Part shown: positions 1-64,000 of the stretch, piece after piece | Layout: every line of letters starts with the position of its first letter | Numbering within the stretch: the first letter of the stretch is position 1 | NCBI RefSeq assembly: GCF_019021925.1 | Contig: NZ_CP058990.1 | Span: 1,666,001-1,730,000, forward strand | Reading direction: 5' to 3' | Origin: Cellulophaga sp. HaHaR_3_176 | GTDB lineage: Bacteria > Bacteroidota > Bacteroidia > Flavobacteriales > Flavobacteriaceae | DNA length: 64,000 nucleotides | Notes under the pieces: model-generated | What the model saw: the letters and a program-made list of their open reading frames with translations, nothing else | Databases searched by the model: none | What the model was told of the DNA's origin: nothing | Translations under genes and position numbers: made by a program

Positions 1-1
1 A

Positions 2-1870
2 TTAGCCTTAATGATTGTTAGCTGCAATCTATTTGCACAAAGAGAAGCTGATAAAAAAATAGCTTTTGACAGCAAAATCGAAACTTTATTTTTCCACGAA
101 TTTTCAGCAGTACCAATAATTTTAACTGATAAAACTGTTGCAGGAATAGACCCTGAAACTGGCGAAAAAATATGGGAAATTGAAGGCGACCGATTGTCTT
201 TACTAGGTGGTGCAATCCAAGAAGATAAAGAAAATTACCAAGTTGTTCCTTTTTCTCCTTACATCATAGTTGATAATTTATTAGTTGATACAAGAGATGG
301 AAAAATTATAGTAAACAAAGAAAATAATTATAAAAGTATCATATCATATAATTTGATACCTGAATTAAAATCTTACCTAATACAGTGTAAAACTGATGAC
401 AAAGAGATAAATAAGGTTTTTCTAGTAGAATTATCGAGCAACTCAATAAAATGGGAACAGTCTATAAATATTAGTAAAAAGAGTACTATCAAAAATATTA
501 GTTATAGTAAAGTAAATACTATTGCTTTTACAGCAAGTAACAATTTTTTAATACTAAACAGTAATACAGGTACTGTTATTAAAAATGAAGAAGAAAAAAT
601 TGGTGCTATATACCAAAATCCAAATGGAGATACTTTCTACGCAGTAGAAGCTGCTGGCGGTGGTTTAGGCTCAATGATGGGAGCTGCTTTGACTATGAAT
701 GTCAATAAAATGGTAGCACTAGGTGATAAGATTTATTCTTTCAACGCTAGTTCTGGTGATAGCAATTGGAAAAAACCTTTAAAATTAGACGAAGGATTTA
801 TGTTTAGCCAAGAGGTAGATGGAAAAATGTTTATTCAACATGAAAAAGCTGGTAGTGTTTATGATTACGCTACAGGTGAACCAATTTGGAAAAGAAGTTT
901 TGAAAAAAGAAAGACTAATGATATTGAAAAAAATTCTGAAGGTTACTTAGTCTATTATGGTGCAAGAAAAATGCAATTAGATGATAATGGAAAAGAGCAA
1001 TGGAAAAAGCCTCAATATAATGGAGATTCATACTTAGAAAATATAGGTGAAGATGATTCTTATGATTTATTTGAATATAGTAATGGTAGTATAGTTGCTA
1101 CTTCATATAGAATTGCATATTATGAAAATGGTGTAAAAAAAGCAATTTGGAAAATAGGAGCTGATGAAGAAACTAAAATTGCTTATGATGCTCAAGAGAA
1201 AAACCTTATAGTTTTAGATGGTAAAAATTTATACATTTTAAATCCAGACAGAGGATTAACAGATGATAACAAACAAAAATTACAATTAAAAAAACATAAA
1301 GACTTTAACTTAATGGAAGTTAGAGGAGAGAACTACTTTTTAAGTAGCCCTTGGGAATATGCTATTATAGATAAAAGTGGTTCTTTATTAAAAACTAAAT
1401 ATTTTGTACAACCAGGTGAAGCTGGCAGAAAATGGTTAAATACTTTATCTACAGTAGGTTCTGTTGCTGGTTCAGCATACCAAATGTCAGGACTTTATAA
1501 TGTTGGCGTGGGTGGAACATCTGCTGTAGGAGAAACTTTTACGGGAGTTGTAGCTCCTGGTACAGGTAGCTTTAACCAAGCTAAAAAAGGAGCTAACCAA
1601 TATGAAGCAGGTTATTACGGGAAAATGGCTTCTGAAGCATTATATAACCCAAACAGGTTAAATGCTTTTTCTAATTCTAAAGATTATTCTTTCTATTTTA
1701 CGAAAGATGACGCTGGAACAAAATACTTAGCTCAAGTTAGCAAGGATTCTGGTGAAGAAGTTGATAAATTTATTTTTTTAGATAACAAACCTAACTATCA
1801 TGTTGACCAAATAGAAAAAAGAGTATTCTATACTAATGATAAAGAAGCTTATATATTTGACTACAAATAA
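2..1870 (+). CDS. PQQ-like beta-propeller repeat protein, secreted (5' end cut by window)
   Basis: The frame is already open at base 2 and reads Leu-Ala-Leu before the first Met at 11. The next residues (ending CNLFAQ) look like the tail of a signal peptide, so the true start probably lies upstream of the window and Met-11 is an internal codon. About 620 residues remain. Repeats of the type G-E-x-I-W (GEKIWEI near residue 50, GEPIWKRSF near 290, AIWKIG near 380) are typical blades of a PQQ-like/quinoprotein propeller. A Gly/Ala-rich stretch near residues 480-545 is unusual for the fold and may be a membrane-facing or flexible insert. Such proteins are exported and usually act as scaffolds; enzyme activity cannot be claimed. 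A hairpin terminator follows directly, so it ends a transcription unit. Confidence 0.7.
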   Translation, partial: LALMIVSCNLFAQREADKKIAFDSKIETLFFHEFSAVPIILTDKTVAGIDPETGEKIWEIEGDRLSLLGGAIQEDKENYQVVPFSPYIIVDNLLVDTRDGKIIVNKENNYKSIISYNLIPELKSYLIQCKTDDKEINKVFLVELSSNSIKWEQSINISKKSTIKNISYSKVNTIAFTASNNFLILNSNTGTVIKNEEEKIGAIYQNPNGDTFYAVEAAGGGLGSMMGAALTMNVNKMVALGDKIYSFNASSGDSNWKKPLKLDEGFMFSQEVDGKMFIQHEKAGSVYDYATGEPIWKRSFEKRKTNDIEKNSEGYLVYYGARKMQLDDNGKEQWKKPQYNGDSYLENIGEDDSYDLFEYSNGSIVATSYRIAYYENGVKKAIWKIGADEETKIAYDAQEKNLIVLDGKNLYILNPDRGLTDDNKQKLQLKKHKDFNLMEVRGENYFLSSPWEYAIIDKSGSLLKTKYFVQPGEAGRKWLNTLSTVGSVAGSAYQMSGLYNVGVGGTSAVGETFTGVVAPGTGSFNQAKKGANQYEAGYYGKMASEALYNPNRLNAFSNSKDYSFYFTKDDAGTKYLAQVSKDSGEEVDKFIFLDNKPNYHVDQIEKRVFYTNDKEAYIFDYK

Positions 1871-1890
1871 ATAATAATTTCATTAAAAAA

Positions 1891-1928
1891 AGAGCGATAC
1901 TGTGTAATTACAGTATCGCTCTTTTTTT
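1891..1928 (+). terminator. Rho-independent terminator
   Basis: A perfect 13-bp stem (AGAGCGATACTGT / ACAGTATCGCTCT) with a 6-nt loop is followed by a run of T. It lies 20 nt after the propeller gene and is also preceded by an A run. Confidence 0.9.
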
Positions 1929-1981
1929 TAAAAATATAATTTTACACCTGATTATCAACAACTTACATCTTAAATAGATTT

Positions 1982-1998
1982 TTGGCACGCTGTTTGGT
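1982..1998 (+). promoter_or_regulatory. Candidate sigma-54 (-24/-12) promoter
   Basis: TTGGCACG-N4-TTGGT matches the -24 half of the RpoN consensus completely and the -12 half except GG in place of GC (GG-N10-GG). The implied start is near 2009, giving a 5' leader of about 43 nt before the ATG at 2052. No TAnnTTTG element was seen nearby. An RpoN gene is not in the window, so this is a motif match only. Confidence 0.55.
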
Positions 1999-2003
1999 AT
2001 ATA

Positions 2004-2035
2004 TTAATCGAATGTAGATAGTTACATTCAATTAA
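2004..2035 (+). promoter_or_regulatory. Inverted repeat in the 5' leader
   Basis: GAATGTA-N6-TACATTC (2010-2029) is a perfect 7-bp inverted repeat. It extends through TTAAT/ATTAA with one mismatch. It begins at the predicted transcript start and could be a 5' stabilising hairpin or an operator. Confidence 0.5.
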
Positions 2036-2051
2036 TTTAAAACCTTATATC

Positions 2052-3215
2052 ATGAGAAAATTTATACTTCTTTTTTCGGCATTTATTTTTGCTACTACAA
2101 TTGCGAAAGCCGAAACTTCAAACGATAAGGTTGCAAATAGCAATACTTATACGAATAACGACTCATTCATTTTTGTCGAAAATGGCATTACGTTTTCAGT
2201 TTACCCAGATGGTGAATTTGATTTTTATATAGATGAAAGAGCTGGTGTTAATGCCAATGTAAATATTGGAAGAACAAATATTACATTTAATTCTGGTTAC
2301 GATTATAACCCATATGTGCAATACGATGATTATGGAGCTGTAATACAAGTTGAAGATATTCCTGTATTTTACGATTATTATGGTCGTGTATCACAAATTG
2401 GTGATATAGATATTAGATATAACAACGGTAGAGTTGCTAGATTAGGTGGTATGTCTGTTTTTTACAACAATAATGGTTACTACAGCCATAACAGTGGATA
2501 CATAAATATATACAATAGAAGTTATGTGTACCGTCCATTTCACCGTTATTTTGCAAGACCATCTATTGGATTTAGTTTAGTGTACCAAACACCTTACAGA
2601 AGGTATTATAACCCGGTTAGATATACATATTATAACCCATACCGTTACAATACTCGTAGAGCTTATGCAACTGTAGGTAAATCTCACAGATATAATAAAG
2701 TGCGTAACGAAAGAGCTTCTGTTTACAGAAACGATAAAAGAGTAACTGTTAGAAGTAACAACTATTCTAGAGGAAGTAAAAATAGTAAAGTAGCTACTTC
2801 TAGAGGTGCTGTAGCTAAAAGAAGTAATACTGGAAGATCTACAACTGTAAAAAGAAGTTCGACAACTTACAGAAAACCATCGACTGCTGCTAATAGAACA
2901 AAAACAGTTACTAGAACTACAACGACTAGAAATACAGGTGTAGCTAATAGAAATAATACCTCTTCAAGAGTATCTAAAAGCACTCCTACAAGAACAAATA
3001 AACCTGTTGCTAGTAGAACTACAACATCAAGAGTATCGAAAAGTACTCCTGCAAGAACAAGTAGAACTACTACAACTAGATCTACAACGTCAAGGGTATC
3101 AAAAAATACTCCTGCAAGAACAAGCAGAGCTAATACATCGTCTAGATCGACTAATAGTTCTTCTAAAAGTTCAAGAAGTACAAATGCTAGCGTAAGAAGT
3201 AGTAGTAGAAATTAA
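2052..3215 (+). CDS. Secreted Arg/Ser/Thr-rich low-complexity protein
   Basis: 387 residues with a clear signal peptide (residues 1-20, cleavage near AKA-E). Residues 40-150 are rich in Tyr/Asp/Asn with recurring short strands of the type DDYGAVIQV, YYGRVSQIGDI and NNGRVARLGG, suggesting a small repetitive beta structure. Residues 150-200 are Tyr/Arg-rich. From about 205 to the end the chain is a basic, probably disordered Ser/Thr/Arg/Lys tail containing three 21-residue repeats. The N-terminal part resembles hypothetical proteins common in Flavobacteriaceae, but no named function can be given. It sits alone between two terminators behind a sigma-54-like promoter, so it is a single-gene unit. 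A surface or matrix role is a guess from composition. Confidence 0.75.
   Translation: MRKFILLFSAFIFATTIAKAETSNDKVANSNTYTNNDSFIFVENGITFSVYPDGEFDFYIDERAGVNANVNIGRTNITFNSGYDYNPYVQYDDYGAVIQVEDIPVFYDYYGRVSQIGDIDIRYNNGRVARLGGMSVFYNNNGYYSHNSGYINIYNRSYVYRPFHRYFARPSIGFSLVYQTPYRRYYNPVRYTYYNPYRYNTRRAYATVGKSHRYNKVRNERASVYRNDKRVTVRSNNYSRGSKNSKVATSRGAVAKRSNTGRSTTVKRSSTTYRKPSTAANRTKTVTRTTTTRNTGVANRNNTSSRVSKSTPTRTNKPVASRTTTSRVSKSTPARTSRTTTTRSTTSRVSKNTPARTSRANTSSRSTNSSSKSSRSTNASVRSSSRN
2964..3152 (+). repeat. 63-bp tandem repeat, three copies, in frame
   Basis: Copies begin at 2964, 3027 and 3090, exactly 63 bp apart. Each encodes 21 residues beginning SRVSK-S/N-TP-T/A-RT. The first 34 bp of each unit are best conserved and the rest diverges. 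Because the unit is a multiple of three, gain or loss of copies would keep the frame. Confidence 0.9.
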
Positions 3216-3241
3216 AATAATTTTTAGGTTGGTTAGTTGAT

Positions 3242-3281
3242 AACACCCCGCAATGAACTTGTTCTTGTGGGGTGTTTTATT
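3242..3281 (+). terminator. Rho-independent terminator
   Basis: AACACCCCGCAA pairs with TTGTGGGGTGTT (one G-T pair), with GAAC/GTTC extending inside the loop, then TTTTATTTTTT. It closes the gene at 2052-3215 and overlaps the stop of the convergent flippase gene. Confidence 0.85.
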
Positions 3282-4731
3282 TTTTGAAATACTTAGTTAT
3301 AACTCCTGTTATATCTTCAGATACATTTAATTTGTATAAAAAAACCACATACACTGCGATTATAAGAATACTTTTAATACCAATATTTATAATCGGATTA
3401 AATGGAAGTGGAATAAAATAAAATGATACACCTAATACACATAAAAGCACGAACACTTTAAACATTTGAAACGTAAACGGTAAAACACCAAATCTTAATT
3501 TTACAAATATTACCTTAATGGTATTATAAAGTATTAATGAAATAAACGTAGCGATAGCTGCACCAAACAAACCATATTCTGGTATCAACCATAAATTAAA
3601 AATAATAGTGATTATAGCCAAAAACACTCCCATAACAAGCACTGCTCTATAATAATCTGAATTATACAATATTGCATTATTGTTACCCAAAGCAGCATCA
3701 TACACCTTTGCTAGACCAATTAAAAAAACCACAAAAAAACCATTACTGTACTCTTTCGGTAATAGCAAATAAAGGTCTTCTAAATTCAATATAATCAGTA
3801 AGTATACTATTCCTGATATAATAAATAATGTCAACGAGCTTCTATGATACATATCTTTTAGCCCCTTAATATCTTTTTTATTTAACAACTCTGCCGTCAA
3901 CGGGTATACAATTTGATGCATTGATCGCGATGGTACAGATATTACTGTTGCTATAAATATTGCGACACTATAATATGCTACATTTTCAATTTTCACAAAC
4001 TGATTTATCATCACCTTATCCATTTCTAAAAGAACCACAGCTGCAGAGCCTCCTAAAATTATCAAAGCACTATATTCTAAAATAACTTTTGTATTTGATG
4101 GAAAGTTGAAACTTATTTTAGGCATTCGTAAACGGTACGCATATATTTTCATGATTACCATTCTAACCATGTATAATAATACCAAGCACATTAAAAAATC
4201 ATCTACTGAAATATAGTTAAGGTACACTAATAAAAGTAATACCATTATTCCAACACGAACAAAAACTTCTTTCATGAAGTTACCAAAAACAGATTTCATA
4301 TAAACTTTTGCCCAAGCATAAAAAATCTCAAAATAAGCCATTGCCATACCTATTAAAAAAATATGCCACACATATCCTTTAACAATTGGATTTTCTTTGG
4401 ATATAAAACTTCCTATAGCATCATTAGCAACATATGCAATAACAACTATTGGTATAATTAAAAATAAAGGCAATAGAAGCATCAGTGTTAAAAAACCATC
4501 GCCTGTTTTTTCATTTTTGAAATTGCTATAGTATTTAACTAAAGTATTTGGCACACCAAATGCCATTATAGGCATTAATACTGCAGATGCTGATAATATA
4601 ACGCCTACGAGACCATAATACTCATCGGTTAAAAAACGTGTATATAAAAAAAGTGTATTAATCGCTCCTATTCCAAAACCTAAATAGGTAATGATGGTGT
4701 TATTAAGAGACTGCTTTAGTACAATTCCCAT
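3277..4731 (-). CDS. Polysaccharide flippase family membrane protein (Wzx/MATE-like)
   Basis: 484 residues, hydrophobic throughout, with about 12-14 predicted transmembrane segments. The opening (LKQSLNNTIITYLGFGIGAINTLFLY) and the G-L-x-x-x-x-x-A-xx-A pattern are typical of oligosaccharide/polysaccharide flippases that move lipid-linked glycans across the inner membrane. Its start codon overlaps the stop of the upstream glycosyltransferase by one base (TAATG), so translation is probably coupled. It is the last gene of a three-gene operon with YfhO and a GT4 enzyme, which fits export of a cell-surface glycan or glycolipid. The exact substrate is unknown. Confidence 0.85.
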   Translation of the reverse strand: MGIVLKQSLNNTIITYLGFGIGAINTLFLYTRFLTDEYYGLVGVILSASAVLMPIMAFGVPNTLVKYYSNFKNEKTGDGFLTLMLLLPLFLIIPIVVIAYVANDAIGSFISKENPIVKGYVWHIFLIGMAMAYFEIFYAWAKVYMKSVFGNFMKEVFVRVGIMVLLLLVYLNYISVDDFLMCLVLLYMVRMVIMKIYAYRLRMPKISFNFPSNTKVILEYSALIILGGSAAVVLLEMDKVMINQFVKIENVAYYSVAIFIATVISVPSRSMHQIVYPLTAELLNKKDIKGLKDMYHRSSLTLFIISGIVYLLIILNLEDLYLLLPKEYSNGFFVVFLIGLAKVYDAALGNNNAILYNSDYYRAVLVMGVFLAIITIIFNLWLIPEYGLFGAAIATFISLILYNTIKVIFVKLRFGVLPFTFQMFKVFVLLCVLGVSFYFIPLPFNPIINIGIKSILIIAVYVVFLYKLNVSEDITGVITKYFKK

Positions 4732-6002
4732 TAGAGCTGTTCTGCTAGTTTTTTTGTTAGTTCCCTCCTACTATATTTGTTTATATTGGAAGAGTTTATA
4801 TTTAGTTTACCTTGTTGGTATGCTGTAAACCATGATAAAATTACTTTTTTTAATTCAGCTTTTTGTTGGTATGTAAAAGTTTCTCCTGAAGATGTTTCTG
4901 ATATAATCTTAGCAACATCCCAATTTTCTGGCCCAATAGCTATTATAGGGCGCTTTGCTGCCATATATTCAAAAAGTTTTCCAGGTATAATACCTCGTGT
5001 TTCATCAACATCAATTTCTGCTAAAAGCAAAATTTGAGATGAGCGTTGCACTTCTATAGCTTTACTATGTGAAACATACCCTAATAAATTAATATTGCCT
5101 TTTAAGCCATAGCTGTTGATTGTTTCTAAAACATCATCACTAACAACACCAACAAAATTTAAAACAACAGCTTGCTTAAATGCTGAGTTTTCATTTATAA
5201 GTTCTGACAAAACTTGCCATAAATTTTCAGGATTTCTGCCTGTTAACAAAGAGCCTATGTGCGCTATTGTAAATTTATCATCTAGAACTGCATCTCCAGC
5301 ATACGCAGTATCAAAGCCATTTGTAATAACTTCTATAGTTTTATTTGATAGCGCTTGAAATTCTTTTTTAGTAGTTTCACTAGTCACGACAATCTTATCT
5401 GCGGTGTTTAAAACTAGCGACTCTAATTTCTTATGCTTTTTAATAGACTTTGAAGTCAACTTTAGCTTTTTATGATAGCCTATCGAAGTCCAAGGATCTC
5501 TAAAATCTGAAATCCATTTTATATTTAATTGTTCTTTTAGTTTTAAACCAATTAAATGCACACTGTGTGGTGGGCCTGTAGTAATTACAGTATTAATCTC
5601 TTCCTTTTTTATGATTTCTTTTAAGTACGTTACCGATGGTTTAACCCAATATTTTCTAGCATCAGGAATAAATAAGTTACCTCTAACCCAAAGCATCATT
5701 TTTTCTGCAAAAGATTGATTTTTAGTTTGAATAATACCTGAACTTATCCTCTTTGTTTTTTTACTTGATAAAAGACTTGCAATTTTATAAGGCTCAAAAA
5801 TAGGTTGCTTGAAAATAGTTATTCCTTCAGGAATTTCGTTTAAAAAATTAGCATCTACAATTGGATAGTTAGGATTTTCGGGTATATAAACGATAGGTTC
5901 TATACCAAAATCTCTAAGGTATTTTACAAATTTTAACCATCGTTGCACTCCTGGACCACCTGCTGGAGGCCAGTAATATGTGATGATTAGTACTTTTTTC
6001 AT
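4731..6002 (-). CDS. Glycosyltransferase family 4-like protein
   Basis: 423 residues. The N-terminus (KVLIITYYWPPAGGPGVQRW) is the classic GT4 acceptor-domain opening with the Gly-rich loop. A hinge and a second Rossmann-like domain follow. In the second domain, GSLLTGRNPENL and, near the C-terminus, GIIPGKLFEYMAAKRPIIAIG form the expected nucleotide-sugar site (E-x7-E region). It is a cytosolic retaining glycosyltransferase of the GT-B fold; donor and acceptor cannot be told. It is coupled to both neighbours by one-base TAATG overlaps at 6002 and 4731. Confidence 0.88.
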   Translation of the reverse strand: MKKVLIITYYWPPAGGPGVQRWLKFVKYLRDFGIEPIVYIPENPNYPIVDANFLNEIPEGITIFKQPIFEPYKIASLLSSKKTKRISSGIIQTKNQSFAEKMMLWVRGNLFIPDARKYWVKPSVTYLKEIIKKEEINTVITTGPPHSVHLIGLKLKEQLNIKWISDFRDPWTSIGYHKKLKLTSKSIKKHKKLESLVLNTADKIVVTSETTKKEFQALSNKTIEVITNGFDTAYAGDAVLDDKFTIAHIGSLLTGRNPENLWQVLSELINENSAFKQAVVLNFVGVVSDDVLETINSYGLKGNINLLGYVSHSKAIEVQRSSQILLLAEIDVDETRGIIPGKLFEYMAAKRPIIAIGPENWDVAKIISETSSGETFTYQQKAELKKVILSWFTAYQQGKLNINSSNINKYSRRELTKKLAEQL

Positions 6003-8434
6003 TACTCTTTATTTGTTTTTCGAGAACGCCAGAATGAAAAACCCAATGCTCCTAAAAATAAAATACCTAATAAAGCACTACTCCCTAAAACAATGCTAGA
6101 ACCTGTTTGTATAACTTTTGGTTCAAATTTGAATTCTACAGTATGCTTTCCTTCAGGAATTTCTAAAGCCCTTAAAGCATAGTTTACTCTAAAGTGTGGT
6201 TTTAATTGACCATCAATATAGGCGTTCCAACCATTTGCATAATACATTTCAGAAAAAACAGCCAGACCTATTTTTGAAGTATTTGATTCGTATGTCAAAT
6301 GATTCGGTTTGTAGGTTCTCAATTTTATTGATGCAAGTGAATCTACAGGAAATGCAAATCTTTTTACAACTGAGAATTTAGATGTATTTACTACTGCTGT
6401 AGATTTTGTATTCAACTTTTCTAAAGCTAAAATTTCATCATCAGAAGAAGTTACTTTTTCTAATTTTTGCACAAACCAAGCATTGCCATTAGCGTCTGGG
6501 TTTAATGCTGGGTAACTTCTACCCTCTTTATCTTGCTGAATTACATATTTTACATTCAACATATTTAAAACATTTAAATTACCGTTATAAATATGGAAAT
6601 CAAAAAGATCTTGAATAACTGCGGGTTTAGCAGCATGGTACCCACCAATAGATTTATGGTAATACGATGTACTTGCGCCATTTAACCCTTCTGCTGGGTT
6701 ATATACTCTATAATTTGAAGTATCTTCTTCAAGTTGCTCATCAATAGGTGTTTTAGGAAAAGGAGCTGTCATTGCACGCTGACGAACAAAATCATCATCA
6801 TTTACATAACGTTTTGCGACCCCTACTAAATCAAATAAAATCAAAAGTCCAATTACTAAAACAAAAACATTTTTACTGAGTTTTTCTTTGATAAAAAACC
6901 ATAAAGCCGTTGCTGCCAGCAATACAAAAATTAAAGAACGTATAGCATCATTTACGTAAACTGCTTCACGATCTAATCTAATTATAGTCATTAACTCTTC
7001 TCCATAGTTTTGTTCTAAAAAAGCATCACTACCACCTTCAAAATAAAACAAACCTTTAATTAGTAAAATAAGTATACCTAAACCTGTACTTATAAAAAAG
7101 CTCAGTTTTAATGCATTTAATTTTTTAGTTTTTTTAATTTTATCATTAAATAAAGCTGATAACGCTAATATCGCAAGTATTGGAACACACAACTCAAGAA
7201 TTACTTGTATTGATGATACTGCTCTAAACTTATCGTACATCGGAAAGTAATCGATCATAAAATCGGTTAACGTACTAAAGTTTTTTCCCCATGATAATAA
7301 AAGAGACATAATAACACCACCTAAAAGCCACCATTTGGCTTTTTTGCGTACTAGTATTAATCCTAAAATAAACAAGAAAAATAATACAGCGCCAATATAA
7401 GCTGGAGCTGAAGTACCTGGCTGATCTCCCCAATATAAAGGCAAACCGCTAGTAAAATCTAATGCTTTTGTTTTTGAAAGACCCTTTTCTATTAAAAAAT
7501 CAAATGTTTTAGAATCCTCACCTAAGTTTTCGTTATTTGAACCTCCAAACATTCTTGGTACAAATAAATTTAAAGACTCTGCTATACCATAACTGTATTG
7601 CGTAATATATTCTTTATCTAAACCGCCTGTATTCATTTTTGCAGCTCCGTCTGGCGTAATTGTTAACTCACTTTTACCACGTGTACTCCAGTCCGCATAT
7701 TCTTTGGTAGCCATTAAACTTGTTGCATTTGTTGCTATACCTAAAAATACGCCTGCTAACAAAATACCTACAGAAGCAAAAAAATGCTTCAATTTTTTTT
7801 CAAGAATAGCTTCTACTAAATAGACAACACCTAATATCAATACCAAAAGCATAAAATAATATGTCATTTGATAATGATTAGCATTTATTTCTAAGGCCAT
7901 TGCTAAAGCTGTGAGAATAAAACCCCAAACATATTTTTTTCGAAATACTAAAACAATACCTCCCAAAAGCATTGGTAAGTATGCAATAGCATGGGCTTTA
8001 GCATTATGCCCTACACCTAAAATTATAATCAAATACGTAGAAAAACCAAATGCAAAAGCACCTAATATTGCTAATCTATAATCTACTTTTAAACATGATA
8101 AAAGAATATAAAACCCGAATAAATAAAGAAATAAATAATCTGCAGGGCGAGGTAAAAAACGTAGGCCTAAATCTATTTGTTTAATGTAATTATGTGGGTA
8201 ATGGGCTCCTAATTGAAATGTTGGCATCCCTCCAAATGCACTATTAGTCCAATATGGCTCCTCTCCTGTTTGTTTTTTAAAATCTATTTGCTCTTTTGCC
8301 ATTCCTGTATACTGAGCAATATCTGATTGAAAAATTACTTTGCCTTGCAAAACAGGTGTAAAAAAAGCTAATGCTCCAATAACAAATAATGCTATCGCAA
8401 AAAAATGAATTAAAAACGCTTTAAGGGTACTCTT
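6002..8434 (-). CDS. YfhO family membrane protein
   Basis: A large multi-pass protein (810 residues from the chosen start, about 12 membrane segments) with a soluble C-terminal region. It shows the YfhO pattern FTPVLQGKVIFQSDIAQYTG near the N-terminus and GGMPTFQ shortly after. In other bacteria YfhO takes part in glycosylation of lipoteichoic acid or other surface polymers as a GT-C-like enzyme. The frame stays open up to 8476, but the start MKSTLKAF at 8434 places the first membrane helix at the usual distance, so I chose it. First gene of the operon with the GT4 enzyme and flippase. Role in envelope glycan assembly is inferred from family and neighbours. Confidence 0.85.
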   Translation of the reverse strand, partial: KSTLKAFLIHFFAIALFVIGALAFFTPVLQGKVIFQSDIAQYTGMAKEQIDFKKQTGEEPYWTNSAFGGMPTFQLGAHYPHNYIKQIDLGLRFLPRPADYLFLYLFGFYILLSCLKVDYRLAILGAFAFGFSTYLIIILGVGHNAKAHAIAYLPMLLGGIVLVFRKKYVWGFILTALAMALEINANHYQMTYYFMLLVLILGVVYLVEAILEKKLKHFFASVGILLAGVFLGIATNATSLMATKEYADWSTRGKSELTITPDGAAKMNTGGLDKEYITQYSYGIAESLNLFVPRMFGGSNNENLGEDSKTFDFLIEKGLSKTKALDFTSGLPLYWGDQPGTSAPAYIGAVLFFLFILGLILVRKKAKWWLLGGVIMSLLLSWGKNFSTLTDFMIDYFPMYDKFRAVSSIQVILELCVPILAILALSALFNDKIKKTKKLNALKLSFFISTGLGILILLIKGLFYFEGGSDAFLEQNYGEELMTIIRLDREAVYVNDAIRSLIFVLLAATALWFFIKEKLSKNVFVLVIGLLILFDLVGVAKRYVNDDDFVRQRAMTAPFPKTPIDEQLEEDTSNYRVYNPAEGLNGASTSYYHKSIGGYHAAKPAVIQDLFDFHIYNGNLNVLNMLNVKYVIQQDKEGRSYPALNPDANGNAWFVQKLEKVTSSDDEILALEKLNTKSTAVVNTSKFSVVKRFAFPVDSLASIKLRTYKPNHLTYESNTSKIGLAVFSEMYYANGWNAYIDGQLKPHFRVNYALRALEIPEGKHTVEFKFEPKVIQTGSSIVLGSSALLGILFLGALGFSFWRSRKTNKE

Positions 8435-8542
8435 CATCTGAGGGTATCTTATTTTAGATTCAGATGTAATTACCAAAAAAACATGCAGAATAAGTGCAAA
8501 TTTTAAATGGTTATTTCATCGGTTGGTTAAAAAAAAAGGAAA

Positions 8543-8809
8543 TTAGTCAATTTCTTCAAAATCTATATATTCTCCCACTTTATTCGAAGAAGAATTAGAT
8601 TGTTTTTTTGTATTTGTATCAATTATTACATCACCCTCAGGTGTTTTATTTGCTTGCTGTTGTTGCCCAAAACCTTCAAATTTTTCTCTAAAATGTTTCT
8701 CTGCTTTTTTACCTGCATAATTTAATAATGTAGGTGCAAATAATTTTATTAAAATTTTGAGCAAATAATATACTAATAGTATAACTAAAATCGTTGTTAA
8801 GAAAGCCAT
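8543..8809 (-). CDS. DUF4834 family small membrane protein
   Basis: About 88 residues from MAFLTTIL; an in-frame ATG at 8833 would add eight residues. One N-terminal transmembrane helix (FLTTILVILLVYYLLKILIKLF) is followed by a cytosolic amphipathic part (KKAEKHFREKFEGFG) and an acidic Ser/Asn-rich tail. The arrangement matches the flavobacterial DUF4834 family, whose function is unknown. It lies upstream of the YfhO operon on the same strand, 108 nt away, and is divergent from the outer-membrane protein at 8923. Confidence 0.8.
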   Translation of the reverse strand: MAFLTTILVILLVYYLLKILIKLFAPTLLNYAGKKAEKHFREKFEGFGQQQQANKTPEGDVIIDTNTKKQSNSSSNKVGEYIDFEEID

Positions 8810-8922
8810 ATTGTTTAATATAATTAACATCAAAAATACGATTATAAGACCGCATATTAATGGCTAATTTCTTAAAATAATAATAAAACCGTTAACATAA
8901 CTGCGGTAATGAACAATATATT

Positions 8923-9978
8923 ATGAAAAATCTTTTTAGAATTTCCATTTTTCTATTTTCTATTTTAGCCACTTCGCAATATACAGATGTGATAAATTCT
9001 AATAGGCCTGGAGAATCAGTAAGTGCTTACGCCGTTGGTAAAAACGTAATACAGGCGGAATTAGGAATAGGTTTTGAACAACAAGAGCACACATTGTTAC
9101 TTACTGATTCTAATATTTTGAGCACTGACTTAGCTTTACGTTATGGCCTATTATTTGAAACATTAGAGATTTATTACGAAGGTAGTTTTCAAAAAGAAAA
9201 CATCAATTATACAGAAGTTGATTACAATACATCTATTACCGACTTTTCAAGAAACAGAATCGGACTTAAATATCTAGTTTATGATCCATACAAAAACCCT
9301 GAACGTAATAAACCAAATTTAATAAGTTGGAAAGCAAATCATAAATTTCAATGGCGCAACTTAATTCCTGCTGTATCTGTTTATGCTGGTGCTACGTTTG
9401 TAATTGGCGACAACCCTTATTACGCTGGTGACGGTCTTGTTAGTCCAAGAGTTATGATCGCTACACAGAGTAAAATATCGCCGAGAGTAGTTTTCATATC
9501 TAACATTGCTTATGATAGAATTGGAACTGAATTTCCTGAATTAAGTTACATACTATCTTTAACACATGCCTTTAGAAATCCTAAATGGAGTATTTTCATT
9601 GAAAACCAAGGTATTAAAAGTGATCGATATTCTGATGGAATTTACAGAACAGGAATCGCACATTTATTTGCTAAAAATATGCAAGCAGATGTAACATTTG
9701 GTGGAAGCTTTAAAGATACGCCTACGCGTATGTTTGGAAAATTGGGTTTATCTTATAGATTAGATAAACATAAAGACAAGCTTATACCTATTGATGAGCA
9801 AAAAGGTGGTAAAAATGGTACCATTAAAAAACATGCCATGAAAAAGAAGTCTAAGAAAAAAGACAGTGGCAATGGAGCCGAAGATGTTGACTTAGGCCCT
9901 ACTAAAAAGCAAATGAAACAAGAGAAGAAAAAAAATAAAAAGAAAAAAAATAAAGAAAACGGAGCGATTGATTTTTAA
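8923..9978 (+). CDS. Outer-membrane transporter-like beta-barrel protein
   Basis: 351 residues with a signal peptide (about 1-18, ending LATSQ). The mature part starts with INSNRPGESVSAYAVGKNVIQAELG and shows alternating beta strands, as in the family often labelled transporter / phenol degradation MetA-like (small outer-membrane barrels). Residues 255-300 end the barrel with SYRLDK. The C-terminal 60 residues are a highly charged Lys-rich tail with repeated KKK clusters, which is not part of a normal barrel and is probably periplasmic or surface-exposed. Single gene, divergent from DUF4834. Substrate unknown. Confidence 0.75.
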   Translation: MKNLFRISIFLFSILATSQYTDVINSNRPGESVSAYAVGKNVIQAELGIGFEQQEHTLLLTDSNILSTDLALRYGLLFETLEIYYEGSFQKENINYTEVDYNTSITDFSRNRIGLKYLVYDPYKNPERNKPNLISWKANHKFQWRNLIPAVSVYAGATFVIGDNPYYAGDGLVSPRVMIATQSKISPRVVFISNIAYDRIGTEFPELSYILSLTHAFRNPKWSIFIENQGIKSDRYSDGIYRTGIAHLFAKNMQADVTFGGSFKDTPTRMFGKLGLSYRLDKHKDKLIPIDEQKGGKNGTIKKHAMKKKSKKKDSGNGAEDVDLGPTKKQMKQEKKKNKKKKNKENGAIDF

Positions 9979-10079
9979 TCAAAAAAGTTGTTTTTATTAT
10001 TTAAAACTATTTTAATAAGTTTTCATGTTTTAAGATGTAGATTTATATTACTAATATTGAATCTTCAAAACAAAAATTC

Positions 10080-11201
10080 ATGATTACTATTTCAAAAGTA
10101 AAATCTACAGCTGATTTAAAAAAGTTTGTAAAATTTCCTTTTACGCTATATAAAGATTCTCCTTATTGGGTTCCACCAATAATTGCAGATGAGCTAGAAA
10201 CCTTTAATAAAGATAAAAACCCTGCTTTTAAAGATGCAGATGTCTCTTTATTTTTAGCCTATAAAGATAATGAGGTTGTTGGCCGTGTTGCCGCTATAGT
10301 AAATTGGATAGAAGTAAAACAACAAAAAGTGTCTAAAATGCGTTTTGGTTGGTTTGATTTTATTGATGACTTTAAAGTTTCTGAAGCTTTACTAGAAAAA
10401 GTTACTGAAATAGGAAATCAACAAAACTTAGATTACATGGAAGGCCCTGTTGGTTTTTCTAACTTAGATAAAGTTGGTGTACTAACGGAAGGTTTCGACC
10501 ATATTGGAACGATGATTACTTGGTACAACCACGCATATTACGTTAATCATTATGAAAATTCAGGCTTTGTAAAAGAAAAAGAATACATGGAAAATAAGTT
10601 TCCATTTGCTAATGCAGATCCAAAATTTTATGCAAAAGCAAATGAACTTATAAAACGTAGATATAACTTAAGGCCTTTAAATTTCACAAAAACAAAAGAC
10701 GTTATGCCTATGGCTGACAAAATGTTTGATTTATTTAACGAGTCATATGCTTCATTATCTTCATTTGTACCTATAACAGCTATTCAAAAAGCATATTTCA
10801 AAAAAAAATATATCAGTTTTATCAATCCTGAATATATAAAGTTTGTAGTAGATAAAGATGATAACTTAGTAGCATTCGGAATTGTAATGCCTTCTTTTTC
10901 TAACGCATTACAAAAAGCAAAAGGTAAATTATTCCCTACTGGTATTTTTCATTTATTAAAAGCAAAAAAGCACAGTAAAGAAGTTATTTTTTATTTAATT
11001 GGTGTACATCCTGATTATCAAAATAAAGGTGTTACAGCAATCATATTTAATGAGTATTATGAAACGTTTACAGCCAAGGGTGTAGAATCGTGTATTAGAA
11101 CCCCTGAATTAGAAGAAAACATTGCTATTAAACAGCTTTGGAAGAACTTTAACCCTAAGGTGTATAAACGAAGAAGAACGTACAGGAAGAATTTAAAATA
11201 A
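10080..11201 (+). CDS. GNAT-like N-acetyltransferase family protein (YghO-type)
   Basis: 373 residues. The opening ISKVKSTADLKKFVKFPFTLYKDSPYWVPP is characteristic of a widespread uncharacterised family with tandem GNAT-like folds. The acetyl-CoA pocket motif appears near 315-330 as LIGVHPDYQNKGVTAI (the R/Q-x-x-G-x-G/A pattern in the form QNKGVT). The C-terminus (LWKNFNPKVYKRRRTYRKNL) is also family-typical. Database entries sometimes call it a GTP cyclohydrolase, which the sequence does not support. Monocistronic, ending at a bidirectional terminator. Confidence 0.7.
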   Translation: MITISKVKSTADLKKFVKFPFTLYKDSPYWVPPIIADELETFNKDKNPAFKDADVSLFLAYKDNEVVGRVAAIVNWIEVKQQKVSKMRFGWFDFIDDFKVSEALLEKVTEIGNQQNLDYMEGPVGFSNLDKVGVLTEGFDHIGTMITWYNHAYYVNHYENSGFVKEKEYMENKFPFANADPKFYAKANELIKRRYNLRPLNFTKTKDVMPMADKMFDLFNESYASLSSFVPITAIQKAYFKKKYISFINPEYIKFVVDKDDNLVAFGIVMPSFSNALQKAKGKLFPTGIFHLLKAKKHSKEVIFYLIGVHPDYQNKGVTAIIFNEYYETFTAKGVESCIRTPELEENIAIKQLWKNFNPKVYKRRRTYRKNLK

Positions 11202-11222
11202 GTTCTTAAATAACGATTGAAT

Positions 11223-11270
11223 AAAAAAAATCCCAAACACTATAAAATAGTATTTGGGATTTTTTTTATT
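11223..11270. terminator. Bidirectional Rho-independent terminator
   Basis: AATCCCAAA(C)ACTAT pairs with ATAGTATTTGGGATT, with A8 before and T8 after the stem. It serves both the GNAT-like gene (plus) and the PLP transferase (minus), which converge here. Confidence 0.9.
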
Positions 11271-11285
11271 TTATAGAAAAGAAAC

Positions 11286-12545
11286 TTACTCTCCCATTGC
11301 CGCTGATACAGCCGCAGATAATCTTTTATAAGTTCCATTCTCTAATCTTTCTCTAATAGAAGAAAAAGCAGTTAATGTTTCATCTACATCTTCTAATGTG
11401 TGTGTTGCTGTAGGTATTAATCGTAATAAAATTAATCCTTTAGGAATTACTGGATACACAACGATAGAACAGAAAACACCATGATTTTCTCTTAAATCTT
11501 TCACCAAGGCCATTGCCTCAGGTATACTACCATTTAAATAAACCGGAGTAACACAACTTGTTGTTGTACCTATATCAAATCCTTTTTCTTTAAGACCCGA
11601 TTGTAATGCATTTACATTTTCCCATAACTTAGCTTTAAGTTCTGGTTGCGTACGCATCATATCTAAACGTTTTAATGCTCCTTTAACATAAACCATTGGT
11701 AATGATTTAGCGAACATTTGAGAACGTAAGTTATATTTTAAATAATCTATAATTCCTTGATCTGCAGCTACGAAAGCGCCGATACCTGCCATAGATTTAG
11801 CAAAAGTTGCTAAGTATACATCTATATCATCTTGCACACCTTGCTCTTCACCTGCTCCAGCACCAGTTTTACCTAATGTACCAAAACCGTGAGCATCATC
11901 TACTAATAATCTAAAGTTATATGTTTTCTTAAGAGCTACTATTTCTTTAAGAATACCTTGTTCTCCTCGCATTCCAAAAACACCTTCTGAAATTACTAAG
12001 ATACCACCTCCAGTTTGCTCTGCCATTTTAGTAGCACGTTGTAAGTTTTTTTCTAAACTTTCTGGATTGTTGTGAGTAAATGTAAAACGTTTACCCATGT
12101 GCAAACGTACACCATCAATAATACATGCGTGACAATCTACATCATAAACAATGATATCATCTTTAGTTACCAAAGCATCGATTACCGACATAAAACCTTG
12201 GTATCCAAAATTTAATAAATAAGAGGCTTCTTTATTTGAAAAAGCTGCTAATTCATTTTCTAACTGCTCATGAAACTCTGTGTGCCCACTCATCATCCTA
12301 GCTCCCATAGGGTACGCTGCTCCATACTCTAAAGCTGCTTCTCCATCCACCTTTTTTATTTCTGGTAAATTGGCAAGACCTAAATAATCATTAATACTCC
12401 AAGTAAGAACTTCTTTACCTTGAAACATCATCCTATTAGAAATTGGCCCTTCTAACTTTGGGAATACAAAGTATCCTTCTGCTTGTGAAGCCCACTTACC
12501 TAGCGGTCCTTTATTCTCGATTATTCTTTCAAATAAATCTCTCAT
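11286..12545 (-). CDS. PLP-dependent acyltransferase, alpha-oxoamine synthase family (candidate cysteate acyltransferase / serine palmitoyltransferase)
   Basis: 419 residues of the fold-type I alpha-oxoamine synthase family (KBL, BioF, SPT). Visible sites: His139 (in VDCHAC) to stack on PLP, Asp216 and His219 in VDDAHGFG, and Lys250 in TFAKSMAG as the Schiff-base lysine. The family condenses an amino acid with an acyl thioester and releases CO2. In Bacteroidota close relatives are serine palmitoyltransferase and the cysteate-fatty acyltransferase that makes capnine for sulfonolipids. The neighbouring gene on the same strand is a cysteine-synthase-like enzyme that could supply cysteate, which makes the second assignment attractive. 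KBL (glycine C-acetyltransferase) is less likely, as no threonine dehydrogenase is near. A TACTTTTG -7 element lies about 23 nt before the ATG. Confidence 0.75.
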   Translation of the reverse strand: MRDLFERIIENKGPLGKWASQAEGYFVFPKLEGPISNRMMFQGKEVLTWSINDYLGLANLPEIKKVDGEAALEYGAAYPMGARMMSGHTEFHEQLENELAAFSNKEASYLLNFGYQGFMSVIDALVTKDDIIVYDVDCHACIIDGVRLHMGKRFTFTHNNPESLEKNLQRATKMAEQTGGGILVISEGVFGMRGEQGILKEIVALKKTYNFRLLVDDAHGFGTLGKTGAGAGEEQGVQDDIDVYLATFAKSMAGIGAFVAADQGIIDYLKYNLRSQMFAKSLPMVYVKGALKRLDMMRTQPELKAKLWENVNALQSGLKEKGFDIGTTTSCVTPVYLNGSIPEAMALVKDLRENHGVFCSIVVYPVIPKGLILLRLIPTATHTLEDVDETLTAFSSIRERLENGTYKRLSAAVSAAMGE

Positions 12546-12567
12546 TTAAATAAAATTGAATTTGGGG

Positions 12568-12575
12568 CAAAAGTA
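12568..12575 (-). promoter_or_regulatory. -7 promoter element (TACTTTTG)
   Basis: A full match to the Bacteroidota -7 consensus TAnnTTTG, 23 nt upstream of the ATG at 12545. No clear -33 TTG was found. It suggests the PLP acyltransferase has its own promoter, separate from the cysteine-synthase-like gene upstream. Confidence 0.45.
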
Positions 12576-12610
12576 AAGATTTTTAGATTGGATTCATAAA
12601 ATTTATCATA

Positions 12611-12645
12611 CAAAAAAAGCAATGACATAAAAATATCATTGCTTT
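12611..12645 (-). terminator. Rho-independent terminator
   Basis: On the minus strand AAAGCAATGATAT pairs with ATGTCATTGCTTT, followed by seven T. It lies 23 nt after the stop of the cysteine-synthase-like gene. Confidence 0.85.
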
Positions 12646-12667
12646 AAATTATTATTAAATTTTTTAT

Positions 12668-13708
12668 TTATTTAATAAACTGTATTTCTTGAGTAGATTC
12701 AACTGTTTTACTATCAAAAAAACCTTGGTCTTCCATCCATTTATCACTATAAACTTTACTCATGTAACGAGAACCGTGATCTGGGAATATAACTACAATA
12801 TTACTGTCTTTAGTAAACTCGCCTTCTGCATTTAACTGCTTTACAGCTTGTAAAACTGCTCCACTTGTATAGCCAACAAATATACCCTCTGTTCTAGATA
12901 TTTCTCTTGCGGTATGAGCACTTTCTTCATCCGTTACTTTTATAAACTTATCTATCGCATCAAAATCAGCAGAAGAAGGTATTAAGTTTTTACCTAATCC
13001 TTCTATGCGATATGGATAAATTTCATTCGGATCTACTTGTTTTGTTTCGTGATATTTTTTCAAAACAGAACCATAAGCATCAACAGCTATAACTTTAACG
13101 TTAGGGTTTTGTTCTTTTAAATACTGAGCTGTACCAGAAATAGTACCACCTGTACCACAACAAGCCACCAAATGAGTAATATGTCCATTCGTTTGCTTCC
13201 AAATTTCAGGACCCGTACTATTATAATGTGCTTTAGTATTTAATTTGTTGAAATACTGATTAATGTATATACTATTACTAGTTTCTTCGTGAAGTCTTTT
13301 CGCTACTTGGTAATACGATCTAGGATCTTCTGGTGCTACATGAGCAGGACAAACATAAACCTTTGCTCCCATTGAGCGAAGCATATCTATCTTATCTCTA
13401 GATGATTTAGAACTTACTGCTAAAATACATTCGTACCCTTTAATAATACTAACCATAGCAATACTAAAACCTGTATTACCTGATGTAGTTTCTATAATAG
13501 TACTTCCTTCTTTTAATATACCTTGGCGCTCTGCCTCTTCTATAATATAATTTGCTATTCTATCTTTTGAAGAGTGACCAGGGTTAAAAGCCTCAACCTT
13601 AGCATAAAAATTACCTGTAAACGACTCTGCAATTTTATTTAATTTTACTAAAGGTGTATTACCTATTAGTTCAAGTATGCTATTATGAGCGTTGATCTTA
13701 TTTTCCAT
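12668..13708 (-). CDS. PLP-dependent cysteine synthase family protein (candidate cysteate synthase)
   Basis: 346 residues, fold-type II PLP enzyme of the CysK/CBS group. Lys48 in NPGHSSKDR is the Schiff-base lysine; TSGNTG (75-80) binds the substrate carboxylate; CGTGGTISG binds the PLP phosphate. The chain is longer than typical CysK (about 300-320) and has a C-terminal extension ([20 protein letters not shown]) seen in the cystathionine-beta-synthase-like subgroup. Known members make cysteine, cystathionine or, with sulfite, cysteate. Its position directly upstream of an alpha-oxoamine synthase is the arrangement expected for cysteate supply to sulfonolipid synthesis. Ordinary cysteine synthase remains possible. 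Confidence 0.75.
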
Positions 13709-13772
13709 TGTTCGGATCTAAGTTAAACATAATGCCATGATTTTTTTTTGAATTAATCATAACAATACTTTG

Positions 13773-13780
13773 CAAATTTA
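13773..13780 (-). promoter_or_regulatory. -7 promoter element (TAAATTTG)
   Basis: Matches TAnnTTTG on the minus strand, 65 nt before the start of the cysteine-synthase-like gene and inside the only intergenic space available to it. No convincing -33 element. Confidence 0.4.
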
Positions 13781-13794
13781 TTGAATTTTTTCGA

Positions 13795-15933
13795 TTAATT
13801 CATTTTCTTTTCCAAATCGATTAAGAAAGCATATTCTTTTGCCACCTCTTTTAAGGCTTCAAACCTACCAGATGCGCCTCCATGACCTGCATCCATGTTA
13901 ATGTCAAATAACAATAAATTAGTATCTGTTTTTAGGTCTCTAAGTTTTGCAACCCATTTAGCTGGCTCCCAATATTGTACTTGAGAATCATGTAAACCTG
14001 TAATAACTAACATGTTTGGATATTTCTTAGCTTCTACATTATCATACGGAGAATACGATTTCATATACTCGTAATATTCTTTATCGTTAGGGTTACCCCA
14101 CTCATCATACTCCCCTGTTGTTAACGGAATAGTTTCATCTAACATTGTGGTAACAACATCAACAAATGGTACCGCTGAAATAACTCCGTTATATAATTCT
14201 GGGTTCATATTAACGATTGCCCCCATTAACAGGCCTCCTGCAGAGCCTCCTGAAGCATACAAATGATCTGCACTTGTATATTTTTTTTCAATTAAATATC
14301 TCGAGCAATCTATAAAATCAGAAAAAGTATTTCTTTTTTTAAGTAATTTACCGTCTTCATACCAATTACGTCCTAAATATTCACTACCTCTAACATGTGA
14401 GATTACATATATAAACCCGCGATCTAAAAGACTTAATCGTACTGTTGAAAAATAAGGATCTACAGTATAACCGTAAGAACCATATGCATATTGTAATAAC
14501 GGACTACTGCCATCTAACTTTGTATTTTTATGGTAAACGATAGACATTGGTATTTTAACGCCATCTCTAGCTGTTGCCCAAATACGTTCTGATTTGTAAT
14601 TGTCTTTATCAAATTTACCTCCTAAAACTTCTTGTTCTTTCTTTATCTCTTTTTCTTTAGTTAGCATATTAAAATCTATAACCGAACTTGGTGTTGTCAT
14701 AGAGTTATAACTATACCTTAAAATGTTAGTATCAAAATCAGGATTTACACTAGCGTATGCTGTATATGTTTCATCTTTAAAGGGTAAAAAATAACTTTCG
14801 TTAGTATCCCATCTAGTGATTTTTATTTTACCTAAACCATTTTCTCTTTCAGATAAAACATAATAATCTTTAAAAATATCAATGTCTTCTAATAAAACAT
14901 CTTCTCTATGCGGAATAAACTCCTTCCAATCTTTAGAAGATGTCTTATCTTCTGAAGTTATCATTAATTTAAAATTTTTAGCTTCATCTTTATTTGTTAA
15001 CACATAAAAACTATCATTATAATGCGCTATTGAATATTCTAAACCACGTTCTCTTTCTGAAAATATCTTAAACTCACTATTAGGCTCTTCTGCATTTATA
15101 TACCTGTACTCAGATGTTAATGTACTTGAAGATCCTATCATTATATATTTTTTCGATTTAGATTTAAATATATATACATTGAATGTTTCATCTTTTTCAA
15201 AAAAAACTACTTGATCATCTGTTACTGGAGTACCTAAAATATGCTTGTAAATTTTATCAGATCTTAATGTTACTGGATCTTTTTTAGTGTAAAAAAAAGT
15301 TTTATTATCGTTAGCCCAAACTGCGCTAGAAGTCGTTTTTTCAATAACATCAGAATATTTTTCACCTGTTATTAAATTTTTAATATTCAGAGTATATTCT
15401 CTTCTTGAAACAGTATCAACTCCATAAATAGCCATTGTATTATCTGGACTAATAGAAACGCCTCCTAAGCTATAATACTCATGCCCTTCTGCTAATATGT
15501 TACAATTGAACATTTCCTGTTCTATAGCTTCTGGCTTGTCTTCTGTTCTAGAATATATTGGATACTCTTTACCAGTTTCATAACGGGTAGAATACCAATA
15601 CCCATTTAATTTATAAGGTACTGATGAATCATCTTCTTTTATGCGAGACTTCATTTCCTCAAAAAGACTCTTTTGAAAATCTACTGTATGCGCTGTAACT
15701 TTATCGTAATATGCTTTTTCTTCATTTAAATAAGAAATAACATCTGCATTTTCTCTGTCGTTTAACCAATAATAATTATCAATTCTAGAGTCCCCATGAA
15801 TTTCTAGAGTTTTCGGCATCTTTTTTGCAACAGGACTATTATTTTGTGACATATCTTTTTTTTCACTTTTACAAGAAGCTGCAAAACTAAGACTTAAAAA
15901 AAAAATAACACCTTTTTTGATTGTAGATATCAT
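13795..15933 (-). CDS. S9 family prolyl oligopeptidase (oligopeptidase B type), lipoprotein
   Basis: 712 residues. A short hydrophobic leader ends in FAASC, a lipobox, so the enzyme is probably lipid-anchored on the periplasmic side or outer membrane. Residues 35-430 form the seven-bladed propeller that gates the active site. The C-terminal alpha/beta hydrolase domain has Ser in GGSAGG, Asp in TGLHDSQV and His in DAGHGG, the complete S9A triad. RVNDPYAWL-like residues of the family appear near the start as RIDNYYWLNDREN. It cuts short peptides after Pro or basic residues; oligopeptidase B specificity is inferred from overall similarity. Monocistronic. Confidence 0.9.
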   Translation of the reverse strand: MISTIKKGVIFFLSLSFAASCKSEKKDMSQNNSPVAKKMPKTLEIHGDSRIDNYYWLNDRENADVISYLNEEKAYYDKVTAHTVDFQKSLFEEMKSRIKEDDSSVPYKLNGYWYSTRYETGKEYPIYSRTEDKPEAIEQEMFNCNILAEGHEYYSLGGVSISPDNTMAIYGVDTVSRREYTLNIKNLITGEKYSDVIEKTTSSAVWANDNKTFFYTKKDPVTLRSDKIYKHILGTPVTDDQVVFFEKDETFNVYIFKSKSKKYIMIGSSSTLTSEYRYINAEEPNSEFKIFSERERGLEYSIAHYNDSFYVLTNKDEAKNFKLMITSEDKTSSKDWKEFIPHREDVLLEDIDIFKDYYVLSERENGLGKIKITRWDTNESYFLPFKDETYTAYASVNPDFDTNILRYSYNSMTTPSSVIDFNMLTKEKEIKKEQEVLGGKFDKDNYKSERIWATARDGVKIPMSIVYHKNTKLDGSSPLLQYAYGSYGYTVDPYFSTVRLSLLDRGFIYVISHVRGSEYLGRNWYEDGKLLKKRNTFSDFIDCSRYLIEKKYTSADHLYASGGSAGGLLMGAIVNMNPELYNGVISAVPFVDVVTTMLDETIPLTTGEYDEWGNPNDKEYYEYMKSYSPYDNVEAKKYPNMLVITGLHDSQVQYWEPAKWVAKLRDLKTDTNLLLFDINMDAGHGGASGRFEALKEVAKEYAFLIDLEKKMN

Positions 15934-15961
15934 ATTTAGCTATATTATTTTTACAATTTAT

Positions 15962-15969
15962 TAAATTTG
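15962..15969 (+). promoter_or_regulatory. -7 promoter element (TAAATTTG)
   Basis: Matches TAnnTTTG, 28 nt before the ybaB ATG at 15998. No -33 TTG at the usual distance. Confidence 0.4.
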
Positions 15970-15997
15970 AACGATTTATATACTTAAAATTACAATT

Positions 15998-16324
15998 ATG
16001 TTTGGAGATATCATGGGAATGATGGGTAAATTAAAGGATACCCAAGAAAAAATAAAAGAAACTAAGGAGCGCTTGAATACCGTTTTAGTTGACGAAAAAT
16101 CTACTGATGAAAAATTAAAAGTGACTTTAAATGCCAACAGGGTTATAAAAAGCATCACTATTGATGATTCGCTTTTAGAAGATAAAGAGCAATTAGAAGA
16201 TTATTTAATTCTAGTATTAAATAAAGCTATTGAAAAAGCATCTAATGTTAATGATATAGAACTTTCTGCTGTTGCTAAAGAAGGTATGCCCAATATTCCA
16301 GGAATGGATTCGTTATTTAAATAA
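15998..16324 (+). CDS. YbaB/EbfC family nucleoid-associated protein
   Basis: 108 residues. It opens with [26 protein letters not shown] (a helix rich in Met/Lys), then a three-strand region ([16 protein letters not shown]) and a long C-terminal helix ([15 protein letters not shown]), ending in the PGMDSLF tail, all typical for YbaB. These dimeric proteins bind DNA with little sequence preference. In many bacteria ybaB sits by dnaX-recR; here it is followed by a thioredoxin-like gene 25 nt downstream, probably in one transcript. Confidence 0.85.
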
Positions 16325-16349
16325 AAATTAGTGTAAATTTTTGAATGTT

Positions 16350-16805
16350 ATGAAAAAAATAATCATACTACTTTTGTTTCCTTTACTAATGTCTGCTCAA
16401 GGAGATTTGATAGTGAAAAATGAAAGCAAATGGCTGACTGATTACGATGTTGCTGTAAAAAAAGCCACTAAAGAGGAAAAGAATATTTTAGTTTTTTTTA
16501 CTGGTAGCGACTGGTGCCCTCCTTGTATTGCTCTAAAGAAAGATTTTTTCGAAACTACTAATTTTGATAATTACTCATCTGATTATATTTTACTATATAT
16601 TGATATACCGCGTAATAGAGATTTACTAAGCGCTGATCAATTAAAGCATAATAAAGAACTTGCGGCTAAATATAACAAAAGAGGTAGTGTACCTATGTTA
16701 AAAGTTATTAATGAAAATGGAAACGAGCTTGGTGCTATGTCTGGCTATAGTATGAATGGTGAAATTCAATACCACACTAAGTTTTTAGACAAATATCTAA
16801 AATAA
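16350..16805 (+). CDS. Exported thioredoxin-like protein (WCPPC)
   Basis: 151 residues from the ATG at 16350; the frame can be extended to a TTG at 16341 but the ATG places the signal peptide (KKIIILLLFPLLMSAQ) at the N-terminus. The redox motif SDWCPPC lies near residues 54-60, followed by KKDFFETTNF. The cis-proline is in RGSVPML. WCPPC and the fold are those of the thioredoxin_7 / DUF255-like periplasmic group acting as a disulfide reductase or isomerase. Followed by a strong terminator. Confidence 0.85.
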   Translation: MKKIIILLLFPLLMSAQGDLIVKNESKWLTDYDVAVKKATKEEKNILVFFTGSDWCPPCIALKKDFFETTNFDNYSSDYILLYIDIPRNRDLLSADQLKHNKELAAKYNKRGSVPMLKVINENGNELGAMSGYSMNGEIQYHTKFLDKYLK

Positions 16806-16820
16806 ACGATTTTATTAAAA

Positions 16821-16862
16821 AAAAGGCCAATTTGATATTTTCAAATTGGCCTTTTTTTTTAC
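16821..16862 (+). terminator. Rho-independent terminator
   Basis: AGGCCAATTTGA / TCAAATTGGCCT, perfect 12-bp stem, 5-nt loop, A8 before and T10 after. Ends the ybaB-thioredoxin unit. Confidence 0.93.
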
Positions 16863-16893
16863 TTAATTTTAAAATGTTTAAAAAAGCTAAGAG

Positions 16894-17499
16894 ATGAAAA
16901 TATATAGTATTCGATATGGAATTCTTTTAGTTTTAATTATAGCTTGTAGTGACCAAAAAAAAGAACTTAAAGAATACAGTATAAAAAACAATGATAGTTT
17001 AAACGTTTCTTTATCAATTTCTAAATTTGAAACCTTTGGTAATTTAATTGATAGAATAGATAAAATAAGTTGCAACGATAGCATATCTTTTGTGTGTATT
17101 AATGATAAACATACAAATAGACATATACCCTATCTCATATTGTGAACTTCCATTATTTTGCCCAAAATCAAAACAGTACATTACTTTTCAAAACGGTAAA
17201 CCATATCATGATAATTATTACCACACCAAAAAACATAATTATAAGGAAGTAAATCTAGATTCTTTACCGTTCTATTAAAAGAAGATTTCTCACCTTACAG
17301 TTCTCATAAAACAACTAATAAGCCTGATAATTATACCGTAATCATTGAAGATAGTAGAAGTGAAAGTATAATTGAGGTCGAAAATTTTTTAAATAAATTA
17401 TTAATAGAATATGATTTTTTAAATACAGATATTCCTATTAATATATTTTTTTGGGAAGAAGTAAAAACCAACGCTCTAACAGCAACACTGGCAGACTAA
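16894..17499 (+). pseudogene. Lipoprotein gene broken by two frameshifts
   Basis: The ATG at 16894 starts a lipoprotein leader (SIRYGILLVLIIACSDQ, lipobox IIAC). Its frame stops at 17143-17145. Coding character continues in the +1 frame from about 17100 to 17278 (ISYCELPLFCPKSKQYITF, then HNYKEVNLDSLPF) and returns to the first frame from about 17270 to the TAA at 17497-17499 (LLKEDFSPYSSHKTTNK, then VENFLNKLLIEYDFLNTDIP). Joined, it would be a lipoprotein of about 200 residues. The two shifts compensate, so either the gene is decaying or the read has two indels. The protein family is not recognised. Confidence 0.7.
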
Positions 17500-17547
17500 A
17501 GTTTATTAGATTAATAAACTTAATTTTAAGTTAAAAAAAGACAAAAA

Positions 17548-17577
17548 AAAAGCCCTTTGAATATTCAAAGGGCTTTT
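17548..17577 (-). terminator. Rho-independent terminator
   Basis: AAGCCCTTTGA / TCAAAGGGCTT stem, followed on the minus strand by T9. Located 21 nt after the stop of the OmpA-family gene. Confidence 0.88.
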
Positions 17578-17598
17578 GAGTATTTTAAAAATATCTGA

Positions 17599-18699
17599 TT
17601 AGTTGTTGATCAATCTAAACTCAGTTCTTCTATTTACAGAGTGTTCTCTTTCTGTACAAGAAACACCTTCTTTACATCTGTTTTTAATTTTAGTTTCACC
17701 GTAACCGTTAGCTACTAATAAACTAGAATTAACACCTTTTGTAATTAAATAATCAGCAACAGCTTGTGCTCTTCTTTCAGATAAACCTTTGTTAGAAGAT
17801 GCAGTACCTCTTACATCAGTATGAGAAGCTAATTCAACTTTAACACCTGGGTTCTGAGATAATACAGGCATTAATCTATTATCAATAATATTTTTAGCTT
17901 CTGCAGTTAATGACGCACTACCTAAGTTCCAGTTTATTGGTAAAGCTTGATACTCAACTAAAGAACATTCAACTTCTTTCCAAGTTGTAAGACCACCTTT
18001 AGACTTTAAAACTTCTCTAGAGATTGTTTTAGTAACAGCTGGTATAGTAACCTCTGTTGTGTAAGCGTCTTTATCTAAAACTGTTTTAGTAATTTCTTTA
18101 TACTCTGCAGGAATAATAGTTTCAACTACTGAAGCTGGAGATATAAGAACTCTTTTAGTATATGTAGCATCTCTAGATCCTAAAGCTGTTTTGCTAACTG
18201 ATGCAGGAGTTGATAGTACTGAAGTAGAAATTGTTGTAAATTCAGCTGGGTATCCTTTGTAACACCAGTATCTACAATCATCTGGGTTACCAGAAGCACA
18301 GTCAGGAGCTGCAGCACCAAGTTCCCATTGAGCAAAAGCTGGCTTAATTTCAATCGTTTCTGATGCCGTTGTAAAAGATGCCGGACTTATAGATAATGTA
18401 TTTCCACCTGCTTTAGATACATAAGAAATAGTTTCTGTTCCCCATTTTTCAGGAACAACAGATAATTTTTTTCCTGCTGCTTTAATCTCAACTCTTTCTG
18501 TAACTGTTTTAAATGTAGCTGGTACCGTTTTTAAAACACTATAAGCTGGCTTAAGCGTAATAGATACTGTTTCATTTACATAAACATCTGGTGTTGTACA
18601 ACGAACATAACATTTACCAGCTTCTGGATTAGAAGGTAAATCTTGTGCGCTTACAAATGGTGCAGCTAAAACTGCCATAATAAATACTAATTTTTTCAT
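17599..18699 (-). CDS. OmpA family outer-membrane protein
   Basis: 366 residues with signal peptide (1-18, ending VSAQ). Residues 25-245 contain repeated modules of the form P-A-x-[FY]-x-T-x-T-x-x-[VI] (PATFKTVTERV, PASFTTASETI, PAEFTTISTSV, PAEYKEITKTV, PAVTKTISREV), a periodic beta-rich ectodomain. Cys pairs at CYVRC and CRYWC suggest disulfides. Residues 255-366 are the OmpA C-terminal peptidoglycan-binding domain (ASHTDVRGTASSNKGLSERR, then NRRTEFRL). It likely ties the outer membrane to the cell wall. Single gene with a TAAATTTG promoter element and its own terminator. Confidence 0.9.
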   Translation of the reverse strand: MKKLVFIMAVLAAPFVSAQDLPSNPEAGKCYVRCTTPDVYVNETVSITLKPAYSVLKTVPATFKTVTERVEIKAAGKKLSVVPEKWGTETISYVSKAGGNTLSISPASFTTASETIEIKPAFAQWELGAAAPDCASGNPDDCRYWCYKGYPAEFTTISTSVLSTPASVSKTALGSRDATYTKRVLISPASVVETIIPAEYKEITKTVLDKDAYTTEVTIPAVTKTISREVLKSKGGLTTWKEVECSLVEYQALPINWNLGSASLTAEAKNIIDNRLMPVLSQNPGVKVELASHTDVRGTASSNKGLSERRAQAVADYLITKGVNSSLLVANGYGETKIKNRCKEGVSCTEREHSVNRRTEFRLINN

Positions 18700-18739
18700 T
18701 TCTAAAGTGTTTGTTAATTGTTCCTATTTTATTGTAGTA

Positions 18740-18764
18740 CAAATTTATTTAATTGGTTAACCAA
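18740..18764 (-). promoter_or_regulatory. Promoter region of the OmpA-family gene with adjoining palindrome
   Basis: TAAATTTG (18740-18747, minus strand) matches the -7 consensus, 41 nt before the ATG. Directly upstream lies the perfect 12-bp palindrome TTGGTTAACCAA (18753-18764), inside the -10 to -30 space where a regulator could bind. TTTG of the palindrome is only 14 nt from the -7 element, short for a -33. Confidence 0.5.
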
Positions 18765-18920
18765 AGCTTATTGTTAAAGAAAACTAAATAAAATTTATCG
18801 CCAAAATGCATTAATACACCGATTAAAAACGTTAATAGTTAAATTAACAAGTATTTTCTTACTTAGTTAAGAATTATTTTATGAATAAATTTTGTTTAAC
18901 TTTAGATATATTTAACATTT

Positions 18921-19244
18921 ATGATAAAATTTCAAATTAAACAGGGTCATACATATTCATTCAAATTAAAGAGTGATAAAGGCTATACGTTATTAAAAAG
19001 TGTAAATTTTGAAAGCAAAGAAGAATTGAATCAAATTGCTAATAACCTAAATAATATATTACAAGAAAGAGCTCGATTTGAAAGAAAAACAAATCACAAC
19101 GGAGATTTCACTTTTAGTTTAAAAGATGAAAATGGAAAGATATTAGGGAATTCTAAAAAATACAGCTCTGAAGCTGGTATGGAAAATGGAATTAAAAATC
19201 TTAAAAAAACAATAGATTTTAACGATTACAACAATACCTTATAA
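18921..19244 (+). CDS. YegP/DUF1508-like protein
   Basis: 107 residues with two DUF1508-type halves: FQIKQGHTYSFKLKSDKGYTLLKS and, from residue 55, RKTNHNGDFTFSLKDENGKILGNSKKYSSEAGMENGIKNLK. The second half has the typical F-x-L-K-x-x-N-G-x-x-[IL]-x-x-S-x-x-Y-x-S-x-x-x-x-x-x-G-I pattern. Function is unknown. Its stop codon directly abuts the stop of the convergent threonine aldolase gene. Confidence 0.75.
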   Translation: MIKFQIKQGHTYSFKLKSDKGYTLLKSVNFESKEELNQIANNLNNILQERARFERKTNHNGDFTFSLKDENGKILGNSKKYSSEAGMENGIKNLKKTIDFNDYNNTL

Positions 19245-20267
19245 TTATAGCGCATTTAAAATTTTTATAAATTGCTGATGCATATTTTCAGTATAATCTA
19301 AATGTGTAACAATACGAAGCTTCCCCTGCCCCATACCTATTATATGTACATTATTTTCTTCTAATTTTTTCAAAAATGATTCTGCGCTTAATTCTGCTTC
19401 ATTTATTTCAAAAATAATTATGTTTGTTTCTATTGGTTCTACCTTTTTTATAAAAGATAAGTTTTTTAGCACCTCTCCCAATTCAAAAGCTCTTTTGTGG
19501 TCTTCTGCTAATCTATCAATATGGTTATCTAAAGCATAAATACCCGCTGCCGCTAAAAAACCAGCTTGTCTCATTCCTCCTCCTAAAACTTTTCTAACAC
19601 GTAAAGCTTTATGCATTGTTTTTTTATCACCAACTAAAACAGAACCTACTGGGCATCCCAACCCTTTACTAAAGCAAATACTAATGGTATCAAAAATATT
19701 TCCATACTGTTTTGCTGTCTCATTTTTAGCAACTAAAGCGTTCCACAACCGAGCTCCATCCAAATGGTATTTTAAATTGTGATTCTCGCATACTGTTTTA
19801 ATCCTTTTTAACTCTTCAAAATCCCAACATGCACCACCTCCTTTATTAGTTGTATTCTCTATACAAACTAATGATGTTAAAGGACTATGGTAAAAATCTG
19901 GCGGATTAATTGCTTCTTCTACTTGCATAGCTGTCATCATACCCCTATCTCCATCTACCAATCTACAAGATACTCCACTATTAAAACTAATACCTCCACC
20001 TTCATAATTATAAACATGCGCATACTTATCACATATTAACTGTTCTGCTGGTTGCGTATGTAATTTTATAGCTACTTGATTTGCCATGGTTCCGCTCGGA
20101 AAAAAAAGAGCAGCTTCTTTATTAAATAGTTTCGCTACTTTTTCTTCAAATAAATTGATTGTAGGGTCTTCCTTAAAAACATCATCTCCTACTTCAGCTT
20201 TCATCATTGCAGTCAACATTTCGGGTGTTGGCTTAGTAACCGTATCGCTTATCAAGTTTATTTTCAT
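19245..20267 (-). CDS. ltaE: Low-specificity L-threonine aldolase (GntG family)
   Basis: 340 residues, fold-type I PLP enzyme. MKINLISDTVTKPTPEM is the family opening; EDPTINLFEEKVAKLFNKEAALFFPSGTMANQ holds the PLP phosphate site; CFSKGLGCPVGS contains the Schiff-base lysine (about residue 200); and the nearby HLDGARLWNA holds the Asp that binds the pyridine nitrogen. It splits L-threonine or allo-threonine into glycine and acetaldehyde. Length is normal. Monocistronic; the long region upstream contains a large inverted repeat. Confidence 0.92.
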   Translation of the reverse strand: MKINLISDTVTKPTPEMLTAMMKAEVGDDVFKEDPTINLFEEKVAKLFNKEAALFFPSGTMANQVAIKLHTQPAEQLICDKYAHVYNYEGGGISFNSGVSCRLVDGDRGMMTAMQVEEAINPPDFYHSPLTSLVCIENTTNKGGGACWDFEELKRIKTVCENHNLKYHLDGARLWNALVAKNETAKQYGNIFDTISICFSKGLGCPVGSVLVGDKKTMHKALRVRKVLGGGMRQAGFLAAAGIYALDNHIDRLAEDHKRAFELGEVLKNLSFIKKVEPIETNIIIFEINEAELSAESFLKKLEENNVHIIGMGQGKLRIVTHLDYTENMHQQFIKILNAL

Positions 20268-20656
20268 AATGCAACTTATAAATATGTAGTTCTCTACTTT
20301 AAAAGGTGGAATTTAAATAAAACAATTCACTCTACTTAGAGAACTACTCATTAATTTAAAAGTAGAAAATATTTTGAACCTCTTTTATTTCAAATAAATT
20401 TTAAAAAACGATTTTGATAAACAATTAAAGTTATAAATATCAAATTCATATTTACCCATTCTATTACACGGTATTTTATAATACTAATTACGATAAAAGC
20501 ATTTTCATTAAAATTTATCGTCTTTTTCCTACTAAAAAATTATCGTATAAATAAAAAACAACATTAATTTTTATTTATACATTAAAATCATAAGGGTATT
20601 ATTATCAAATAAAAACACCTGAAAGAAATGAAAATCAATAACTTAACTAAAAAATA
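20268..20656. other. Intergenic region between divergent ltaE and the ATP-grasp operon
   Basis: 389 bp, very AT-rich, with no plausible gene. It contains a perfect 11-bp inverted repeat GTAGTTCTCTA (20286-20296) / TAGAGAACTAC (20337-20347). A near-match TCTACTTTAAAA (20293) / TTTAAAAGTAGA (20355-20366) overlaps it. No exact TAnnTTTG element was found for the operon at 20657; the right half has only short AT runs. Confidence 0.6.
20286..20347. promoter_or_regulatory. Perfect 11-bp inverted repeat, 40 bp apart
   Basis: GTAGTTCTCTA and its exact complement TAGAGAACTAC flank 40 bp, 20-80 bp upstream of ltaE. It could be paired operator half-sites or a stem of a leader RNA. No T-run follows, so it is not a simple terminator. 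Confidence 0.55.
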
Positions 20657-22126
20657 ATGTGTATGACAAATATCGAGAACAGTCTATTCACTTCTTACTT
20701 AAAAGACAGAGAATTATATGATGAAATTTTCAATGTTAACGGAAACGTAAAAGAAGTTTACCAAAAGTTATTTGACTTATATGGTGAACACTCTATTGAT
20801 GATTATGTAAAACTAAATTCTAAAGCTAAATCTTCCTTTTTTAATCAAGGAATTACGTTTCAAGTTTATGGAGATAAAGAAACAAAAGAGAAAATATTCC
20901 CTTTCGATTTATTTCCTCGAATTATAGACCCAGTAGACTGGGAGATTATTGAAAAAGGATCTATACAACGCAGTAAAGCTCTAAACCTATTTTTATGGGA
21001 TGTTTACCATGATAAAAATATTATCAAAGATGGTATCGTTCCAATGGATTTAATAAGCTCTTCTGCTAATTATTTACATCAAATGATTGGTTTAGATCCG
21101 CCTGGTGGAATTTATAATCATATTTCTGGAACCGATGTAATTAAACATAAAGATGGCAAGTATTATGTACTTGAAGATAATATAAGATGCCCTTCAGGCG
21201 TAAGTTATGTAATTTGTAATAGAACTGCTTTAAAAAAAGCTCTTTTTGGTGTTTTTAATCATTACCAAACGTACTCTGTAACAAATTATGCAGAAAACTT
21301 ATTAGATCTTTTAGAAACTGTCAAACCTAATGGTGTAGACGTTCCTAATACTGTAGTTATTACTCCCGGAATGTTTAATTCTGCTTTTTACGAGCATTCA
21401 TATTTAGCTAAAACAATGGGTGTTGAATTAGTAGAAGGACGGGACCTTTTCGTGGAAAACGATTTTGTTTATATGAAAACAATTAAAGGACCTCAGAAAG
21501 TAGATATTATATATAGAAGAATAGATGATCCTTTTTTAGACCCGTTAGAATTTAAATCTGATTCATCATTAGGTGTACCTGGTTTATTTGCTGCTTATAA
21601 AAAAGGAAATGTAACACTTGCCAATGCCCCTGGCACAGGAGTTGCCGACGACAAAGCCATATATACATATATGCCTGAAATTATTAAGTATTACTTAAAA
21701 GAAGAACCTATTTTAAGTAATGTACACACCTACCATTGTTCTAGACCTGACGAGCTTGCTTATGTACTTGAACACATACATGAGTTAGTTATTAAGCCTG
21801 TGGATGAGGCTGGTGGTTATGGTATATCAATAGGTAATAAATTAACGAAAAAAGAGATTGAAACTGTAAAATCTCAAATTAAAGAAAATCCTAGAAAATA
21901 TGTTGCGCAGCCGATTATGTCGCTATCTGTACACCCAACATATATAGATGAAAGCGAATCATTTGAACAACGTCATGTCGATCTTAGAGTTTTTACTGTT
22001 TTAGGAAAAGATAAAGAGTTTGTCTTAAAAGGAGGCCTAACCCGAGTAGCATTACAAAAAGGAAATTTAATTGTTAATTCATCTCAAGGAGGTGGCTCGA
22101 AAGATACTTGGGTTTTAAAAAAATAA
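20657..22126 (+). CDS. Circularly permuted type 2 ATP-grasp protein
   Basis: 489 residues. The pattern LDPPGGIYNHISGTDVIKHKDG / YVLEDNIRCPSGVSYV and, later, VIKPVDEAGGYGISIG is that of circularly permuted ATP-grasp enzymes (CP_ATPgrasp). EDNIR and the Gly-rich loop AGGYG provide the nucleotide and metal site. ATP-grasp enzymes form amide bonds from a carboxylate and an amine via acyl phosphate. It starts at 20657 (a second ATG lies two codons later) and is followed after 6 nt by an alpha-E protein, then a transglutaminase. Gene-neighbourhood work on amidoligases groups these three as a peptide-forming or peptide-tagging system; substrate unknown. Confidence 0.9.
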   Translation: MCMTNIENSLFTSYLKDRELYDEIFNVNGNVKEVYQKLFDLYGEHSIDDYVKLNSKAKSSFFNQGITFQVYGDKETKEKIFPFDLFPRIIDPVDWEIIEKGSIQRSKALNLFLWDVYHDKNIIKDGIVPMDLISSSANYLHQMIGLDPPGGIYNHISGTDVIKHKDGKYYVLEDNIRCPSGVSYVICNRTALKKALFGVFNHYQTYSVTNYAENLLDLLETVKPNGVDVPNTVVITPGMFNSAFYEHSYLAKTMGVELVEGRDLFVENDFVYMKTIKGPQKVDIIYRRIDDPFLDPLEFKSDSSLGVPGLFAAYKKGNVTLANAPGTGVADDKAIYTYMPEIIKYYLKEEPILSNVHTYHCSRPDELAYVLEHIHELVIKPVDEAGGYGISIGNKLTKKEIETVKSQIKENPRKYVAQPIMSLSVHPTYIDESESFEQRHVDLRVFTVLGKDKEFVLKGGLTRVALQKGNLIVNSSQGGGSKDTWVLKK

Positions 22127-22132
22127 TATACT

Positions 22133-23080
22133 ATGCTAGCAAGAGTCGCTAATAATCTATTTTGGATGGGACGTTATATAGAAAGGTCTGAACATATAGC
22201 ACGCTACCTTAACGTTAATTATTTTTCTTCATTAGATGCTCCTAATAAATTATCGCAATCAAGGCAATTTGTTTTAAGGTCAATGTTATATATGGTTGGA
22301 GATCCAGAAATGGATGATTCAGCTATTTTAGAAGAAAAAGATATTTTCTATAAAATTGCACTAGATCCAAACTCAAGTTATTCTATTTTAAATAATGTAA
22401 AAAATGCACGAGAGAATGCAAATAGTGCTCGTGATCTTATATCTACAGAATTATATGAATCTATAAATAAGTTTTACCATTTTGTATTGGATTACGAATC
22501 TGAGGTATTTTTAAAGAAAGGATTGTATGATTTTACCGTTAATGTAACCGAAATGACATCTATATTAAGAGGGAAAATACGAGGTACATTATTACACGAT
22601 TCTGTATATGCAATTATTTTAATGGGAATAAACCTAGAAAGAGCAACACAGGTAACTAGAATTATAAATACAAAATACAATGATGCTTTAATTGCACAAG
22701 GTAGTTACGGTGACAAGTTCAGTAAAAGCTTCGAATGGACAACTTTATTAAAATGTGCCGAATCTTATGATATGATGAGAAGGTTATACAAAAAAGCACC
22801 AACCAGTATTTCAACATTAGAGTTTTTAATTTTAAATCCTTATTGTCCCAGGTCAATAATGAATTGTTTAAATCAAGTGTGCGCACATGTCAAAATTTTA
22901 GATAAAAATAAAGACTATAATAAAAATTCGACAGCATTTTTAGTTGGCAGAGTACAGGCGGAGTTTGAATTTAAACATATTGAAGAAATAGAAACCAATA
23001 TTCAAACTTTCATTGAAAACATATTGGTAAGCCTGTCTGAAATAAGTATTAAAATGGAAAAAGAATTTTTTGATTTTTAA
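22133..23080 (+). CDS. Alpha-E domain protein
   Basis: 315 residues, all-helical, opening MLARVANNLFWMGRYIERSEHIARYL, the hallmark of the Alpha-E family (F/Y-W-x-G-R-Y-x-E-R). Other charged helices follow (ENANSARDLISTELYESIN). The family has no known enzyme activity and nearly always stands next to a circularly permuted ATP-grasp protein. In some bacteria the two are fused, implying a physical partner or substrate-binding subunit. Here the two genes are 6 nt apart and surely co-transcribed. Confidence 0.9.
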   Translation: MLARVANNLFWMGRYIERSEHIARYLNVNYFSSLDAPNKLSQSRQFVLRSMLYMVGDPEMDDSAILEEKDIFYKIALDPNSSYSILNNVKNARENANSARDLISTELYESINKFYHFVLDYESEVFLKKGLYDFTVNVTEMTSILRGKIRGTLLHDSVYAIILMGINLERATQVTRIINTKYNDALIAQGSYGDKFSKSFEWTTLLKCAESYDMMRRLYKKAPTSISTLEFLILNPYCPRSIMNCLNQVCAHVKILDKNKDYNKNSTAFLVGRVQAEFEFKHIEEIETNIQTFIENILVSLSEISIKMEKEFFDF

Positions 23081-23122
23081 ACTTTTAAACCAACTCAACT
23101 TCACTATTTTTTACAATCTATT

Positions 23123-23974
23123 ATGCAAGAATATTCAATTACATACAAAACAGAAAATCATTATGAAAATAATGCTGATGATGCGCATTGGCAATTTTTA
23201 ATAATTCCTGAAGAGAATGAAAGTCAAGAGTTTGTAGAGATAAAGTTTAGTAATTCGTTAAATGTATTAAATCAATTTTCAATTAATGGTTATGGGTTTA
23301 AAACAATTCGAGTAAACCCTAAACAGAAATTTAATTTTATATCGTTTGAAGGAAATTTTAAGGTTATAAAAAAAGAGATAAATCCTTTCGTCTCCGACTT
23401 CTCTCAAAGTATAACTTCTGATTATCAATTAATTAAAAGTCATAGCTTCAAAATAGATTATGATTTATATCTAAGAGAAACCTCGCTAACTACCCTACCT
23501 CGAGAGAACAATAAAGATTATATTTTTGATGAAAATATTCCAATTTTTGACAATCTTCAAAATTTAAACAAATGGGTTTTTGATATACTTACGTTTAAAA
23601 CTAATGTAACAGATGTAGATACTGTTTTAGATGAAATTATCACTTCGAAAACAGGAGTTTGCCAAGACTACACCCATTTATTTTGTGCCCTGTCTCGTAT
23701 AAATGGTATTGCCACAAGGTACGTATCAGGGTATATTAACCAAGGAAATGGTTATTTTGGAGATTCACAAATGCATGCTTGGGCCGAAGCTTATGTACCT
23801 AATTTTGGTTGGTTAGGTTTCGATCCGACAAATAATTTATTAGCACTAACAAGCCACATAAAAGTATGCGACGGAAAAGATTACAATGATTGTTCACCTC
23901 TTAAAGGCATTGTATATGCCTTAGGAGAAAATAAAACTTCTTACACAGTACAAGTTAGTAGTCAGCAACAATAA
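23123..23974 (+). CDS. Transglutaminase-like cysteine peptidase
   Basis: 283 residues. Residues 1-100 form the N-terminal beta domain found in bacterial transglutaminase-like proteins. The core holds Cys in TGVCQDYTHLF (about residue 180), His in MHAWAEAY and Asp in GFDPTNN, the full catalytic triad. No signal peptide is seen, so it acts in the cytoplasm. The family may hydrolyse or transfer amide bonds. It is the third gene of the ATP-grasp module, 42 nt after alpha-E. A proteasome-like protease (Anbu), sometimes found in this neighbourhood, is absent here. Confidence 0.9.
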   Translation: MQEYSITYKTENHYENNADDAHWQFLIIPEENESQEFVEIKFSNSLNVLNQFSINGYGFKTIRVNPKQKFNFISFEGNFKVIKKEINPFVSDFSQSITSDYQLIKSHSFKIDYDLYLRETSLTTLPRENNKDYIFDENIPIFDNLQNLNKWVFDILTFKTNVTDVDTVLDEIITSKTGVCQDYTHLFCALSRINGIATRYVSGYINQGNGYFGDSQMHAWAEAYVPNFGWLGFDPTNNLLALTSHIKVCDGKDYNDCSPLKGIVYALGENKTSYTVQVSSQQQ

Positions 23975-24014
23975 TATTTTAAATTTTTACGGTTACTTTC
24001 TTTAAAAAGAATCC

Positions 24015-24022
24015 TATTTTTG
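24015..24022 (+). promoter_or_regulatory. -7 promoter element (TATTTTTG)
   Basis: Matches TAnnTTTG, 17 nt before the prfB ATG at 24040; implies a leader of roughly 10-15 nt. No -33 TTG seen. Confidence 0.4.
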
Positions 24023-24039
24023 TTTAAAATATATTTATA

Positions 24040-25144
24040 ATGACAGTTACTACAGACCTTTATAAAGGTCTTTTAGATCGCCTTGGTGCGTTAAGGAGGT
24101 ATCTTTGACGTTGATGCGAAGCTTATCGAAATTGAAAACGAGCAAGAGAAAACGTTAGCTCCTGATTTTTGGGATAATGCCCAAAAAGCACAAGAGCATA
24201 TGAAGTTTATTCAATCTAAAAAAAAATGGGTTGATAGCTACCATAATGCCGAAAATTTAATCACTGATTTAGAAGTTCTTATTGAGTTTCAAAAAGAAGG
24301 AGATGTTTCTCCTGAAGAGGTTGAAAAACACTACGAAAAAACACTTGAAACCGTTGAAAACTTAGAGTTCAAAAACATGCTTTCTGATGAAGGTGATGAG
24401 CTTTCTGCTATTTTACAAATTACAGCTGGTGCAGGTGGTACCGAAAGTTGTGATTGGGCTGCCATGCTTATGCGTATGTATATGATGTGGAGTGAAAAAA
24501 ATGGGTATAAAGTTAAAGAATTGAATTACCAAGAAGGCGATGTTGCTGGTATTAAAACAGTTACTTTAGAAATTGAAGGAGATTTCTCTTTTGGTTGGCT
24601 TAAAGGTGAAAATGGCGTACATAGGTTGGTTCGTATTTCTCCTTTTGATAGTAACGCAAAAAGACACACATCTTTTGCTTCTGTATACGTTTACCCTATG
24701 GTTGATGATAGTATAGAAATAGATATAAACCCTGCTGATATTGATATTACTACAGCTCGATCTAGTGGTGCTGGAGGACAAAATGTAAATAAAGTAGAAA
24801 CAAAGGTTCAATTAACCCACAAACCTTCTGGAATTCAAATTTCATGTTCTGATTCTAGATCTCAACATGATAATAGAGCTACTGCATTAAAAATGCTAAA
24901 ATCTCAGCTTTATGAAATAGAATTACGGAAAAAGATGGAAGCACGACAAGAAATAGAATCTTCGAAAATGAAGATTGAATGGGGCTCTCAGATTCGTAAT
25001 TATGTTATGCACCCCTACAAATTGGTTAAAGATGTTCGTACTGCCACCGAAACAGGTAATGTTGATGCTGTTATGGATGGCAACATCGATAAGTTTTTAA
25101 AAGCTTATTTAATGATGATGGGCCAAAAAGAAAATGAAGAATAA
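24040..25144 (+). CDS. prfB: Peptide chain release factor 2, with programmed +1 frameshift
   Basis: The gene starts at ATG 24040 ([20 protein letters not shown]), meets an in-frame TGA at 24106-24108 and continues in the +1 frame from GAC at 24107. The site reads AGG-AGG-TAT-CTT-TGA-C, the same architecture as the E. coli prfB autoregulatory site. Low RF2 lets the ribosome slip on CTT-T and make more RF2. The joined product is 367 residues, normal for RF2. The GGQ loop is in [14 protein letters not shown] and the stop-codon recognition SPF in [11 protein letters not shown] scan that ignores the shift would start falsely at the Met at 24200 and lose the N-terminal domain. Confidence 0.96.
24093..24109 (+). 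promoter_or_regulatory. prfB recoding site (internal Shine-Dalgarno plus slippery CTT-TGA-C)
   Basis: AGGAGG at 24094-24099 stands three bases before the slippery CTT at 24103-24105; the stop TGA (24106-24108) is followed by C, the weak-termination context. The strong Shine-Dalgarno is notable because ordinary genes in this window lack one. Confidence 0.95.
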
Positions 25145-25167
25145 ATTCAAATTATAAGTTTTATAAT

Positions 25168-25509
25168 ATGATAAAAATTTACCATAACCCAAGATGCCAA
25201 AAATCGAGAGAAACTTTGGCCATTATTGAAGCGGCTAATAAAGATTTTGAAATTGTTAAGTATTTAGAAAATATACCTACAAAAAAAGAGCTTCAAAATA
25301 TTTTAAGTCTACTTGCTATACCTGCTATAGATTTAGTCAGAAAAAATGAAGCTGTTTGGAAAGAACTTTATAAAGATAAAACTCTTTCTGAAGATGAAGT
25401 TATAAATGCTATGCTTGAAAACCCTAAGTTAATAGAAAGGCCCATTGTTATTAATAATGGTAAAGCTATAATTGGTCGGCCTCCGAGTAGTGTAAAACCC
25501 ATATTGTAA
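25168..25509 (+). CDS. arsC: Arsenate reductase family protein (ArsC/YfgD type)
   Basis: 113 residues with thioredoxin-like ArsC fold. MIKIYHNPRCQKSRETL contains the nucleophilic Cys (residue 9) and the following Arg. Near the C-terminus ERPIVINNGKAIIGRPP gives the RPI motif. The family uses glutaredoxin/glutathione to reduce arsenate, but many chromosomal copies of this YfgD-like type have no ars operon around them, as here; true arsenate activity is therefore uncertain. It lies 23 nt after prfB and may share its transcript. Confidence 0.85.
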   Translation: MIKIYHNPRCQKSRETLAIIEAANKDFEIVKYLENIPTKKELQNILSLLAIPAIDLVRKNEAVWKELYKDKTLSEDEVINAMLENPKLIERPIVINNGKAIIGRPPSSVKPIL

Positions 25510-25625
25510 TTTTATAAATTATTTTTTTAGTTTGGTTTAATTCTTGATAATTTATTTTAACAAATTTTTAACCAAATCCATTTAAACCTTTTATTCGTTT
25601 TATCATCCTATAAAAATTATGAGTC

Positions 25626-26108
25626 ATGAAAATATCTAAAAAACATTTAATCGCAGTTATCATATTTATTTCAGTATTTACTGAAATACAAGCTCAATAT
25701 GGCAACGGTTATGGAAACGGATACGGTAATAGTGGTGGTTATGGAGGAAGACAAAGAAGCTCTATTCCTCAAGCAGAATCTGCACCGGAAAAGCCAGAAC
25801 CACTTACTGCAGAACAAATTGTGGATAGTGAAATGCCCAATATTACTGAAGCTTTAGGTTTAAACCCTTTTGAAGAAGCTATTGTTAGAACTACGCTAAC
25901 AAAATCTATTCAGAAAAGAATTGAACTACAAATTTTAAAATTGACTCCTGAAAAAACAAGAGAAGCTATTGAAAAAATTGGAAAAGAGCAAGATGAAGAA
26001 TTAAAATCTGCTTTACCTGAAGATAAGTATGAAGCTTTTGTTGAGCTTCAAAAAAATCGTTTCAAAGAGAAAAAGAAAAAAAATAAAAAGAAGAAGAAAA
26101 AAGATTAA
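25626..26108 (+). CDS. Small exported helical protein with Lys-rich tail, partner of TonB receptor
   Basis: 160 residues. Signal peptide 1-23 (IFISVFTEIQA), then a Tyr/Gly/Asn repeat (YGNGYGNGYGNSGGYGG), a helical core (residues 60-140, LTAEQIVDSEMPNITEALGL onward) and a final cluster of about 12 Lys. No named family is recognised. The core's short helices with PE(K/D)..EA pattern recall periplasmic Spy/CpxP-like helical proteins, but this is weak. It is 12 nt upstream of a TonB-dependent receptor and almost certainly co-transcribed, so it may act in the periplasm with that receptor. Confidence 0.7.
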   Translation: MKISKKHLIAVIIFISVFTEIQAQYGNGYGNGYGNSGGYGGRQRSSIPQAESAPEKPEPLTAEQIVDSEMPNITEALGLNPFEEAIVRTTLTKSIQKRIELQILKLTPEKTREAIEKIGKEQDEELKSALPEDKYEAFVELQKNRFKEKKKKNKKKKKKD

Positions 26109-26120
26109 CCAAAACTGATT

Positions 26121-28604
26121 ATGAAAAAAATATTGCCTTTTATTTTATTATTTGCGAGTGTAACTTTACTCGCTCAACGAGAAAATAATCAAGAACAAAT
26201 TAAAATAACAGGTACTGTTGTAGAGCAAGGTACTGGGCAGCCTTTAGAGTATGCTACCCTAGTTTTACAAAGCGTAGATGATTTTTCGAAAGTAAACGGA
26301 GGTATTACTGATCAAAATGGTAAATATGAGGTTAAAACCACTCCTGGGAATTATAATATAAGTATAGAATATATAGGCTACAAACCTTATAAAAACCCAA
26401 ATCAAAGTCTTACTTCAAGTATAAATTTAGGTATTATAAAGCTTTCTCCTGATGTTTCTCAATTAGAAGGTGTTGAAGTAGTTGGTGAGAAAACGACTGT
26501 TGAGGTTAGACTTGATAAAAAAGTATATAACATTGGGAAAGACCTTACAAATAGCGGTGCCAATGTTAGTGATGCCTTAAACAATGTACCATCTGTAACT
26601 GTTGATGTAGATGGAGCAATAAGTCTAAGAGGTAATGAAAATGTTCGAATTCTTATAAACGGAAAACCATCTGCTATGGCTGGTTTTGGCTCTACTGATG
26701 CTTTAAGACAATTACCTGCTGATGCAATAGAAAAAGTTGAGGTTATCACCAGTCCATCTGCTCGTTATGATGCTGAAGGTACTGCCGGTATATTAAATAT
26801 AGTTCTGAAAAAAGAAAAAACATTAGGTTTTAATGGCTCTGTAAATACCACATTAGGTTATCCTGAAGCTAGTCAGATAAGTAGTAACTTAAACTTAAGA
26901 ACCGATAAATTTAATATTTTTAATACGTTAGGCTATTCTTACCGTACTCCACCAGGTAATGCTTATTTTGATAACACGTATACCACTGGTGATTTTGATA
27001 GAATTATTGAAGACAGAGAGTTGTTTAGAGAAGATAAAGCCTTTAATGCAAACTTAGGGCTTGAATATTTTATCACTGAAAAGTCTTCAATAACAGCAAG
27101 TATATTTGGCCGTATTTCAGATGAATCAGATATTACTGAGAACAATAACTCTAGATTTATAAATGACATTCTTGAAAATCAAACTTTTCGTAAAGAGAGT
27201 AAAGGTGAGGATGATAAAAGTTACCAACTTTCTTTAAATTACACCAATGATTTTAATGATGATGGTCACAAATTAACTAGTGATTTTCAATATTCTTACG
27301 ATGTAGAAGATATACTAACAACCATACTTGAAAACAACACAATACCAAATACAGATTTAGTTGCTAGTGAAAATATTTACGAGAACGAAATTCAGAAAGA
27401 ATATTTATTTCAAGTAGATTATGTGCTTCCAATGGGTGAAGCTCAATTTGAAGCTGGTTATAGAGGTAATTTTGAACAAAGTATAACAGATTATCAATTA
27501 GACACTTTAAATCAAGGTTCTAATCAATTTGAAACAAACCTAGAGTTGACAAATAGATTTACATATGATGAAAATGTAAATGCTCTTTATACTCAATACG
27601 GTAATAAACTTGGTAAATTCTCATTTTTACTAGGCCTTAGACTTGAAAACACACAACTAAAAGGTAGTGTAAACTCAGAAAGCGATGCTGAAGCTTTAGA
27701 AGAAATTTTAGGAGAAGAAATTGATTTAAATTTTGATAAAAATTATTTAGGCCTCTTCCCTACCGTCAATTTTATTTTTGAATTAAACGAAAAAGAAAAC
27801 ATATCATTAGGTTATAATAGAAGAATAAACAGACCAAGAGGATTTTTTATAAATCCTTTTCCTTCAAGATCGAGTAGAACAAATGTTTTTCAAGGAAACC
27901 CAGACTTAGACCCTGCTTATGCTAATGCTTTTGATTTAGGATATTTAAAAAGATGGAAAAAGTTGACACTAACTTCATCTATCTACTATCAAAAGGAAAC
28001 GAATTCTTTTGAACGTATTCAAGAGCCAACTGGTGAAGTTACTTCTGATGGTATATCTATCATTAGAACCCTACCTATTAACCTATCTACAAACGAACGA
28101 ATTGGTGCTGAACTTGGTTTATTATATAACCCTGCAAAATGGCTTCGATTAAACGGTAGCTTTAACTTTTTTCAATTCGAAACAGATGGTATATATAATG
28201 AAGTAGATTATGGAGCTAAAAACACAAGTTGGTTTGCTAGATTTAGTTCTAAAGTAAGCTTACCATCAAATATAGATTGGCAAACAAATTTATTTTACAG
28301 AGGACCTTCTGAAAATTCACAAACAGAAAGTAAAAGTATGACTTTTGTTACTTTAGCTTTTAGTAAAGATGTATTTGGTGATAACGGTACTTTATCTTTT
28401 AATGTTAGTGATGTATTTAATTCTGCAAAAAGAAGATCTTTTACAGATACAGATACATTTACATCTGACAGTGAGTTTCAATGGAGGGAAAGACAATTTA
28501 CTTTAGGTTTTATGTACAGATTTAATCAACCTAAAGGAAAAGGAAACTCTAAACAAAAAGGAGGAAAAGGAAATGATGATGGTGACGGAGAAGGTGAATT
28601 TTAA
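26121..28604 (+). CDS. TonB-dependent receptor, outer-membrane beta-barrel family
   Basis: 827 residues. Signal peptide 1-18; CarboxypepD_reg-like beta-sandwich about 25-115 (ITGTVVEQGTGQPLEYATLVL); plug domain about 125-230 (LTNSGANVSDALNNVPSVTVD, ISLRGNENVRILINGKP, EVITSPSARYDAEGTAGI); then a beta barrel of the OMP_b-brl_3 type that lacks the SusC length. The C-terminal 25 residues after the last strand (FMYRF) are a Gly/Lys/Asp tail. No SusD partner is adjacent, so polysaccharide uptake is not indicated; siderophore or other ligand is open. Transcribed with the small exported protein upstream. Confidence 0.92.
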   Translation: MKKILPFILLFASVTLLAQRENNQEQIKITGTVVEQGTGQPLEYATLVLQSVDDFSKVNGGITDQNGKYEVKTTPGNYNISIEYIGYKPYKNPNQSLTSSINLGIIKLSPDVSQLEGVEVVGEKTTVEVRLDKKVYNIGKDLTNSGANVSDALNNVPSVTVDVDGAISLRGNENVRILINGKPSAMAGFGSTDALRQLPADAIEKVEVITSPSARYDAEGTAGILNIVLKKEKTLGFNGSVNTTLGYPEASQISSNLNLRTDKFNIFNTLGYSYRTPPGNAYFDNTYTTGDFDRIIEDRELFREDKAFNANLGLEYFITEKSSITASIFGRISDESDITENNNSRFINDILENQTFRKESKGEDDKSYQLSLNYTNDFNDDGHKLTSDFQYSYDVEDILTTILENNTIPNTDLVASENIYENEIQKEYLFQVDYVLPMGEAQFEAGYRGNFEQSITDYQLDTLNQGSNQFETNLELTNRFTYDENVNALYTQYGNKLGKFSFLLGLRLENTQLKGSVNSESDAEALEEILGEEIDLNFDKNYLGLFPTVNFIFELNEKENISLGYNRRINRPRGFFINPFPSRSSRTNVFQGNPDLDPAYANAFDLGYLKRWKKLTLTSSIYYQKETNSFERIQEPTGEVTSDGISIIRTLPINLSTNERIGAELGLLYNPAKWLRLNGSFNFFQFETDGIYNEVDYGAKNTSWFARFSSKVSLPSNIDWQTNLFYRGPSENSQTESKSMTFVTLAFSKDVFGDNGTLSFNVSDVFNSAKRRSFTDTDTFTSDSEFQWRERQFTLGFMYRFNQPKGKGNSKQKGGKGNDDGDGEGEF

Positions 28605-28635
28605 ATTCACTTTTATATAAATACTACTACAAAAC

Positions 28636-28665
28636 AAAAAAGAAGCCAAATGGCTTCTTTTTTTA
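28636..28665. terminator. Bidirectional Rho-independent terminator
   Basis: AGAAGCCA-AA-TGGCTTCT hairpin with A6 before and T7 after, between the TonB receptor (plus) and the small membrane protein (minus). Confidence 0.88.
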
Positions 28666-28706
28666 TTTCTATAAAAAATTAATTAAGTAAAATAATTAAT
28701 CTTTTC

Positions 28707-28880
28707 TTATTCTTTTAATTTTGCTTTTTTAGCATCACGCTTTTCTTTCAAAACTTCTAATATAGAACCTCCTACCCAGTAAGGTATTACAAAAGTCAAT
28801 AAAAAAATCATTAACCAGAATCCGATTAATAAAATAGTTCCAAAAGCAAGAAAACCTAAATATTGGTCAAAGTCAAACAT
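28707..28880 (-). CDS. 57-residue small membrane protein
   Basis: Start MFDFDQYLGFLAFGTILLIG, one long or two closely spaced membrane helices (residues 8-38), then a short basic cytosolic tail (EVLKEKRDAKKAKLKE). The frame uses normal codons. It has a well-formed promoter upstream (TATCTTTG with TTG 21 nt before it) and ends at a terminator, so it is very likely a real gene. No family recognised. Confidence 0.8.
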   Translation of the reverse strand: MFDFDQYLGFLAFGTILLIGFWLMIFLLTFVIPYWVGGSILEVLKEKRDAKKAKLKE

Positions 28881-28900
28881 GATAGTAAATTTTGTTATTG

Positions 28901-28932
28901 CAAAGATACTTTGAAATTGATGAAAAGTACAA
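28901..28932 (-). promoter_or_regulatory. Bacteroidota housekeeping promoter (-33 TTG, -7 TATCTTTG)
   Basis: On the minus strand TTG (28930-28932), 21-nt spacer, TATCTTTG (28901-28908), 20 nt before the ATG of the 57-residue membrane protein. This is the best full match to the TTG/TAnnTTTG promoter seen in the window. Confidence 0.7.
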
Positions 28933-28993
28933 ATGAAATTTAAAAAATTTACATAAAATAATTAAAGACAGCTTAAAAAAAACTACAATGCAA

Positions 28994-29001
28994 TATATTT
29001 G
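28994..29001 (+). promoter_or_regulatory. -7 promoter element of fumC (TATATTTG)
   Basis: Matches TAnnTTTG, 23 nt before the fumC ATG. No clear -33 TTG. Confidence 0.5.
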
Positions 29002-29024
29002 TAGTACACATAAATAAATTACTT

Positions 29025-30422
29025 ATGAGTTTTAGAATAGAAAAAGACACGATGGGCAATGTAGAAGTTCCATCTGATAAATATTGGGGAGCACAAACAG
29101 AGCGTTCTCGTAATAATTTTAAAATTGGTGCTGCTGCATCTATGCCATTAGATGTTGTTTACGGATTTGCGTATTTAAAAAAAGCAGCTGCATATACTAA
29201 TGCAGAACTGGGAGTATTAAGTACAGAAAAAAGAGACCTTATTGCTAAGGTTTGTGATGAAATTTTAACTGGGCAACATGATGACCAATTTCCTTTAGTA
29301 ATCTGGCAAACTGGTTCTGGTACTCAAAGTAATATGAATGTTAATGAAGTTGTAGCTAATAGAGCTCACGAATTAGCAGGAAAAGTAATCGGAGAAGGTG
29401 AAAAAACAATTCAACCGAATGATGATGTGAACAAATCACAATCATCTAACGATACTTTCCCTACTGGTATGCATATTGCTGCATATAAGAAAATTGTAGA
29501 AGTAACAATTCCTGGTGTTAAGCAATTAAGAAATACGCTTCATAAAAAAGCTACTGATTTTAAAAACGTAGTTAAAATAGGACGTACACATTTAATGGAT
29601 GCTACTCCCCTAACCTTAGGTCAGGAGTTTTCTGGTTATGTATCCCAATTGGATCATGGAATAAAAGCATTAGAAAATACTTTACCACACCTTTCTGAGC
29701 TTGCCCTTGGAGGTACTGCTGTCGGTACAGGTTTAAATACTCCTGAAGGTTATGATGTATTAGTTGCTGCATACATTGCAAAATTTACAGGATTGCCATT
29801 TATAACGGCTGAAAATAAGTTTGAAGCCTTAGCAGCACATGATGCTATCGTTGAAAGCCATGGTGCATTAAAGCAATTAGCTGTTTCATTAAATAAAATA
29901 GCAAATGACATTAGAATGATGGCTTCTGGACCACGTTCGGGTATTGGAGAAATAATTATTCCAGCAAACGAACCTGGTAGCTCTATTATGCCTGGTAAAG
30001 TAAACCCTACGCAATGTGAAGCATTAACTATGGTGTGTGCTCAAGTAATGGGTAATGATGTTGCTATTAGCGTTGGTGGTACTCAAGGCCATTATGAGCT
30101 AAATGTTTTTAAACCTATGATGGCTGCTAACATTTTACAATCTGCTGAATTATTAGGAGATTCTTGTGTGAGTTTTGAAGAAAATTGTGCTGCTGGTATA
30201 GAGCCTAATAAAGAAGTTATCAAACAACTTTTAAATAACTCTTTAATGCTTGTTACTGCTTTAAATACTAAAATTGGGTATTACAAAGCTGCTGAAATTG
30301 CTAATACAGCTCACAAAAACGGAACTACATTAAAAGAAGAAGCTGTTAATTTAGGATATGTTACTGCCGAAGATTATGACGAATGGGTGAAACCTGAAGA
30401 TATGGTTGGTAGTCTAAAATAG
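29025..30422 (+). CDS. fumC: Fumarate hydratase class II
   Basis: 465 residues, the normal length. [21 protein letters not shown] is the family N-terminus; [23 protein letters not shown] and the signature [15 protein letters not shown] (near residues 320-334) form the active site shared by the fumarase/aspartase superfamily. It converts fumarate and water to L-malate in the TCA cycle, oxygen-stable and without an iron-sulfur cluster. Aspartase is excluded by the overall pattern (for example [17 protein letters not shown]). Monocistronic with its own promoter and terminator. Confidence 0.96.
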
Positions 30423-30430
30423 AAAAGTTA

Positions 30431-30476
30431 AAAAAAAAGAAAGGGGCAATCTTTAAAAGATTAGCCCCTTTTTTGT
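30431..30476. terminator. Rho-independent terminator
   Basis: AAGGGGCAATCTT pairs with AAGATTAGCCCCTT (one bulged base), T6 after and A9 before. Serves fumC and, on the other strand, possibly the convergent coiled-coil gene. Confidence 0.85.
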
Positions 30477-30492
30477 TAATGGATAGTGTGTA

Positions 30493-31380
30493 CTATTTTA
30501 AAGCGAACTTACTAGTTCCTAATAATTTTAATTTACTGTCATATACATTTACCATGTAATTTCCTTTTTGGAAATCTCCTGCTGGCTTACTAATGTAATC
30601 ACATACATCTAAAGCTTTATTTTCGTAATAGAATGCTGTTGCTTTACTATACGTTACTGAAGCACCAGAATCTGATGATTTAGAATAACTCTCACCTAAA
30701 ACATTACCTTGAGGGTCTAAAACTTCAATATAAAATTCTTGATCACCTGCTTGTGCAATTGCATTGTTTGTTAAAGTAAAACATACTTTAAATTTATCTG
30801 TAGCACCTGCTCTTGATGTAGAAACTAATTTACCATTGTTACGCTCTTTTACAGCATCAACTGATAGTTTAGATATGTTTAAAGCTGATCCTCTCTCAAC
30901 AGCATCTGATAATTGTGTGTTTTGTACTACTAATGAATCATTAAAAACGGTTTGCTTTTCTAACTCAACATAAGTACTATCTCTTTGCATTACTAACATA
31001 CCGTTAGAACGTGTTAAAGAGTCTACTTTTCTAATTAACTGCTGTCTTTCTTTTGTTAATATACTAACTTGTCTTCTATATTTACCTAATGAAGAAATAT
31101 CTAACTTCATAGTTTTTACAGAATCAATATATTTTGCAATATTATCTCTTGCACTTACTAATTCTTCATTAGTAGCATTACTTTCTAAGATAGCTTTATC
31201 GTATTCTGATCTTAAACTAGTTAAATCTTCTACTACTAATTCTTTCTCTTTATTTAAATTCAAAGTTGTATCCTGCTTTTCTTTATAAAGACTAACAGTA
31301 TAAAACACCAATGCTACCAACAATAAAAGTAACAGACCTGCTATTACTTTTAACCCATTATTACTTTTAGTTTCTGCCAT
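30493..31380 (-). CDS. Membrane-anchored coiled-coil protein, function unknown
   Basis: 295 residues. A short basic start is followed by one transmembrane helix (VIAGLLLLLLVALVFYTV, residues 9-28), then a coiled coil from about 30 to 165 rich in Leu/Glu/Lys heptads. A globular C-terminal domain (residues 175-295) contains KVCFTLTNNAIAQAGDQEFYIEVLDPQGNVLG, a small beta-sandwich. The layout suggests an inner-membrane protein with a periplasmic rod and sensory or binding head. The family is common in Flavobacteriaceae but unnamed. Monocistronic. Confidence 0.75.
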   Translation of the reverse strand: MAETKSNNGLKVIAGLLLLLLVALVFYTVSLYKEKQDTTLNLNKEKELVVEDLTSLRSEYDKAILESNATNEELVSARDNIAKYIDSVKTMKLDISSLGKYRRQVSILTKERQQLIRKVDSLTRSNGMLVMQRDSTYVELEKQTVFNDSLVVQNTQLSDAVERGSALNISKLSVDAVKERNNGKLVSTSRAGATDKFKVCFTLTNNAIAQAGDQEFYIEVLDPQGNVLGESYSKSSDSGASVTYSKATAFYYENKALDVCDYISKPAGDFQKGNYMVNVYDSKLKLLGTSKFALK

Positions 31381-31534
31381 AATTTTAAAAAATTAAATGT
31401 TCTTTTTAGCTTGCTTCAAAATGAAGCTGTTTGTTTGTATCAGAAATATATACGTTTTTTTTTAACATTTAGATTTTTTAGGGATTTTTTCGCTAAACTA
31501 ATTACTAACTTTAGTATTCAAATACTACAAAATT

Positions 31535-31999
31535 ATGCCTGTAGAAATCATCTCTTTTAAACCTGAACACGCTAAGTCTTTCAAAGACTTGAACATAGCT
31601 TGGCTTGAAAAGTATTTTTATGTTGAAAAAAAAGATATAGAACTACTTGACGGCTGTGAAAAAAATATTTTAGATAAAGGTGGTTATATTTATTTTGCGG
31701 CCTATAATAATCAAATTGTTGGGTGTTTTGCTTTTATCCAAAAAGAAGAAAATGTTTACGAACTCGGAAAAATGGCTGTAGATTTTAAATTTCAAGGTTT
31801 AAAAATTGGTCAAAATCTTTTAAAATTTGCCATTGATTATGCTAAAAAAAGTAATTGGAGTAAAATTATTTTGTATTCGAGTACCAAACTAGAGCACGCT
31901 CTATATCTTTATAAAAAATTTGGATTTACAGTTATTGAACTTGAGAATAATCCTGAATATTTACGAAGTGATTTAAAAATGGAACTACTACTAAATTAA
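31535..31999 (+). CDS. GNAT family N-acetyltransferase
   Basis: 154 residues, single GNAT domain. The acetyl-CoA motif A reads KMAVDFKFQGLKIGQNLL (Q-G-L-K-I-G, near residue 90) and the conserved LYLYKKFGFTVIE is near the C-terminus. N-terminal VEIISFKPEHAKSFKDLN is typical. Substrate unknown. Five bases separate it from the metallo-hydrolase, so the two form an operon. A weak -7-like TAACTTTA lies 22 nt upstream. Confidence 0.88.
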   Translation: MPVEIISFKPEHAKSFKDLNIAWLEKYFYVEKKDIELLDGCEKNILDKGGYIYFAAYNNQIVGCFAFIQKEENVYELGKMAVDFKFQGLKIGQNLLKFAIDYAKKSNWSKIILYSSTKLEHALYLYKKFGFTVIELENNPEYLRSDLKMELLLN

Positions 32000-32004
32000 A
32001 GAAA

Positions 32005-32790
32005 ATGAAAAAATTAATCTATTTTACTATTTTTTGCAGTGTATTGATAAGCTGTAAAGACAATAAAAAAAAGGAAACTACGGATAATATACCTCTAGAA
32101 ATAATGGAAGACAAAAGTCCTGAATTAAAAGTAATTCCGATTTTACATGCTGCAACAGTATTAGAATGGGGTGAAAAAACCATTTATATAGATCCTTACG
32201 GAGGAGCTGAAGGTTTTGACGATCAAAAATCACCAGATTTAATTTTAATAACAGATATACATGGTGACCATATGGATGTTAATACTTTAGACTCTTTAGC
32301 TATTTCTAATGTAAAAATTATAGCACCGCAAGCTGTTGCTGATCAATTACCTGAAATATACAAGGCACAAACTGAAATACTGAACAATGGTGACTTTAAA
32401 GATGTTATGGGAATAAACATCGAAGCCATACCTATGTATAATTTGCGCGAAGAAGCTTTAAAGTTTCATGAAAAAGGAAGAGGAAACGGGTATGTTTTAA
32501 CTTTAGGTGATAAAAGAGTTTACTTTTCTGGAGATACTGAAGATATTCCTGAAATGCGTGCTTTAAAAAATATTGACAAAGCTTTCATTTGCATGAACTT
32601 ACCTTATACTATGACAGAGGAAAGTGCTGCTAGCGCTGTTTTAGAGTTTAAACCTAAACAAGTATATCCTTACCATTATAGAGGTAAACCAGATGTAAGT
32701 GATGTTGTTAAATTTAAAAACTTAGTTAATGAAGGCAATCGAGAAATTGAAGTTATTCAATTAGATTGGTACCCGAATATAGATTATTAA
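32005..32790 (+). CDS. MBL-fold metallo-hydrolase lipoprotein
   Basis: 261 residues. Leader ends VLISC, a lipobox, giving a lipid-anchored periplasmic enzyme. The metal motif appears as TDIHGDHMD (H-x-G-D-H form of HxHxDH), with further ligands in SGDTEDIPEM (Asp) and YPYHYRG (His). The fold is that of UPF0173/UlaG-like hydrolases with unusual first His spacing. Substrate unknown; co-transcribed with the GNAT gene. Confidence 0.85.
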   Translation: MKKLIYFTIFCSVLISCKDNKKKETTDNIPLEIMEDKSPELKVIPILHAATVLEWGEKTIYIDPYGGAEGFDDQKSPDLILITDIHGDHMDVNTLDSLAISNVKIIAPQAVADQLPEIYKAQTEILNNGDFKDVMGINIEAIPMYNLREEALKFHEKGRGNGYVLTLGDKRVYFSGDTEDIPEMRALKNIDKAFICMNLPYTMTEESAASAVLEFKPKQVYPYHYRGKPDVSDVVKFKNLVNEGNREIEVIQLDWYPNIDY

Positions 32791-32807
32791 AAAATAACCT
32801 TATAAAG

Positions 32808-32845
32808 CAAAAAAGCTCTTGATCATATCAAGAGCTTTTTTGTTT
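32808..32845. terminator. Bidirectional Rho-independent terminator
   Basis: AAAAGCTCTTGAT / ATCAAGAGCTTTT, perfect 13-bp stem, 3-nt loop. Between the convergent metallo-hydrolase and ettA. Confidence 0.92.
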
Positions 32846-32860
32846 TATAATAACTAGAAA

Positions 32861-34552
32861 TTATCTAATTAATTTTTTATACTTAATACGTTTTGGCATT
32901 AAATCACCACCTAATCGTTTCTTTTTATTTTCTTCATAATCAGAGAATGAACCTTCAAAGAAATATACTTGAGAATCTCCTTCAAATGCTAAAATATGAG
33001 TACAAACACGATCTAAAAACCATCTATCATGCGAAATTACTACAGCACAACCTGCAAAGTTCTCCAAACCTTCTTCTAAAGCTCGTAATGTATTTACATC
33101 CAAGTCATTCGTAGGTTCATCTAAAAGCAATACATTTCCTTCTTCTTTTAATGTCATGGCTAAATGCAAACGGTTACGCTCACCACCAGACAACATACTT
33201 ACCTTTTTATTTTGCTCACTACCTGAAAAGTTAAACCTACTTAAATAAGCTCTAGAATTTACTTGACGACCACCCATCATAATAAGCTCTTGCTCATCAC
33301 TAAAATTTTGCCAAATAGTTTTTTCTAAATCAATATTAGAGTGACTTTGATCTACATAAGCGATTTTGGCAGTATCCCCTACTATAAATTCTCCTTTATC
33401 AGATTTCTCTTCTCCCATTACCATTCTAAAGATGGTGGTTTTACCAGCACCGTTAGGTCCAATAACACCTACAATACCTGCCTGTGGAAGTTTAAAATTT
33501 AAATCTTCATAAAGCAATTTATCTCCGTAAGCCTTACTTACACCGGTTGCTTCAATAACATTTGTTCCTAAACGTGGTCCATTAGGAATATAAATTTCAA
33601 GCTTTTCATCAAGTTGTTTTTGGTCTTGACTCATTAACTTATCGTAATTCTTCAAACGTGCTTTTTGCTTTGTTTGACGACCTTTGGCACCTTGGCGTAC
33701 CCAATCTAACTCTCGTTCTAATGTTTTCTGGCGCTTAGAGGCTACTTTACTCTCATCTGCCATTCTTTTAGACTTCTGATCTAACCAGCTAGAGTAATTC
33801 CCTTTCCAAGGTATACCTTCTCCTCTATCCAATTCTAAAATCCAACCTGCAACATTATCTAAAAAGTATCTATCATGTGTTACTGCTATAACAGTTCCTT
33901 TATATGATGCTAAATGATGCTCTAACCAATGTACCGATTCCGCATCTAAGTGGTTGGTTGGCTCATCTAATAATAAAATTTCTGGTTCTTGTAATAATAA
34001 TCTACATAAAGCAACACGTCTACGTTCACCACCAGAAAGCACTCCTATTTTCTTATCAGGATCTGGAGTACGTAAAGCATCCATTGCAATTTCTAATTTT
34101 GTATCTAGCTCCCAAGCGTTTGAAGCGTCGATTTGATCTTGTAATTCAGCCTGGCGTGCCATTAACTTATCCATCTTATCTGCATCAGAATATACTTCTT
34201 CCAATCCAAACATATCGTTTATCTTATTGTACTCGTCAAGTATTGCTACAGTTTCTGCAGCACCTTCTTTTACAATTTCAAGAACGGTTTTATCTTCGTC
34301 TAATTCTGGCTCTTGTTCTAAATAACCAACATTATACCCTGGAGAAAAAACGACATCTCCTTGAAAATTTTTATCAACTCCTGCTATAATTTTTAACAAG
34401 GTAGATTTACCAGAACCATTCAGACCTAAAATTCCAATTTTAGCACCGTAGAAAAAACTTAAATAAATGTTTTTAAGTACTGGAGTATTTGCCGTTTTAA
34501 AGGTTTTTGTAACCCCAGACATTGAGAAAATAACTTTCTTATCGTCAGACAT
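32861..34552 (-). CDS. ettA: Energy-dependent translational throttle protein EttA (ABC-F)
   Basis: 563 residues with two ABC domains. First Walker A GLNGSGKST (about 42-50), signature LSGGERRRVALCRLLL, Walker B EILLLDEPTNHLD; then the linker (RELDWVRQGAKGRQTKQKARL) and second Walker A GPNGAGKTT with LSGGERNRLHLA and VLLLDEPTNDLD. The KxKARxxxYxKL linker and length match EttA, which binds the ribosomal E site and gates the first elongation step according to energy state. Downstream of the small CAL67764-type gene, 48 nt apart on the same strand. Confidence 0.95.
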   Translation of the reverse strand: MSDDKKVIFSMSGVTKTFKTANTPVLKNIYLSFFYGAKIGILGLNGSGKSTLLKIIAGVDKNFQGDVVFSPGYNVGYLEQEPELDEDKTVLEIVKEGAAETVAILDEYNKINDMFGLEEVYSDADKMDKLMARQAELQDQIDASNAWELDTKLEIAMDALRTPDPDKKIGVLSGGERRRVALCRLLLQEPEILLLDEPTNHLDAESVHWLEHHLASYKGTVIAVTHDRYFLDNVAGWILELDRGEGIPWKGNYSSWLDQKSKRMADESKVASKRQKTLERELDWVRQGAKGRQTKQKARLKNYDKLMSQDQKQLDEKLEIYIPNGPRLGTNVIEATGVSKAYGDKLLYEDLNFKLPQAGIVGVIGPNGAGKTTIFRMVMGEEKSDKGEFIVGDTAKIAYVDQSHSNIDLEKTIWQNFSDEQELIMMGGRQVNSRAYLSRFNFSGSEQNKKVSMLSGGERNRLHLAMTLKEEGNVLLLDEPTNDLDVNTLRALEEGLENFAGCAVVISHDRWFLDRVCTHILAFEGDSQVYFFEGSFSDYEENKKKRLGGDLMPKRIKYKKLIR

Positions 34553-34600
34553 ATTTTTTAATTAAATTTTATATTATTTTTTATTAATTATTAAAAGAAT

Positions 34601-34783
34601 TTAAACTCTTCCTTTTAAGGCATTGAAAACCCAAGCAATTGCAAAAAAACCAATTCCAACAGATGCAAAGCCCCATCCTGCAACATCATCATACCTAAAA
34701 GCACCTAATGCAATTAAAGCTAAGCCAACTAGTATCATTATAAATGTAGCCCAAGCTAGCACCGTATTTTTGTTCATTCCCAT
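34601..34783 (-). CDS. CAL67764-type small membrane protein
   Basis: 60 residues (or 58 from the second Met). Two membrane helices (VLAWATFIMILVGLALIALG and VAGWGFASVGIGFFAIAWVF) joined by a short loop FRYDDV. Matches a small flavobacterial membrane-protein family of unknown function. Lies between the oxidoreductase and ettA, all on the minus strand; it may be transcribed with ettA. Confidence 0.75.
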   Translation of the reverse strand: MGMNKNTVLAWATFIMILVGLALIALGAFRYDDVAGWGFASVGIGFFAIAWVFNALKGRV

Positions 34784-34863
34784 AATATCTTATAAATTTA
34801 GTTAGTTGAGTTGTGCCAAATATCGGATTTTAAAAGATTTTTTTAACAAGAAAACAGGAAAAT

Positions 34864-35850
34864 TTATTTCTCGAAAGGAAAAACAATGCCTGTTTTTGCT
34901 CTAATTGTATCAATTATGCCTATAATATCTAAACTATTTTGATGGCTCCATAAATCACTCTGCATTTTATTACTTTTTAAACAACTGTGTACTTCTTCTA
35001 TTTCATAGAAAAAACCTTTGCCTGTTGTAGGCATATCAAAATGTGTTGTTTCACCATCTACAATAAGTGTGTAACCTTCTGTTAAGTGCCAAGTTGCATC
35101 TAATATTATACTACCTTTTGTTCCTGATATTTCTGGTTTCATTTCTACTTTAGAGTTAATACCGCTATATAAAATTGCTTGTGCATTTTTGTAATTTAAA
35201 AGCATTGATGTTTGTATTTCTACCCCTGTTTTATACATTTTAGAGGCTGCAAGTATTTGTTCTGGTTTCCCTAAAAATAAATACGCTAAAAAAATTGGAT
35301 AAATACCAATATCTAATAAAGAACCTCCTGCTAAATTAGGATTTAACAACCTACTCTCTTCCGATCTATTTAACCCATAAAAAGCAAAATCTGCATTTAT
35401 ATATTTTATTTCTCCAATAGTACCTTCTGCAACTATTTCTTTGATTTTTTTTATAGTTGGAAAAAAACGTGTCCACAGAGCTTCCATTAAAAAAACACCA
35501 TTATTTTTTGCTGCATTTACCATTTTAGTAACCTCACTAGTATTTACCCCGATTGGTTTTTCACATAAAACATGCTTACCATGGTTCATTGCTACAATGG
35601 CATTTTCAGCATGAAAAGAGTGAGGCGTAGCTATATAAATAATATCTACCTCTTCGCAAGCATAAAGTTCTTCATAGCTACCAAAGCAATGTGTCGCTTT
35701 ATATTTTTTGCCAAATTCATCAGCTTTTACTCTATCTCTAGAAGCAACTGCAATTAGCTCTGCATCTTTAACAAGCAATAAATCTTTTACAAATTGATGT
35801 GCAATATTACCTAAACCTATTACTCCCCAACGTATTTTTTGATCTGCCAT
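34864..35850 (-). CDS. Gfo/Idh/MocA family oxidoreductase
   Basis: 328 residues. Rossmann motif GVIGLGNIAHQFVKDL (residues 9-24) for NAD(P), then the conserved CEKPIGVN (about 96-103) with the active-site Lys, and EALWTRFFP. The C-terminal domain contains the GGSLLDIGIYPI motif with catalytic Asp/Tyr region. The family acts on sugars, inositols, dihydrodiols or biliverdin; EALWTRFFP is typical of the dihydrodiol/xylose dehydrogenase-like group. Monocistronic, with a TAACTTTG -7 element 17 nt before the start. Confidence 0.92.
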   Translation of the reverse strand: MADQKIRWGVIGLGNIAHQFVKDLLLVKDAELIAVASRDRVKADEFGKKYKATHCFGSYEELYACEEVDIIYIATPHSFHAENAIVAMNHGKHVLCEKPIGVNTSEVTKMVNAAKNNGVFLMEALWTRFFPTIKKIKEIVAEGTIGEIKYINADFAFYGLNRSEESRLLNPNLAGGSLLDIGIYPIFLAYLFLGKPEQILAASKMYKTGVEIQTSMLLNYKNAQAILYSGINSKVEMKPEISGTKGSIILDATWHLTEGYTLIVDGETTHFDMPTTGKGFFYEIEEVHSCLKSNKMQSDLWSHQNSLDIIGIIDTIRAKTGIVFPFEK

Positions 35851-35866
35851 ATCCTAGTATTTTTAT

Positions 35867-35874
35867 CAAAGTTA
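35867..35874 (-). promoter_or_regulatory. -7 promoter element (TAACTTTG)
   Basis: Matches TAnnTTTG, 17 nt before the oxidoreductase ATG. It lies in the 73-bp space shared with the divergent carboxylase gene. Confidence 0.45.
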
Positions 35875-35923
35875 ATCAATATTACTCCTTATCTTTATAC
35901 CGACTAAGGAAATTAAATGCACT

Positions 35924-37552
35924 ATGGATATCAACTTCAATAAGAACGAAGATCATAATAAATTACTTTTATCTGAACTAAAAAAAAGACTTGCCACTGT
36001 TAAATTAGGTGGTGGCAAAAGTAGAATTGAAAAGCAGCATGCTCAAGGTAAAATGACTGCTAGAGAACGTATCAATTTTCTTTTAGATGATGATGAAAAA
36101 GCAATTGAGATTGGAGCTTTTGTTGGTGATGGTATGTATGAAGAACATGGTGGCTGCCCTTCTGGAGGAGTTATTATTAAAATGGGATATGTACAAGGCA
36201 AGCAATGTATTGTTGTCGCTAATGATGCTACTGTAAAAGCAGGTGCTTGGTTTCCTATTACAGGAAAAAAGAACTTGAGGGCTCAAGAAATAGCTATGGA
36301 AAATAAACTTCCTATCATTTATTTAGTTGATAGTGCTGGTGTTTATTTACCATTACAAGATGAAATTTTTCCTGATAAAGAACACTTTGGTAGAATTTTT
36401 AGAAATAATGCCATTATGAGTAGTATGGGTATTACCCAAATATCTGCTATAATGGGAAGCTGTGTTGCAGGCGGAGCTTATTTACCTATTATGAGCGATG
36501 AAGCTTTAATTGTTGATAAAACAGGAAGCATATTTTTAGCAGGTAGTTACCTTGTAAAAGCGGCCATTGGCGAAAGTATTGACAATGAAACACTTGGTGG
36601 CGCAACTACACATTGCGAAGTAAGTGGTGTTACCGATTATAAGTCTAAAGACGATGCCGATGCTTTAAACACTATCAAAAACATCATGAGTAAAATTGGT
36701 GATTTTGATAAAGCTGGTTTTAGTAGAATTGATGCTATTAAACCAAAAGAAGATCCGCAAGATATTTATGGAATTTTACCAAAATCAAGATCTGACCAAT
36801 ATGATATGGTCGAAATTATCAAACGATTAGTTGATGATTCTGACTTTGAACAATACAAAGAAGGATACGGAAAAACAATTTTAACTGGTTATGCTAGAAT
36901 AGATGGTTGGGCTGTAGGTATTGTTGCTAACCAACGTAAAGTTGTGAAAACTACTAAAGGTGAAATGCAATTTGGAGGCGTAATTTATTCGGATTCTGCA
37001 GATAAAGCGACGCGTTTTATCGCAAATTGTAATCAGAAGAAAATTCCGTTAGTATTTTTACAAGATGTTACTGGCTTTATGGTTGGCAGTAAAAGTGAAC
37101 ATGGTGGTATCATAAAAGATGGTGCTAAAATGGTGAATGCTGTTAGTAATTCTGTAGTTCCTAAATTTACGATTGTTATTGGTAACAGTTATGGTGCTGG
37201 TAATTATGCCATGTGTGGAAAAGCTTATGACCCACGTTTTATGGTAGCATGGCCAAGTGCAGAATTAGCTGTTATGAGTGGAAACTCAGCTGCAAAAGTA
37301 CTATTACAAATAGAAAAAGCTTCTTTAAAGAAAAAAGGTGAAAAAATTACTCCTGAAAAAGAAGAAGAGCTTTTTAATAAAATAAAAAACAGATACGATA
37401 ATCAAGTATCACCTTACTATGCTGCTTCAAGGTTATGGACAGATGCTATTATTGACCCATTAGATACTCGCAAATGGATTTCTATGGGAATTGATGCTGC
37501 AAATCATGCTCCCATAGAAAAACCTTTTAATTTAGGTATTATACAAGTTTAA
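35924..37552 (+). CDS. Acyl-CoA carboxylase carboxyltransferase (beta) subunit, methylcrotonyl-CoA type
   Basis: 542 residues with two crotonase-like halves of the carboxyltransferase fold. QGKMTARERINFLLDD and GGCPSGGVIIKMGYVQGKQC mark the N-half; FLQDVTGFMVGSKSEHGGIIKDGAKMV and VIGNSYGAGNYAMCGKAYDPRFMVAWPSAELAVM mark the C-half with oxyanion-hole glycines. The pattern is closest to methylcrotonyl-CoA carboxylase beta (leucine breakdown) rather than propionyl-CoA carboxylase. It needs a biotin carboxylase alpha subunit, not in this window. Its stop overlaps the stop of the convergent M24 peptidase gene. Confidence 0.88.
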   Translation: MDINFNKNEDHNKLLLSELKKRLATVKLGGGKSRIEKQHAQGKMTARERINFLLDDDEKAIEIGAFVGDGMYEEHGGCPSGGVIIKMGYVQGKQCIVVANDATVKAGAWFPITGKKNLRAQEIAMENKLPIIYLVDSAGVYLPLQDEIFPDKEHFGRIFRNNAIMSSMGITQISAIMGSCVAGGAYLPIMSDEALIVDKTGSIFLAGSYLVKAAIGESIDNETLGGATTHCEVSGVTDYKSKDDADALNTIKNIMSKIGDFDKAGFSRIDAIKPKEDPQDIYGILPKSRSDQYDMVEIIKRLVDDSDFEQYKEGYGKTILTGYARIDGWAVGIVANQRKVVKTTKGEMQFGGVIYSDSADKATRFIANCNQKKIPLVFLQDVTGFMVGSKSEHGGIIKDGAKMVNAVSNSVVPKFTIVIGNSYGAGNYAMCGKAYDPRFMVAWPSAELAVMSGNSAAKVLLQIEKASLKKKGEKITPEKEEELFNKIKNRYDNQVSPYYAASRLWTDAIIDPLDTRKWISMGIDAANHAPIEKPFNLGIIQV

Positions 37553-38895
37553 TTACCTTGATGATTTTTTATACGCGGAATAAGAAGTAATTCCGTTTGT
37601 CTGCCATTCACATATCTAAAACCGTTTTCGCCATAGAAACCTGCTTCTTCAAGCATAATACGAATATCTCTATTCCATTCTGGGACAGTAATGGTGGTAT
37701 TCAATTCTATAGCGAAAACGGTATTTTTATTTAAAGGATATTTGTCTCCATCGTCTTTCATCACCCCATCTTGAGCATCCCACATGCCTATCGTTGTTCC
37801 TGCCGAATGACCATACAAACCTAAAGGATGTGTATAAATTGAAGGTCTAAGACCGGCAACCTTAGCTTCCTGTAATGATTTAGTCAAAATTTCATTTCCT
37901 GTTCTTCCTGCAATCATATTATTTGTCAAAAAATCTTGAACGCTATTTCCTTCTTTTAGGCCTTCCACCAAAAACTTGGGCGCTTCTTTTTCTTCTGGTT
38001 GTAACACATAAGCCAATTCTTGACAATCAGTATTCAACCTTAAATATGTAATTCCAAAATCGCAATGCAATAAATCTCCGGGTACAATAGTCAAGCCATC
38101 AGGTCTGCCTGAAAAGGAATACAAATGATCTACCAATTTTTCACTACTACGTTGCACATCTACCGTAGGATGAAACCAAGTTTCCAAGCCTAAATCTGTT
38201 ACCTTTTGACGCATCCACCACTCCACTTCTGTTGTGGTCGTAACCCCTGGAGTAATTACTTTTTCCGAAAAGGCTTCTGCGATAATATCATGAGTTATGT
38301 CTACTAATTGATTGTAAATCACCATTTCACGTGGCGTACGCGTTTCTATCCAACGCACTGCAAGTTGTTCTGCAGAGCTTACTTTGGAATGCATTTTCTT
38401 AGGTAAATAGCTCATGAACTCGTCATAATCTGTTTTATCTAAACCATCAGCGATATTATGATCTTTAGAAAAATTCAACCCAATCTTATTTGGATTACGT
38501 TCTTGAATTAACTCTATAAGTCTTTTCCATTGGAGTGGTTGCTTTTCTTTATCCCAAGCAGAAATAATACTTTTACCCACATCATAACGTGCCACCGCTA
38601 ATTTTTCGATAGTATTTTTTGATTTGTTCCTGTAGAAAAGAAGTATGGTTCTTCTACGCGCATTTAACCAAGTAGCAGGGAGCATCGTTTTAATAACTGG
38701 GTCTTCATTATATTCCCGAGACATTACAATCCACATATCAATAGCTGCGGCATCCATCAATTCTGGAAGTAAAACATTAAAACGTTCTTCTAAAATTTCA
38801 TCTACTACAGTAGCTCTTTCTACTTCTGGGAGAATTTGTTGGGCAAAACTACATACAGTAAAAAATAATGCAAAACTTAATAGGGTTATTTTCAT
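37549..38895 (-). CDS. M24 family metallopeptidase (Xaa-Pro peptidase-like), exported
   Basis: 448 residues with signal peptide (ALFFTVCSFAQ). Pita-bread fold with the five metal ligands visible: Asp in LHCDFGI, Asp in NTDCQEL, His in YGHSAGT, Glu in FAIELNT and Glu in MLEEAGF. An N-terminal creatinase-like domain precedes it (residues 40-190). It probably removes Xaa-Pro dipeptides in the periplasm or outside. Its last codon overlaps the stop codon of the acyl-CoA carboxylase gene (tail-to-tail). Confidence 0.9.
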   Translation of the reverse strand: MKITLLSFALFFTVCSFAQQILPEVERATVVDEILEERFNVLLPELMDAAAIDMWIVMSREYNEDPVIKTMLPATWLNARRRTILLFYRNKSKNTIEKLAVARYDVGKSIISAWDKEKQPLQWKRLIELIQERNPNKIGLNFSKDHNIADGLDKTDYDEFMSYLPKKMHSKVSSAEQLAVRWIETRTPREMVIYNQLVDITHDIIAEAFSEKVITPGVTTTTEVEWWMRQKVTDLGLETWFHPTVDVQRSSEKLVDHLYSFSGRPDGLTIVPGDLLHCDFGITYLRLNTDCQELAYVLQPEEKEAPKFLVEGLKEGNSVQDFLTNNMIAGRTGNEILTKSLQEAKVAGLRPSIYTHPLGLYGHSAGTTIGMWDAQDGVMKDDGDKYPLNKNTVFAIELNTTITVPEWNRDIRIMLEEAGFYGENGFRYVNGRQTELLLIPRIKNHQGN

Positions 38896-38942
38896 AGTGG
38901 TCGATTTAAAATCAAACCTGAAAATACAAAATATTAAAAAAG

Positions 38943-38968
38943 AATAAAGTGTCTTTCGACACTTTATT
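38943..38968 (-). terminator. Rho-independent terminator
   Basis: AATAAAGTGTC-TTTC-GACACTTTATT hairpin; on the minus strand it is followed by a T-rich run. Located 22 nt after the orphan plug gene. Confidence 0.75.
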
Positions 38969-38990
38969 AAAATCTATCAGGTAACACGTT

Positions 38991-39461
38991 CTAATTAACG
39001 ATATACCCTAAATAATTATTTGAAATATTGCTTGTAGCCACACTAATGCGCTCTATGTCTTGAGGGTTAAGTGTGTTCAATATTGAAGCGTTATAACGTA
39101 CTCCATCTAAAATAACAATGGTATTAGCATCACCCCGTATTGTAATATTTGGAGTTTGATTAAAATTAGTATTTGAAATACTCACACCTGGAACAATACT
39201 ACGGATTGCATTAAACACATCTTGTTGTGTATTAAAGTTTGAATTCTCAATTTGATAAATTTTAAATGGATGTTCTTTATTTATCGATGTATCATCTAAT
39301 AAAGGAATTGAAGTGTTTTTATGAGTTGCACGATAGAGCCGAATATCTGTATTTTCTTTTTGAGCAAGAATAGTATTCTTAACTAATGCTGAGTTATTGT
39401 TTTGTGCTTCTAATTGGTAACTGCAAAAAATAATAGCAGCAATTAATACTAGGTTTTTCAT
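38991..39461 (-). CDS. Orphan TonB-dependent receptor plug-domain protein
   Basis: 156 residues with signal peptide (AAIIFCSYQLEAQ). The C-terminal 90 residues are a plug domain without a barrel: DVFNAIRSIVPGVSISNTNF, ITIRGDANTIVILDGVRY and LNPQDIERISVATSN are the usual plug motifs (IRG, ILDGV, xDIExI). It stops right after the plug, with no further receptor frame on that strand, and has its own terminator. So it is a complete small protein or a stable truncation. It could block or regulate a TonB-dependent system, but that is a guess. Confidence 0.8.
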   Translation of the reverse strand: MKNLVLIAAIIFCSYQLEAQNNNSALVKNTILAQKENTDIRLYRATHKNTSIPLLDDTSINKEHPFKIYQIENSNFNTQQDVFNAIRSIVPGVSISNTNFNQTPNITIRGDANTIVILDGVRYNASILNTLNPQDIERISVATSNISNNYLGYIVN

Positions 39462-39602
39462 CTTTTTAGTTTTAAAGTTGATATAAACTTAACTGACTAA
39501 AAGACAAAACAAAATAGGGAATTAGGCAAGTATAGCTTTGAATGAGTGAACGTTACTAAAAAACATATGTGATTTTTACATATATTTAACAAAAATAAAT
39601 TT

Positions 39603-40208
39603 ATGATATTTTATGGTACAAAAGGTTCTCATTTATTTAGTGAGAGAAAAAATGGTATTAAATGTGACAACTGTAATGAGATAACAGCCCATAATATTTC
39701 TGTATATGGAAAATATGCTTACATCTATTGGATTCCATTTTTTCCTATGTCCAAAAAAGCATTTTCCGAATGCACAAACTGCAGTGCTACTCTTGATGTG
39801 AACGGAATGAATGGTAAACTTAAGAGTGCAGCTACTGAAGTAAAAAACAACACAAAAACTCCAATATGGTATTGGTCTGGGCTAGCAATTATAGCTGTAT
39901 TAATTTCATTAGGTGTTTATTCTAGTTTACAACATGATAAAGATGTTGCTGTATATATAAACCAACCAGCAGTAGGCGATGTTATTGAATTTAAAAGTTC
40001 TGAGAATGGCTACTACTCTACTTTAAAAATTAGTGCCGTTACTAGTGATTCTATCTTTGTTATTCAAAACGATTATGAAACAGATAAAAAAACTGGTGTT
40101 TCAGATATTGATAAAGCATCAAATTATACTACAGAACCTTATTCATTAGGAAAAAATCAAATTCAAGGGCTGTTTGATGAGAAAGTATTTTATGATATAA
40201 ACAGATAA
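39603..40208 (+). CDS. Zinc-ribbon membrane protein, function unknown
   Basis: 201 residues. A zinc ribbon is formed by CDNC (about residues 21-24) and CTNC (about 57-60) with IPFFPM between, the zinc_ribbon_15 pattern. One membrane helix follows (WYWSGLAIIAVLISLGVYS, near residue 95), then a C-terminal domain of about 80 residues with a beta-rich pattern (VGDVIEFKSSENGYYSTLKI). Such proteins are common and unassigned. It converges with menE, 2 nt apart. Confidence 0.7.
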   Translation: MIFYGTKGSHLFSERKNGIKCDNCNEITAHNISVYGKYAYIYWIPFFPMSKKAFSECTNCSATLDVNGMNGKLKSAATEVKNNTKTPIWYWSGLAIIAVLISLGVYSSLQHDKDVAVYINQPAVGDVIEFKSSENGYYSTLKISAVTSDSIFVIQNDYETDKKTGVSDIDKASNYTTEPYSLGKNQIQGLFDEKVFYDINR

Positions 40209-40210
40209 AA

Positions 40211-41284
40211 TTAAATTAAATCCAATGTTTTTAAGCGTTGAATTTTTCCATTTCCTGTCATCACAAATTCTTTTATGAAATGTATTTGCTTGGGCACTTC
40301 AAATGTATCTAATAACTTTAATGATTTAATTTTTTGAAGTAAACTTTCATCTTCATTATTTGCTTCAATAATTAAAACAAGTTTTTGACCTAATTTCTCA
40401 TCTGGTATTCCAGCTATAAAGAATTGACTATCTAGTATTGTAGTAAGTTTAGCTTCTATTTTTTCAGGCATTAATTTTATACCCCCAGAGTTAATTATAG
40501 CATCATACCTACCAAGCCACTCAAATTCTGTAGAAGATACTAAAGCTACCAAATCATTGGTAACAACTTCTTCTTCAGAAATATTGGGTGCATTAATAAC
40601 CAAACATCCTCTAGCGTCTGTACTAAAATCTACTTCAGGTAATGCTGTAAAATTAATATTTGTAGTATTTTTTAAATGATTGACTGGTTTTAGTGCAACA
40701 TGGGTAATAGTTTCCGTCATTCCGTAAGTTTCATATACCTTAGAAGTGCTATTAGCTACCGCTACTTTCAATGGCTCTGACATTTTAGCACCACCAACAA
40801 TTAAAAGTTTGAGTTGCTTTAATTTTTGCAAGGAATTTTCTAATTGTAAGGGTATCATCGCACTAAAATCATAAACCTTAGAGATGCTTTCTAAAGGATT
40901 AGAGTTTGGTGCTACATAATCCAAAGACAAACCTAAAACCATAGCCCGTACCAACATCATTTTCCCTGCGATAAAATCAACAGGTAAGCAGAGAAAAGCA
41001 GTATTACCCTCTTCAAGACCAAAGAAACTGCCGGTAGCCATAGCAGAATTTACCATGTGTTGTTTTCTGAGTTTTATCAACTTAGGTATACCTGTAGAGC
41101 CAGAAGTATTTACTTCTACAACATCAGACTTATCTGCCCAGTTTATTAAAAAATTACCAATAGATTTTTCAAAGACCCCTCCTTCTTTAATAAGGCTGTA
41201 ACCTGTTTCATTTAAATCATTAAAAGAAATTGTAATTCCATTTAATTTAAAATGAAGGTTTATATTTTTATAATCAGGTTTCAT
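40211..41284 (-). CDS. menE: O-succinylbenzoate--CoA ligase
   Basis: 357 residues. AMP-binding motif VEVNTSGSTGIPKLIKL (residues 58-73) and the motif TYGMTETITHVA; near the C-terminus NSGGIKLMPEKIE and GNGKIQRLKTL with the catalytic Lys. The chain is about 100 residues shorter than classic MenE because the N-terminal part of the large domain is reduced, a length usual for Flavobacteriaceae. It activates o-succinylbenzoate for menaquinone synthesis. One-base overlap with the CPBP gene; menC is upstream in the same unit. Confidence 0.9.
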   Translation of the reverse strand: MKPDYKNINLHFKLNGITISFNDLNETGYSLIKEGGVFEKSIGNFLINWADKSDVVEVNTSGSTGIPKLIKLRKQHMVNSAMATGSFFGLEEGNTAFLCLPVDFIAGKMMLVRAMVLGLSLDYVAPNSNPLESISKVYDFSAMIPLQLENSLQKLKQLKLLIVGGAKMSEPLKVAVANSTSKVYETYGMTETITHVALKPVNHLKNTTNINFTALPEVDFSTDARGCLVINAPNISEEEVVTNDLVALVSSTEFEWLGRYDAIINSGGIKLMPEKIEAKLTTILDSQFFIAGIPDEKLGQKLVLIIEANNEDESLLQKIKSLKLLDTFEVPKQIHFIKEFVMTGNGKIQRLKTLDLI

Positions 41285-42207
41285 TATTTTTCTTTAGTAA
41301 GAAAATCTTCTTTAGAAATAACTGTACCTGTTAACTTTTCTTTCCAATTTGTCCAACCGTATTTTTTAGAAAAAATGATTAATAGGATTGGATAAACCAC
41401 CAAGACTGGTATAAATACATCCCACCCCAAAGCTGGTTCAGAAACATCGCGATAAACAGAATCTGTCTGAAAAGCTGTCCAATCTGCAGTTAATAATAAA
41501 GCACCTACCAGGTTATTAGCGGCATGGAAACCAAGAGCTAACTCTAAACCTTCGTCCATCAATGTTAAAATACCTAAAAAGAAACCAGTGCCTATGTAAT
41601 ACACCATAATACCTAAGCCAAGCTTAGCTACTTCAGGATTACCTAAATGCATAACACCAAATAAAACTGAAGTAATAACTAAAGGAACCCATTTATTTTT
41701 TGCCATTAAACCAATACCCTGCATCATATGACCACGAAATAAATACTCTTCAAAACTAGTTTGCAACGGTATTAATAAAATTCCAATAATTGCAAGTGTG
41801 AAAAAGGGAACTGGTTTAAAATTAAAAACATAGTCACCTGGACTTAAATAAATATCTACCCCTGTTAATACTATAGTTAAAGCTCCCCATACTGAGAACG
41901 CAAAAAATATTCTTTTCCAATCTATTTTATTTCTTGATGTTGTTAAAGATGTAATTGTTTGATTGTGTACCAATTTTGTCCAACCTAGAACTACAAAAAG
42001 ACCTATAACTAAAGGCAATAATACGATAACCAAAACCGTATTTCGCCCTATCTGATCTATCAATTGTTGCATACTATCTTCAACACTTACTGGAGAAAGT
42101 ACTGTGGCAACATAGTTTAATGCAATAAATAAAATAAAACCTACAGGAATAATTAAATACTTCCATAAGCCTACATTATTACCTTTATACCCTTGTTCTA
42201 TAAACAT
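41284..42207 (-). CDS. CPBP family intramembrane metalloprotease
   Basis: 307 residues, about eight membrane segments. The glutamic protease motifs are present: FEEYLFRG (EExxxR), VLFGVMHLG (FxxxH) and GFHAANNLVG (HxxxN). CPBP (Rce1-like) members cleave membrane substrates. It sits between menC (10-bp overlap) and menE (1-bp overlap), so it is part of the menaquinone operon; whether it has any role in menaquinone is unknown. Confidence 0.9.
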   Translation of the reverse strand: MFIEQGYKGNNVGLWKYLIIPVGFILFIALNYVATVLSPVSVEDSMQQLIDQIGRNTVLVIVLLPLVIGLFVVLGWTKLVHNQTITSLTTSRNKIDWKRIFFAFSVWGALTIVLTGVDIYLSPGDYVFNFKPVPFFTLAIIGILLIPLQTSFEEYLFRGHMMQGIGLMAKNKWVPLVITSVLFGVMHLGNPEVAKLGLGIMVYYIGTGFFLGILTLMDEGLELALGFHAANNLVGALLLTADWTAFQTDSVYRDVSEPALGWDVFIPVLVVYPILLIIFSKKYGWTNWKEKLTGTVISKEDFLTKEK

Positions 42208-43250
42208 AAATCTTCAATTAAATTTTTATTCCAACACTTATTAATGTCATATATTAATGTACCTCTATCTACCTTTAATGGGCTATCTATATTATTGACA
42301 TATAAGCCACCTGTACCCAATCCTTGTGGTAATTTACTATTTAAAGTATAGGTCCATTGTGCAATTGCATTTAAACCAATATTACTCTCTAGTGCACTAG
42401 TAACCCACCATTTTATTCCTAATTCTTCTGCTAAAGTAATCCACTCTTGACTTCCTTTAAACCCACCAATTAAGCTAGGTTTTAAAATAATATATTGTGG
42501 TTGTATTGTTAGTAGCAGTTCTTTCTTTTTTGTTACATCAAAAACACCTATTAATTCTTCATCTAAAGCAATAGGCAAAGGTGTTTCTTTACACAAATTA
42601 CTCATTTTTAAATAATTACCTTGCTTTATAGGCTGCTCTATAGAATGTAAATTATAGTTTGCTAATTGTTTTAATTTAGATAAAGCTTCTTCTGACGAAA
42701 ACGCTCCATTGGCATCAACTCGTAATTCTATTTGATATTTTGAATATTTTTCCCTGATAGATGCTATTAACTTTAATTCTGAATCAAAATTAATTGCTCC
42801 AATTTTCATTTTAATGCACTTGAAACCTTGTTCTAGTTTTTGTTGAATTTGCTCAAACATAAAACTTTCTTCACCCATCCAAATTAATCCGTTTATAGGT
42901 ATTGGTGATTTTTTTTGAGTAAAAGCTGATTTAAATAATTCAAACGGATTATCTGAGTCAAATGATAAAAAAGCTTGTTCTACTCCAAATTGAATGCTTG
43001 GGTATTCAATTAAATGATTCCAAAGTTTATCTTTACCTAATGTAATATTTTCACACGTCCACTTCAGCTTTTCTTCATAATCAGGCACATCATCAATACT
43101 CAAGCTTCTTAAAATACCACATTCTCCAATGCCGTATTTACCATCTTGTTCAAGATAAATAAACCATGTTTCTTTTTGCTTTAATATACCACGGGAAGTT
43201 CCACTAGGCCTTTTAAAATCTAAAATGTATTTTTTATAAGCTGCTTTCAT
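42198..43250 (-). CDS. menC: o-Succinylbenzoate synthase
   Basis: 350 residues, enolase superfamily. Lys pair near KIKMKIGAI (about residues 143-148, KxK), metal ligands in ELRVDANGAF (Asp), HSIEQPI (Glu) and ALDEELIG (Asp/Glu), and the second general base in ILKPSLIGGF (Lys). It dehydrates SHCHC to o-succinylbenzoate. First gene of menC-CPBP-menE, divergent from the SDR with 43 bp between. Confidence 0.93.
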   Translation of the reverse strand: MKAAYKKYILDFKRPSGTSRGILKQKETWFIYLEQDGKYGIGECGILRSLSIDDVPDYEEKLKWTCENITLGKDKLWNHLIEYPSIQFGVEQAFLSFDSDNPFELFKSAFTQKKSPIPINGLIWMGEESFMFEQIQQKLEQGFKCIKMKIGAINFDSELKLIASIREKYSKYQIELRVDANGAFSSEEALSKLKQLANYNLHSIEQPIKQGNYLKMSNLCKETPLPIALDEELIGVFDVTKKKELLLTIQPQYIILKPSLIGGFKGSQEWITLAEELGIKWWVTSALESNIGLNAIAQWTYTLNSKLPQGLGTGGLYVNNIDSPLKVDRGTLIYDINKCWNKNLIEDLCL

Positions 43251-43293
43251 AATTTACAATTCAAATTTAGTTATATTTTGGCTTTTAAAGCGA

Positions 43294-44094
43294 ATGAATA
43301 TGAAAGAGTCTATTGAAAAAGTAGTTTGGATTACTGGTGCATCGTCAGGTATTGGTGAAGCTTTAACGTATGCTTACAATGACAAGAAATATAAAGTCAT
43401 TATTTCTGCAAGAAGAGAAGAAGCTTTAGAAAAAGTAAAAATTAAATGTACCCACCCTGAAAATGTTTATGTACTACCCTTAGACATAACACTTTTTGAT
43501 GAAATGCCTGAAAAAACAACAGAAGCCATTACTGCTTTTGATAGAATTGATATATTGATAAATAACGCAGGTGTAAGCCAACGTTCGCTTATTACTGAAA
43601 CAGATTTTAATGTTTACAAGAAGCTTATGGATGTTAATTATTTAGGAACTGTAGCACTAACAAAAGCTTTGCTTCCTTATTTTATAACACAAAAGAATGG
43701 TCATTTTGCAACTGTAAGTAGTTTGATGGGAAAATTCTCTTCTCCTTATCGATCTGGTTACTGCGGTGTTAAACATGCCTTACATGGCTTTTTTGATGCT
43801 TTACGAATGGAGCATGAAAAAGATAGAATTTCAGTAACTCTAATTTGCCCAGGTTTCATACAAACTGATGTTGCTAAAAATGCTTTAACGGGGAACGGTA
43901 GCAAACAAAACACTGAAGATGAAGCTACAAAAAATGGCTTGCCTGTTGCTGTATTTGCTAATCGAATGATGAAAGCTATTTCTCGCAAAAAGTATGAAGC
44001 TTATATTGGTCGAAAAGAAATTATTGCAATTTATGTAAAAAGGTTTTTTCCTAAATTACTACATCGTATAGTTTTAAAAAGTAATGTAAGGTAA
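43294..44094 (+). CDS. SDR family oxidoreductase
   Basis: 266 residues. GASSGIGEAL (about residues 13-22) binds NAD(P), NNAGVSQR is the structural motif, and the catalytic Ser-Tyr-Lys is in SSLMG and YRSGYCGVKHAL. The C-terminal part FFPKLLHRIVLKS is hydrophobic and may contact the membrane. The overall type (classical SDR with YxxxK late and C-terminal arm) is like 11beta-HSD/dehydrogenase-reductase 7 homologues. Substrate unknown. Confidence 0.9.
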   Translation: MNMKESIEKVVWITGASSGIGEALTYAYNDKKYKVIISARREEALEKVKIKCTHPENVYVLPLDITLFDEMPEKTTEAITAFDRIDILINNAGVSQRSLITETDFNVYKKLMDVNYLGTVALTKALLPYFITQKNGHFATVSSLMGKFSSPYRSGYCGVKHALHGFFDALRMEHEKDRISVTLICPGFIQTDVAKNALTGNGSKQNTEDEATKNGLPVAVFANRMMKAISRKKYEAYIGRKEIIAIYVKRFFPKLLHRIVLKSNVR

Positions 44095-44096
44095 AC

Positions 44097-44777
44097 TTAT
44101 ATCAAAATTGATTTACCTATAGCTAGTAAATACAATTTTTTATCTTCTTCTAAAAATCTCTTTTTAGCTTCCTTTTGATCAATTTTTATAAATCCGAAAG
44201 TATCGTAATGGTAGCCTAAAACTGTATCACATTCAATAAAATCTGATGCAAAAATAGCATCTTCTACCCCCATAGTAAAATTATCACCAATTGGTAAAAT
44301 TGCTAAATCTAATGTATAACTATAAGGTATGAGTTTCATATCCATATGTAAAGCAGTGTCTCCGGCGATATAAATATGTTTATCATCTGCAGATAAAACA
44401 AAACCTCCTGGCTGACCGCCATTTGTACCATCAGCAAAAGTAGATGTATGTATAGCATTTACATATTTTAGTTTCCCAAAATCAAAATTCCAAGCACCAC
44501 CATGATTCATTGGGTGCACTCTAAAACCCTTTTTCTCATAATACGTTGCTATCTCATAATTGCTTACAATAGTAGCGTCTGATTGCTTCGCAATAACCTC
44601 TACGTCTAAAACATGATCTTGGTGTGCATGTGTAATTAAAATATAATCAGGTTTTAAATCATCAATATTAACTTTATCTTTTACTAAAGGGTTACCTGTT
44701 ATAAAAGGGTCAACAAGTATTGTTGTTAATTTTGTTTTGATTAATAAAGTGGCATGCCCAAGAAAAGTAACCTTCAT
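44097..44777 (-). CDS. Metal-dependent hydrolase, UPF0173 type (MBL fold)
   Basis: 226 residues. MKVTFLGHATLLIKT and ILITHAHQDHVLDVE (HxHxDH), YIAGDTALH (Asp) and LGYHYDTF (His) give the two-metal site of the UPF0173/UlaG-like family. Activity is not established for these proteins. 21 nt downstream of the histidine kinase gene on the same strand, so possibly in its transcript. Converges with the SDR, 2 nt apart. Confidence 0.9.
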   Translation of the reverse strand: MKVTFLGHATLLIKTKLTTILVDPFITGNPLVKDKVNIDDLKPDYILITHAHQDHVLDVEVIAKQSDATIVSNYEIATYYEKKGFRVHPMNHGGAWNFDFGKLKYVNAIHTSTFADGTNGGQPGGFVLSADDKHIYIAGDTALHMDMKLIPYSYTLDLAILPIGDNFTMGVEDAIFASDFIECDTVLGYHYDTFGFIKIDQKEAKKRFLEEDKKLYLLAIGKSILI

Positions 44778-44798
44778 GATACTAAATAGTATTAAATG

Positions 44799-46757
44799 TT
44801 ATTTAAAATTAAACCAAAAACGAACTCCTTCTGGCATTTTATCTATATTCAAATTAGATTGTAACTGATTAACTAAACGATTCATTAAACGTATCCCCAT
44901 AGATGAATCTGTGCGCTCATCAATATTTTCTGGCAAACCTATCCCATTATCGGTATACTCAAAAAAGCCTTCCACCTCATTTTTACGTAAATGAATGTAA
45001 ATTTTACCAGTATCGTCATCATTATCAGGAAAACCATATTTAAATGAATTTGATACTAATTCATTTAAAATAAGACCGAAAGGTATCGCTCTATCTATAT
45101 CAAGCTCTACATTTTCTGCATCAATAGTAATGTTAATTTTATGCCCTCCTTTTTTATAAACAGATTGAATACTGTTGACCAGACTTTCAATATAACCTTG
45201 CATTTCAATAACTGATAAATCTTCGTTCTGATATAATTTCTGGTGTATTAACGCCATTGCTTTCACCCTACTCTTACCTTCTTCTAAAGCCTCTATAGCA
45301 GCTTTACTTTTGGTGTTTTTAGTTTGTAAACTCAATAAACTAGAAACCATTTGTAAATTGTTTTTTACACGGTGATGTATTTCTTTAAGTAAAGAGTCTT
45401 TTTCTACTAATGATGCTTCAATAATATATTTTTGCTTAACAATAATACGTTGCGCCTTTATACTTCTTAAATAAGCATATACTAAACCTGCAAAACCTAA
45501 AAGTGTAAATATCAATGAAATGAAAATGGCATCAATTTTATTATCTAGCTCAATCATCTCATCACTCTTTTTTGCTAAATTTTGTTTAGACTGATCAAGT
45601 AAAGCTTTTGAGTTTTCTAATTCTGATTGAACTAAGGCTTCAATTTGTTGTTCTTTAATTCCTTTTTCATTTAAACTTATAGAATCGCGTAATCTAATAT
45701 TTTTCTTATAATACAAACTAGCATTAGAGTATTCGCCGTTTTTATCATAATAAGCCGCTAACAAACGGTTTTTCTTTAATTGATGCTCCGTTTCGTAATA
45801 TGATAAATCTTTGTCTAAAATTAATTTAGCTGCTCTTAAATTACCAACCTGTAATTCACACTCTGCTAAATACAAACTATTCTCAATCAATTCTGTAGAA
45901 TAGGTTCCCATTCTATATTCATTGATAATATCAATACTATTCTTTAAGTATGCGATTGCTTTATCAAATTGCTTTAATTCTGCATGAGACTTTCCTAAGT
46001 TACCTTCAATAACACCTTTTAATAAATTACCCTTTATAAGATCATTTTCTGTTTTAACTTCTATAATATCGTTCAGGTATAAATTTATAAACGATTCTGC
46101 ATTTACGAACTTATCAATAGCAACTTCTTCTGACATTGCCTTTCTTAAATAATTACCTACATTATTGTTATAAACTGCATTTGCATAATAATCTTTAGGG
46201 TTCAAATTTTTACTAACTTCTTCGATATAAGCTTCCATTGCTTTTCTTGGAAGGCCTACGTTTGAATAAATATCATAAAAAGTGGTATTCGTAGTAATCC
46301 CTAGCTCTTTTTTTTCTTTTCGAACTTCACTTTGGTTTACGTAAAGTTTTAATTTAGCATAATTTCTATCTAATAATTCTAATAGAATTTTTTTATGTTC
46401 TATTTTGGTATCTAAGTTAGATTTGTATAAATCGTTTGATATACTAACACTACGAGAATACTGGCCTAAATCATAAAAAACTTGACTTTGCATTATTTTA
46501 TATTCAAAAATAGATGCCGAATCTTTTTCTCTAATAGCTTCAGATAGATACTCTTCTAATGTTTTTTTCCAATCGTATGCAGAGTTCTGATTGTATCTAT
46601 TTGGTGTATTAAAAAACAAAAACATCCTATCTGAAGAATTAGGTGCTTTTTTAAACTCTGTGTAAGAATCTACTTTCTGATCTATAGTCTCTTGTCCAAA
46701 AGCTGCTACAAACAAAAAAATAAATAAAAATTGAAGGTATATTTTCTTTGTTAACAA
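44799..46757 (-). CDS. Sensor histidine kinase with TPR sensor domain (HisKA_2)
   Basis: 652 residues. Signal peptide or first helix 1-22; tetratricopeptide-like helices about 60-390 (for example LDRNYAKLKLYVNQ, GNLGKSHAELKQFDKAIAYL); membrane helix near 408-430 (AIFISLIFTLLGFAGLVYAYL). Then the phospho-acceptor helix KEIHHRVKNNLQMVSSLLSLQ (His near 463) and HATPase region with NELVSNSFKYGFP (N box) and DNGIGLP (G box). HHRVKNNLQ is the HisKA_2 (HWE-like) type. The matching LytTR response regulator is the next gene upstream, 456 bp away with a small gene in between. Confidence 0.92.
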   Translation of the reverse strand: MLTKKIYLQFLFIFLFVAAFGQETIDQKVDSYTEFKKAPNSSDRMFLFFNTPNRYNQNSAYDWKKTLEEYLSEAIREKDSASIFEYKIMQSQVFYDLGQYSRSVSISNDLYKSNLDTKIEHKKILLELLDRNYAKLKLYVNQSEVRKEKKELGITTNTTFYDIYSNVGLPRKAMEAYIEEVSKNLNPKDYYANAVYNNNVGNYLRKAMSEEVAIDKFVNAESFINLYLNDIIEVKTENDLIKGNLLKGVIEGNLGKSHAELKQFDKAIAYLKNSIDIINEYRMGTYSTELIENSLYLAECELQVGNLRAAKLILDKDLSYYETEHQLKKNRLLAAYYDKNGEYSNASLYYKKNIRLRDSISLNEKGIKEQQIEALVQSELENSKALLDQSKQNLAKKSDEMIELDNKIDAIFISLIFTLLGFAGLVYAYLRSIKAQRIIVKQKYIIEASLVEKDSLLKEIHHRVKNNLQMVSSLLSLQTKNTKSKAAIEALEEGKSRVKAMALIHQKLYQNEDLSVIEMQGYIESLVNSIQSVYKKGGHKINITIDAENVELDIDRAIPFGLILNELVSNSFKYGFPDNDDDTGKIYIHLRKNEVEGFFEYTDNGIGLPENIDERTDSSMGIRLMNRLVNQLQSNLNIDKMPEGVRFWFNFK

Positions 46758-46957
46758 ATTGTATTCTTTTATTAATCAGAGTATTACTATGTAGAATAAA
46801 CTCTAATATGAATGATTAGTATTTTACAAAAATAGCTTTTTAGTACAACCTATGCCTATAAAAACTACGAAACATAATATAAGACATAGCATTATATTAT
46901 TTTAATGCTTTACCAAATTACAAATACCTGTGAGAAATACAATATGTATTTACTCCA

Positions 46958-46990
46958 AAAAAAAAGACCAAGCAGATTTCTGCTTGGTCT
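46958..46990 (-). terminator. Rho-independent terminator
   Basis: AGACCAAGCA / TGCTTGGTCT stem with T9 on the minus strand. It ends a transcript coming from 47003-47145 (or read-through from the response regulator), before the histidine kinase gene. Confidence 0.85.
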
Positions 46991-47002
46991 AGTATAAGTA
47001 TT

Positions 47003-47145
47003 TTAATGAAAATGATAAGATTTGGGATCTTTTATATAATCATACTTCAAATGTAAGTCGATGTCTCGTTTATTCTTTTTTTTTGTTGTGTAACTCTAAT
47101 ATATTGTTGTAAACTAATCATGTTTTCAAAGACCTTGTATTTCAT
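47003..47145 (-). pseudogene. Small protein gene interrupted at an A9 tract (possible frameshift)
   Basis: From ATG 47145 the frame reads MKYKVFENMISLQQYIRVTQ and stops at 47047. After the A9 run (47075-47084 area) the -1 frame continues as KKNKRDIDLHLKYDYIKDP and SYHFH, stopping at 47003. Both halves have normal coding character and joined give a protein of about 47 residues. Either a one-base difference in the A-run disrupts it, or the ribosome slips on the run. It lies between two minus-strand terminators. No family recognised. Confidence 0.5.
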
Positions 47146-47162
47146 CGATAATAAAAAATAAA

Positions 47163-47191
47163 AAAGGCTGATTAATTACTTAACCAGCCCT
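47163..47191 (-). terminator. Rho-independent terminator
   Basis: GGCTG(G)TTAA / TTAA(T)CAGCC stem; minus strand runs on into T6-A-T6. Located 23 nt after the response regulator stop. Confidence 0.8.
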
Positions 47192-47213
47192 TCTTAAAAA
47201 TATTTAATTTTGT

Positions 47214-47981
47214 TTATGAATTCATTGCAGAAATAATAAACTCTTTAAATTCCTTTGATATAGGAATTAAATTATTATTTATTAAAATATCTTTAGAATT
47301 TATAGCTTCAATATGATCAACATTTACAATGTATGATTTATGTGCTCTATAAAATTTTTGAGAAGGTAACTTCTCTAAGTAGTCTTTTAATGGTGAACGT
47401 ACTAAAAACTTTTTATCAACAGTATTAACTTCTAAATAAACATTATCTGCTTTTATAAAGTGTATATCTTCAAACTGAATTCTGTAATATAAATGCTGTT
47501 TTTTAACAAAAATAGAATCCTTTAAAACAGAATTAGACATTACTTTGTTAGACTCTGTTGGAGCATTAGAAGCTGAGTTTTTATCTGAAGACCCTTTTTC
47601 ATTGTAATTAAAACTTGACAATGCAATTTCTATAGATGTATATAGGTCTTGTTGTTCGAAAGGTTTTACTAAATAACCATTAGGTTTAACTGTTTTTGCA
47701 TTCTCAACAGTAGCTCTATCTGAGTTTGAAGTAACAAATATGAAAGGTATATTATAATTTTCTCTAATATGTTTACCTAAATCTATTCCTGTTTTATCTG
47801 ATGCTAAAATAATATCAATTAAAACTAAATCTACTTGTTTTGTTTTCAGTACTTCTACTGCTTGTTCATAAACAATTACATTGTCTACAATCTCATAGCC
47901 TATTTCCTCCAACATGGATTGCATATCATCAGCAATGATGACATTATCTTCAACTATAAGAATTTTGATGGGCTGTTCCAA
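47214..47981 (-). CDS. LytTR family response regulator
   Basis: 255 residues. Receiver domain 1-125 with the acidic pair in VEDN, phospho-acceptor Asp56 (DLVLIDIIL), Thr in VTSNS and Lys in YLVKPF. A Ser/Asn-rich linker (about 128-155) leads to a LytTR DNA-binding domain (160-255: IHFIKADNVYLEVNT, FYRAHKSYIVNVDHI). LytTR proteins bind direct repeats of about 9 bp near target promoters. The partner kinase is probably the HisKA_2 protein encoded downstream. Confidence 0.93.
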   Translation of the reverse strand: MEQPIKILIVEDNVIIADDMQSMLEEIGYEIVDNVIVYEQAVEVLKTKQVDLVLIDIILASDKTGIDLGKHIRENYNIPFIFVTSNSDRATVENAKTVKPNGYLVKPFEQQDLYTSIEIALSSFNYNEKGSSDKNSASNAPTESNKVMSNSVLKDSIFVKKQHLYYRIQFEDIHFIKADNVYLEVNTVDKKFLVRSPLKDYLEKLPSQKFYRAHKSYIVNVDHIEAINSKDILINNNLIPISKEFKEFIISAMNS

Positions 47982-48016
47982 ATTTTGGCTAATTTATTAA
48001 TTTGTGTAATTCAAAT

Positions 48017-48925
48017 CTACGAAAAAATATTAATACTAATATAATATAGAATAGCTATAAAAAACGTACTTAAGGCAAGTTTCTTAAGCTCAGGGTCTAA
48101 TAAAACTGGATTTTTATTTTTTCTAACTTTCAATGCATGAATAGTTACAGGTATAAAGACGATTAAATATAGAAAATTTTTCCAAGAAGAAAAATTTATT
48201 AACCCGAACATTAGCATGCAAAAAAATGAAATTATCAAAAGAGAGTAATGATAAATCTTACCTTTTTCAAAACCCATTTTAACTACAACTGTATTTTTAC
48301 CTGCTTTTTTATCTGAGATACAATCTCGAAGATTATTTAAATTTAAAACGCCTGTACTTAGCAAACCTATTGCTATGGCAGGTAAAATAGCCTCAAACGT
48401 CAAAAACTTGGTGAATAAATACATTGCCCCTAAGACACCTAGTAAACCAAAAAAAACAAATACGAATACATCACCTAAACCTCTATACCCATAAGCAGAA
48501 GCACCTACTGTATATTTTATCGAGGCCCAAATACTTACTAGTGCTAAAATAAAAAATACTAAAATTAGTAAAAGGTTATTGCTACCAAAAGCAACATATA
48601 GAAGTACAATGGCTAATAAAATACTAATTATCGCAGAAATGATAATGCCCTTTTTTAGCTCTTTGCGTGTTAAAATTCCGCTTTGTAGAGCTCTTTTTGG
48701 CCCTATTCTATCGTTATTATCGGTTCCTTTAACACCGTCTCCATAATCGTTTGCAAAATTTGAGGTAACCTGAAAGCCTATAGTTGTTAATAGTGCTAAT
48801 ATAAAGACAGGTAAGTTGCTGTAACCATAATAATCTGCTAATGCAGTACCTGTAATTATTCCTGAAATAGATAATGGTAAAGTACGCAGTCGCGCAGCGT
48901 TAATCCAAGCTTTAAATTTCGTCAA
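48017..48925 (-). CDS. menA: 1,4-Dihydroxy-2-naphthoate polyprenyltransferase
   Basis: 302 residues, UbiA superfamily with about eight membrane helices. Asp-rich motif 1 is in NFANDYGDGVKGTDN (NDxxDxxxD form, residues 56-70), and motif 2 in NNLRDCISDKKAGKNT (DxxxD). WINAARLRTLPLSISG is the MenA opening. It joins a polyprenyl chain to DHNA in the membrane. It starts one base after the stop of the upstream coiled-coil/SPOR-like gene. Confidence 0.94.
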   Translation of the reverse strand: MTKFKAWINAARLRTLPLSISGIITGTALADYYGYSNLPVFILALLTTIGFQVTSNFANDYGDGVKGTDNNDRIGPKRALQSGILTRKELKKGIIISAIISILLAIVLLYVAFGSNNLLLILVFFILALVSIWASIKYTVGASAYGYRGLGDVFVFVFFGLLGVLGAMYLFTKFLTFEAILPAIAIGLLSTGVLNLNNLRDCISDKKAGKNTVVVKMGFEKGKIYHYSLLIISFFCMLMFGLINFSSWKNFLYLIVFIPVTIHALKVRKNKNPVLLDPELKKLALSTFFIAILYYISINIFS

Positions 48926-48926
48926 T

Positions 48927-49523
48927 CTAGTATGGGTCTTCTATTTTTACTCTTTTCCCGTCTTGATAAGAAGCTACAAAAGCATCTTCAAAACCCATTT
49001 TTATTAATTGAAACCTAAAAGACCTAGCTTCATCAATAGTTTCAAAATTCCCTAAAGAATAGGTGTAAAATGGATTTGTTTTAACAAACACTGTATTTGC
49101 TAACGCTTCTGAACTGAGTGTTATGTTATTATCTACAAAAGATTGTATTTGAACTGAGTAGATTTTTTCTTTTTCTAAAAATTCTTTAGCTAGGTAAAAT
49201 TCTTTTACATTACTAAGCTCTTCATTTTTAAGTTTAAGGTTATCAATTCTTGATTTGATTACATCTAAACTATCTATAGATACTAAAAGGTTATTTGTAT
49301 TAGATGTTTCATTACTTCTCATGCCTGCAGAAAAAGAATATAAAGCCAAAGCGCCTAAAACAAAAAAAGTTGTAATACCTGCAAAAATATTCTTCTGTAT
49401 TTTATAACTCTTAATTTCTTTATTCTTGTATTTTACTTGATCTAAAAGTCTCTCATTTAATATTTGAGCTTTGTCTATATCTTTATGTAAATCTAGTAAA
49501 TCACTTTCTTCTATAAATGGCAT
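48927..49523 (-). CDS. Membrane protein with SPOR-like C-terminal domain
   Basis: 198 residues. Cytosolic helix (LDLHKDIDKAQILNERLLDQ), one membrane helix (FAGITTFFVLGALALYSFSA, near 47-67), a coiled-coil linker, then a C-terminal segment YSVQIQSFVDNNITL / NPFYTYSLGNFETIDEARSFRFQLIKMGFEDAFVASY that looks like a SPOR fold (strand-helix-strand with FxxxxEAxxFxxxLxxxGF). SPOR domains bind denuded peptidoglycan glycans. Co-transcribed with menA (one-base gap). Role unknown. Confidence 0.7.
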   Translation of the reverse strand: MPFIEESDLLDLHKDIDKAQILNERLLDQVKYKNKEIKSYKIQKNIFAGITTFFVLGALALYSFSAGMRSNETSNTNNLLVSIDSLDVIKSRIDNLKLKNEELSNVKEFYLAKEFLEKEKIYSVQIQSFVDNNITLSSEALANTVFVKTNPFYTYSLGNFETIDEARSFRFQLIKMGFEDAFVASYQDGKRVKIEDPY

Positions 49524-49699
49524 ATTCTAATTGATGTTAGGGGAACTATAACATTTTTATATTTGATTAATATTATCTCACGTGATAAAAAAATCAACCT
49601 AATAGTAAAAATATATAAATTTTAAATAAAACAAGACAATATTTAATTTATTTATCTGATTATCAAAATAATATAGCTCAAATTCCTATTTTCTTAAAA

Positions 49700-50530
49700 T
49701 TACACTAAATAAATTCCGTCTGGTTTAATTGTAATTTTTCTATCTCTGTATAGAGTTCCAATACTCTTTTTAAATATTTTCTTACTCATTTGTAGTTTAG
49801 CGCTAATTTCTTCTGGCGAAGATTTATCATGCAAACCTAAATAACCACCTTCTTTTTGTAGTATTTTATAAATAGTATTAGCTGCTGGTTCTACACTTTC
49901 ATAACCAATTGCCTGTAAGCTAATATCTATTTTATTATCAGGTCTAATATGTTTTATAAAACCTTTTAAATTATCACCAACAGCCATTCTTTTAAAAACT
50001 TCGTTCGTATAAACTAAACCTTTGTGTTTGTCGTTAATTATTACGTCCCAACCTAAATCACTTTGTCGAGTAACAATTAAATCTACCTCATCATTTACCT
50101 CAACAGTTAACTCTTCGTTATCTAAAAACTTATCTAGTTTATTTGAACCTACAAGTCTAAACGATTTTTCATCTAAATAACAATAAACAACATACCATTG
50201 TCCTTCTTGCATTCTAATTCTTTGCTCTCTAAAAGGGACTAGTAAATGCTTTTCTAAACCCCAATCTAAAAAGGCGCCAACATTATTAACCTCAACTACT
50301 TTTAATAACTGAAATTTATTACGAATAACATATGGAGTTAACGATGTTACAACAGGTCGTTCTTCAAAATCTAAATAACAAAAAACAGTAAGCTTATCGC
50401 CTATTTCATAAATTTCTGGCACGTACTTATTTGGTAATAAAACATCATTACCTTCTTCATCACCCAAAAAAAGACCTACACTAGTATCTCTTAAAATTTC
50501 TAGTGTATTATAATTCCCTAACTCTATCAT
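49700..50530 (-). CDS. cvfB: CvfB-type S1 RNA-binding protein
   Basis: 276 residues with repeated S1-like OB folds (VNNVGAFLDWGLEKHLLVPF, LGWDVIINDKHKGLVYTNEVF, IKHIRPDNKIDISLQ) and a C-terminal winged helix (HDKSSPEEISAKLQMSKKIFKKSIG, then GTLYRDRKITIKPDGIYLV). This arrangement is that of CvfB (virulence factor B), an RNA-binding protein known in Firmicutes. In Flavobacteriaceae it regularly stands within men genes, as here; regulation of this cluster is a possibility only. Confidence 0.9.
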   Translation of the reverse strand: MIELGNYNTLEILRDTSVGLFLGDEEGNDVLLPNKYVPEIYEIGDKLTVFCYLDFEERPVVTSLTPYVIRNKFQLLKVVEVNNVGAFLDWGLEKHLLVPFREQRIRMQEGQWYVVYCYLDEKSFRLVGSNKLDKFLDNEELTVEVNDEVDLIVTRQSDLGWDVIINDKHKGLVYTNEVFKRMAVGDNLKGFIKHIRPDNKIDISLQAIGYESVEPAANTIYKILQKEGGYLGLHDKSSPEEISAKLQMSKKIFKKSIGTLYRDRKITIKPDGIYLV

Positions 50531-50599
50531 ACTGCAAAAATACGTTTTATAAGTAAATTTTTAATAAAACTGCTTAACGAACTATGTTTTATTATTAAC

Positions 50600-50636
50600 G
50601 CAAAAAGCCGCTTCAAAAAATGAAACGGCTTTTATT
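50600..50636 (-). terminator. Rho-independent terminator
   Basis: AAAAGCCG-TTTCA / TGAA-CGGCTTTT hairpin (one mismatch) downstream of the DUF2853 gene on the minus strand. Confidence 0.8.
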
Positions 50637-50649
50637 ATTTAAAAAAATA

Positions 50650-50994
50650 TTATTTGTTGTAAACAGATTCTTTTTTATAATGCTTAGCTAGCATATAATA
50701 AACAACTGCTCTATGCTTGTTTTTGTTTGAAGAACCATATTTTTCAAGAACGCTTTTAATAGCTGGCATCATGTCATCACTTTCTGGCATGCCTAACTTT
50801 TTCATTAAAAAGTTCTTTTTTACTGTTTCTAATTCTTTATCGTCACTACCTGATACTTTAGATGCATCTGCATTGTATATTGCTGGACCAAGACCTATGG
50901 CAACTTTAGTTAAAAATTCCATATCTGGAGTTTCTCCTAATTTTTCTTTAATATCTGCTGCGTACTTTACTATTAAATCGTCTCTTTTGCTCAT
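50650..50994 (-). CDS. DUF2853 family protein
   Basis: 114 residues, helical, soluble. It opens MSKRDDLIVKYAADIKEKLG and has the conserved EKYG and KHKRAVVYYMLAKHY-like motif near the C-terminus (NKHRAVVYYMLAKHY). Structure-only family, function unknown. 39 nt downstream of menD on the same strand and close to a terminator, so it is the last gene of the thioesterase-menF-menD transcript. Confidence 0.88.
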   Translation of the reverse strand: MSKRDDLIVKYAADIKEKLGETPDMEFLTKVAIGLGPAIYNADASKVSGSDDKELETVKKNFLMKKLGMPESDDMMPAIKSVLEKYGSSNKNKHRAVVYYMLAKHYKKESVYNK

Positions 50995-51033
50995 AATCGT
51001 TAGTGTTCTTTAAATTTTATATTAATGTGATGT

Positions 51034-52788
51034 CTAAGATATAAAATCAAAATAACTAAGCAAAATTTTATTATTCAATAGTCTAGGTGTTTTAATTTCG
51101 AGCAACTTAGCTTTTTTACTTGCTTTATAAAACTCATTTAAAGAATTCTTTAAATCGTTTTCTTCTGAAACAGAATTGTATTCTAAGTTGTATAAATTAC
51201 AAATTGCTTCTAATTTTAGATCATGAGTCGTCTCAAAAAAAGTTTCAAAATTATAGGTTTCTTCTTGGCCTGGTAATATTCTAAAAATACCACCTCCATC
51301 GTTATTAATAACGATAACTCTAAAATCAGATCTTAAATGTTTATTCCAAAGTCCATTACTATCATATAAAAAACTTAAATCGCCCGTAATAAGTAATGTT
51401 GGTGTTTTATTATAAATTGATGCACCTACTGCTGTAGATGTAGACCCATCTATACCGCTTGTTCCTCTATTACAAAAAACTGTAATTGAAGCGTCTATTT
51501 CAAACAATTGCGCATACCTAACGGTAGAGCTATTTGCTAAATGCAATTGGTAGTTTTCAGGAATAGACTTTGCTACATTTGAAAAAGCTAACATATCAGA
51601 AAAAGGAATTTCTTTTACATATTCTGCTCTTTTTGTTTCATAATGATTTTTAACTTTTGACCAATACGCATAATAATCACTAGCTACATTAGTATGATTT
51701 GCAAATAGCGACGACAAAAAAATATGCTCTGATGTTTTAAAATGATGCGTTAAAGAGAAAAAAGTATCGTATGCCTTTTTATTGTTTACGTGCCAATGGT
51801 GCTGTGGCTTGTATGTACGTAAAAAACTTTTTATTTTTTTTGAAACAATTAAGCCTCCAAAAGTCAATACAATATCTGGTTGTAACTGTTTAAATAATTT
51901 TTCTTTCTTGGTAGATTTTTCAATAGGTGCAATTAGGCTATCTATACTATTAAAAAAATTAAGGTGATGCAAGTTTGATGTTGTTTCCGTAAGTACAATA
52001 ACAGAAGGGTCATTCGCTAAAATTTCAAGATATTTCTGTGGTATTGTATTTGGGTAATTTACACCTACCAAAACTAATTTACGTTTTGCTTTGCCCCATA
52101 ACGCAATGTATTCTTCTAAATCATCTAAATCGTCTGAATCTTGCGAAGTTGGGTCAACCGTAGGTTGATTAAAAGGTTCTGTTGTTATATTATACAAAGG
52201 CTCTTCAAAAGGTACATTTACATGTACTGGAGACATGCTGTTTAATGCTACCGAAAAGGCTCTTTTTAATTGCTCTCCATTATGGTTTTCCACTACTGTT
52301 TGTTGCTCTTCAATATCAATAGAGTTATCAATTAAACCTTTACCCTCTTTTATTATGGTATTTGTAGCATGACTAACATCTAACATTAAATTTGCCGAAT
52401 ATCCAATATGCCTATGAAAAACATGATCTTGTCGTATGGTCTGCCCATCGCCAATATCAATCTTATAAGGTGGTCTGTCGGCCGATATTACAAACAATGG
52501 TATATCACTATAAAAAGCTTCTGATATTGCAGGGTAATAGTTTAATAACGCACTACCTGATGTACAAACTACTGCTACAGGTTTCTGTTGCTGCTGCGCC
52601 ATACCTAATGCAAAAAAAGCAGCGCAGCGTTCATCTACAATACTGTAACAATTAAAATAATCGTCTTCTGTAAAACTTATCGTTAATGGTGCGTTTCTTG
52701 AACCTGGAGAGATTACAATGTTTTTAACACCATACATTTTGCAGTAATAAACAACGCTTTGCGCTGAAGGTATCGTAGAATAGTTCAC
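51034..52788 (-). CDS. menD: 2-Succinyl-5-enolpyruvyl-6-hydroxy-3-cyclohexene-1-carboxylate synthase
   Basis: 584 residues, ThDP enzyme. ISPGSRNAPLTISF (residues 23-36) and HVDERCAAFFALG-like DERCAAFFALGMAQ carry the MenD Ser/Arg and the ThDP-activating Glu. In the PP domain CNRGTSGIDGSTSTAVG and GDLSFLYDSNGLW followed by NNDGGGIFRILPGQ form the Mg/ThDP motif (GDL-x-NN). It joins 2-oxoglutarate-derived succinic semialdehyde-ThDP to isochorismate. Downstream of isochorismate synthase, 25-nt gap. Confidence 0.95.
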   Translation of the reverse strand: MNYSTIPSAQSVVYYCKMYGVKNIVISPGSRNAPLTISFTEDDYFNCYSIVDERCAAFFALGMAQQQQKPVAVVCTSGSALLNYYPAISEAFYSDIPLFVISADRPPYKIDIGDGQTIRQDHVFHRHIGYSANLMLDVSHATNTIIKEGKGLIDNSIDIEEQQTVVENHNGEQLKRAFSVALNSMSPVHVNVPFEEPLYNITTEPFNQPTVDPTSQDSDDLDDLEEYIALWGKAKRKLVLVGVNYPNTIPQKYLEILANDPSVIVLTETTSNLHHLNFFNSIDSLIAPIEKSTKKEKLFKQLQPDIVLTFGGLIVSKKIKSFLRTYKPQHHWHVNNKKAYDTFFSLTHHFKTSEHIFLSSLFANHTNVASDYYAYWSKVKNHYETKRAEYVKEIPFSDMLAFSNVAKSIPENYQLHLANSSTVRYAQLFEIDASITVFCNRGTSGIDGSTSTAVGASIYNKTPTLLITGDLSFLYDSNGLWNKHLRSDFRVIVINNDGGGIFRILPGQEETYNFETFFETTHDLKLEAICNLYNLEYNSVSEENDLKNSLNEFYKASKKAKLLEIKTPRLLNNKILLSYFDFIS

Positions 52789-52813
52789 GCTATTTTATTT
52801 TTTATATAAATGC

Positions 52814-53917
52814 TTATGAGCTTAAAACTTTAAGCATTGTATCACTTTTTGCAACAGTCTCTTCCCATTCTTTAATTGGATCTGACTCTTTTGTTATTCC
52901 GCCACCTACGTAAATTGATGCTGCAGTATTTTTTAACTGCATACATCTTAAATTTACATATAAAGCATTGGTATTCTTAATCGCTTTATATACTTGGTTT
53001 TCTCTATTTTTTCGATTGTTAGATCGTAGGCTTTCCTCTTTAAAATTTAGCTCACCCAAAAAACCTGTATAATATGCTCTGTCGTAATTCTCATGCTCTA
53101 AAATAAAAGCTTTAGTCGTATTCTTCGGCAAACCACAAACCGCTGGTGTTGGGTGTAGTGCATGAATCACATTCTTAATAACAGCATTTTTTAATTTACC
53201 CGAAACTGAAGTTCGTAAATGCAATAAATTACCTGCCCTAACTGATTCTGTTTCTGATATTTTTAAACCCTCTACTTCATCTGCTAAAGCCTCTACAATA
53301 TACTGTGTTACTAATTCTTGCTCTTTTAATTCTTTATTCCCCCATACAGGAGTATCATCTCCTGTATATTTTTGAGTACCTGCAAGCGACATTGTTTTTA
53401 GTTGCTTACGCTCTATTTGCAATAATATTTCAGGAGTTGCACCTAACCAAGTACCTACTTTAGGGTGATACCATAAATAACAAAATGCATTTGAATAGGT
53501 TGACAATAAATCTTTAAACAGTTCAACAGCAGTTTTTTGTGTCTCAACATCTATCTTTCTCGATAAAACTACTTTTTGAAACTCATTATTTTCTATGCTT
53601 TTAATCCCTCTTTTAATAAGGTTGATATGAAGTTCCTTATCAGTATTAGCTGTTACTATTCTGTTTTGATTGTTTGATTTAGATTCTGATTCAAAAATAG
53701 CTTCTACTCTATCATCTATAAGTGTTAATATCGTTTCTTGTTCTGCATTAAACGGAGCAAATACAAAACCACTCTCTGAATAGTCTTTTATAAAATGTAA
53801 GGCATCGCTATTTTGAAATACACCAATTACCTTTATTTCTTTTGGTTTTCGGTATAGTACAAATGGCTTAGCAGTCTCTAAGCTATTTTCTGCTTTTTGT
53901 ATTAAATCAGTGAACAT
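52814..53917 (-). CDS. menF: Isochorismate synthase
   Basis: 367 residues of the chorismate-utilising family. KVVLSRKIDVE (Lys), LGATPEILLQ, MSLAGTQKYTG, LHPTPAVCGLPK and, at the C-terminus, VGGGITKESDPIKEWEE are the conserved blocks; the Glu of ELxTQY and EWEETVAK bind Mg. The first half is shorter than E. coli MenF, a length seen in Bacteroidota. Name menF is used because it stands with menD; entC is the equivalent for siderophores. One base separates it from the thioesterase gene upstream. Confidence 0.92.
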   Translation of the reverse strand: MFTDLIQKAENSLETAKPFVLYRKPKEIKVIGVFQNSDALHFIKDYSESGFVFAPFNAEQETILTLIDDRVEAIFESESKSNNQNRIVTANTDKELHINLIKRGIKSIENNEFQKVVLSRKIDVETQKTAVELFKDLLSTYSNAFCYLWYHPKVGTWLGATPEILLQIERKQLKTMSLAGTQKYTGDDTPVWGNKELKEQELVTQYIVEALADEVEGLKISETESVRAGNLLHLRTSVSGKLKNAVIKNVIHALHPTPAVCGLPKNTTKAFILEHENYDRAYYTGFLGELNFKEESLRSNNRKNRENQVYKAIKNTNALYVNLRCMQLKNTAASIYVGGGITKESDPIKEWEETVAKSDTMLKVLSS

Positions 53918-53918
53918 A

Positions 53919-54341
53919 TTACTTTTTAGGTAATGCTATAGTTGTCAGTTTACAGATTGATATCAAATTATCATTTGCATCTGTAATTTTAATATCCCAA
54001 AGTTGTGTAGTTCTTCCTTTATGCAATATAATAGCTTTTGCATATACAAAACCATCACTAATACTCTTTACATGGTTTGCCGATATTTCAATACCACGAA
54101 CCGTAACTTCTTGTGCATTTAAAAAAATAAATGATGCTGCACTCCCTACACTTTCGGCTAAAGCAACCATTGCCCCACCATGTAAAACACCGTCTGGTTG
54201 ATAAACTTTTGATGTAACAGGCATTTTACCTACTAGATAATTTTCTCCTACGTCTACATATGTAATATCTAAAGTCTCCATTAACGTACCCTTACAGGTT
54301 TCGTTACAAATAGTTAGAATCTTCTCTTTAAAATCGTCCAT
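53919..54341 (-). CDS. PaaI-type hotdog thioesterase (candidate DHNA-CoA thioesterase)
   Basis: 140 residues, hotdog fold. VLHGGAMVALAESVGSAASF (His/Glu motif) and GIEISANHVKSISDG are typical of PaaI/DUF4442 thioesterases. It is first in a unit with menF-menD-DUF2853, one base ahead of menF. Menaquinone synthesis needs a hotdog DHNA-CoA thioesterase (MenI) and none other is seen in the window, so it is a fair candidate. General housekeeping thioesterase is the alternative. Confidence 0.85.
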   Translation of the reverse strand: MDDFKEKILTICNETCKGTLMETLDITYVDVGENYLVGKMPVTSKVYQPDGVLHGGAMVALAESVGSAASFIFLNAQEVTVRGIEISANHVKSISDGFVYAKAIILHKGRTTQLWDIKITDANDNLISICKLTTIALPKK

Positions 54342-54452
54342 AATCTAGTTTTATGTAAAATTAAGGATTCCTAATACAACAAAAGGTACGATATAGGTTC
54401 GAAATTGAATATTCTTACTAAATTTCAAGCTTGTTAGCTTTAAAAAATTAAA

Positions 54453-55097
54453 ATGAATACTACTGAAAAGAAAGTAACTTATCAAACTACAAATACTTAC
54501 GAGACTTTAAACGCTTATACTGAAAAAACAAAAAATATTTGGCTTGTTTTTCATGGTATTGGCTACTTAAGTCGTTTTTTCTTAAAGTATTTTAAAGAAT
54601 TAAATACTGATGAAAATTATATTATTGCTCCTCAAGCCCCTTCTAAATACTATTTAAACAACAAGTATGTACATGTTGGTGCTAGCTGGTTGACTAAAGA
54701 AAATACCCCTTTAGAAAATGAAAACCTCATCACATATATTGATAGAGTTTTAGATGCTGAACAACTACCTAAAAATTGTAATCTTATTATTTTTGGTTTT
54801 TCGCAAGGTGTATCTATAGCTACTCGGTATGTAGCACACAAACAACTAAAATGTAAACAATTGGTATTATATGCTGGAGGAATACCGAATGAGCTAAAAC
54901 ATAGCGACTTTAATTTTTTAGAACAAAACAATACCTCTGTAAAAGTAATTATTGGTGATCAAGATGAGTATTTAAATGACGAACGCATGAAAACAGAAAC
55001 CGAAAAAATTAAAACTCTTTTTAATTCTAAAGCCGAAGTAATTACTTTTGAAGGCGGCCATGTTGTTAAAAAAGAAATCATCAATCAACTTGTTTAA
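54453..55097 (+). CDS. Alpha/beta hydrolase (phospholipase/carboxylesterase type)
   Basis: 214 residues. The nucleophile elbow is GFSQG (Ser near residue 116), oxyanion WLVFHGIGYLSRFF, Asp in IIGDQDEYL and His in FEGGHVV complete the triad. The pattern is that of cytosolic carboxylesterases. It might replace MenH in this men region, but the elbow and lid are not those of MenH. Its stop is one base from the next gene's start. Confidence 0.85.
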   Translation: MNTTEKKVTYQTTNTYETLNAYTEKTKNIWLVFHGIGYLSRFFLKYFKELNTDENYIIAPQAPSKYYLNNKYVHVGASWLTKENTPLENENLITYIDRVLDAEQLPKNCNLIIFGFSQGVSIATRYVAHKQLKCKQLVLYAGGIPNELKHSDFNFLEQNNTSVKVIIGDQDEYLNDERMKTETEKIKTLFNSKAEVITFEGGHVVKKEIINQLV

Positions 55098-55098
55098 A

Positions 55099-55653
55099 AT
55101 GATTACAGAAATTCCTATTCTTGAAAATGATATTGTTCGTTTAACAGCACTAACTATAGCTAATTATAAAGAACTTATCGCTATAGCATCACAAAAAAAA
55201 CTAGTACAATACTCGCCTACCGATATTGAAACACCTGCCTCTTTAAAAGCATATGTGGAAACCGCTATACAACAGTTTGATGCTAAGACTAGTATTCCTT
55301 TTATTGTTTTTGATAAAAGATTACAAACGTATGCGGGTGTCACTCGGTTTATGAATATAGATTGGAAAAACAAAGTAATGCACATTGGCTCTACGTGGAT
55401 AGGAAGAGAGTTTCAAGGTAATGGCCTTAATACGCAAATGAAGCATTTAATGCTCAATTATGCTTTTAATGAATTAGTCTTTGAAAAAATTGAATTTAGG
55501 ATAGATGAACGTAACATACAATCAAGAAAAGCTGTAGAAAAATTAGGTTGTACTCTTGAGGGTGTTTTAAGACAAAATGTATATTTACTAGATGGTTTTA
55601 AGAGAAATACTTGTTGTTATGGTCTTTTAAAAGATGAATGGAGTCTTAAATAA
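55099..55653 (+). CDS. GNAT family N-acetyltransferase (RimJ/RimL type)
   Basis: 184 residues from ATG 55099; the frame is open from 55048 but that part lies inside the hydrolase gene. Acetyl-CoA motif GREFQGNGLNTQMKHLML (Q-G-x-G) and the typical EFRIDERNIQSRKAVEKLGCTLEG. RimJ/RimL-like proteins acetylate N-terminal amines or small molecules. Operon with the hydrolase. Confidence 0.9.
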   Translation: MITEIPILENDIVRLTALTIANYKELIAIASQKKLVQYSPTDIETPASLKAYVETAIQQFDAKTSIPFIVFDKRLQTYAGVTRFMNIDWKNKVMHIGSTWIGREFQGNGLNTQMKHLMLNYAFNELVFEKIEFRIDERNIQSRKAVEKLGCTLEGVLRQNVYLLDGFKRNTCCYGLLKDEWSLK

Positions 55654-56082
55654 ACTTGAGTTCACTAACCTCTTTCGTTGTCATTTTTCGACCCTCCTCA
55701 AAACCGAGATAATCATCATCTCCATATTTTTCAGACCAGAAACCATCTAAAATAGTATCATTAATAAACCTATAAATCACTACGCCTTTAAAAGTTTTAG
55801 GCCTATCTCTTAACTCTCCCTCATAGGCGAAATTAACAACTAAGGTATCGTCTTTAAAAAAGCCTTTTCCGGTTTGCACTTGCTCTCCACCAATAGTCCA
55901 AATGGCATCTACACGATATTCGCTCGTAACAATTAATTGCAGATACCCTGTGTAACCAGATTGTTCTTTATCTTGGTTATAGCCTATAATTTGATATATT
56001 CCTTCTAATGTTTTGATAGGTTTTCTGTTTTGTTCTATAAAAAGATTGTTGAAGCTATAATCCAGAATGAATTAAACACCAT
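55646..56082 (-). pseudogene. Small exported protein gene with apparent frameshift in a T-run
   Basis: A single frame runs from 56071 to the stop at 55646 (IEQNRKPIKTLEGIYQIIGY, LIVTSEYRVDAIWTIGG, VNFAYEGELRDRPKTFKGV, WSEKYGDDDYLGFEEG) but has no ATG; the first possible start codons in it are the CTG at 56065 or the GTG at 55879. In another frame, ATG 56082 gives a signal-peptide-like MVFNSFWIIASTIF that runs into a stop exactly where the T5 run leads into IEQN. One missing T would join the two into a 145-residue exported protein. The alternatives are a start at GTG 55879 (77 residues), or a sequencing error. Confidence 0.6.
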
Positions 56083-56096
56083 GAAATAATAGCAAC

Positions 56097-57041
56097 CTAC
56101 TCCTCTACTACAGGAGCTGTTTCGTAATACGTAATTTTACGTGTAATATAAGTATTGTCTGGTGTTATAATCTGCTTAATCCAATTACCAGTTTCACCAT
56201 TATCATATTGGTAAATAAAGTTTTTTAAGCGTTCGCTATTGGCTCTTTTTGTTTTTAAAGAGATTAGCATACCAAGCTCGTTGTATTTATATATCTTAAG
56301 CTCTTTTGATACAAATGATTTAGCTACCGTATCGTACACGAATTTATTTTCTGAAAGCAACTTACCCTCAGTCGTAAAAACCTCTTCTAAAGCCTTATCG
56401 AGCTTACCTTCTAAATACTCTTTAGTGAGTTTAACTTTTCGTACTGTATTCAATTTTGATTTAAGTTCTGATTCTCGTACTGATTTTTTCAACTCTTCAT
56501 CTAAAATGTAGGTAGTAGTAGTTTCTCCGTCTAATTTTTTATAATCAACTACTGTGCTTTCTATGCCTGCGTCGTTATTTCTTTTAATAGCTGTTAGTTG
56601 ATTATCTTCATTATATGTATACTCATACTGATCTAAAAATTCTTTATTATAGGAAAGTATTTTTTCTGTAATTTTTATTCCGCTATCTATACTATCTAAG
56701 GTATAAATATTAGCTATAGATGTATTTTTATCAAAAAGACCATCTCTATAGTTTTCTACTCGCTTCTGACTAATTTCTCCGTTAATAAATTTATAATATG
56801 TTACATCATAATCAGAGTCGCTATAACGTGTAATTAGCTTTGTTAATAAGCCATCTTTATTAAAATAAAATTCTTCTTTACCATAATCTGTTGTTACCAA
56901 ACAGGTTTTAACATCGCCTATTAAATCAAAATCTGCCGTAGTAAAAATTTTGGCTTTTTGCGCGAAAGAAGAAAAACCTAAACACAAAAAAACTGGCAAC
57001 ATTATAATCCGCAACATTTTAAAATAGTAAAATTTTATCAT
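56097..57041 (-). CDS. Exported protein with YD-repeat-like strands, function unknown
   Basis: 314 residues with signal peptide (LPVFLCLGFSSFAQ). The mature part repeats short strand pairs ending in Tyr/Asp/Asn: YYFKDGLLTKLITRY-like EFYFNKDGLLTKLITR, YTYNEDNQLTAIKRNN, IYKYNELGMLISLKT, the style of YD/MORN-like repeats. The C-terminus ends in ETAPVVEE. No enzyme motif is visible. Start could also be the Met eight codons later (MLRIIML). Close downstream is the broken small gene on the same strand, and dnaK lies upstream. Confidence 0.65.
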   Translation of the reverse strand: MIKFYYFKMLRIIMLPVFLCLGFSSFAQKAKIFTTADFDLIGDVKTCLVTTDYGKEEFYFNKDGLLTKLITRYSDSDYDVTYYKFINGEISQKRVENYRDGLFDKNTSIANIYTLDSIDSGIKITEKILSYNKEFLDQYEYTYNEDNQLTAIKRNNDAGIESTVVDYKKLDGETTTTYILDEELKKSVRESELKSKLNTVRKVKLTKEYLEGKLDKALEEVFTTEGKLLSENKFVYDTVAKSFVSKELKIYKYNELGMLISLKTKRANSERLKNFIYQYDNGETGNWIKQIITPDNTYITRKITYYETAPVVEE

Positions 57042-57092
57042 AATACAAATTTAGTAGGATTTCTAGCAATTGAAAATAAAATCTTACAAATA

Positions 57093-57128
57093 AAAAAAGG
57101 GTATCCAAATTATGGATACCCTTTTTAA
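57093..57128 (-). terminator. Rho-independent terminator
   Basis: AAGGGTATCCA / TGGATACCCTT, perfect 11-bp stem with T7 on the minus strand, about 53 nt after the dnaK stop. Confidence 0.9.
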
Positions 57129-57179
57129 TATAAAGTGTTTTTCAAAGTATACTAACTTCCATTAGCATAAGCGAATTGC

Positions 57180-59084
57180 TTATTTTACTTCTTCGAAATC
57201 TACGTCTTCAACGTTATCACCTTCTGCTGAATCTGCACCTGCAGCAGCATCTGGTCCTGGAGCAGCTCCACCTTGTGCATCAGCTTGCGCTTTGTACATT
57301 TCTTCAGAGGCAACTTTCCAAGCTTCGTTAATTTTATCTAAAGCTGGAGTAATTACAGCGATGTCTTTTAACTCGTATGCTGCTTTTAATTCAACTAAAG
57401 CTTCTTCTACTGGCTTTTTCTTATCATCAGATAATTTATCACCAAATTCAGCTAATTGCTTTTCTGTTTGGAAAATCATTCCATCAGCTTCGTTTAATTT
57501 ATCAGCAGTTTCTTTTAATTTCTTATCAGATTCTGCATTAGCTTCAGCTTCAGCTTTCATTTTCTTGATTTCTTCTTCTGTTAAACCTGAAGAAGCTTCA
57601 ATTCTAATGTCTTGCGTTTTGTTAGTAGCTTTATCTGTTGCTGATACTTTAATAATACCGTTAGCATCAATATCGAAAGTTACTTCAATTTGAGGAACTC
57701 CTCTTTGTGCTGGTGGAATACCATCTAAATGGAAACGTCCGATATTTTTGTTATCAGCTGCCATTGGTCTCTCTCCCTGTAATACATGGATTTCAACTGA
57801 AGGCTGATTATCTGCTGCTGTAGAGAATACTTGAGATTTCTTTGTAGGAATCGTAGTGTTCGCTTCAATCAACTTAGTCATTACACCACCCATAGTTTCA
57901 ATACCTAAAGATAATGGAGTAACATCTAATAATAATACATCTTTAACATCACCAGTTAATACACCACCTTGTATTGCAGCACCTACCGCTACAACCTCAT
58001 CAGGGTTAACACCTTTTGATGGTTTTTTACCGAAGAATTTCTCAACAGCTTCAACAACAGCAGGGATTCTTGTAGAACCACCAACTAAGATAATTTCATC
58101 AATATCACTCTTAGATAAACCTGCATTTTTTAATGCTGTAGCACATGGTTCGATAGTTCTTTTTACTAAATCATCAATCAATTGATTGAATTTAGCTAAA
58201 GTAAGTGTACGAACTAAATGCTTAGGTCCGCTAGCAGTTGCTGTTACGTATGGTAAGTTAATTTCTGTTGATGCAGAAGAAGATAATTCAATTTTAGCTT
58301 TTTCAGCAGCTTCACGTAAACGTTGTAAAGCCATTGCATCATCACGTAAATCAATACTTTCTTCACCTTTAAACTCATCAGCTAACCAATCAATAATTTT
58401 TTGATCAACGTCATCACCACCTAAGTGAGTATCACCGTCTGTTGCTAATACTTCAAATACTCCATCACCTAATTCAAGGATAGAAACATCATGCGTACCA
58501 CCACCAAAATCAAAAACAACTATTTTTTGATCTGTATCTTTCTTATCCATACCGTAAGCTAACGATGCAGCTGTTGGTTCGTTAATGATACGCTCTACTG
58601 TTAAACCAGCAATTTCACCAGCTTCTTTTGTAGCTTGTCTTTGCGCATCGTTAAAGTATGCAGGAACAGTAATTACCGCTCTTGATACTGATTGTCCTAA
58701 ATAGTCTTCAGCTGTTTTCTTCATTTTCTGAAGAATCATTGCTGAAAGTTCTTGTGGAGAATATAAACGACCATCGATATCTACTCTTGGCGTGTCATTA
58801 TCACCTTTAACTACATTATAAGGTACTCTTTTAGCTTCTGTGCTAGATTCTGAAAATTTGTTACCCATAAAACGTTTAATTGAATAAATCGTTTTTGTAG
58901 GGTTTGTAACTGCTTGTCTTTTTGCAGGGTCACCAACTTTAATCTCTCCTCCTTCTACGAAAGCAATAACAGATGGTGTTGTTCTTTTACCTTCTGCATT
59001 AGGTATTACCACTGCTTCATTACCTTCCATTACAGAAACGCAAGAGTTTGTAGTTCCTAAATCAATTCCTATAATTTTACTCAT
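57180..59084 (-). CDS. dnaK: Molecular chaperone DnaK (Hsp70)
   Basis: 634 residues. [14 protein letters not shown] (4-17), [14 protein letters not shown] (about 197-210) and [12 protein letters not shown] are the three Hsp70 signatures; the linker [10 protein letters not shown] precedes the substrate domain; the C-terminus ends EDVDFEEVK. The middle signature has His where most DnaK have Phe (GGGTHDVS), which is a mild variation. dnaJ and grpE are not adjacent. It folds newly made and stressed proteins. The upstream region has dyad symmetry and a -24/-12-like element. Confidence 0.97.
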
Positions 59085-59133
59085 TTTATTTTAGTTTAAT
59101 TATTAGTGCATTTTTTTATCATTATACCAAAAG

Positions 59134-59149
59134 ACAAACAATATGCCAA
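59134..59149 (-). promoter_or_regulatory. Candidate sigma-54-like promoter of dnaK
   Basis: On the minus strand TTGGCAT-ATTG-TTTGTC: the -24 half fits (TTGGCA) and the -12 half is TTGT with GG-N10-GT instead of GG-N10-GC. Implied start near 59122, leader about 38 nt. The same TTGGCA-N6-TTTG arrangement is seen at 1982. No TAnnTTTG element was found in this stretch. Confidence 0.4.
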
Positions 59150-59160
59150 GACATAAAAAC

Positions 59161-59173
59161 TGACATCATGTCA
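59161..59173. promoter_or_regulatory. TGACAT-C-ATGTCA palindrome upstream of dnaK
   Basis: A perfect 6-bp inverted repeat around a single base, 77 bp ahead of the dnaK ATG. Further TGACA half-sites occur at 59221 and 59263. It is a likely regulator site, possibly an enhancer-binding protein or stress repressor. Confidence 0.6.
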
Positions 59174-59304
59174 TTTTTAATCTCTAATACTAAAATTGAA
59201 GAGGACTAACTTGCCATAGCTGACACCTTTATAGTCATAGTTATAACGGAAACACCTATTTATGACATCTTTTTAAAACAGAGTAACTACTTTTTTTGCT
59301 ATAC

Positions 59305-60570
59305 TTATCCTTTTATATGCAACATTTCATTCCATTGTGTTGTATATCGAGGGCTACGTTCTTCTTTTATCAGCTCCCATTCTTTAATTCGGGTGCCAAC
59401 TAATGCCGAAGACACTTTTGATTTTCCGAATTTAATATTCAAATCATCTACCACCTTTGTTAATGCACTTTTTGATGCTGTTGGAGTTTCAAATAAATTG
59501 CCCTGCACATACTCTTCAGGTATAATACCTAACAAATTTACACCTACCTTTTTATATCTATAGCCTGATTTGTATATTTGATATAATGCCTTTTTAGCTT
59601 CTTTAATTAAAACAAACGTATCGTTTGTTGGTAATGACAATTGTACGGTAATACTATTCGAGTATTGTTTATCCCGATTGCTATGGTAATTAGTCGTTAA
59701 AAAAATATTTAACGTACTGGCACAAGAACCTTGTGCACGTAACACTTCTGTCACTTCTCCTATATAATAAGAGCACGCTTCTTCTATAATATCTAAATTC
59801 TCTAATTTTTTTCCGAAAGATTTTGCTGTTCCAATCGCTTTTTTCTTTTTAGGCTCAATACAAAATTCCATGGCAGGTTCTCCATTTAACTCACGCCATA
59901 TACGCTCGCCCACTACTGTCATTTCTTTTCGCACCCATGCCAAAGGCAATTTAGTAAAATCGTAAGCTGTAGCAACACCTGTTCTCATAATTCGCTCACT
60001 ATGCTTACGCCCTATTCCCCAAACATCTTTTACCCCACACCATTTTAAAGCTTCTATCCTTTCTGACTCTGTGTTAATAATACAAACATGGTTTTTACTT
60101 TCTATTTTCTTTGACATTTTATTTGCCAATTTCGACAACACTTTTGTTTTTGCAATACCGACACCTACCGGCAAACCAGTGTACTTAAAAATAGCATCCT
60201 TTATTTGATGCCCATAATTTTCAAGTTCTTTTTCATTAATATGACCTAAATCAACAAAAGACTCATCAATACTATAAATTTCTACACTTGGCGAAAAGGT
60301 TTTTAAAATATTGATTACACGTTGCGACATTTCGCCATACAAGGTGTAATTCGAAGAAAAAAAAACTACATTATTCGCGAGTAATTGTTTTTTAATTTTA
60401 AAAACAGGCTCAAACATAGGTATGTTAGTAAGTGCTTTAGCTTCTTTATTTGCCGCAATAATACAACCATCGTTATTGCTTAGTACTACTACTGGCCTAC
60501 CTGCTAAATCTGGTCTAAAAACCAATTCACACGATGCATAAAAACTATTACAATCTACCAAAGCTATCAT
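59305..60570 (-). CDS. umuC: Y-family DNA polymerase (UmuC-like)
   Basis: 421 residues, normal length. Motif [23 protein letters not shown] with the metal Asp; [10 protein letters not shown]; and [10 protein letters not shown] with the second and third metal carboxylates. The helix-hairpin-helix part is near [19 protein letters not shown] and [16 protein letters not shown]. The C-terminal little-finger domain ends [13 protein letters not shown]. It copies past damaged bases at low fidelity. Overlaps its partner gene upstream by four bases (ATGA). Confidence 0.95.
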
Positions 60571-60935
60571 TTACATGCATGTATTACATAGGTAATTACT
60601 CCCCATAATTGAAACTCTTCTCTTTCAGCTTTTGGTGGAATTCGAATTACTTTAAACTCTCCTTCCATTACAACCATGGCTAAATTATTTTCCTTCGGAT
60701 AAAAAGAGCGATCTATAATTAAAACATCATTTTTATGTATATTAAAATCAATAAGCTCATCACTATCTATCCGAACATAAAAAGTAGCGTCGCTATTGGT
60801 AATTAATTCTTGTTCTAAACATATAGAAGGTTCTAAATAATGTGTTGCAGGACTAGGAAAACCTGTCTGCTCAGATACTTCAGGAGTGTATCTTTTTTCT
60901 ACTCTTTTTATTTTACCATGAGAAAACAATTCCAT
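60567..60935 (-). CDS. UmuD-like protein lacking the Ser/Lys protease dyad
   Basis: 122 residues, LexA/UmuD S24-type fold. [16 protein letters not shown] matches UmuD after the cleavage site, and [21 protein letters not shown] corresponds to the segment that normally reads SGDSM. By ungapped alignment and, remarkably, identical numbering with E. coli UmuD, the catalytic Ser60 is Glu60 and Lys97 is Ile97 ([11 protein letters not shown]). The cleavage pair Cys24-Gly25 is Thr24-Gly25. So self-cleavage looks impossible. It may act as a fixed partner of UmuC. It overlaps umuC by 4 bp and has two dyads and a -7 element upstream. Confidence 0.85.
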
Positions 60936-60939
60936 GAAA

Positions 60940-60947
60940 CAAAAATA
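60940..60947 (-). promoter_or_regulatory. -7 promoter element of umuDC-like operon (TATTTTTG)
   Basis: Matches TAnnTTTG and ends only 5 nt before the ATG at 60935, so the transcript would be leaderless or nearly so. No -33 TTG is present. Confidence 0.4.
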
Positions 60948-60948
60948 T

Positions 60949-60978
60949 GGATATATTCCTAATTAATGGATTAAATCC
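60949..60978. promoter_or_regulatory. Two similar 11-bp dyads upstream of the UmuD-like gene
   Basis: GGATATATTCC (60949-60959) and GGATTAAATCC (60968-60978), centres 19 bp apart, both of the form GGA-N5-TCC. They sit directly upstream of the proposed -7 element, the place for a repressor. The regulator is unknown. Confidence 0.5.
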
Positions 60979-60985
60979 TTATAAT

Positions 60986-61002
60986 AAATAAATTTAGAAA
61001 CA
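60986..61002 (+). repeat. 17-bp direct repeat, left copy
   Basis: AAATAAATTTAGAAACA, identical to 62425-62441. The two copies bracket the secreted protein gene at 61171-62430. Confidence 0.6.
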
Positions 61003-61098
61003 ACGAAAAAAGGCAAGACTTACTTCATCTATCTAACTATCTGGTAACTAAAATTTTATTTAATACGGTATCAAATAGTATTAGATAAGAAATGGTAT

Positions 61099-61106
61099 TA
61101 ATTTTG
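61099..61106 (+). promoter_or_regulatory. -7 promoter element (TAATTTTG)
   Basis: Matches TAnnTTTG, 64 nt before the ATG at 61171. No -33 TTG at usual spacing. Confidence 0.35.
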
Positions 61107-61170
61107 ATAAACTAAACAAAACGACTCGTATTAATCAAATACACAGTTATCATATTTGAAATAAAAAAGA

Positions 61171-62430
61171 ATGAAAAAAATAATCTTACTATTTCTACTT
61201 ACTTCTGCTTCTATTTTTGGTCAACTAAACACAGAGGTTACGGAGTGGAAAAACAAATTTGATACTCGATATTTTTTCAAAGGAAATTACGAAGAAAAAG
61301 GATGGAGAGATGCTTTAAATGTTAGCCGTGACAATGGAGATTTATACATTACCCAGTATGCTGTAAACGGTTTGCTTTTAATGTGGCAAGCAACTGGTGA
61401 TGATTTTTACATACAAGAATTTATAGCTTTTTATCAAGGATGGTTTGATAGAGCGAGACCTGCAAATGAAATTGGGCTAGGAATTTATAAGGCTAATAAT
61501 TTTCAACATTTCAATGATGATTTTTTGAGTTGGGTTGACTACCCTAGGGCAACAAATATGAGGCAGTCAGATGGTATGCGTGTAAATTTTATTGGTGGAA
61601 ATTTAGGTGTGTCTCATTTTCAAGTTTCAAGTTCCGATGGACACCAACAATATAGTTTACCTGAAGGTACAGGTTTAAGAACAGTTACGGATGCACTATA
61701 TGTAATGTTTAAATCTCCAAAATGGAGAGCAGAAGGTACCAATCAAAAAAAATATGAAAGCTTATTAAACTTTATAGAAACTAATGTTTGGGAAAAATGG
61801 GAAACTAGAGCTGGTGACCACCTTTATAGAGAAAGAACACATATGAGCAGCCATTATGCAGATATGGCTATGAATTTATATTTAATAACAGGTAAACCTA
61901 ATTATTTTATTGTTTTTGATAGATGGTTTACTAATATGGGAGCCTGGAATAGCTACCCTGGTAAACGTAATTACCCATATTATGGAATGGCTAATGGTCA
62001 ACTTCGTATTCATAATGATGGTGGGTATGTATGGGATGGTGTTTGGGGTGGAAAAGGCGTAAATGATGCAAACCACTCAAATGCAGAAGTAGGTACAATT
62101 ATAAGAAGTATTGAATTAGGGTTTAATTATTTCTCATTAAAGGATTTAAATAAATTCAAAATTACATTTGATAGAATTAAAAAAGACGATACACATGGTT
62201 GGTTTTTCATTGACGGTACATCACATGGCGTAAAGGATTCTTTTTTAATAAACACTTTTGACGCTACAGGCTGGTTAATGTTAGCTGGTTACTACCCAGC
62301 TATTTTAAAAAACATGAAGAATTTTAGTATAATAGGTAGTGTTTTTAGAGCTAGGCTTTATGCATCAGGAGCTTATTCATGCGCAAAACTAAACGGTGAT
62401 TTATTTTACCCTGAGCAAAAACAAAAATAA
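61171..62430 (+). CDS. Exported protein, probable (alpha/alpha) toroid; enzyme class unknown
   Basis: 419 residues with signal peptide (IILLFLLTSASIFGQ). The rest is helical with many aromatic and His residues: QYAVNGLLLMWQATGDDFY, RERTHMSSHYADMAMNLYL, DGGYVWDGVWGGKGVNDANH and DATGWLMLAGYYPAIL. Pairs of helices ending in aromatic loops, and clusters such as HMSSH and DANHSNAE, resemble alpha/alpha-barrel polysaccharide lyases or glycosidases. I cannot place it in a family. It stands alone between umuDC and serine ammonia-lyase, flanked by a 17-bp direct repeat, which hints at insertion as a unit. Confidence 0.6.
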   Translation: MKKIILLFLLTSASIFGQLNTEVTEWKNKFDTRYFFKGNYEEKGWRDALNVSRDNGDLYITQYAVNGLLLMWQATGDDFYIQEFIAFYQGWFDRARPANEIGLGIYKANNFQHFNDDFLSWVDYPRATNMRQSDGMRVNFIGGNLGVSHFQVSSSDGHQQYSLPEGTGLRTVTDALYVMFKSPKWRAEGTNQKKYESLLNFIETNVWEKWETRAGDHLYRERTHMSSHYADMAMNLYLITGKPNYFIVFDRWFTNMGAWNSYPGKRNYPYYGMANGQLRIHNDGGYVWDGVWGGKGVNDANHSNAEVGTIIRSIELGFNYFSLKDLNKFKITFDRIKKDDTHGWFFIDGTSHGVKDSFLINTFDATGWLMLAGYYPAILKNMKNFSIIGSVFRARLYASGAYSCAKLNGDLFYPEQKQK

Positions 62431-62441
62431 ATTTAGAAACA
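62425..62441 (+). repeat. 17-bp direct repeat, right copy
   Basis: AAATAAATTTAGAAACA, overlapping the stop codon of the 61171 gene. A further related copy lies at 62470-62492 (CCTTAATAATAAATAAATTTAGA type), matching 60977-60998 with one extra A. Confidence 0.6.
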
Positions 62442-62546
62442 TAGAATTTTATAGTTGTAAAACGAATTACCTTAATAATAAATAAATTTAGAGATTGTTA
62501 AATTAGTCTGTACATTTACCCGTACAAGTAATTTTTATAACAATAT

Positions 62547-63971
62547 ATGGAAGCAATAAGCACTTTTGACATGCTGAAAATAGGAGTTGGCCCATCTAGC
62601 TCCCACACACTAGGCCCATGGCGTGCTGCCGAAAAATGGATCAAAGAGCTTAATGATAAAAATGTATTTAAACAGGTAGCTGCCATAAAGGTTTACATAT
62701 ACGGATCTTTATCTTTAACAGGAAAAGGACACGCTACAGATTACGCGATACAATTAGGTTTATCAGGGCAAGACCCAGAGTATATCCCTATCGAAAACAT
62801 ACATGGTATTGTTGCTAGAATAAAAGAAGAAAAACAAATTGAGTTTGATGGTAAACTTACAATACCTTTTTCTCCTGAAGTAGATATCGTTTTTAAAAAA
62901 GAGTTTCTTCCATTTCATGCCAATGGGATGATTTTTGAAGCCACATTATATACTGGGAAAAAAACAAAAGCCACATACTACTCTATAGGTGGTGGTTTTG
63001 TTGTAAAAGAAGAAAGAAAAAGGGCTAAAAAGAATATTGAAAAATTTAAAGATTTCCCTTTTCCTGTTACCACAGGTGTAGAATTATTGGCTTTTTGCAA
63101 GCAAGAAAATAAGTGTATTTCAGAAATTGTTTTAGAAAATGAACGCTCGTTACGAACAGATGATGAAATAGATAAAGAACTACATCGCATTTGGAATACC
63201 ATGTTAGAGTGCATGTACACAGGCTGCCATACTGAAGGCTCTTTACCTGGTGGGTTAAATGTACGCAGACGTGCTTTTGACATACACCAAAAATTAAAAG
63301 ATGACAACCCATACAGTAACCCACAAGAATGGTTAGCATCTATACGAGATACTGAAGTTAAGTTTCGCCAAATTTTGCAATGGGTAAGTTGTTTTGCACT
63401 TTCCGTAAATGAGGTAAATGCATCATTGGGGCGTGTAGTAACAGCACCAACTAATGGTAGTGCTGGTGTAATACCTGCCGTATTAATGTACTACCTAGTA
63501 ATAGAAAACCATGATTCAGGTTTTCAAGAAATAAAAAAATTCCTACTAGTTGCTGGTGAAATAGGTAGCATTTTTAAGAAAGGAGCTACTATATCTGCTG
63601 CAATGGGTGGCTGCCAAGCTGAAATAGGAGTATCGTCTGCTATGGCTGCAGGCGCACTAACAGAATTACTCGGTGGAACACCCGAACAAGTATTAATGGC
63701 GGCAGAAATTGCAATGGAACATCATTTAGGACTAACTTGTGACCCTATCGGTGGCTTGGTGCAAATACCGTGTATTGAGCGAAACTCAATGGGCGCTATA
63801 AAAGCTATAAATGCTGCTGAGCTTGCTCTCGGATCAAACCCTGAAGATGCTAAAGTACCATTAGATAAAGTTGTGAGTACTATGTGGGAAACCGCAAAAG
63901 ATATGAGCTCAAAATATAAAGAAACTTCAGAAGGTGGACTTGCTGTTGGTGTATTTTTGAGTGATTGCTAA
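62547..63971 (+). CDS. sdaA: L-serine ammonia-lyase (single-chain, iron-sulfur type)
   Basis: 474 residues, the long single-chain type with beta and alpha domains. GVGPSSSHTLGPWRAA (residues 13-28) is the substrate-binding SSSHT region, SLPGGLNVRRRAF follows, and the Fe-S cysteines are in GGCQAEIG, LTCDPIGGLVQIPCIERN. NEVNASLGRVVTAPTNGSAGVIPA is another conserved block. It deaminates L-serine to pyruvate with an oxygen-sensitive 4Fe-4S cluster. The gene is complete; the last Cys is part of SDC at the C-terminus, as in E. coli SdaA. Confidence 0.95.
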   Translation: MEAISTFDMLKIGVGPSSSHTLGPWRAAEKWIKELNDKNVFKQVAAIKVYIYGSLSLTGKGHATDYAIQLGLSGQDPEYIPIENIHGIVARIKEEKQIEFDGKLTIPFSPEVDIVFKKEFLPFHANGMIFEATLYTGKKTKATYYSIGGGFVVKEERKRAKKNIEKFKDFPFPVTTGVELLAFCKQENKCISEIVLENERSLRTDDEIDKELHRIWNTMLECMYTGCHTEGSLPGGLNVRRRAFDIHQKLKDDNPYSNPQEWLASIRDTEVKFRQILQWVSCFALSVNEVNASLGRVVTAPTNGSAGVIPAVLMYYLVIENHDSGFQEIKKFLLVAGEIGSIFKKGATISAAMGGCQAEIGVSSAMAAGALTELLGGTPEQVLMAAEIAMEHHLGLTCDPIGGLVQIPCIERNSMGAIKAINAAELALGSNPEDAKVPLDKVVSTMWETAKDMSSKYKETSEGGLAVGVFLSDC

Positions 63972-63993
63972 TTAATACTAAAAAAAATAAATT

Positions 63994-64000
63994 ATGGCTA
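63994..64000 (+). CDS. Possible start of the next gene (cut by window)
   Basis: ATGGCTA at the right edge, 22 nt after the sdaA stop, fits a downstream gene start (Met-Ala). Only seven bases are visible, so this is a guess from position. Confidence 0.25.

Follow-up and report, generated by a model that had tools for sequence, protein, structure and literature searches.

UmuD self-cleavage is the textbook protein-level timer on mutagenesis, and in E. coli RecA is sensed at both the repressor and the UmuD step. HumD, the phage homologue of UmuD', is described as lacking the N-terminal arm. For E. coli, the available part of PMC5342242 describes the uncleaved UmuD-UmuC complex as delaying SOS mutagenesis, states that UmuD can be cleaved between subunits, and attributes low but detectable mutagenesis to UmuD 18, which is uncleaved and has a shortened arm, and greatly reduced mutagenesis to UmuD 8 S60A; as the paper contradicts itself on UV resistance between abstract and section heading, only the mutagenesis result is used here. 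Regarding repressors, the non-canonical LexA of Bacteroidetes binds GGA-N5-TCC, mainly in Flavobacteriaceae, or CTAA-N5-TTAG, and the accessible sections of PMC8565304 name as regulon members the repressor itself, SplB (COG1533), and a COG1573-COG4277 operon, with the umuDC operon among the putative members. For LexA of Balneolaeota, a consensus repeat has been published (PMC7739468, in its accessible part).

Results

A UmuD-like protein without catalytic dyad and cleavage pair

The window analyzed here, a stretch of 64,000 nucleotides from Cellulophaga sp. HaHaR_3_176, contains on its minus strand a short umuD-like gene (60567..60935) coding for 122 amino acyl residues and a umuC gene (59305..60570) coding for 421 residues with Asp6 and Asp102 kept, and the stop codon of umuD overlaps the start codon of umuC in an ATGA (60567..60570, minus strand). 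Both genes are flanked by dnaK, named by eye, and a serine dehydratase gene, identified by Pfam, with one further gene in the interval. UmuC of the window matches the IMS, IMS_C, and DUF4113 profiles and reaches 372 bits with the UmuC model, which is below the cut-off of 431, a value that was passed in none of 149 Flavobacteriaceae genomes. It also contains a QGNLF stretch, which resembles a clamp-binding motif.

A sequence-only reading of the locus had placed Glu60, Ile97, and Thr24-Gly25 at the catalytic and cleavage positions of UmuD, and the ungapped phmmer alignment to E. coli UmuD bears this out. In a search of PDB chains, the window protein and E. coli UmuD (8gmt_B, E 7e-13) match position for position from residue 23 to residue 100, with Glu60 (codon at 60756..60758, minus strand) opposite the nucleophile Ser60, and Thr24-Gly25 (60861..60866, minus strand) opposite Cys24-Gly25, at the place of the lost Cys-Gly or Ala-Gly scissile bond. 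Since 8gmt carries Ala at position 97, this position was read against UmuD' (1umu_A), where Ile97 (codon at 60645..60647, minus strand) stands opposite the general base Lys97. No other Ser or Lys of the window protein is in register with the dyad in the same alignment; its nearest Ser, residue 58, lies opposite Gly58 of UmuD, and Gly occupies this position in 74 of 103 rows of the lineage (duplicates included). An alternative alignment restoring the dyad is ruled out by the ungapped stretch from 23 to 100 and by 22 invariant columns in the lineage. Residue 104 is followed directly by the equivalent of residue 122, and the 17 residues that precede the last strand in E. coli UmuD (105-121) have no counterpart. 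The window protein thus resembles E. coli UmuD/UmuD' in the ungapped alignment, in the position of umuD before umuC, and in its best structural matches, but it differs in lacking Ser60, Lys97, Cys24, and residues 105-121 and in keeping an arm that is not removable by self-cleavage.

With profiles, the protein passes the Pfam cut-off for S24 (PF00717, 28.3 versus 23.3 bits) but fails that of the NCBIfam UmuD model (88.1 versus 110 bits). It is similar to HumD (NCBIfam NF051876) over residues 25-99 at 60.5 bits; in contrast to HumD, it stays under the family cut-off of 120 and keeps the arm. In a predicted model, confidence is good from about residue 50 onward, where five strands are formed, and poor in the first 34 residues; as pLDDT is below 50 at residues 1-27 and 31-34, no structural claim is made about the arm. 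The best matches among solved structures are UmuD' and UmuD (1ay9, 1umu, and 8gmt) and LexA domains, at a TM-score of about 0.5, a value explained by the unstructured arm.

A second, intact umuD was looked for in the same genome and not found: a search with the window protein gave a single match and no canonical UmuD, and a whole-genome search with PF00717 gave four places, i.e., a regulator with HTH and S24 domains, the S24-like end of a helicase-like frame, the window UmuD, and another HTH-S24 protein. The helicase-like frame comprises 1158 amino acyl residues, and in the S24-like domain at its C-terminal end (L002, G000:C1:1901208-1901435) Ser and Lys are present by eye. In the other HTH-S24 protein (L004, G000:C1:1846005-1846286), which as a whole protein scores 22.1 and therefore just below the Pfam cut-off of 23.3, the Ser and Lys positions look lost by eye (TVQDLFMES and ELFVRRY).

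Distribution and conservation of dyad-less UmuDs in Flavobacteriaceae

Matches to the window UmuD exist in 85 of the 149 Flavobacteriaceae genomes and fall into two score groups: 17 genomes reach 9.2e-27 or better, and all others are no better than 9.0e-19. Proteins retrieved from the better-scoring group mostly have 120-126 residues and those from the other 142-148. None of 91 unique short UmuDs possesses both Ser60 and Lys97, whereas 53 of 55 unique UmuDs of canonical length do, the two exceptions (L180 and L184) being proteins of group f18. As none of these 91 relatives keeps both residues, an erroneous sequence of a single genome does not account for the loss of the dyad. In the following, UmuDs without the dyad are called dead and those with it live. 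Three of the 17 genomes with a dead UmuD also hold a canonical match and 14 do not, 68 of the 149 have only canonical matches, and 64 have none; joint holders are fewer than expected (Fisher p 0.0096, calculated on related rows). Among 18 genomes of the genus, seven encode a short UmuD (one of them two), six a canonical one, one has a remnant, four have no match, and none has both types; RecA is present in all seven genus genomes with a dead UmuD. In five of the genus-mates, UmuD is identical to that of four Cellulophaga records, in agreement with an assignment of the genus to Cellulophaga. GTDB species genomes yielded 221 matching loci, of which the best 80 were fetched, and all genera given in their titles belong to the Flavobacteriaceae (Cellulophaga, Maribacter, Aequorivita, Dokdonia, Mesonia, Ulvibacter, Christiangramia, and others). 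The dead-UmuD lineage spans this family, and by score no member outside it was seen in overlapping samples from the order (296 genomes) and the phylum (395 genomes), part of whose matches were inspected. A mobile origin was considered and rejected, as the best identities were below 60% in phages and, among the plasmid matches listed, in plasmids, and no match occurred in viral contigs.

The sequence-only reading had proposed a survey of the family for Glu60 and Ile97 together with UmuC. Neither residue is conserved in the lineage: A, E, G, S, T, D, K, or I can stand at position 60, and I, K, M, Q, L, R, V, A, or a rarer residue at position 97, so that the dyad was lost with drift and not exchanged for a new pair. 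Ser60 alone is present in seven and Lys97 alone in eleven of the 91 unique short UmuDs. Genomes with another UmuD include three with short UmuDs that have no exact operator upstream (L048 in G150, L017 in G125, and L018 in G091), and L017 and L018 keep Ser60 without Lys97.

One might suspect that such a protein is a decaying relic of umuD, non-functional and kept only for the coupled translation of umuC. The drift at positions 60 and 97 would agree with decay, as would the genus-mate G157, where a disrupted umuDC remnant with stop codons (L047, about 1430-2010) occupies the corresponding place, flanked by the serine dehydratase gene and dnaK, and where the operon has been lost. Decay is nevertheless very improbable as a general explanation, since the median dN/dS of dead UmuDs is 0.11 over 138 close pairs, as expected for purifying selection, core and arm are both constrained (summed dN/dS of 0.19, with 0.22 for the arm and 0.17 for the rest), 22 to 23 columns are invariant in two alignments, and, the G157 remnant apart, inner stop codons are absent from the matches in the 149-genome and genus searches.

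The former cleavage region is well preserved in the lineage: Gly25, Phe26, Ser28, Ala30, His32, and Tyr33 do not vary at all and Gln23 and Thr24 hardly vary, the latter being present in 97 of the 103 rows. This pattern would fit a removal of the arm in trans, for which another S24 protease, e.g., the non-canonical LexA, or a housekeeping protease would cut at or near Thr24-Gly25, much as intersubunit cleavage is possible for E. coli UmuD. However, GFPSPA is conserved in live UmuDs as well and the invariant residues extend beyond it to His32 and Tyr33, and the stretch may therefore serve binding. Furthermore, P1 is Thr in place of a small Ala or Cys, and the arm itself is under purifying selection, so that cleavage in trans appears rather unlikely. 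Neither are the dead UmuDs arm-less in the manner of UmuD' or HumD, as the start codon is located at the same place throughout the lineage. The arm (residues 2-23) is even more uniform than its counterpart in the live UmuDs of Flavobacteriaceae (1.67 versus 2.15 bits of mean entropy), whereas the core is more variable in dead than in live UmuDs (1.21 versus 0.88 bits).

The UmuC partner and operon organization

In all 17 dead-UmuD genomes of the 149-genome sample, umuC adjoins the dead umuD directly downstream, as judged by coordinates. The ATGA overlap of umuD and umuC occurs in 87 of 91 dead operons but in only 7 of 54 others (52 live ones plus L180 and L184), and umuC precedes umuD in 30 of the 39 live Flavobacteriaceae operons (e.g., L041-L046 and L022-L028). 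In a quick tree from which five partial rows were left out, UmuCs encoded beside a short UmuD form one side of a single branch with an SH-aLRT of 100 (43 of 101 rows). Two umuC genes (L140 in G134 and L144 in G146) have no recognized umuD within about 1.5 kb.

These UmuCs have kept the residues Asp6, Tyr11, and Asp102 without exception (90 of 90 in the dead lineage). Such invariance is hard to explain if the complex never polymerizes, i.e., if the dead UmuD were a constitutive brake that is induced together with UmuC, holds it in a non-mutagenic state, and delays replication or mutagenesis. For a brake speak the retained arm with its reduced variability and, from the E. coli work cited above (PMC5342242), the greatly reduced mutagenesis of UmuD 8 S60A and the delaying effect described for the uncleaved complex. 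Yet a second UmuD match that might release UmuC is absent from 14 of the 17 dead-UmuD genomes, and we regard a brake as unlikely, although less so than cleavage in trans or decay. Of the two roles that had been offered initially for the protein, acting like UmuD' or acting as an inhibitor, the coupled and conserved operon and the kept polymerase residues favor the former.

GGA-N5-TCC operators upstream of dead umuDC operons

The dyad symmetries noticed just upstream of umuD at first inspection turned out to be two exact GGA-N5-TCC sites, one (GGATATATTCC, 60949..60959, no strand assigned) at -24 and the other (GGATTAAATCC, 60968..60978, no strand assigned) at -43 from the umuD start. With respect to these two operators and to the presence of the regulator in the same genome, the locus resembles the regulon of the non-canonical LexA in PMC8565304, the examined parts of which contain no mention of a dyad-less UmuD in such operons. 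At least one GGA-N5-TCC site precedes 85 of the 91 dead umuDC operons and at least two precede 62, whereas none of 39 live operons of the family has any; shuffled sequences lead one to expect about 3 of 91 and 0.2 of 39, respectively. The count of 85 was obtained with four start codons moved to the conserved Met of the lineage (81 of 91 before), and the 39 live operons are those of 42 unique family rows that have at least 100 bases upstream. The Fisher p for the contrast is 3.5e-27, which overstates the case because the rows are related and, leaving aside the f62 locus mentioned below, no more than one to three losses are required by the tree. The exact site is absent from six dead operons (L013, L017, L018, L048, L064, and L066), three of which belong to genomes with a second UmuD. 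The alternative motif CTAA-N5-TTAG occurs before none of the 91 dead and none of the 39 live Flavobacteriaceae operons, and no common palindrome stood out in the live operons, where the top dyads were found in 3 of 39.

A single site means little, as GGAWWWWWTCC occurs 38 times in the HaHaR_3_176 genome and its reversed control 86 times. More than one such site is found at only three promoters, i.e., that of the regulator and its divergent gene, that of a PA0069-family radical-SAM gene, and that of umuDC. The first 60 residues of the product of the divergent gene match the UDG-linked radical-SAM model. Both radical-SAM families, UDG-linked and PA0069, presumably fall within the COGs listed in PMC8565304. 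The regulator itself (L001/L289, G000:C1:1317500-1318255) consists of HTH and S24 domains with Ala-Gly, Ser, and Lys in place, and it was found in all 18 genus genomes, each time with AAAGYP, GDSM, and VLVKK; its matches in G152, G153, and G162 contain one TAA at their extreme end, downstream of residues matching the tail of the regulator. At least two GGA-N5-TCC sites precede the regulator in 17 of the 18 genomes, the exception being G155, where the start is uncertain. As these 17 include all six genomes with a live UmuD, live operons are without the operator despite the presence of the regulator and its motif. Judged by its promoter sites, umuDC of the window is a candidate member of the non-canonical LexA (GGA-N5-TCC) regulon.

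Dead UmuDs in other groups of Bacteroidota

Forty further UmuD loci of the phylum were picked by hand and are not a random sample, groups f18 and f38 having been chosen on purpose after L180 and L184 looked dead. The dyad is missing in 22 of these 40 (7 of f18, 14 of f38, and 1 of f62), and in 21 of them the residue at position 24 is Thr instead of Ala or Cys. CTAA-N5-TTAG is located at -30 to -36 before all nine dead f18 umuD genes (including L180 and L184), with umuC recognized beside eight. In f38, the nine loci with umuC within 600 bases and one more carry a direct repeat upstream that matches the Balneolaeota LexA consensus (PMC7739468, accessible part) at 14-18 of 20 positions; this LexA system has another repressor and another motif than the non-canonical LexA regulon. 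No shuffle out of 100 reached the score in six of the ten loci, and the other four (14-15 of 20) are within background; beside umuC, five of the nine repeats are above all shuffles and four are no better than background. Since chance alone gives 14-15 in further live or f18 rows, these four f38 loci prove nothing on their own. From this motif and not from any name, f38 would be a Balneolaeota family. Thus, two other groups of dead UmuDs appear to carry other published SOS operators, f18 clearly and f38 partly, as far as motif matches tell. The dead UmuD of f62 (L283) is without a recognized operator. Neither palindrome occurs at any of the 18 phylum loci that keep the dyad; one live UmuD locus (L281) has a Balneolaeota-like repeat of 16 of 20 on the minus strand, a score reached by 1 of 100 shuffles. 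Four f38 loci (L256, L262, L263, and L267) encode dead UmuD-like proteins (KETGFPSPARDH or RETGFPSPAQDH) with neither umuC in the fetched stretch nor a LexA-like site, and a role independent of UmuC is possible for them.

In the quick tree, UmuCs from the short, f18, and f38 groups each form one clade, and AU tests do not reject a single dead clade, neither for the short and f18 groups (p 0.65) nor with f38 included (p 0.55).

Discussion

The sequence-only reading had also proposed that a UmuD of this kind cannot be switched on by cleavage and that control may be only transcriptional, and this is strongly supported in silico, the dyad being kept in 0 of 91 relatives and operators preceding 85 of 91 dead but 0 of 39 live operons. 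At the level of sequence, the combination of dyad loss, constraint, a UmuC clade of its own, and SOS-type operators is established. What it probably reflects is a move of damage sensing from UmuD self-cleavage to the repressor, with the uncleaved UmuD serving as a UmuD'-like subunit of Pol V. Before damage, judging from the published work on the regulator, the non-canonical LexA would bind both GGA-N5-TCC sites and block umuDC. Upon damage, RecA filaments would make this LexA cleave itself and, with the repressor gone, UmuD and UmuC would be made together. The uncleaved dead UmuD might then bind UmuC and, like UmuD' of E. coli, directly support translesion synthesis, a step that is less firmly based than the preceding ones; if it does, there would be no second, delayed switch at the protein level, and the N-terminal arm, disposable in E. 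coli, would be a permanent part of the subunit.

Non-cleavable UmuDs have a precedent in UmuD 18 and UmuD 8 S60A of E. coli (available part of PMC5342242), although these are engineered and truncated in the arm, whereas the lineage described here is natural and has a full-length arm. Given the greatly reduced mutagenesis of UmuD 8 S60A and the full-length arm here, UmuD'-like activity is not a given. Also, because umuDC of E. coli is both controlled by LexA and activated by cleavage, one control does not in principle exclude the other. Among the open-licence PMC papers listed in literature searches, no title or opening abstract reports dyad-less UmuDs, which is not proof of absence. More tentatively, and with somewhat less than even confidence, we suggest that Pol V of Bacteroidota might exist in two mutually exclusive modes, one employing a RecA-sensing UmuD without operator and the other an SOS repressor together with a dead UmuD, that there were one or a few switches between these modes, involving at most three types of operator, and that the uncut arm in the dead mode is a permanent, selected part of an always-active subunit.

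A natural and widespread lineage without self-cleavage makes it testable whether Pol V needs cleavage at all or whether its coupling to damage has two interchangeable routes. Structural studies might benefit from pairs of dead UmuD and UmuC, which might be obtained as active Pol V with the arm left on. As regards annotation, the name of the nearest NCBIfam model, 'autoproteolytic subunit', is wrong for dead UmuDs if the dyad is required. In Cellulophaga sp. HaHaR_3_176 and its relatives, the safety switch on mutagenesis seems to have been shifted from the protein to the gene.
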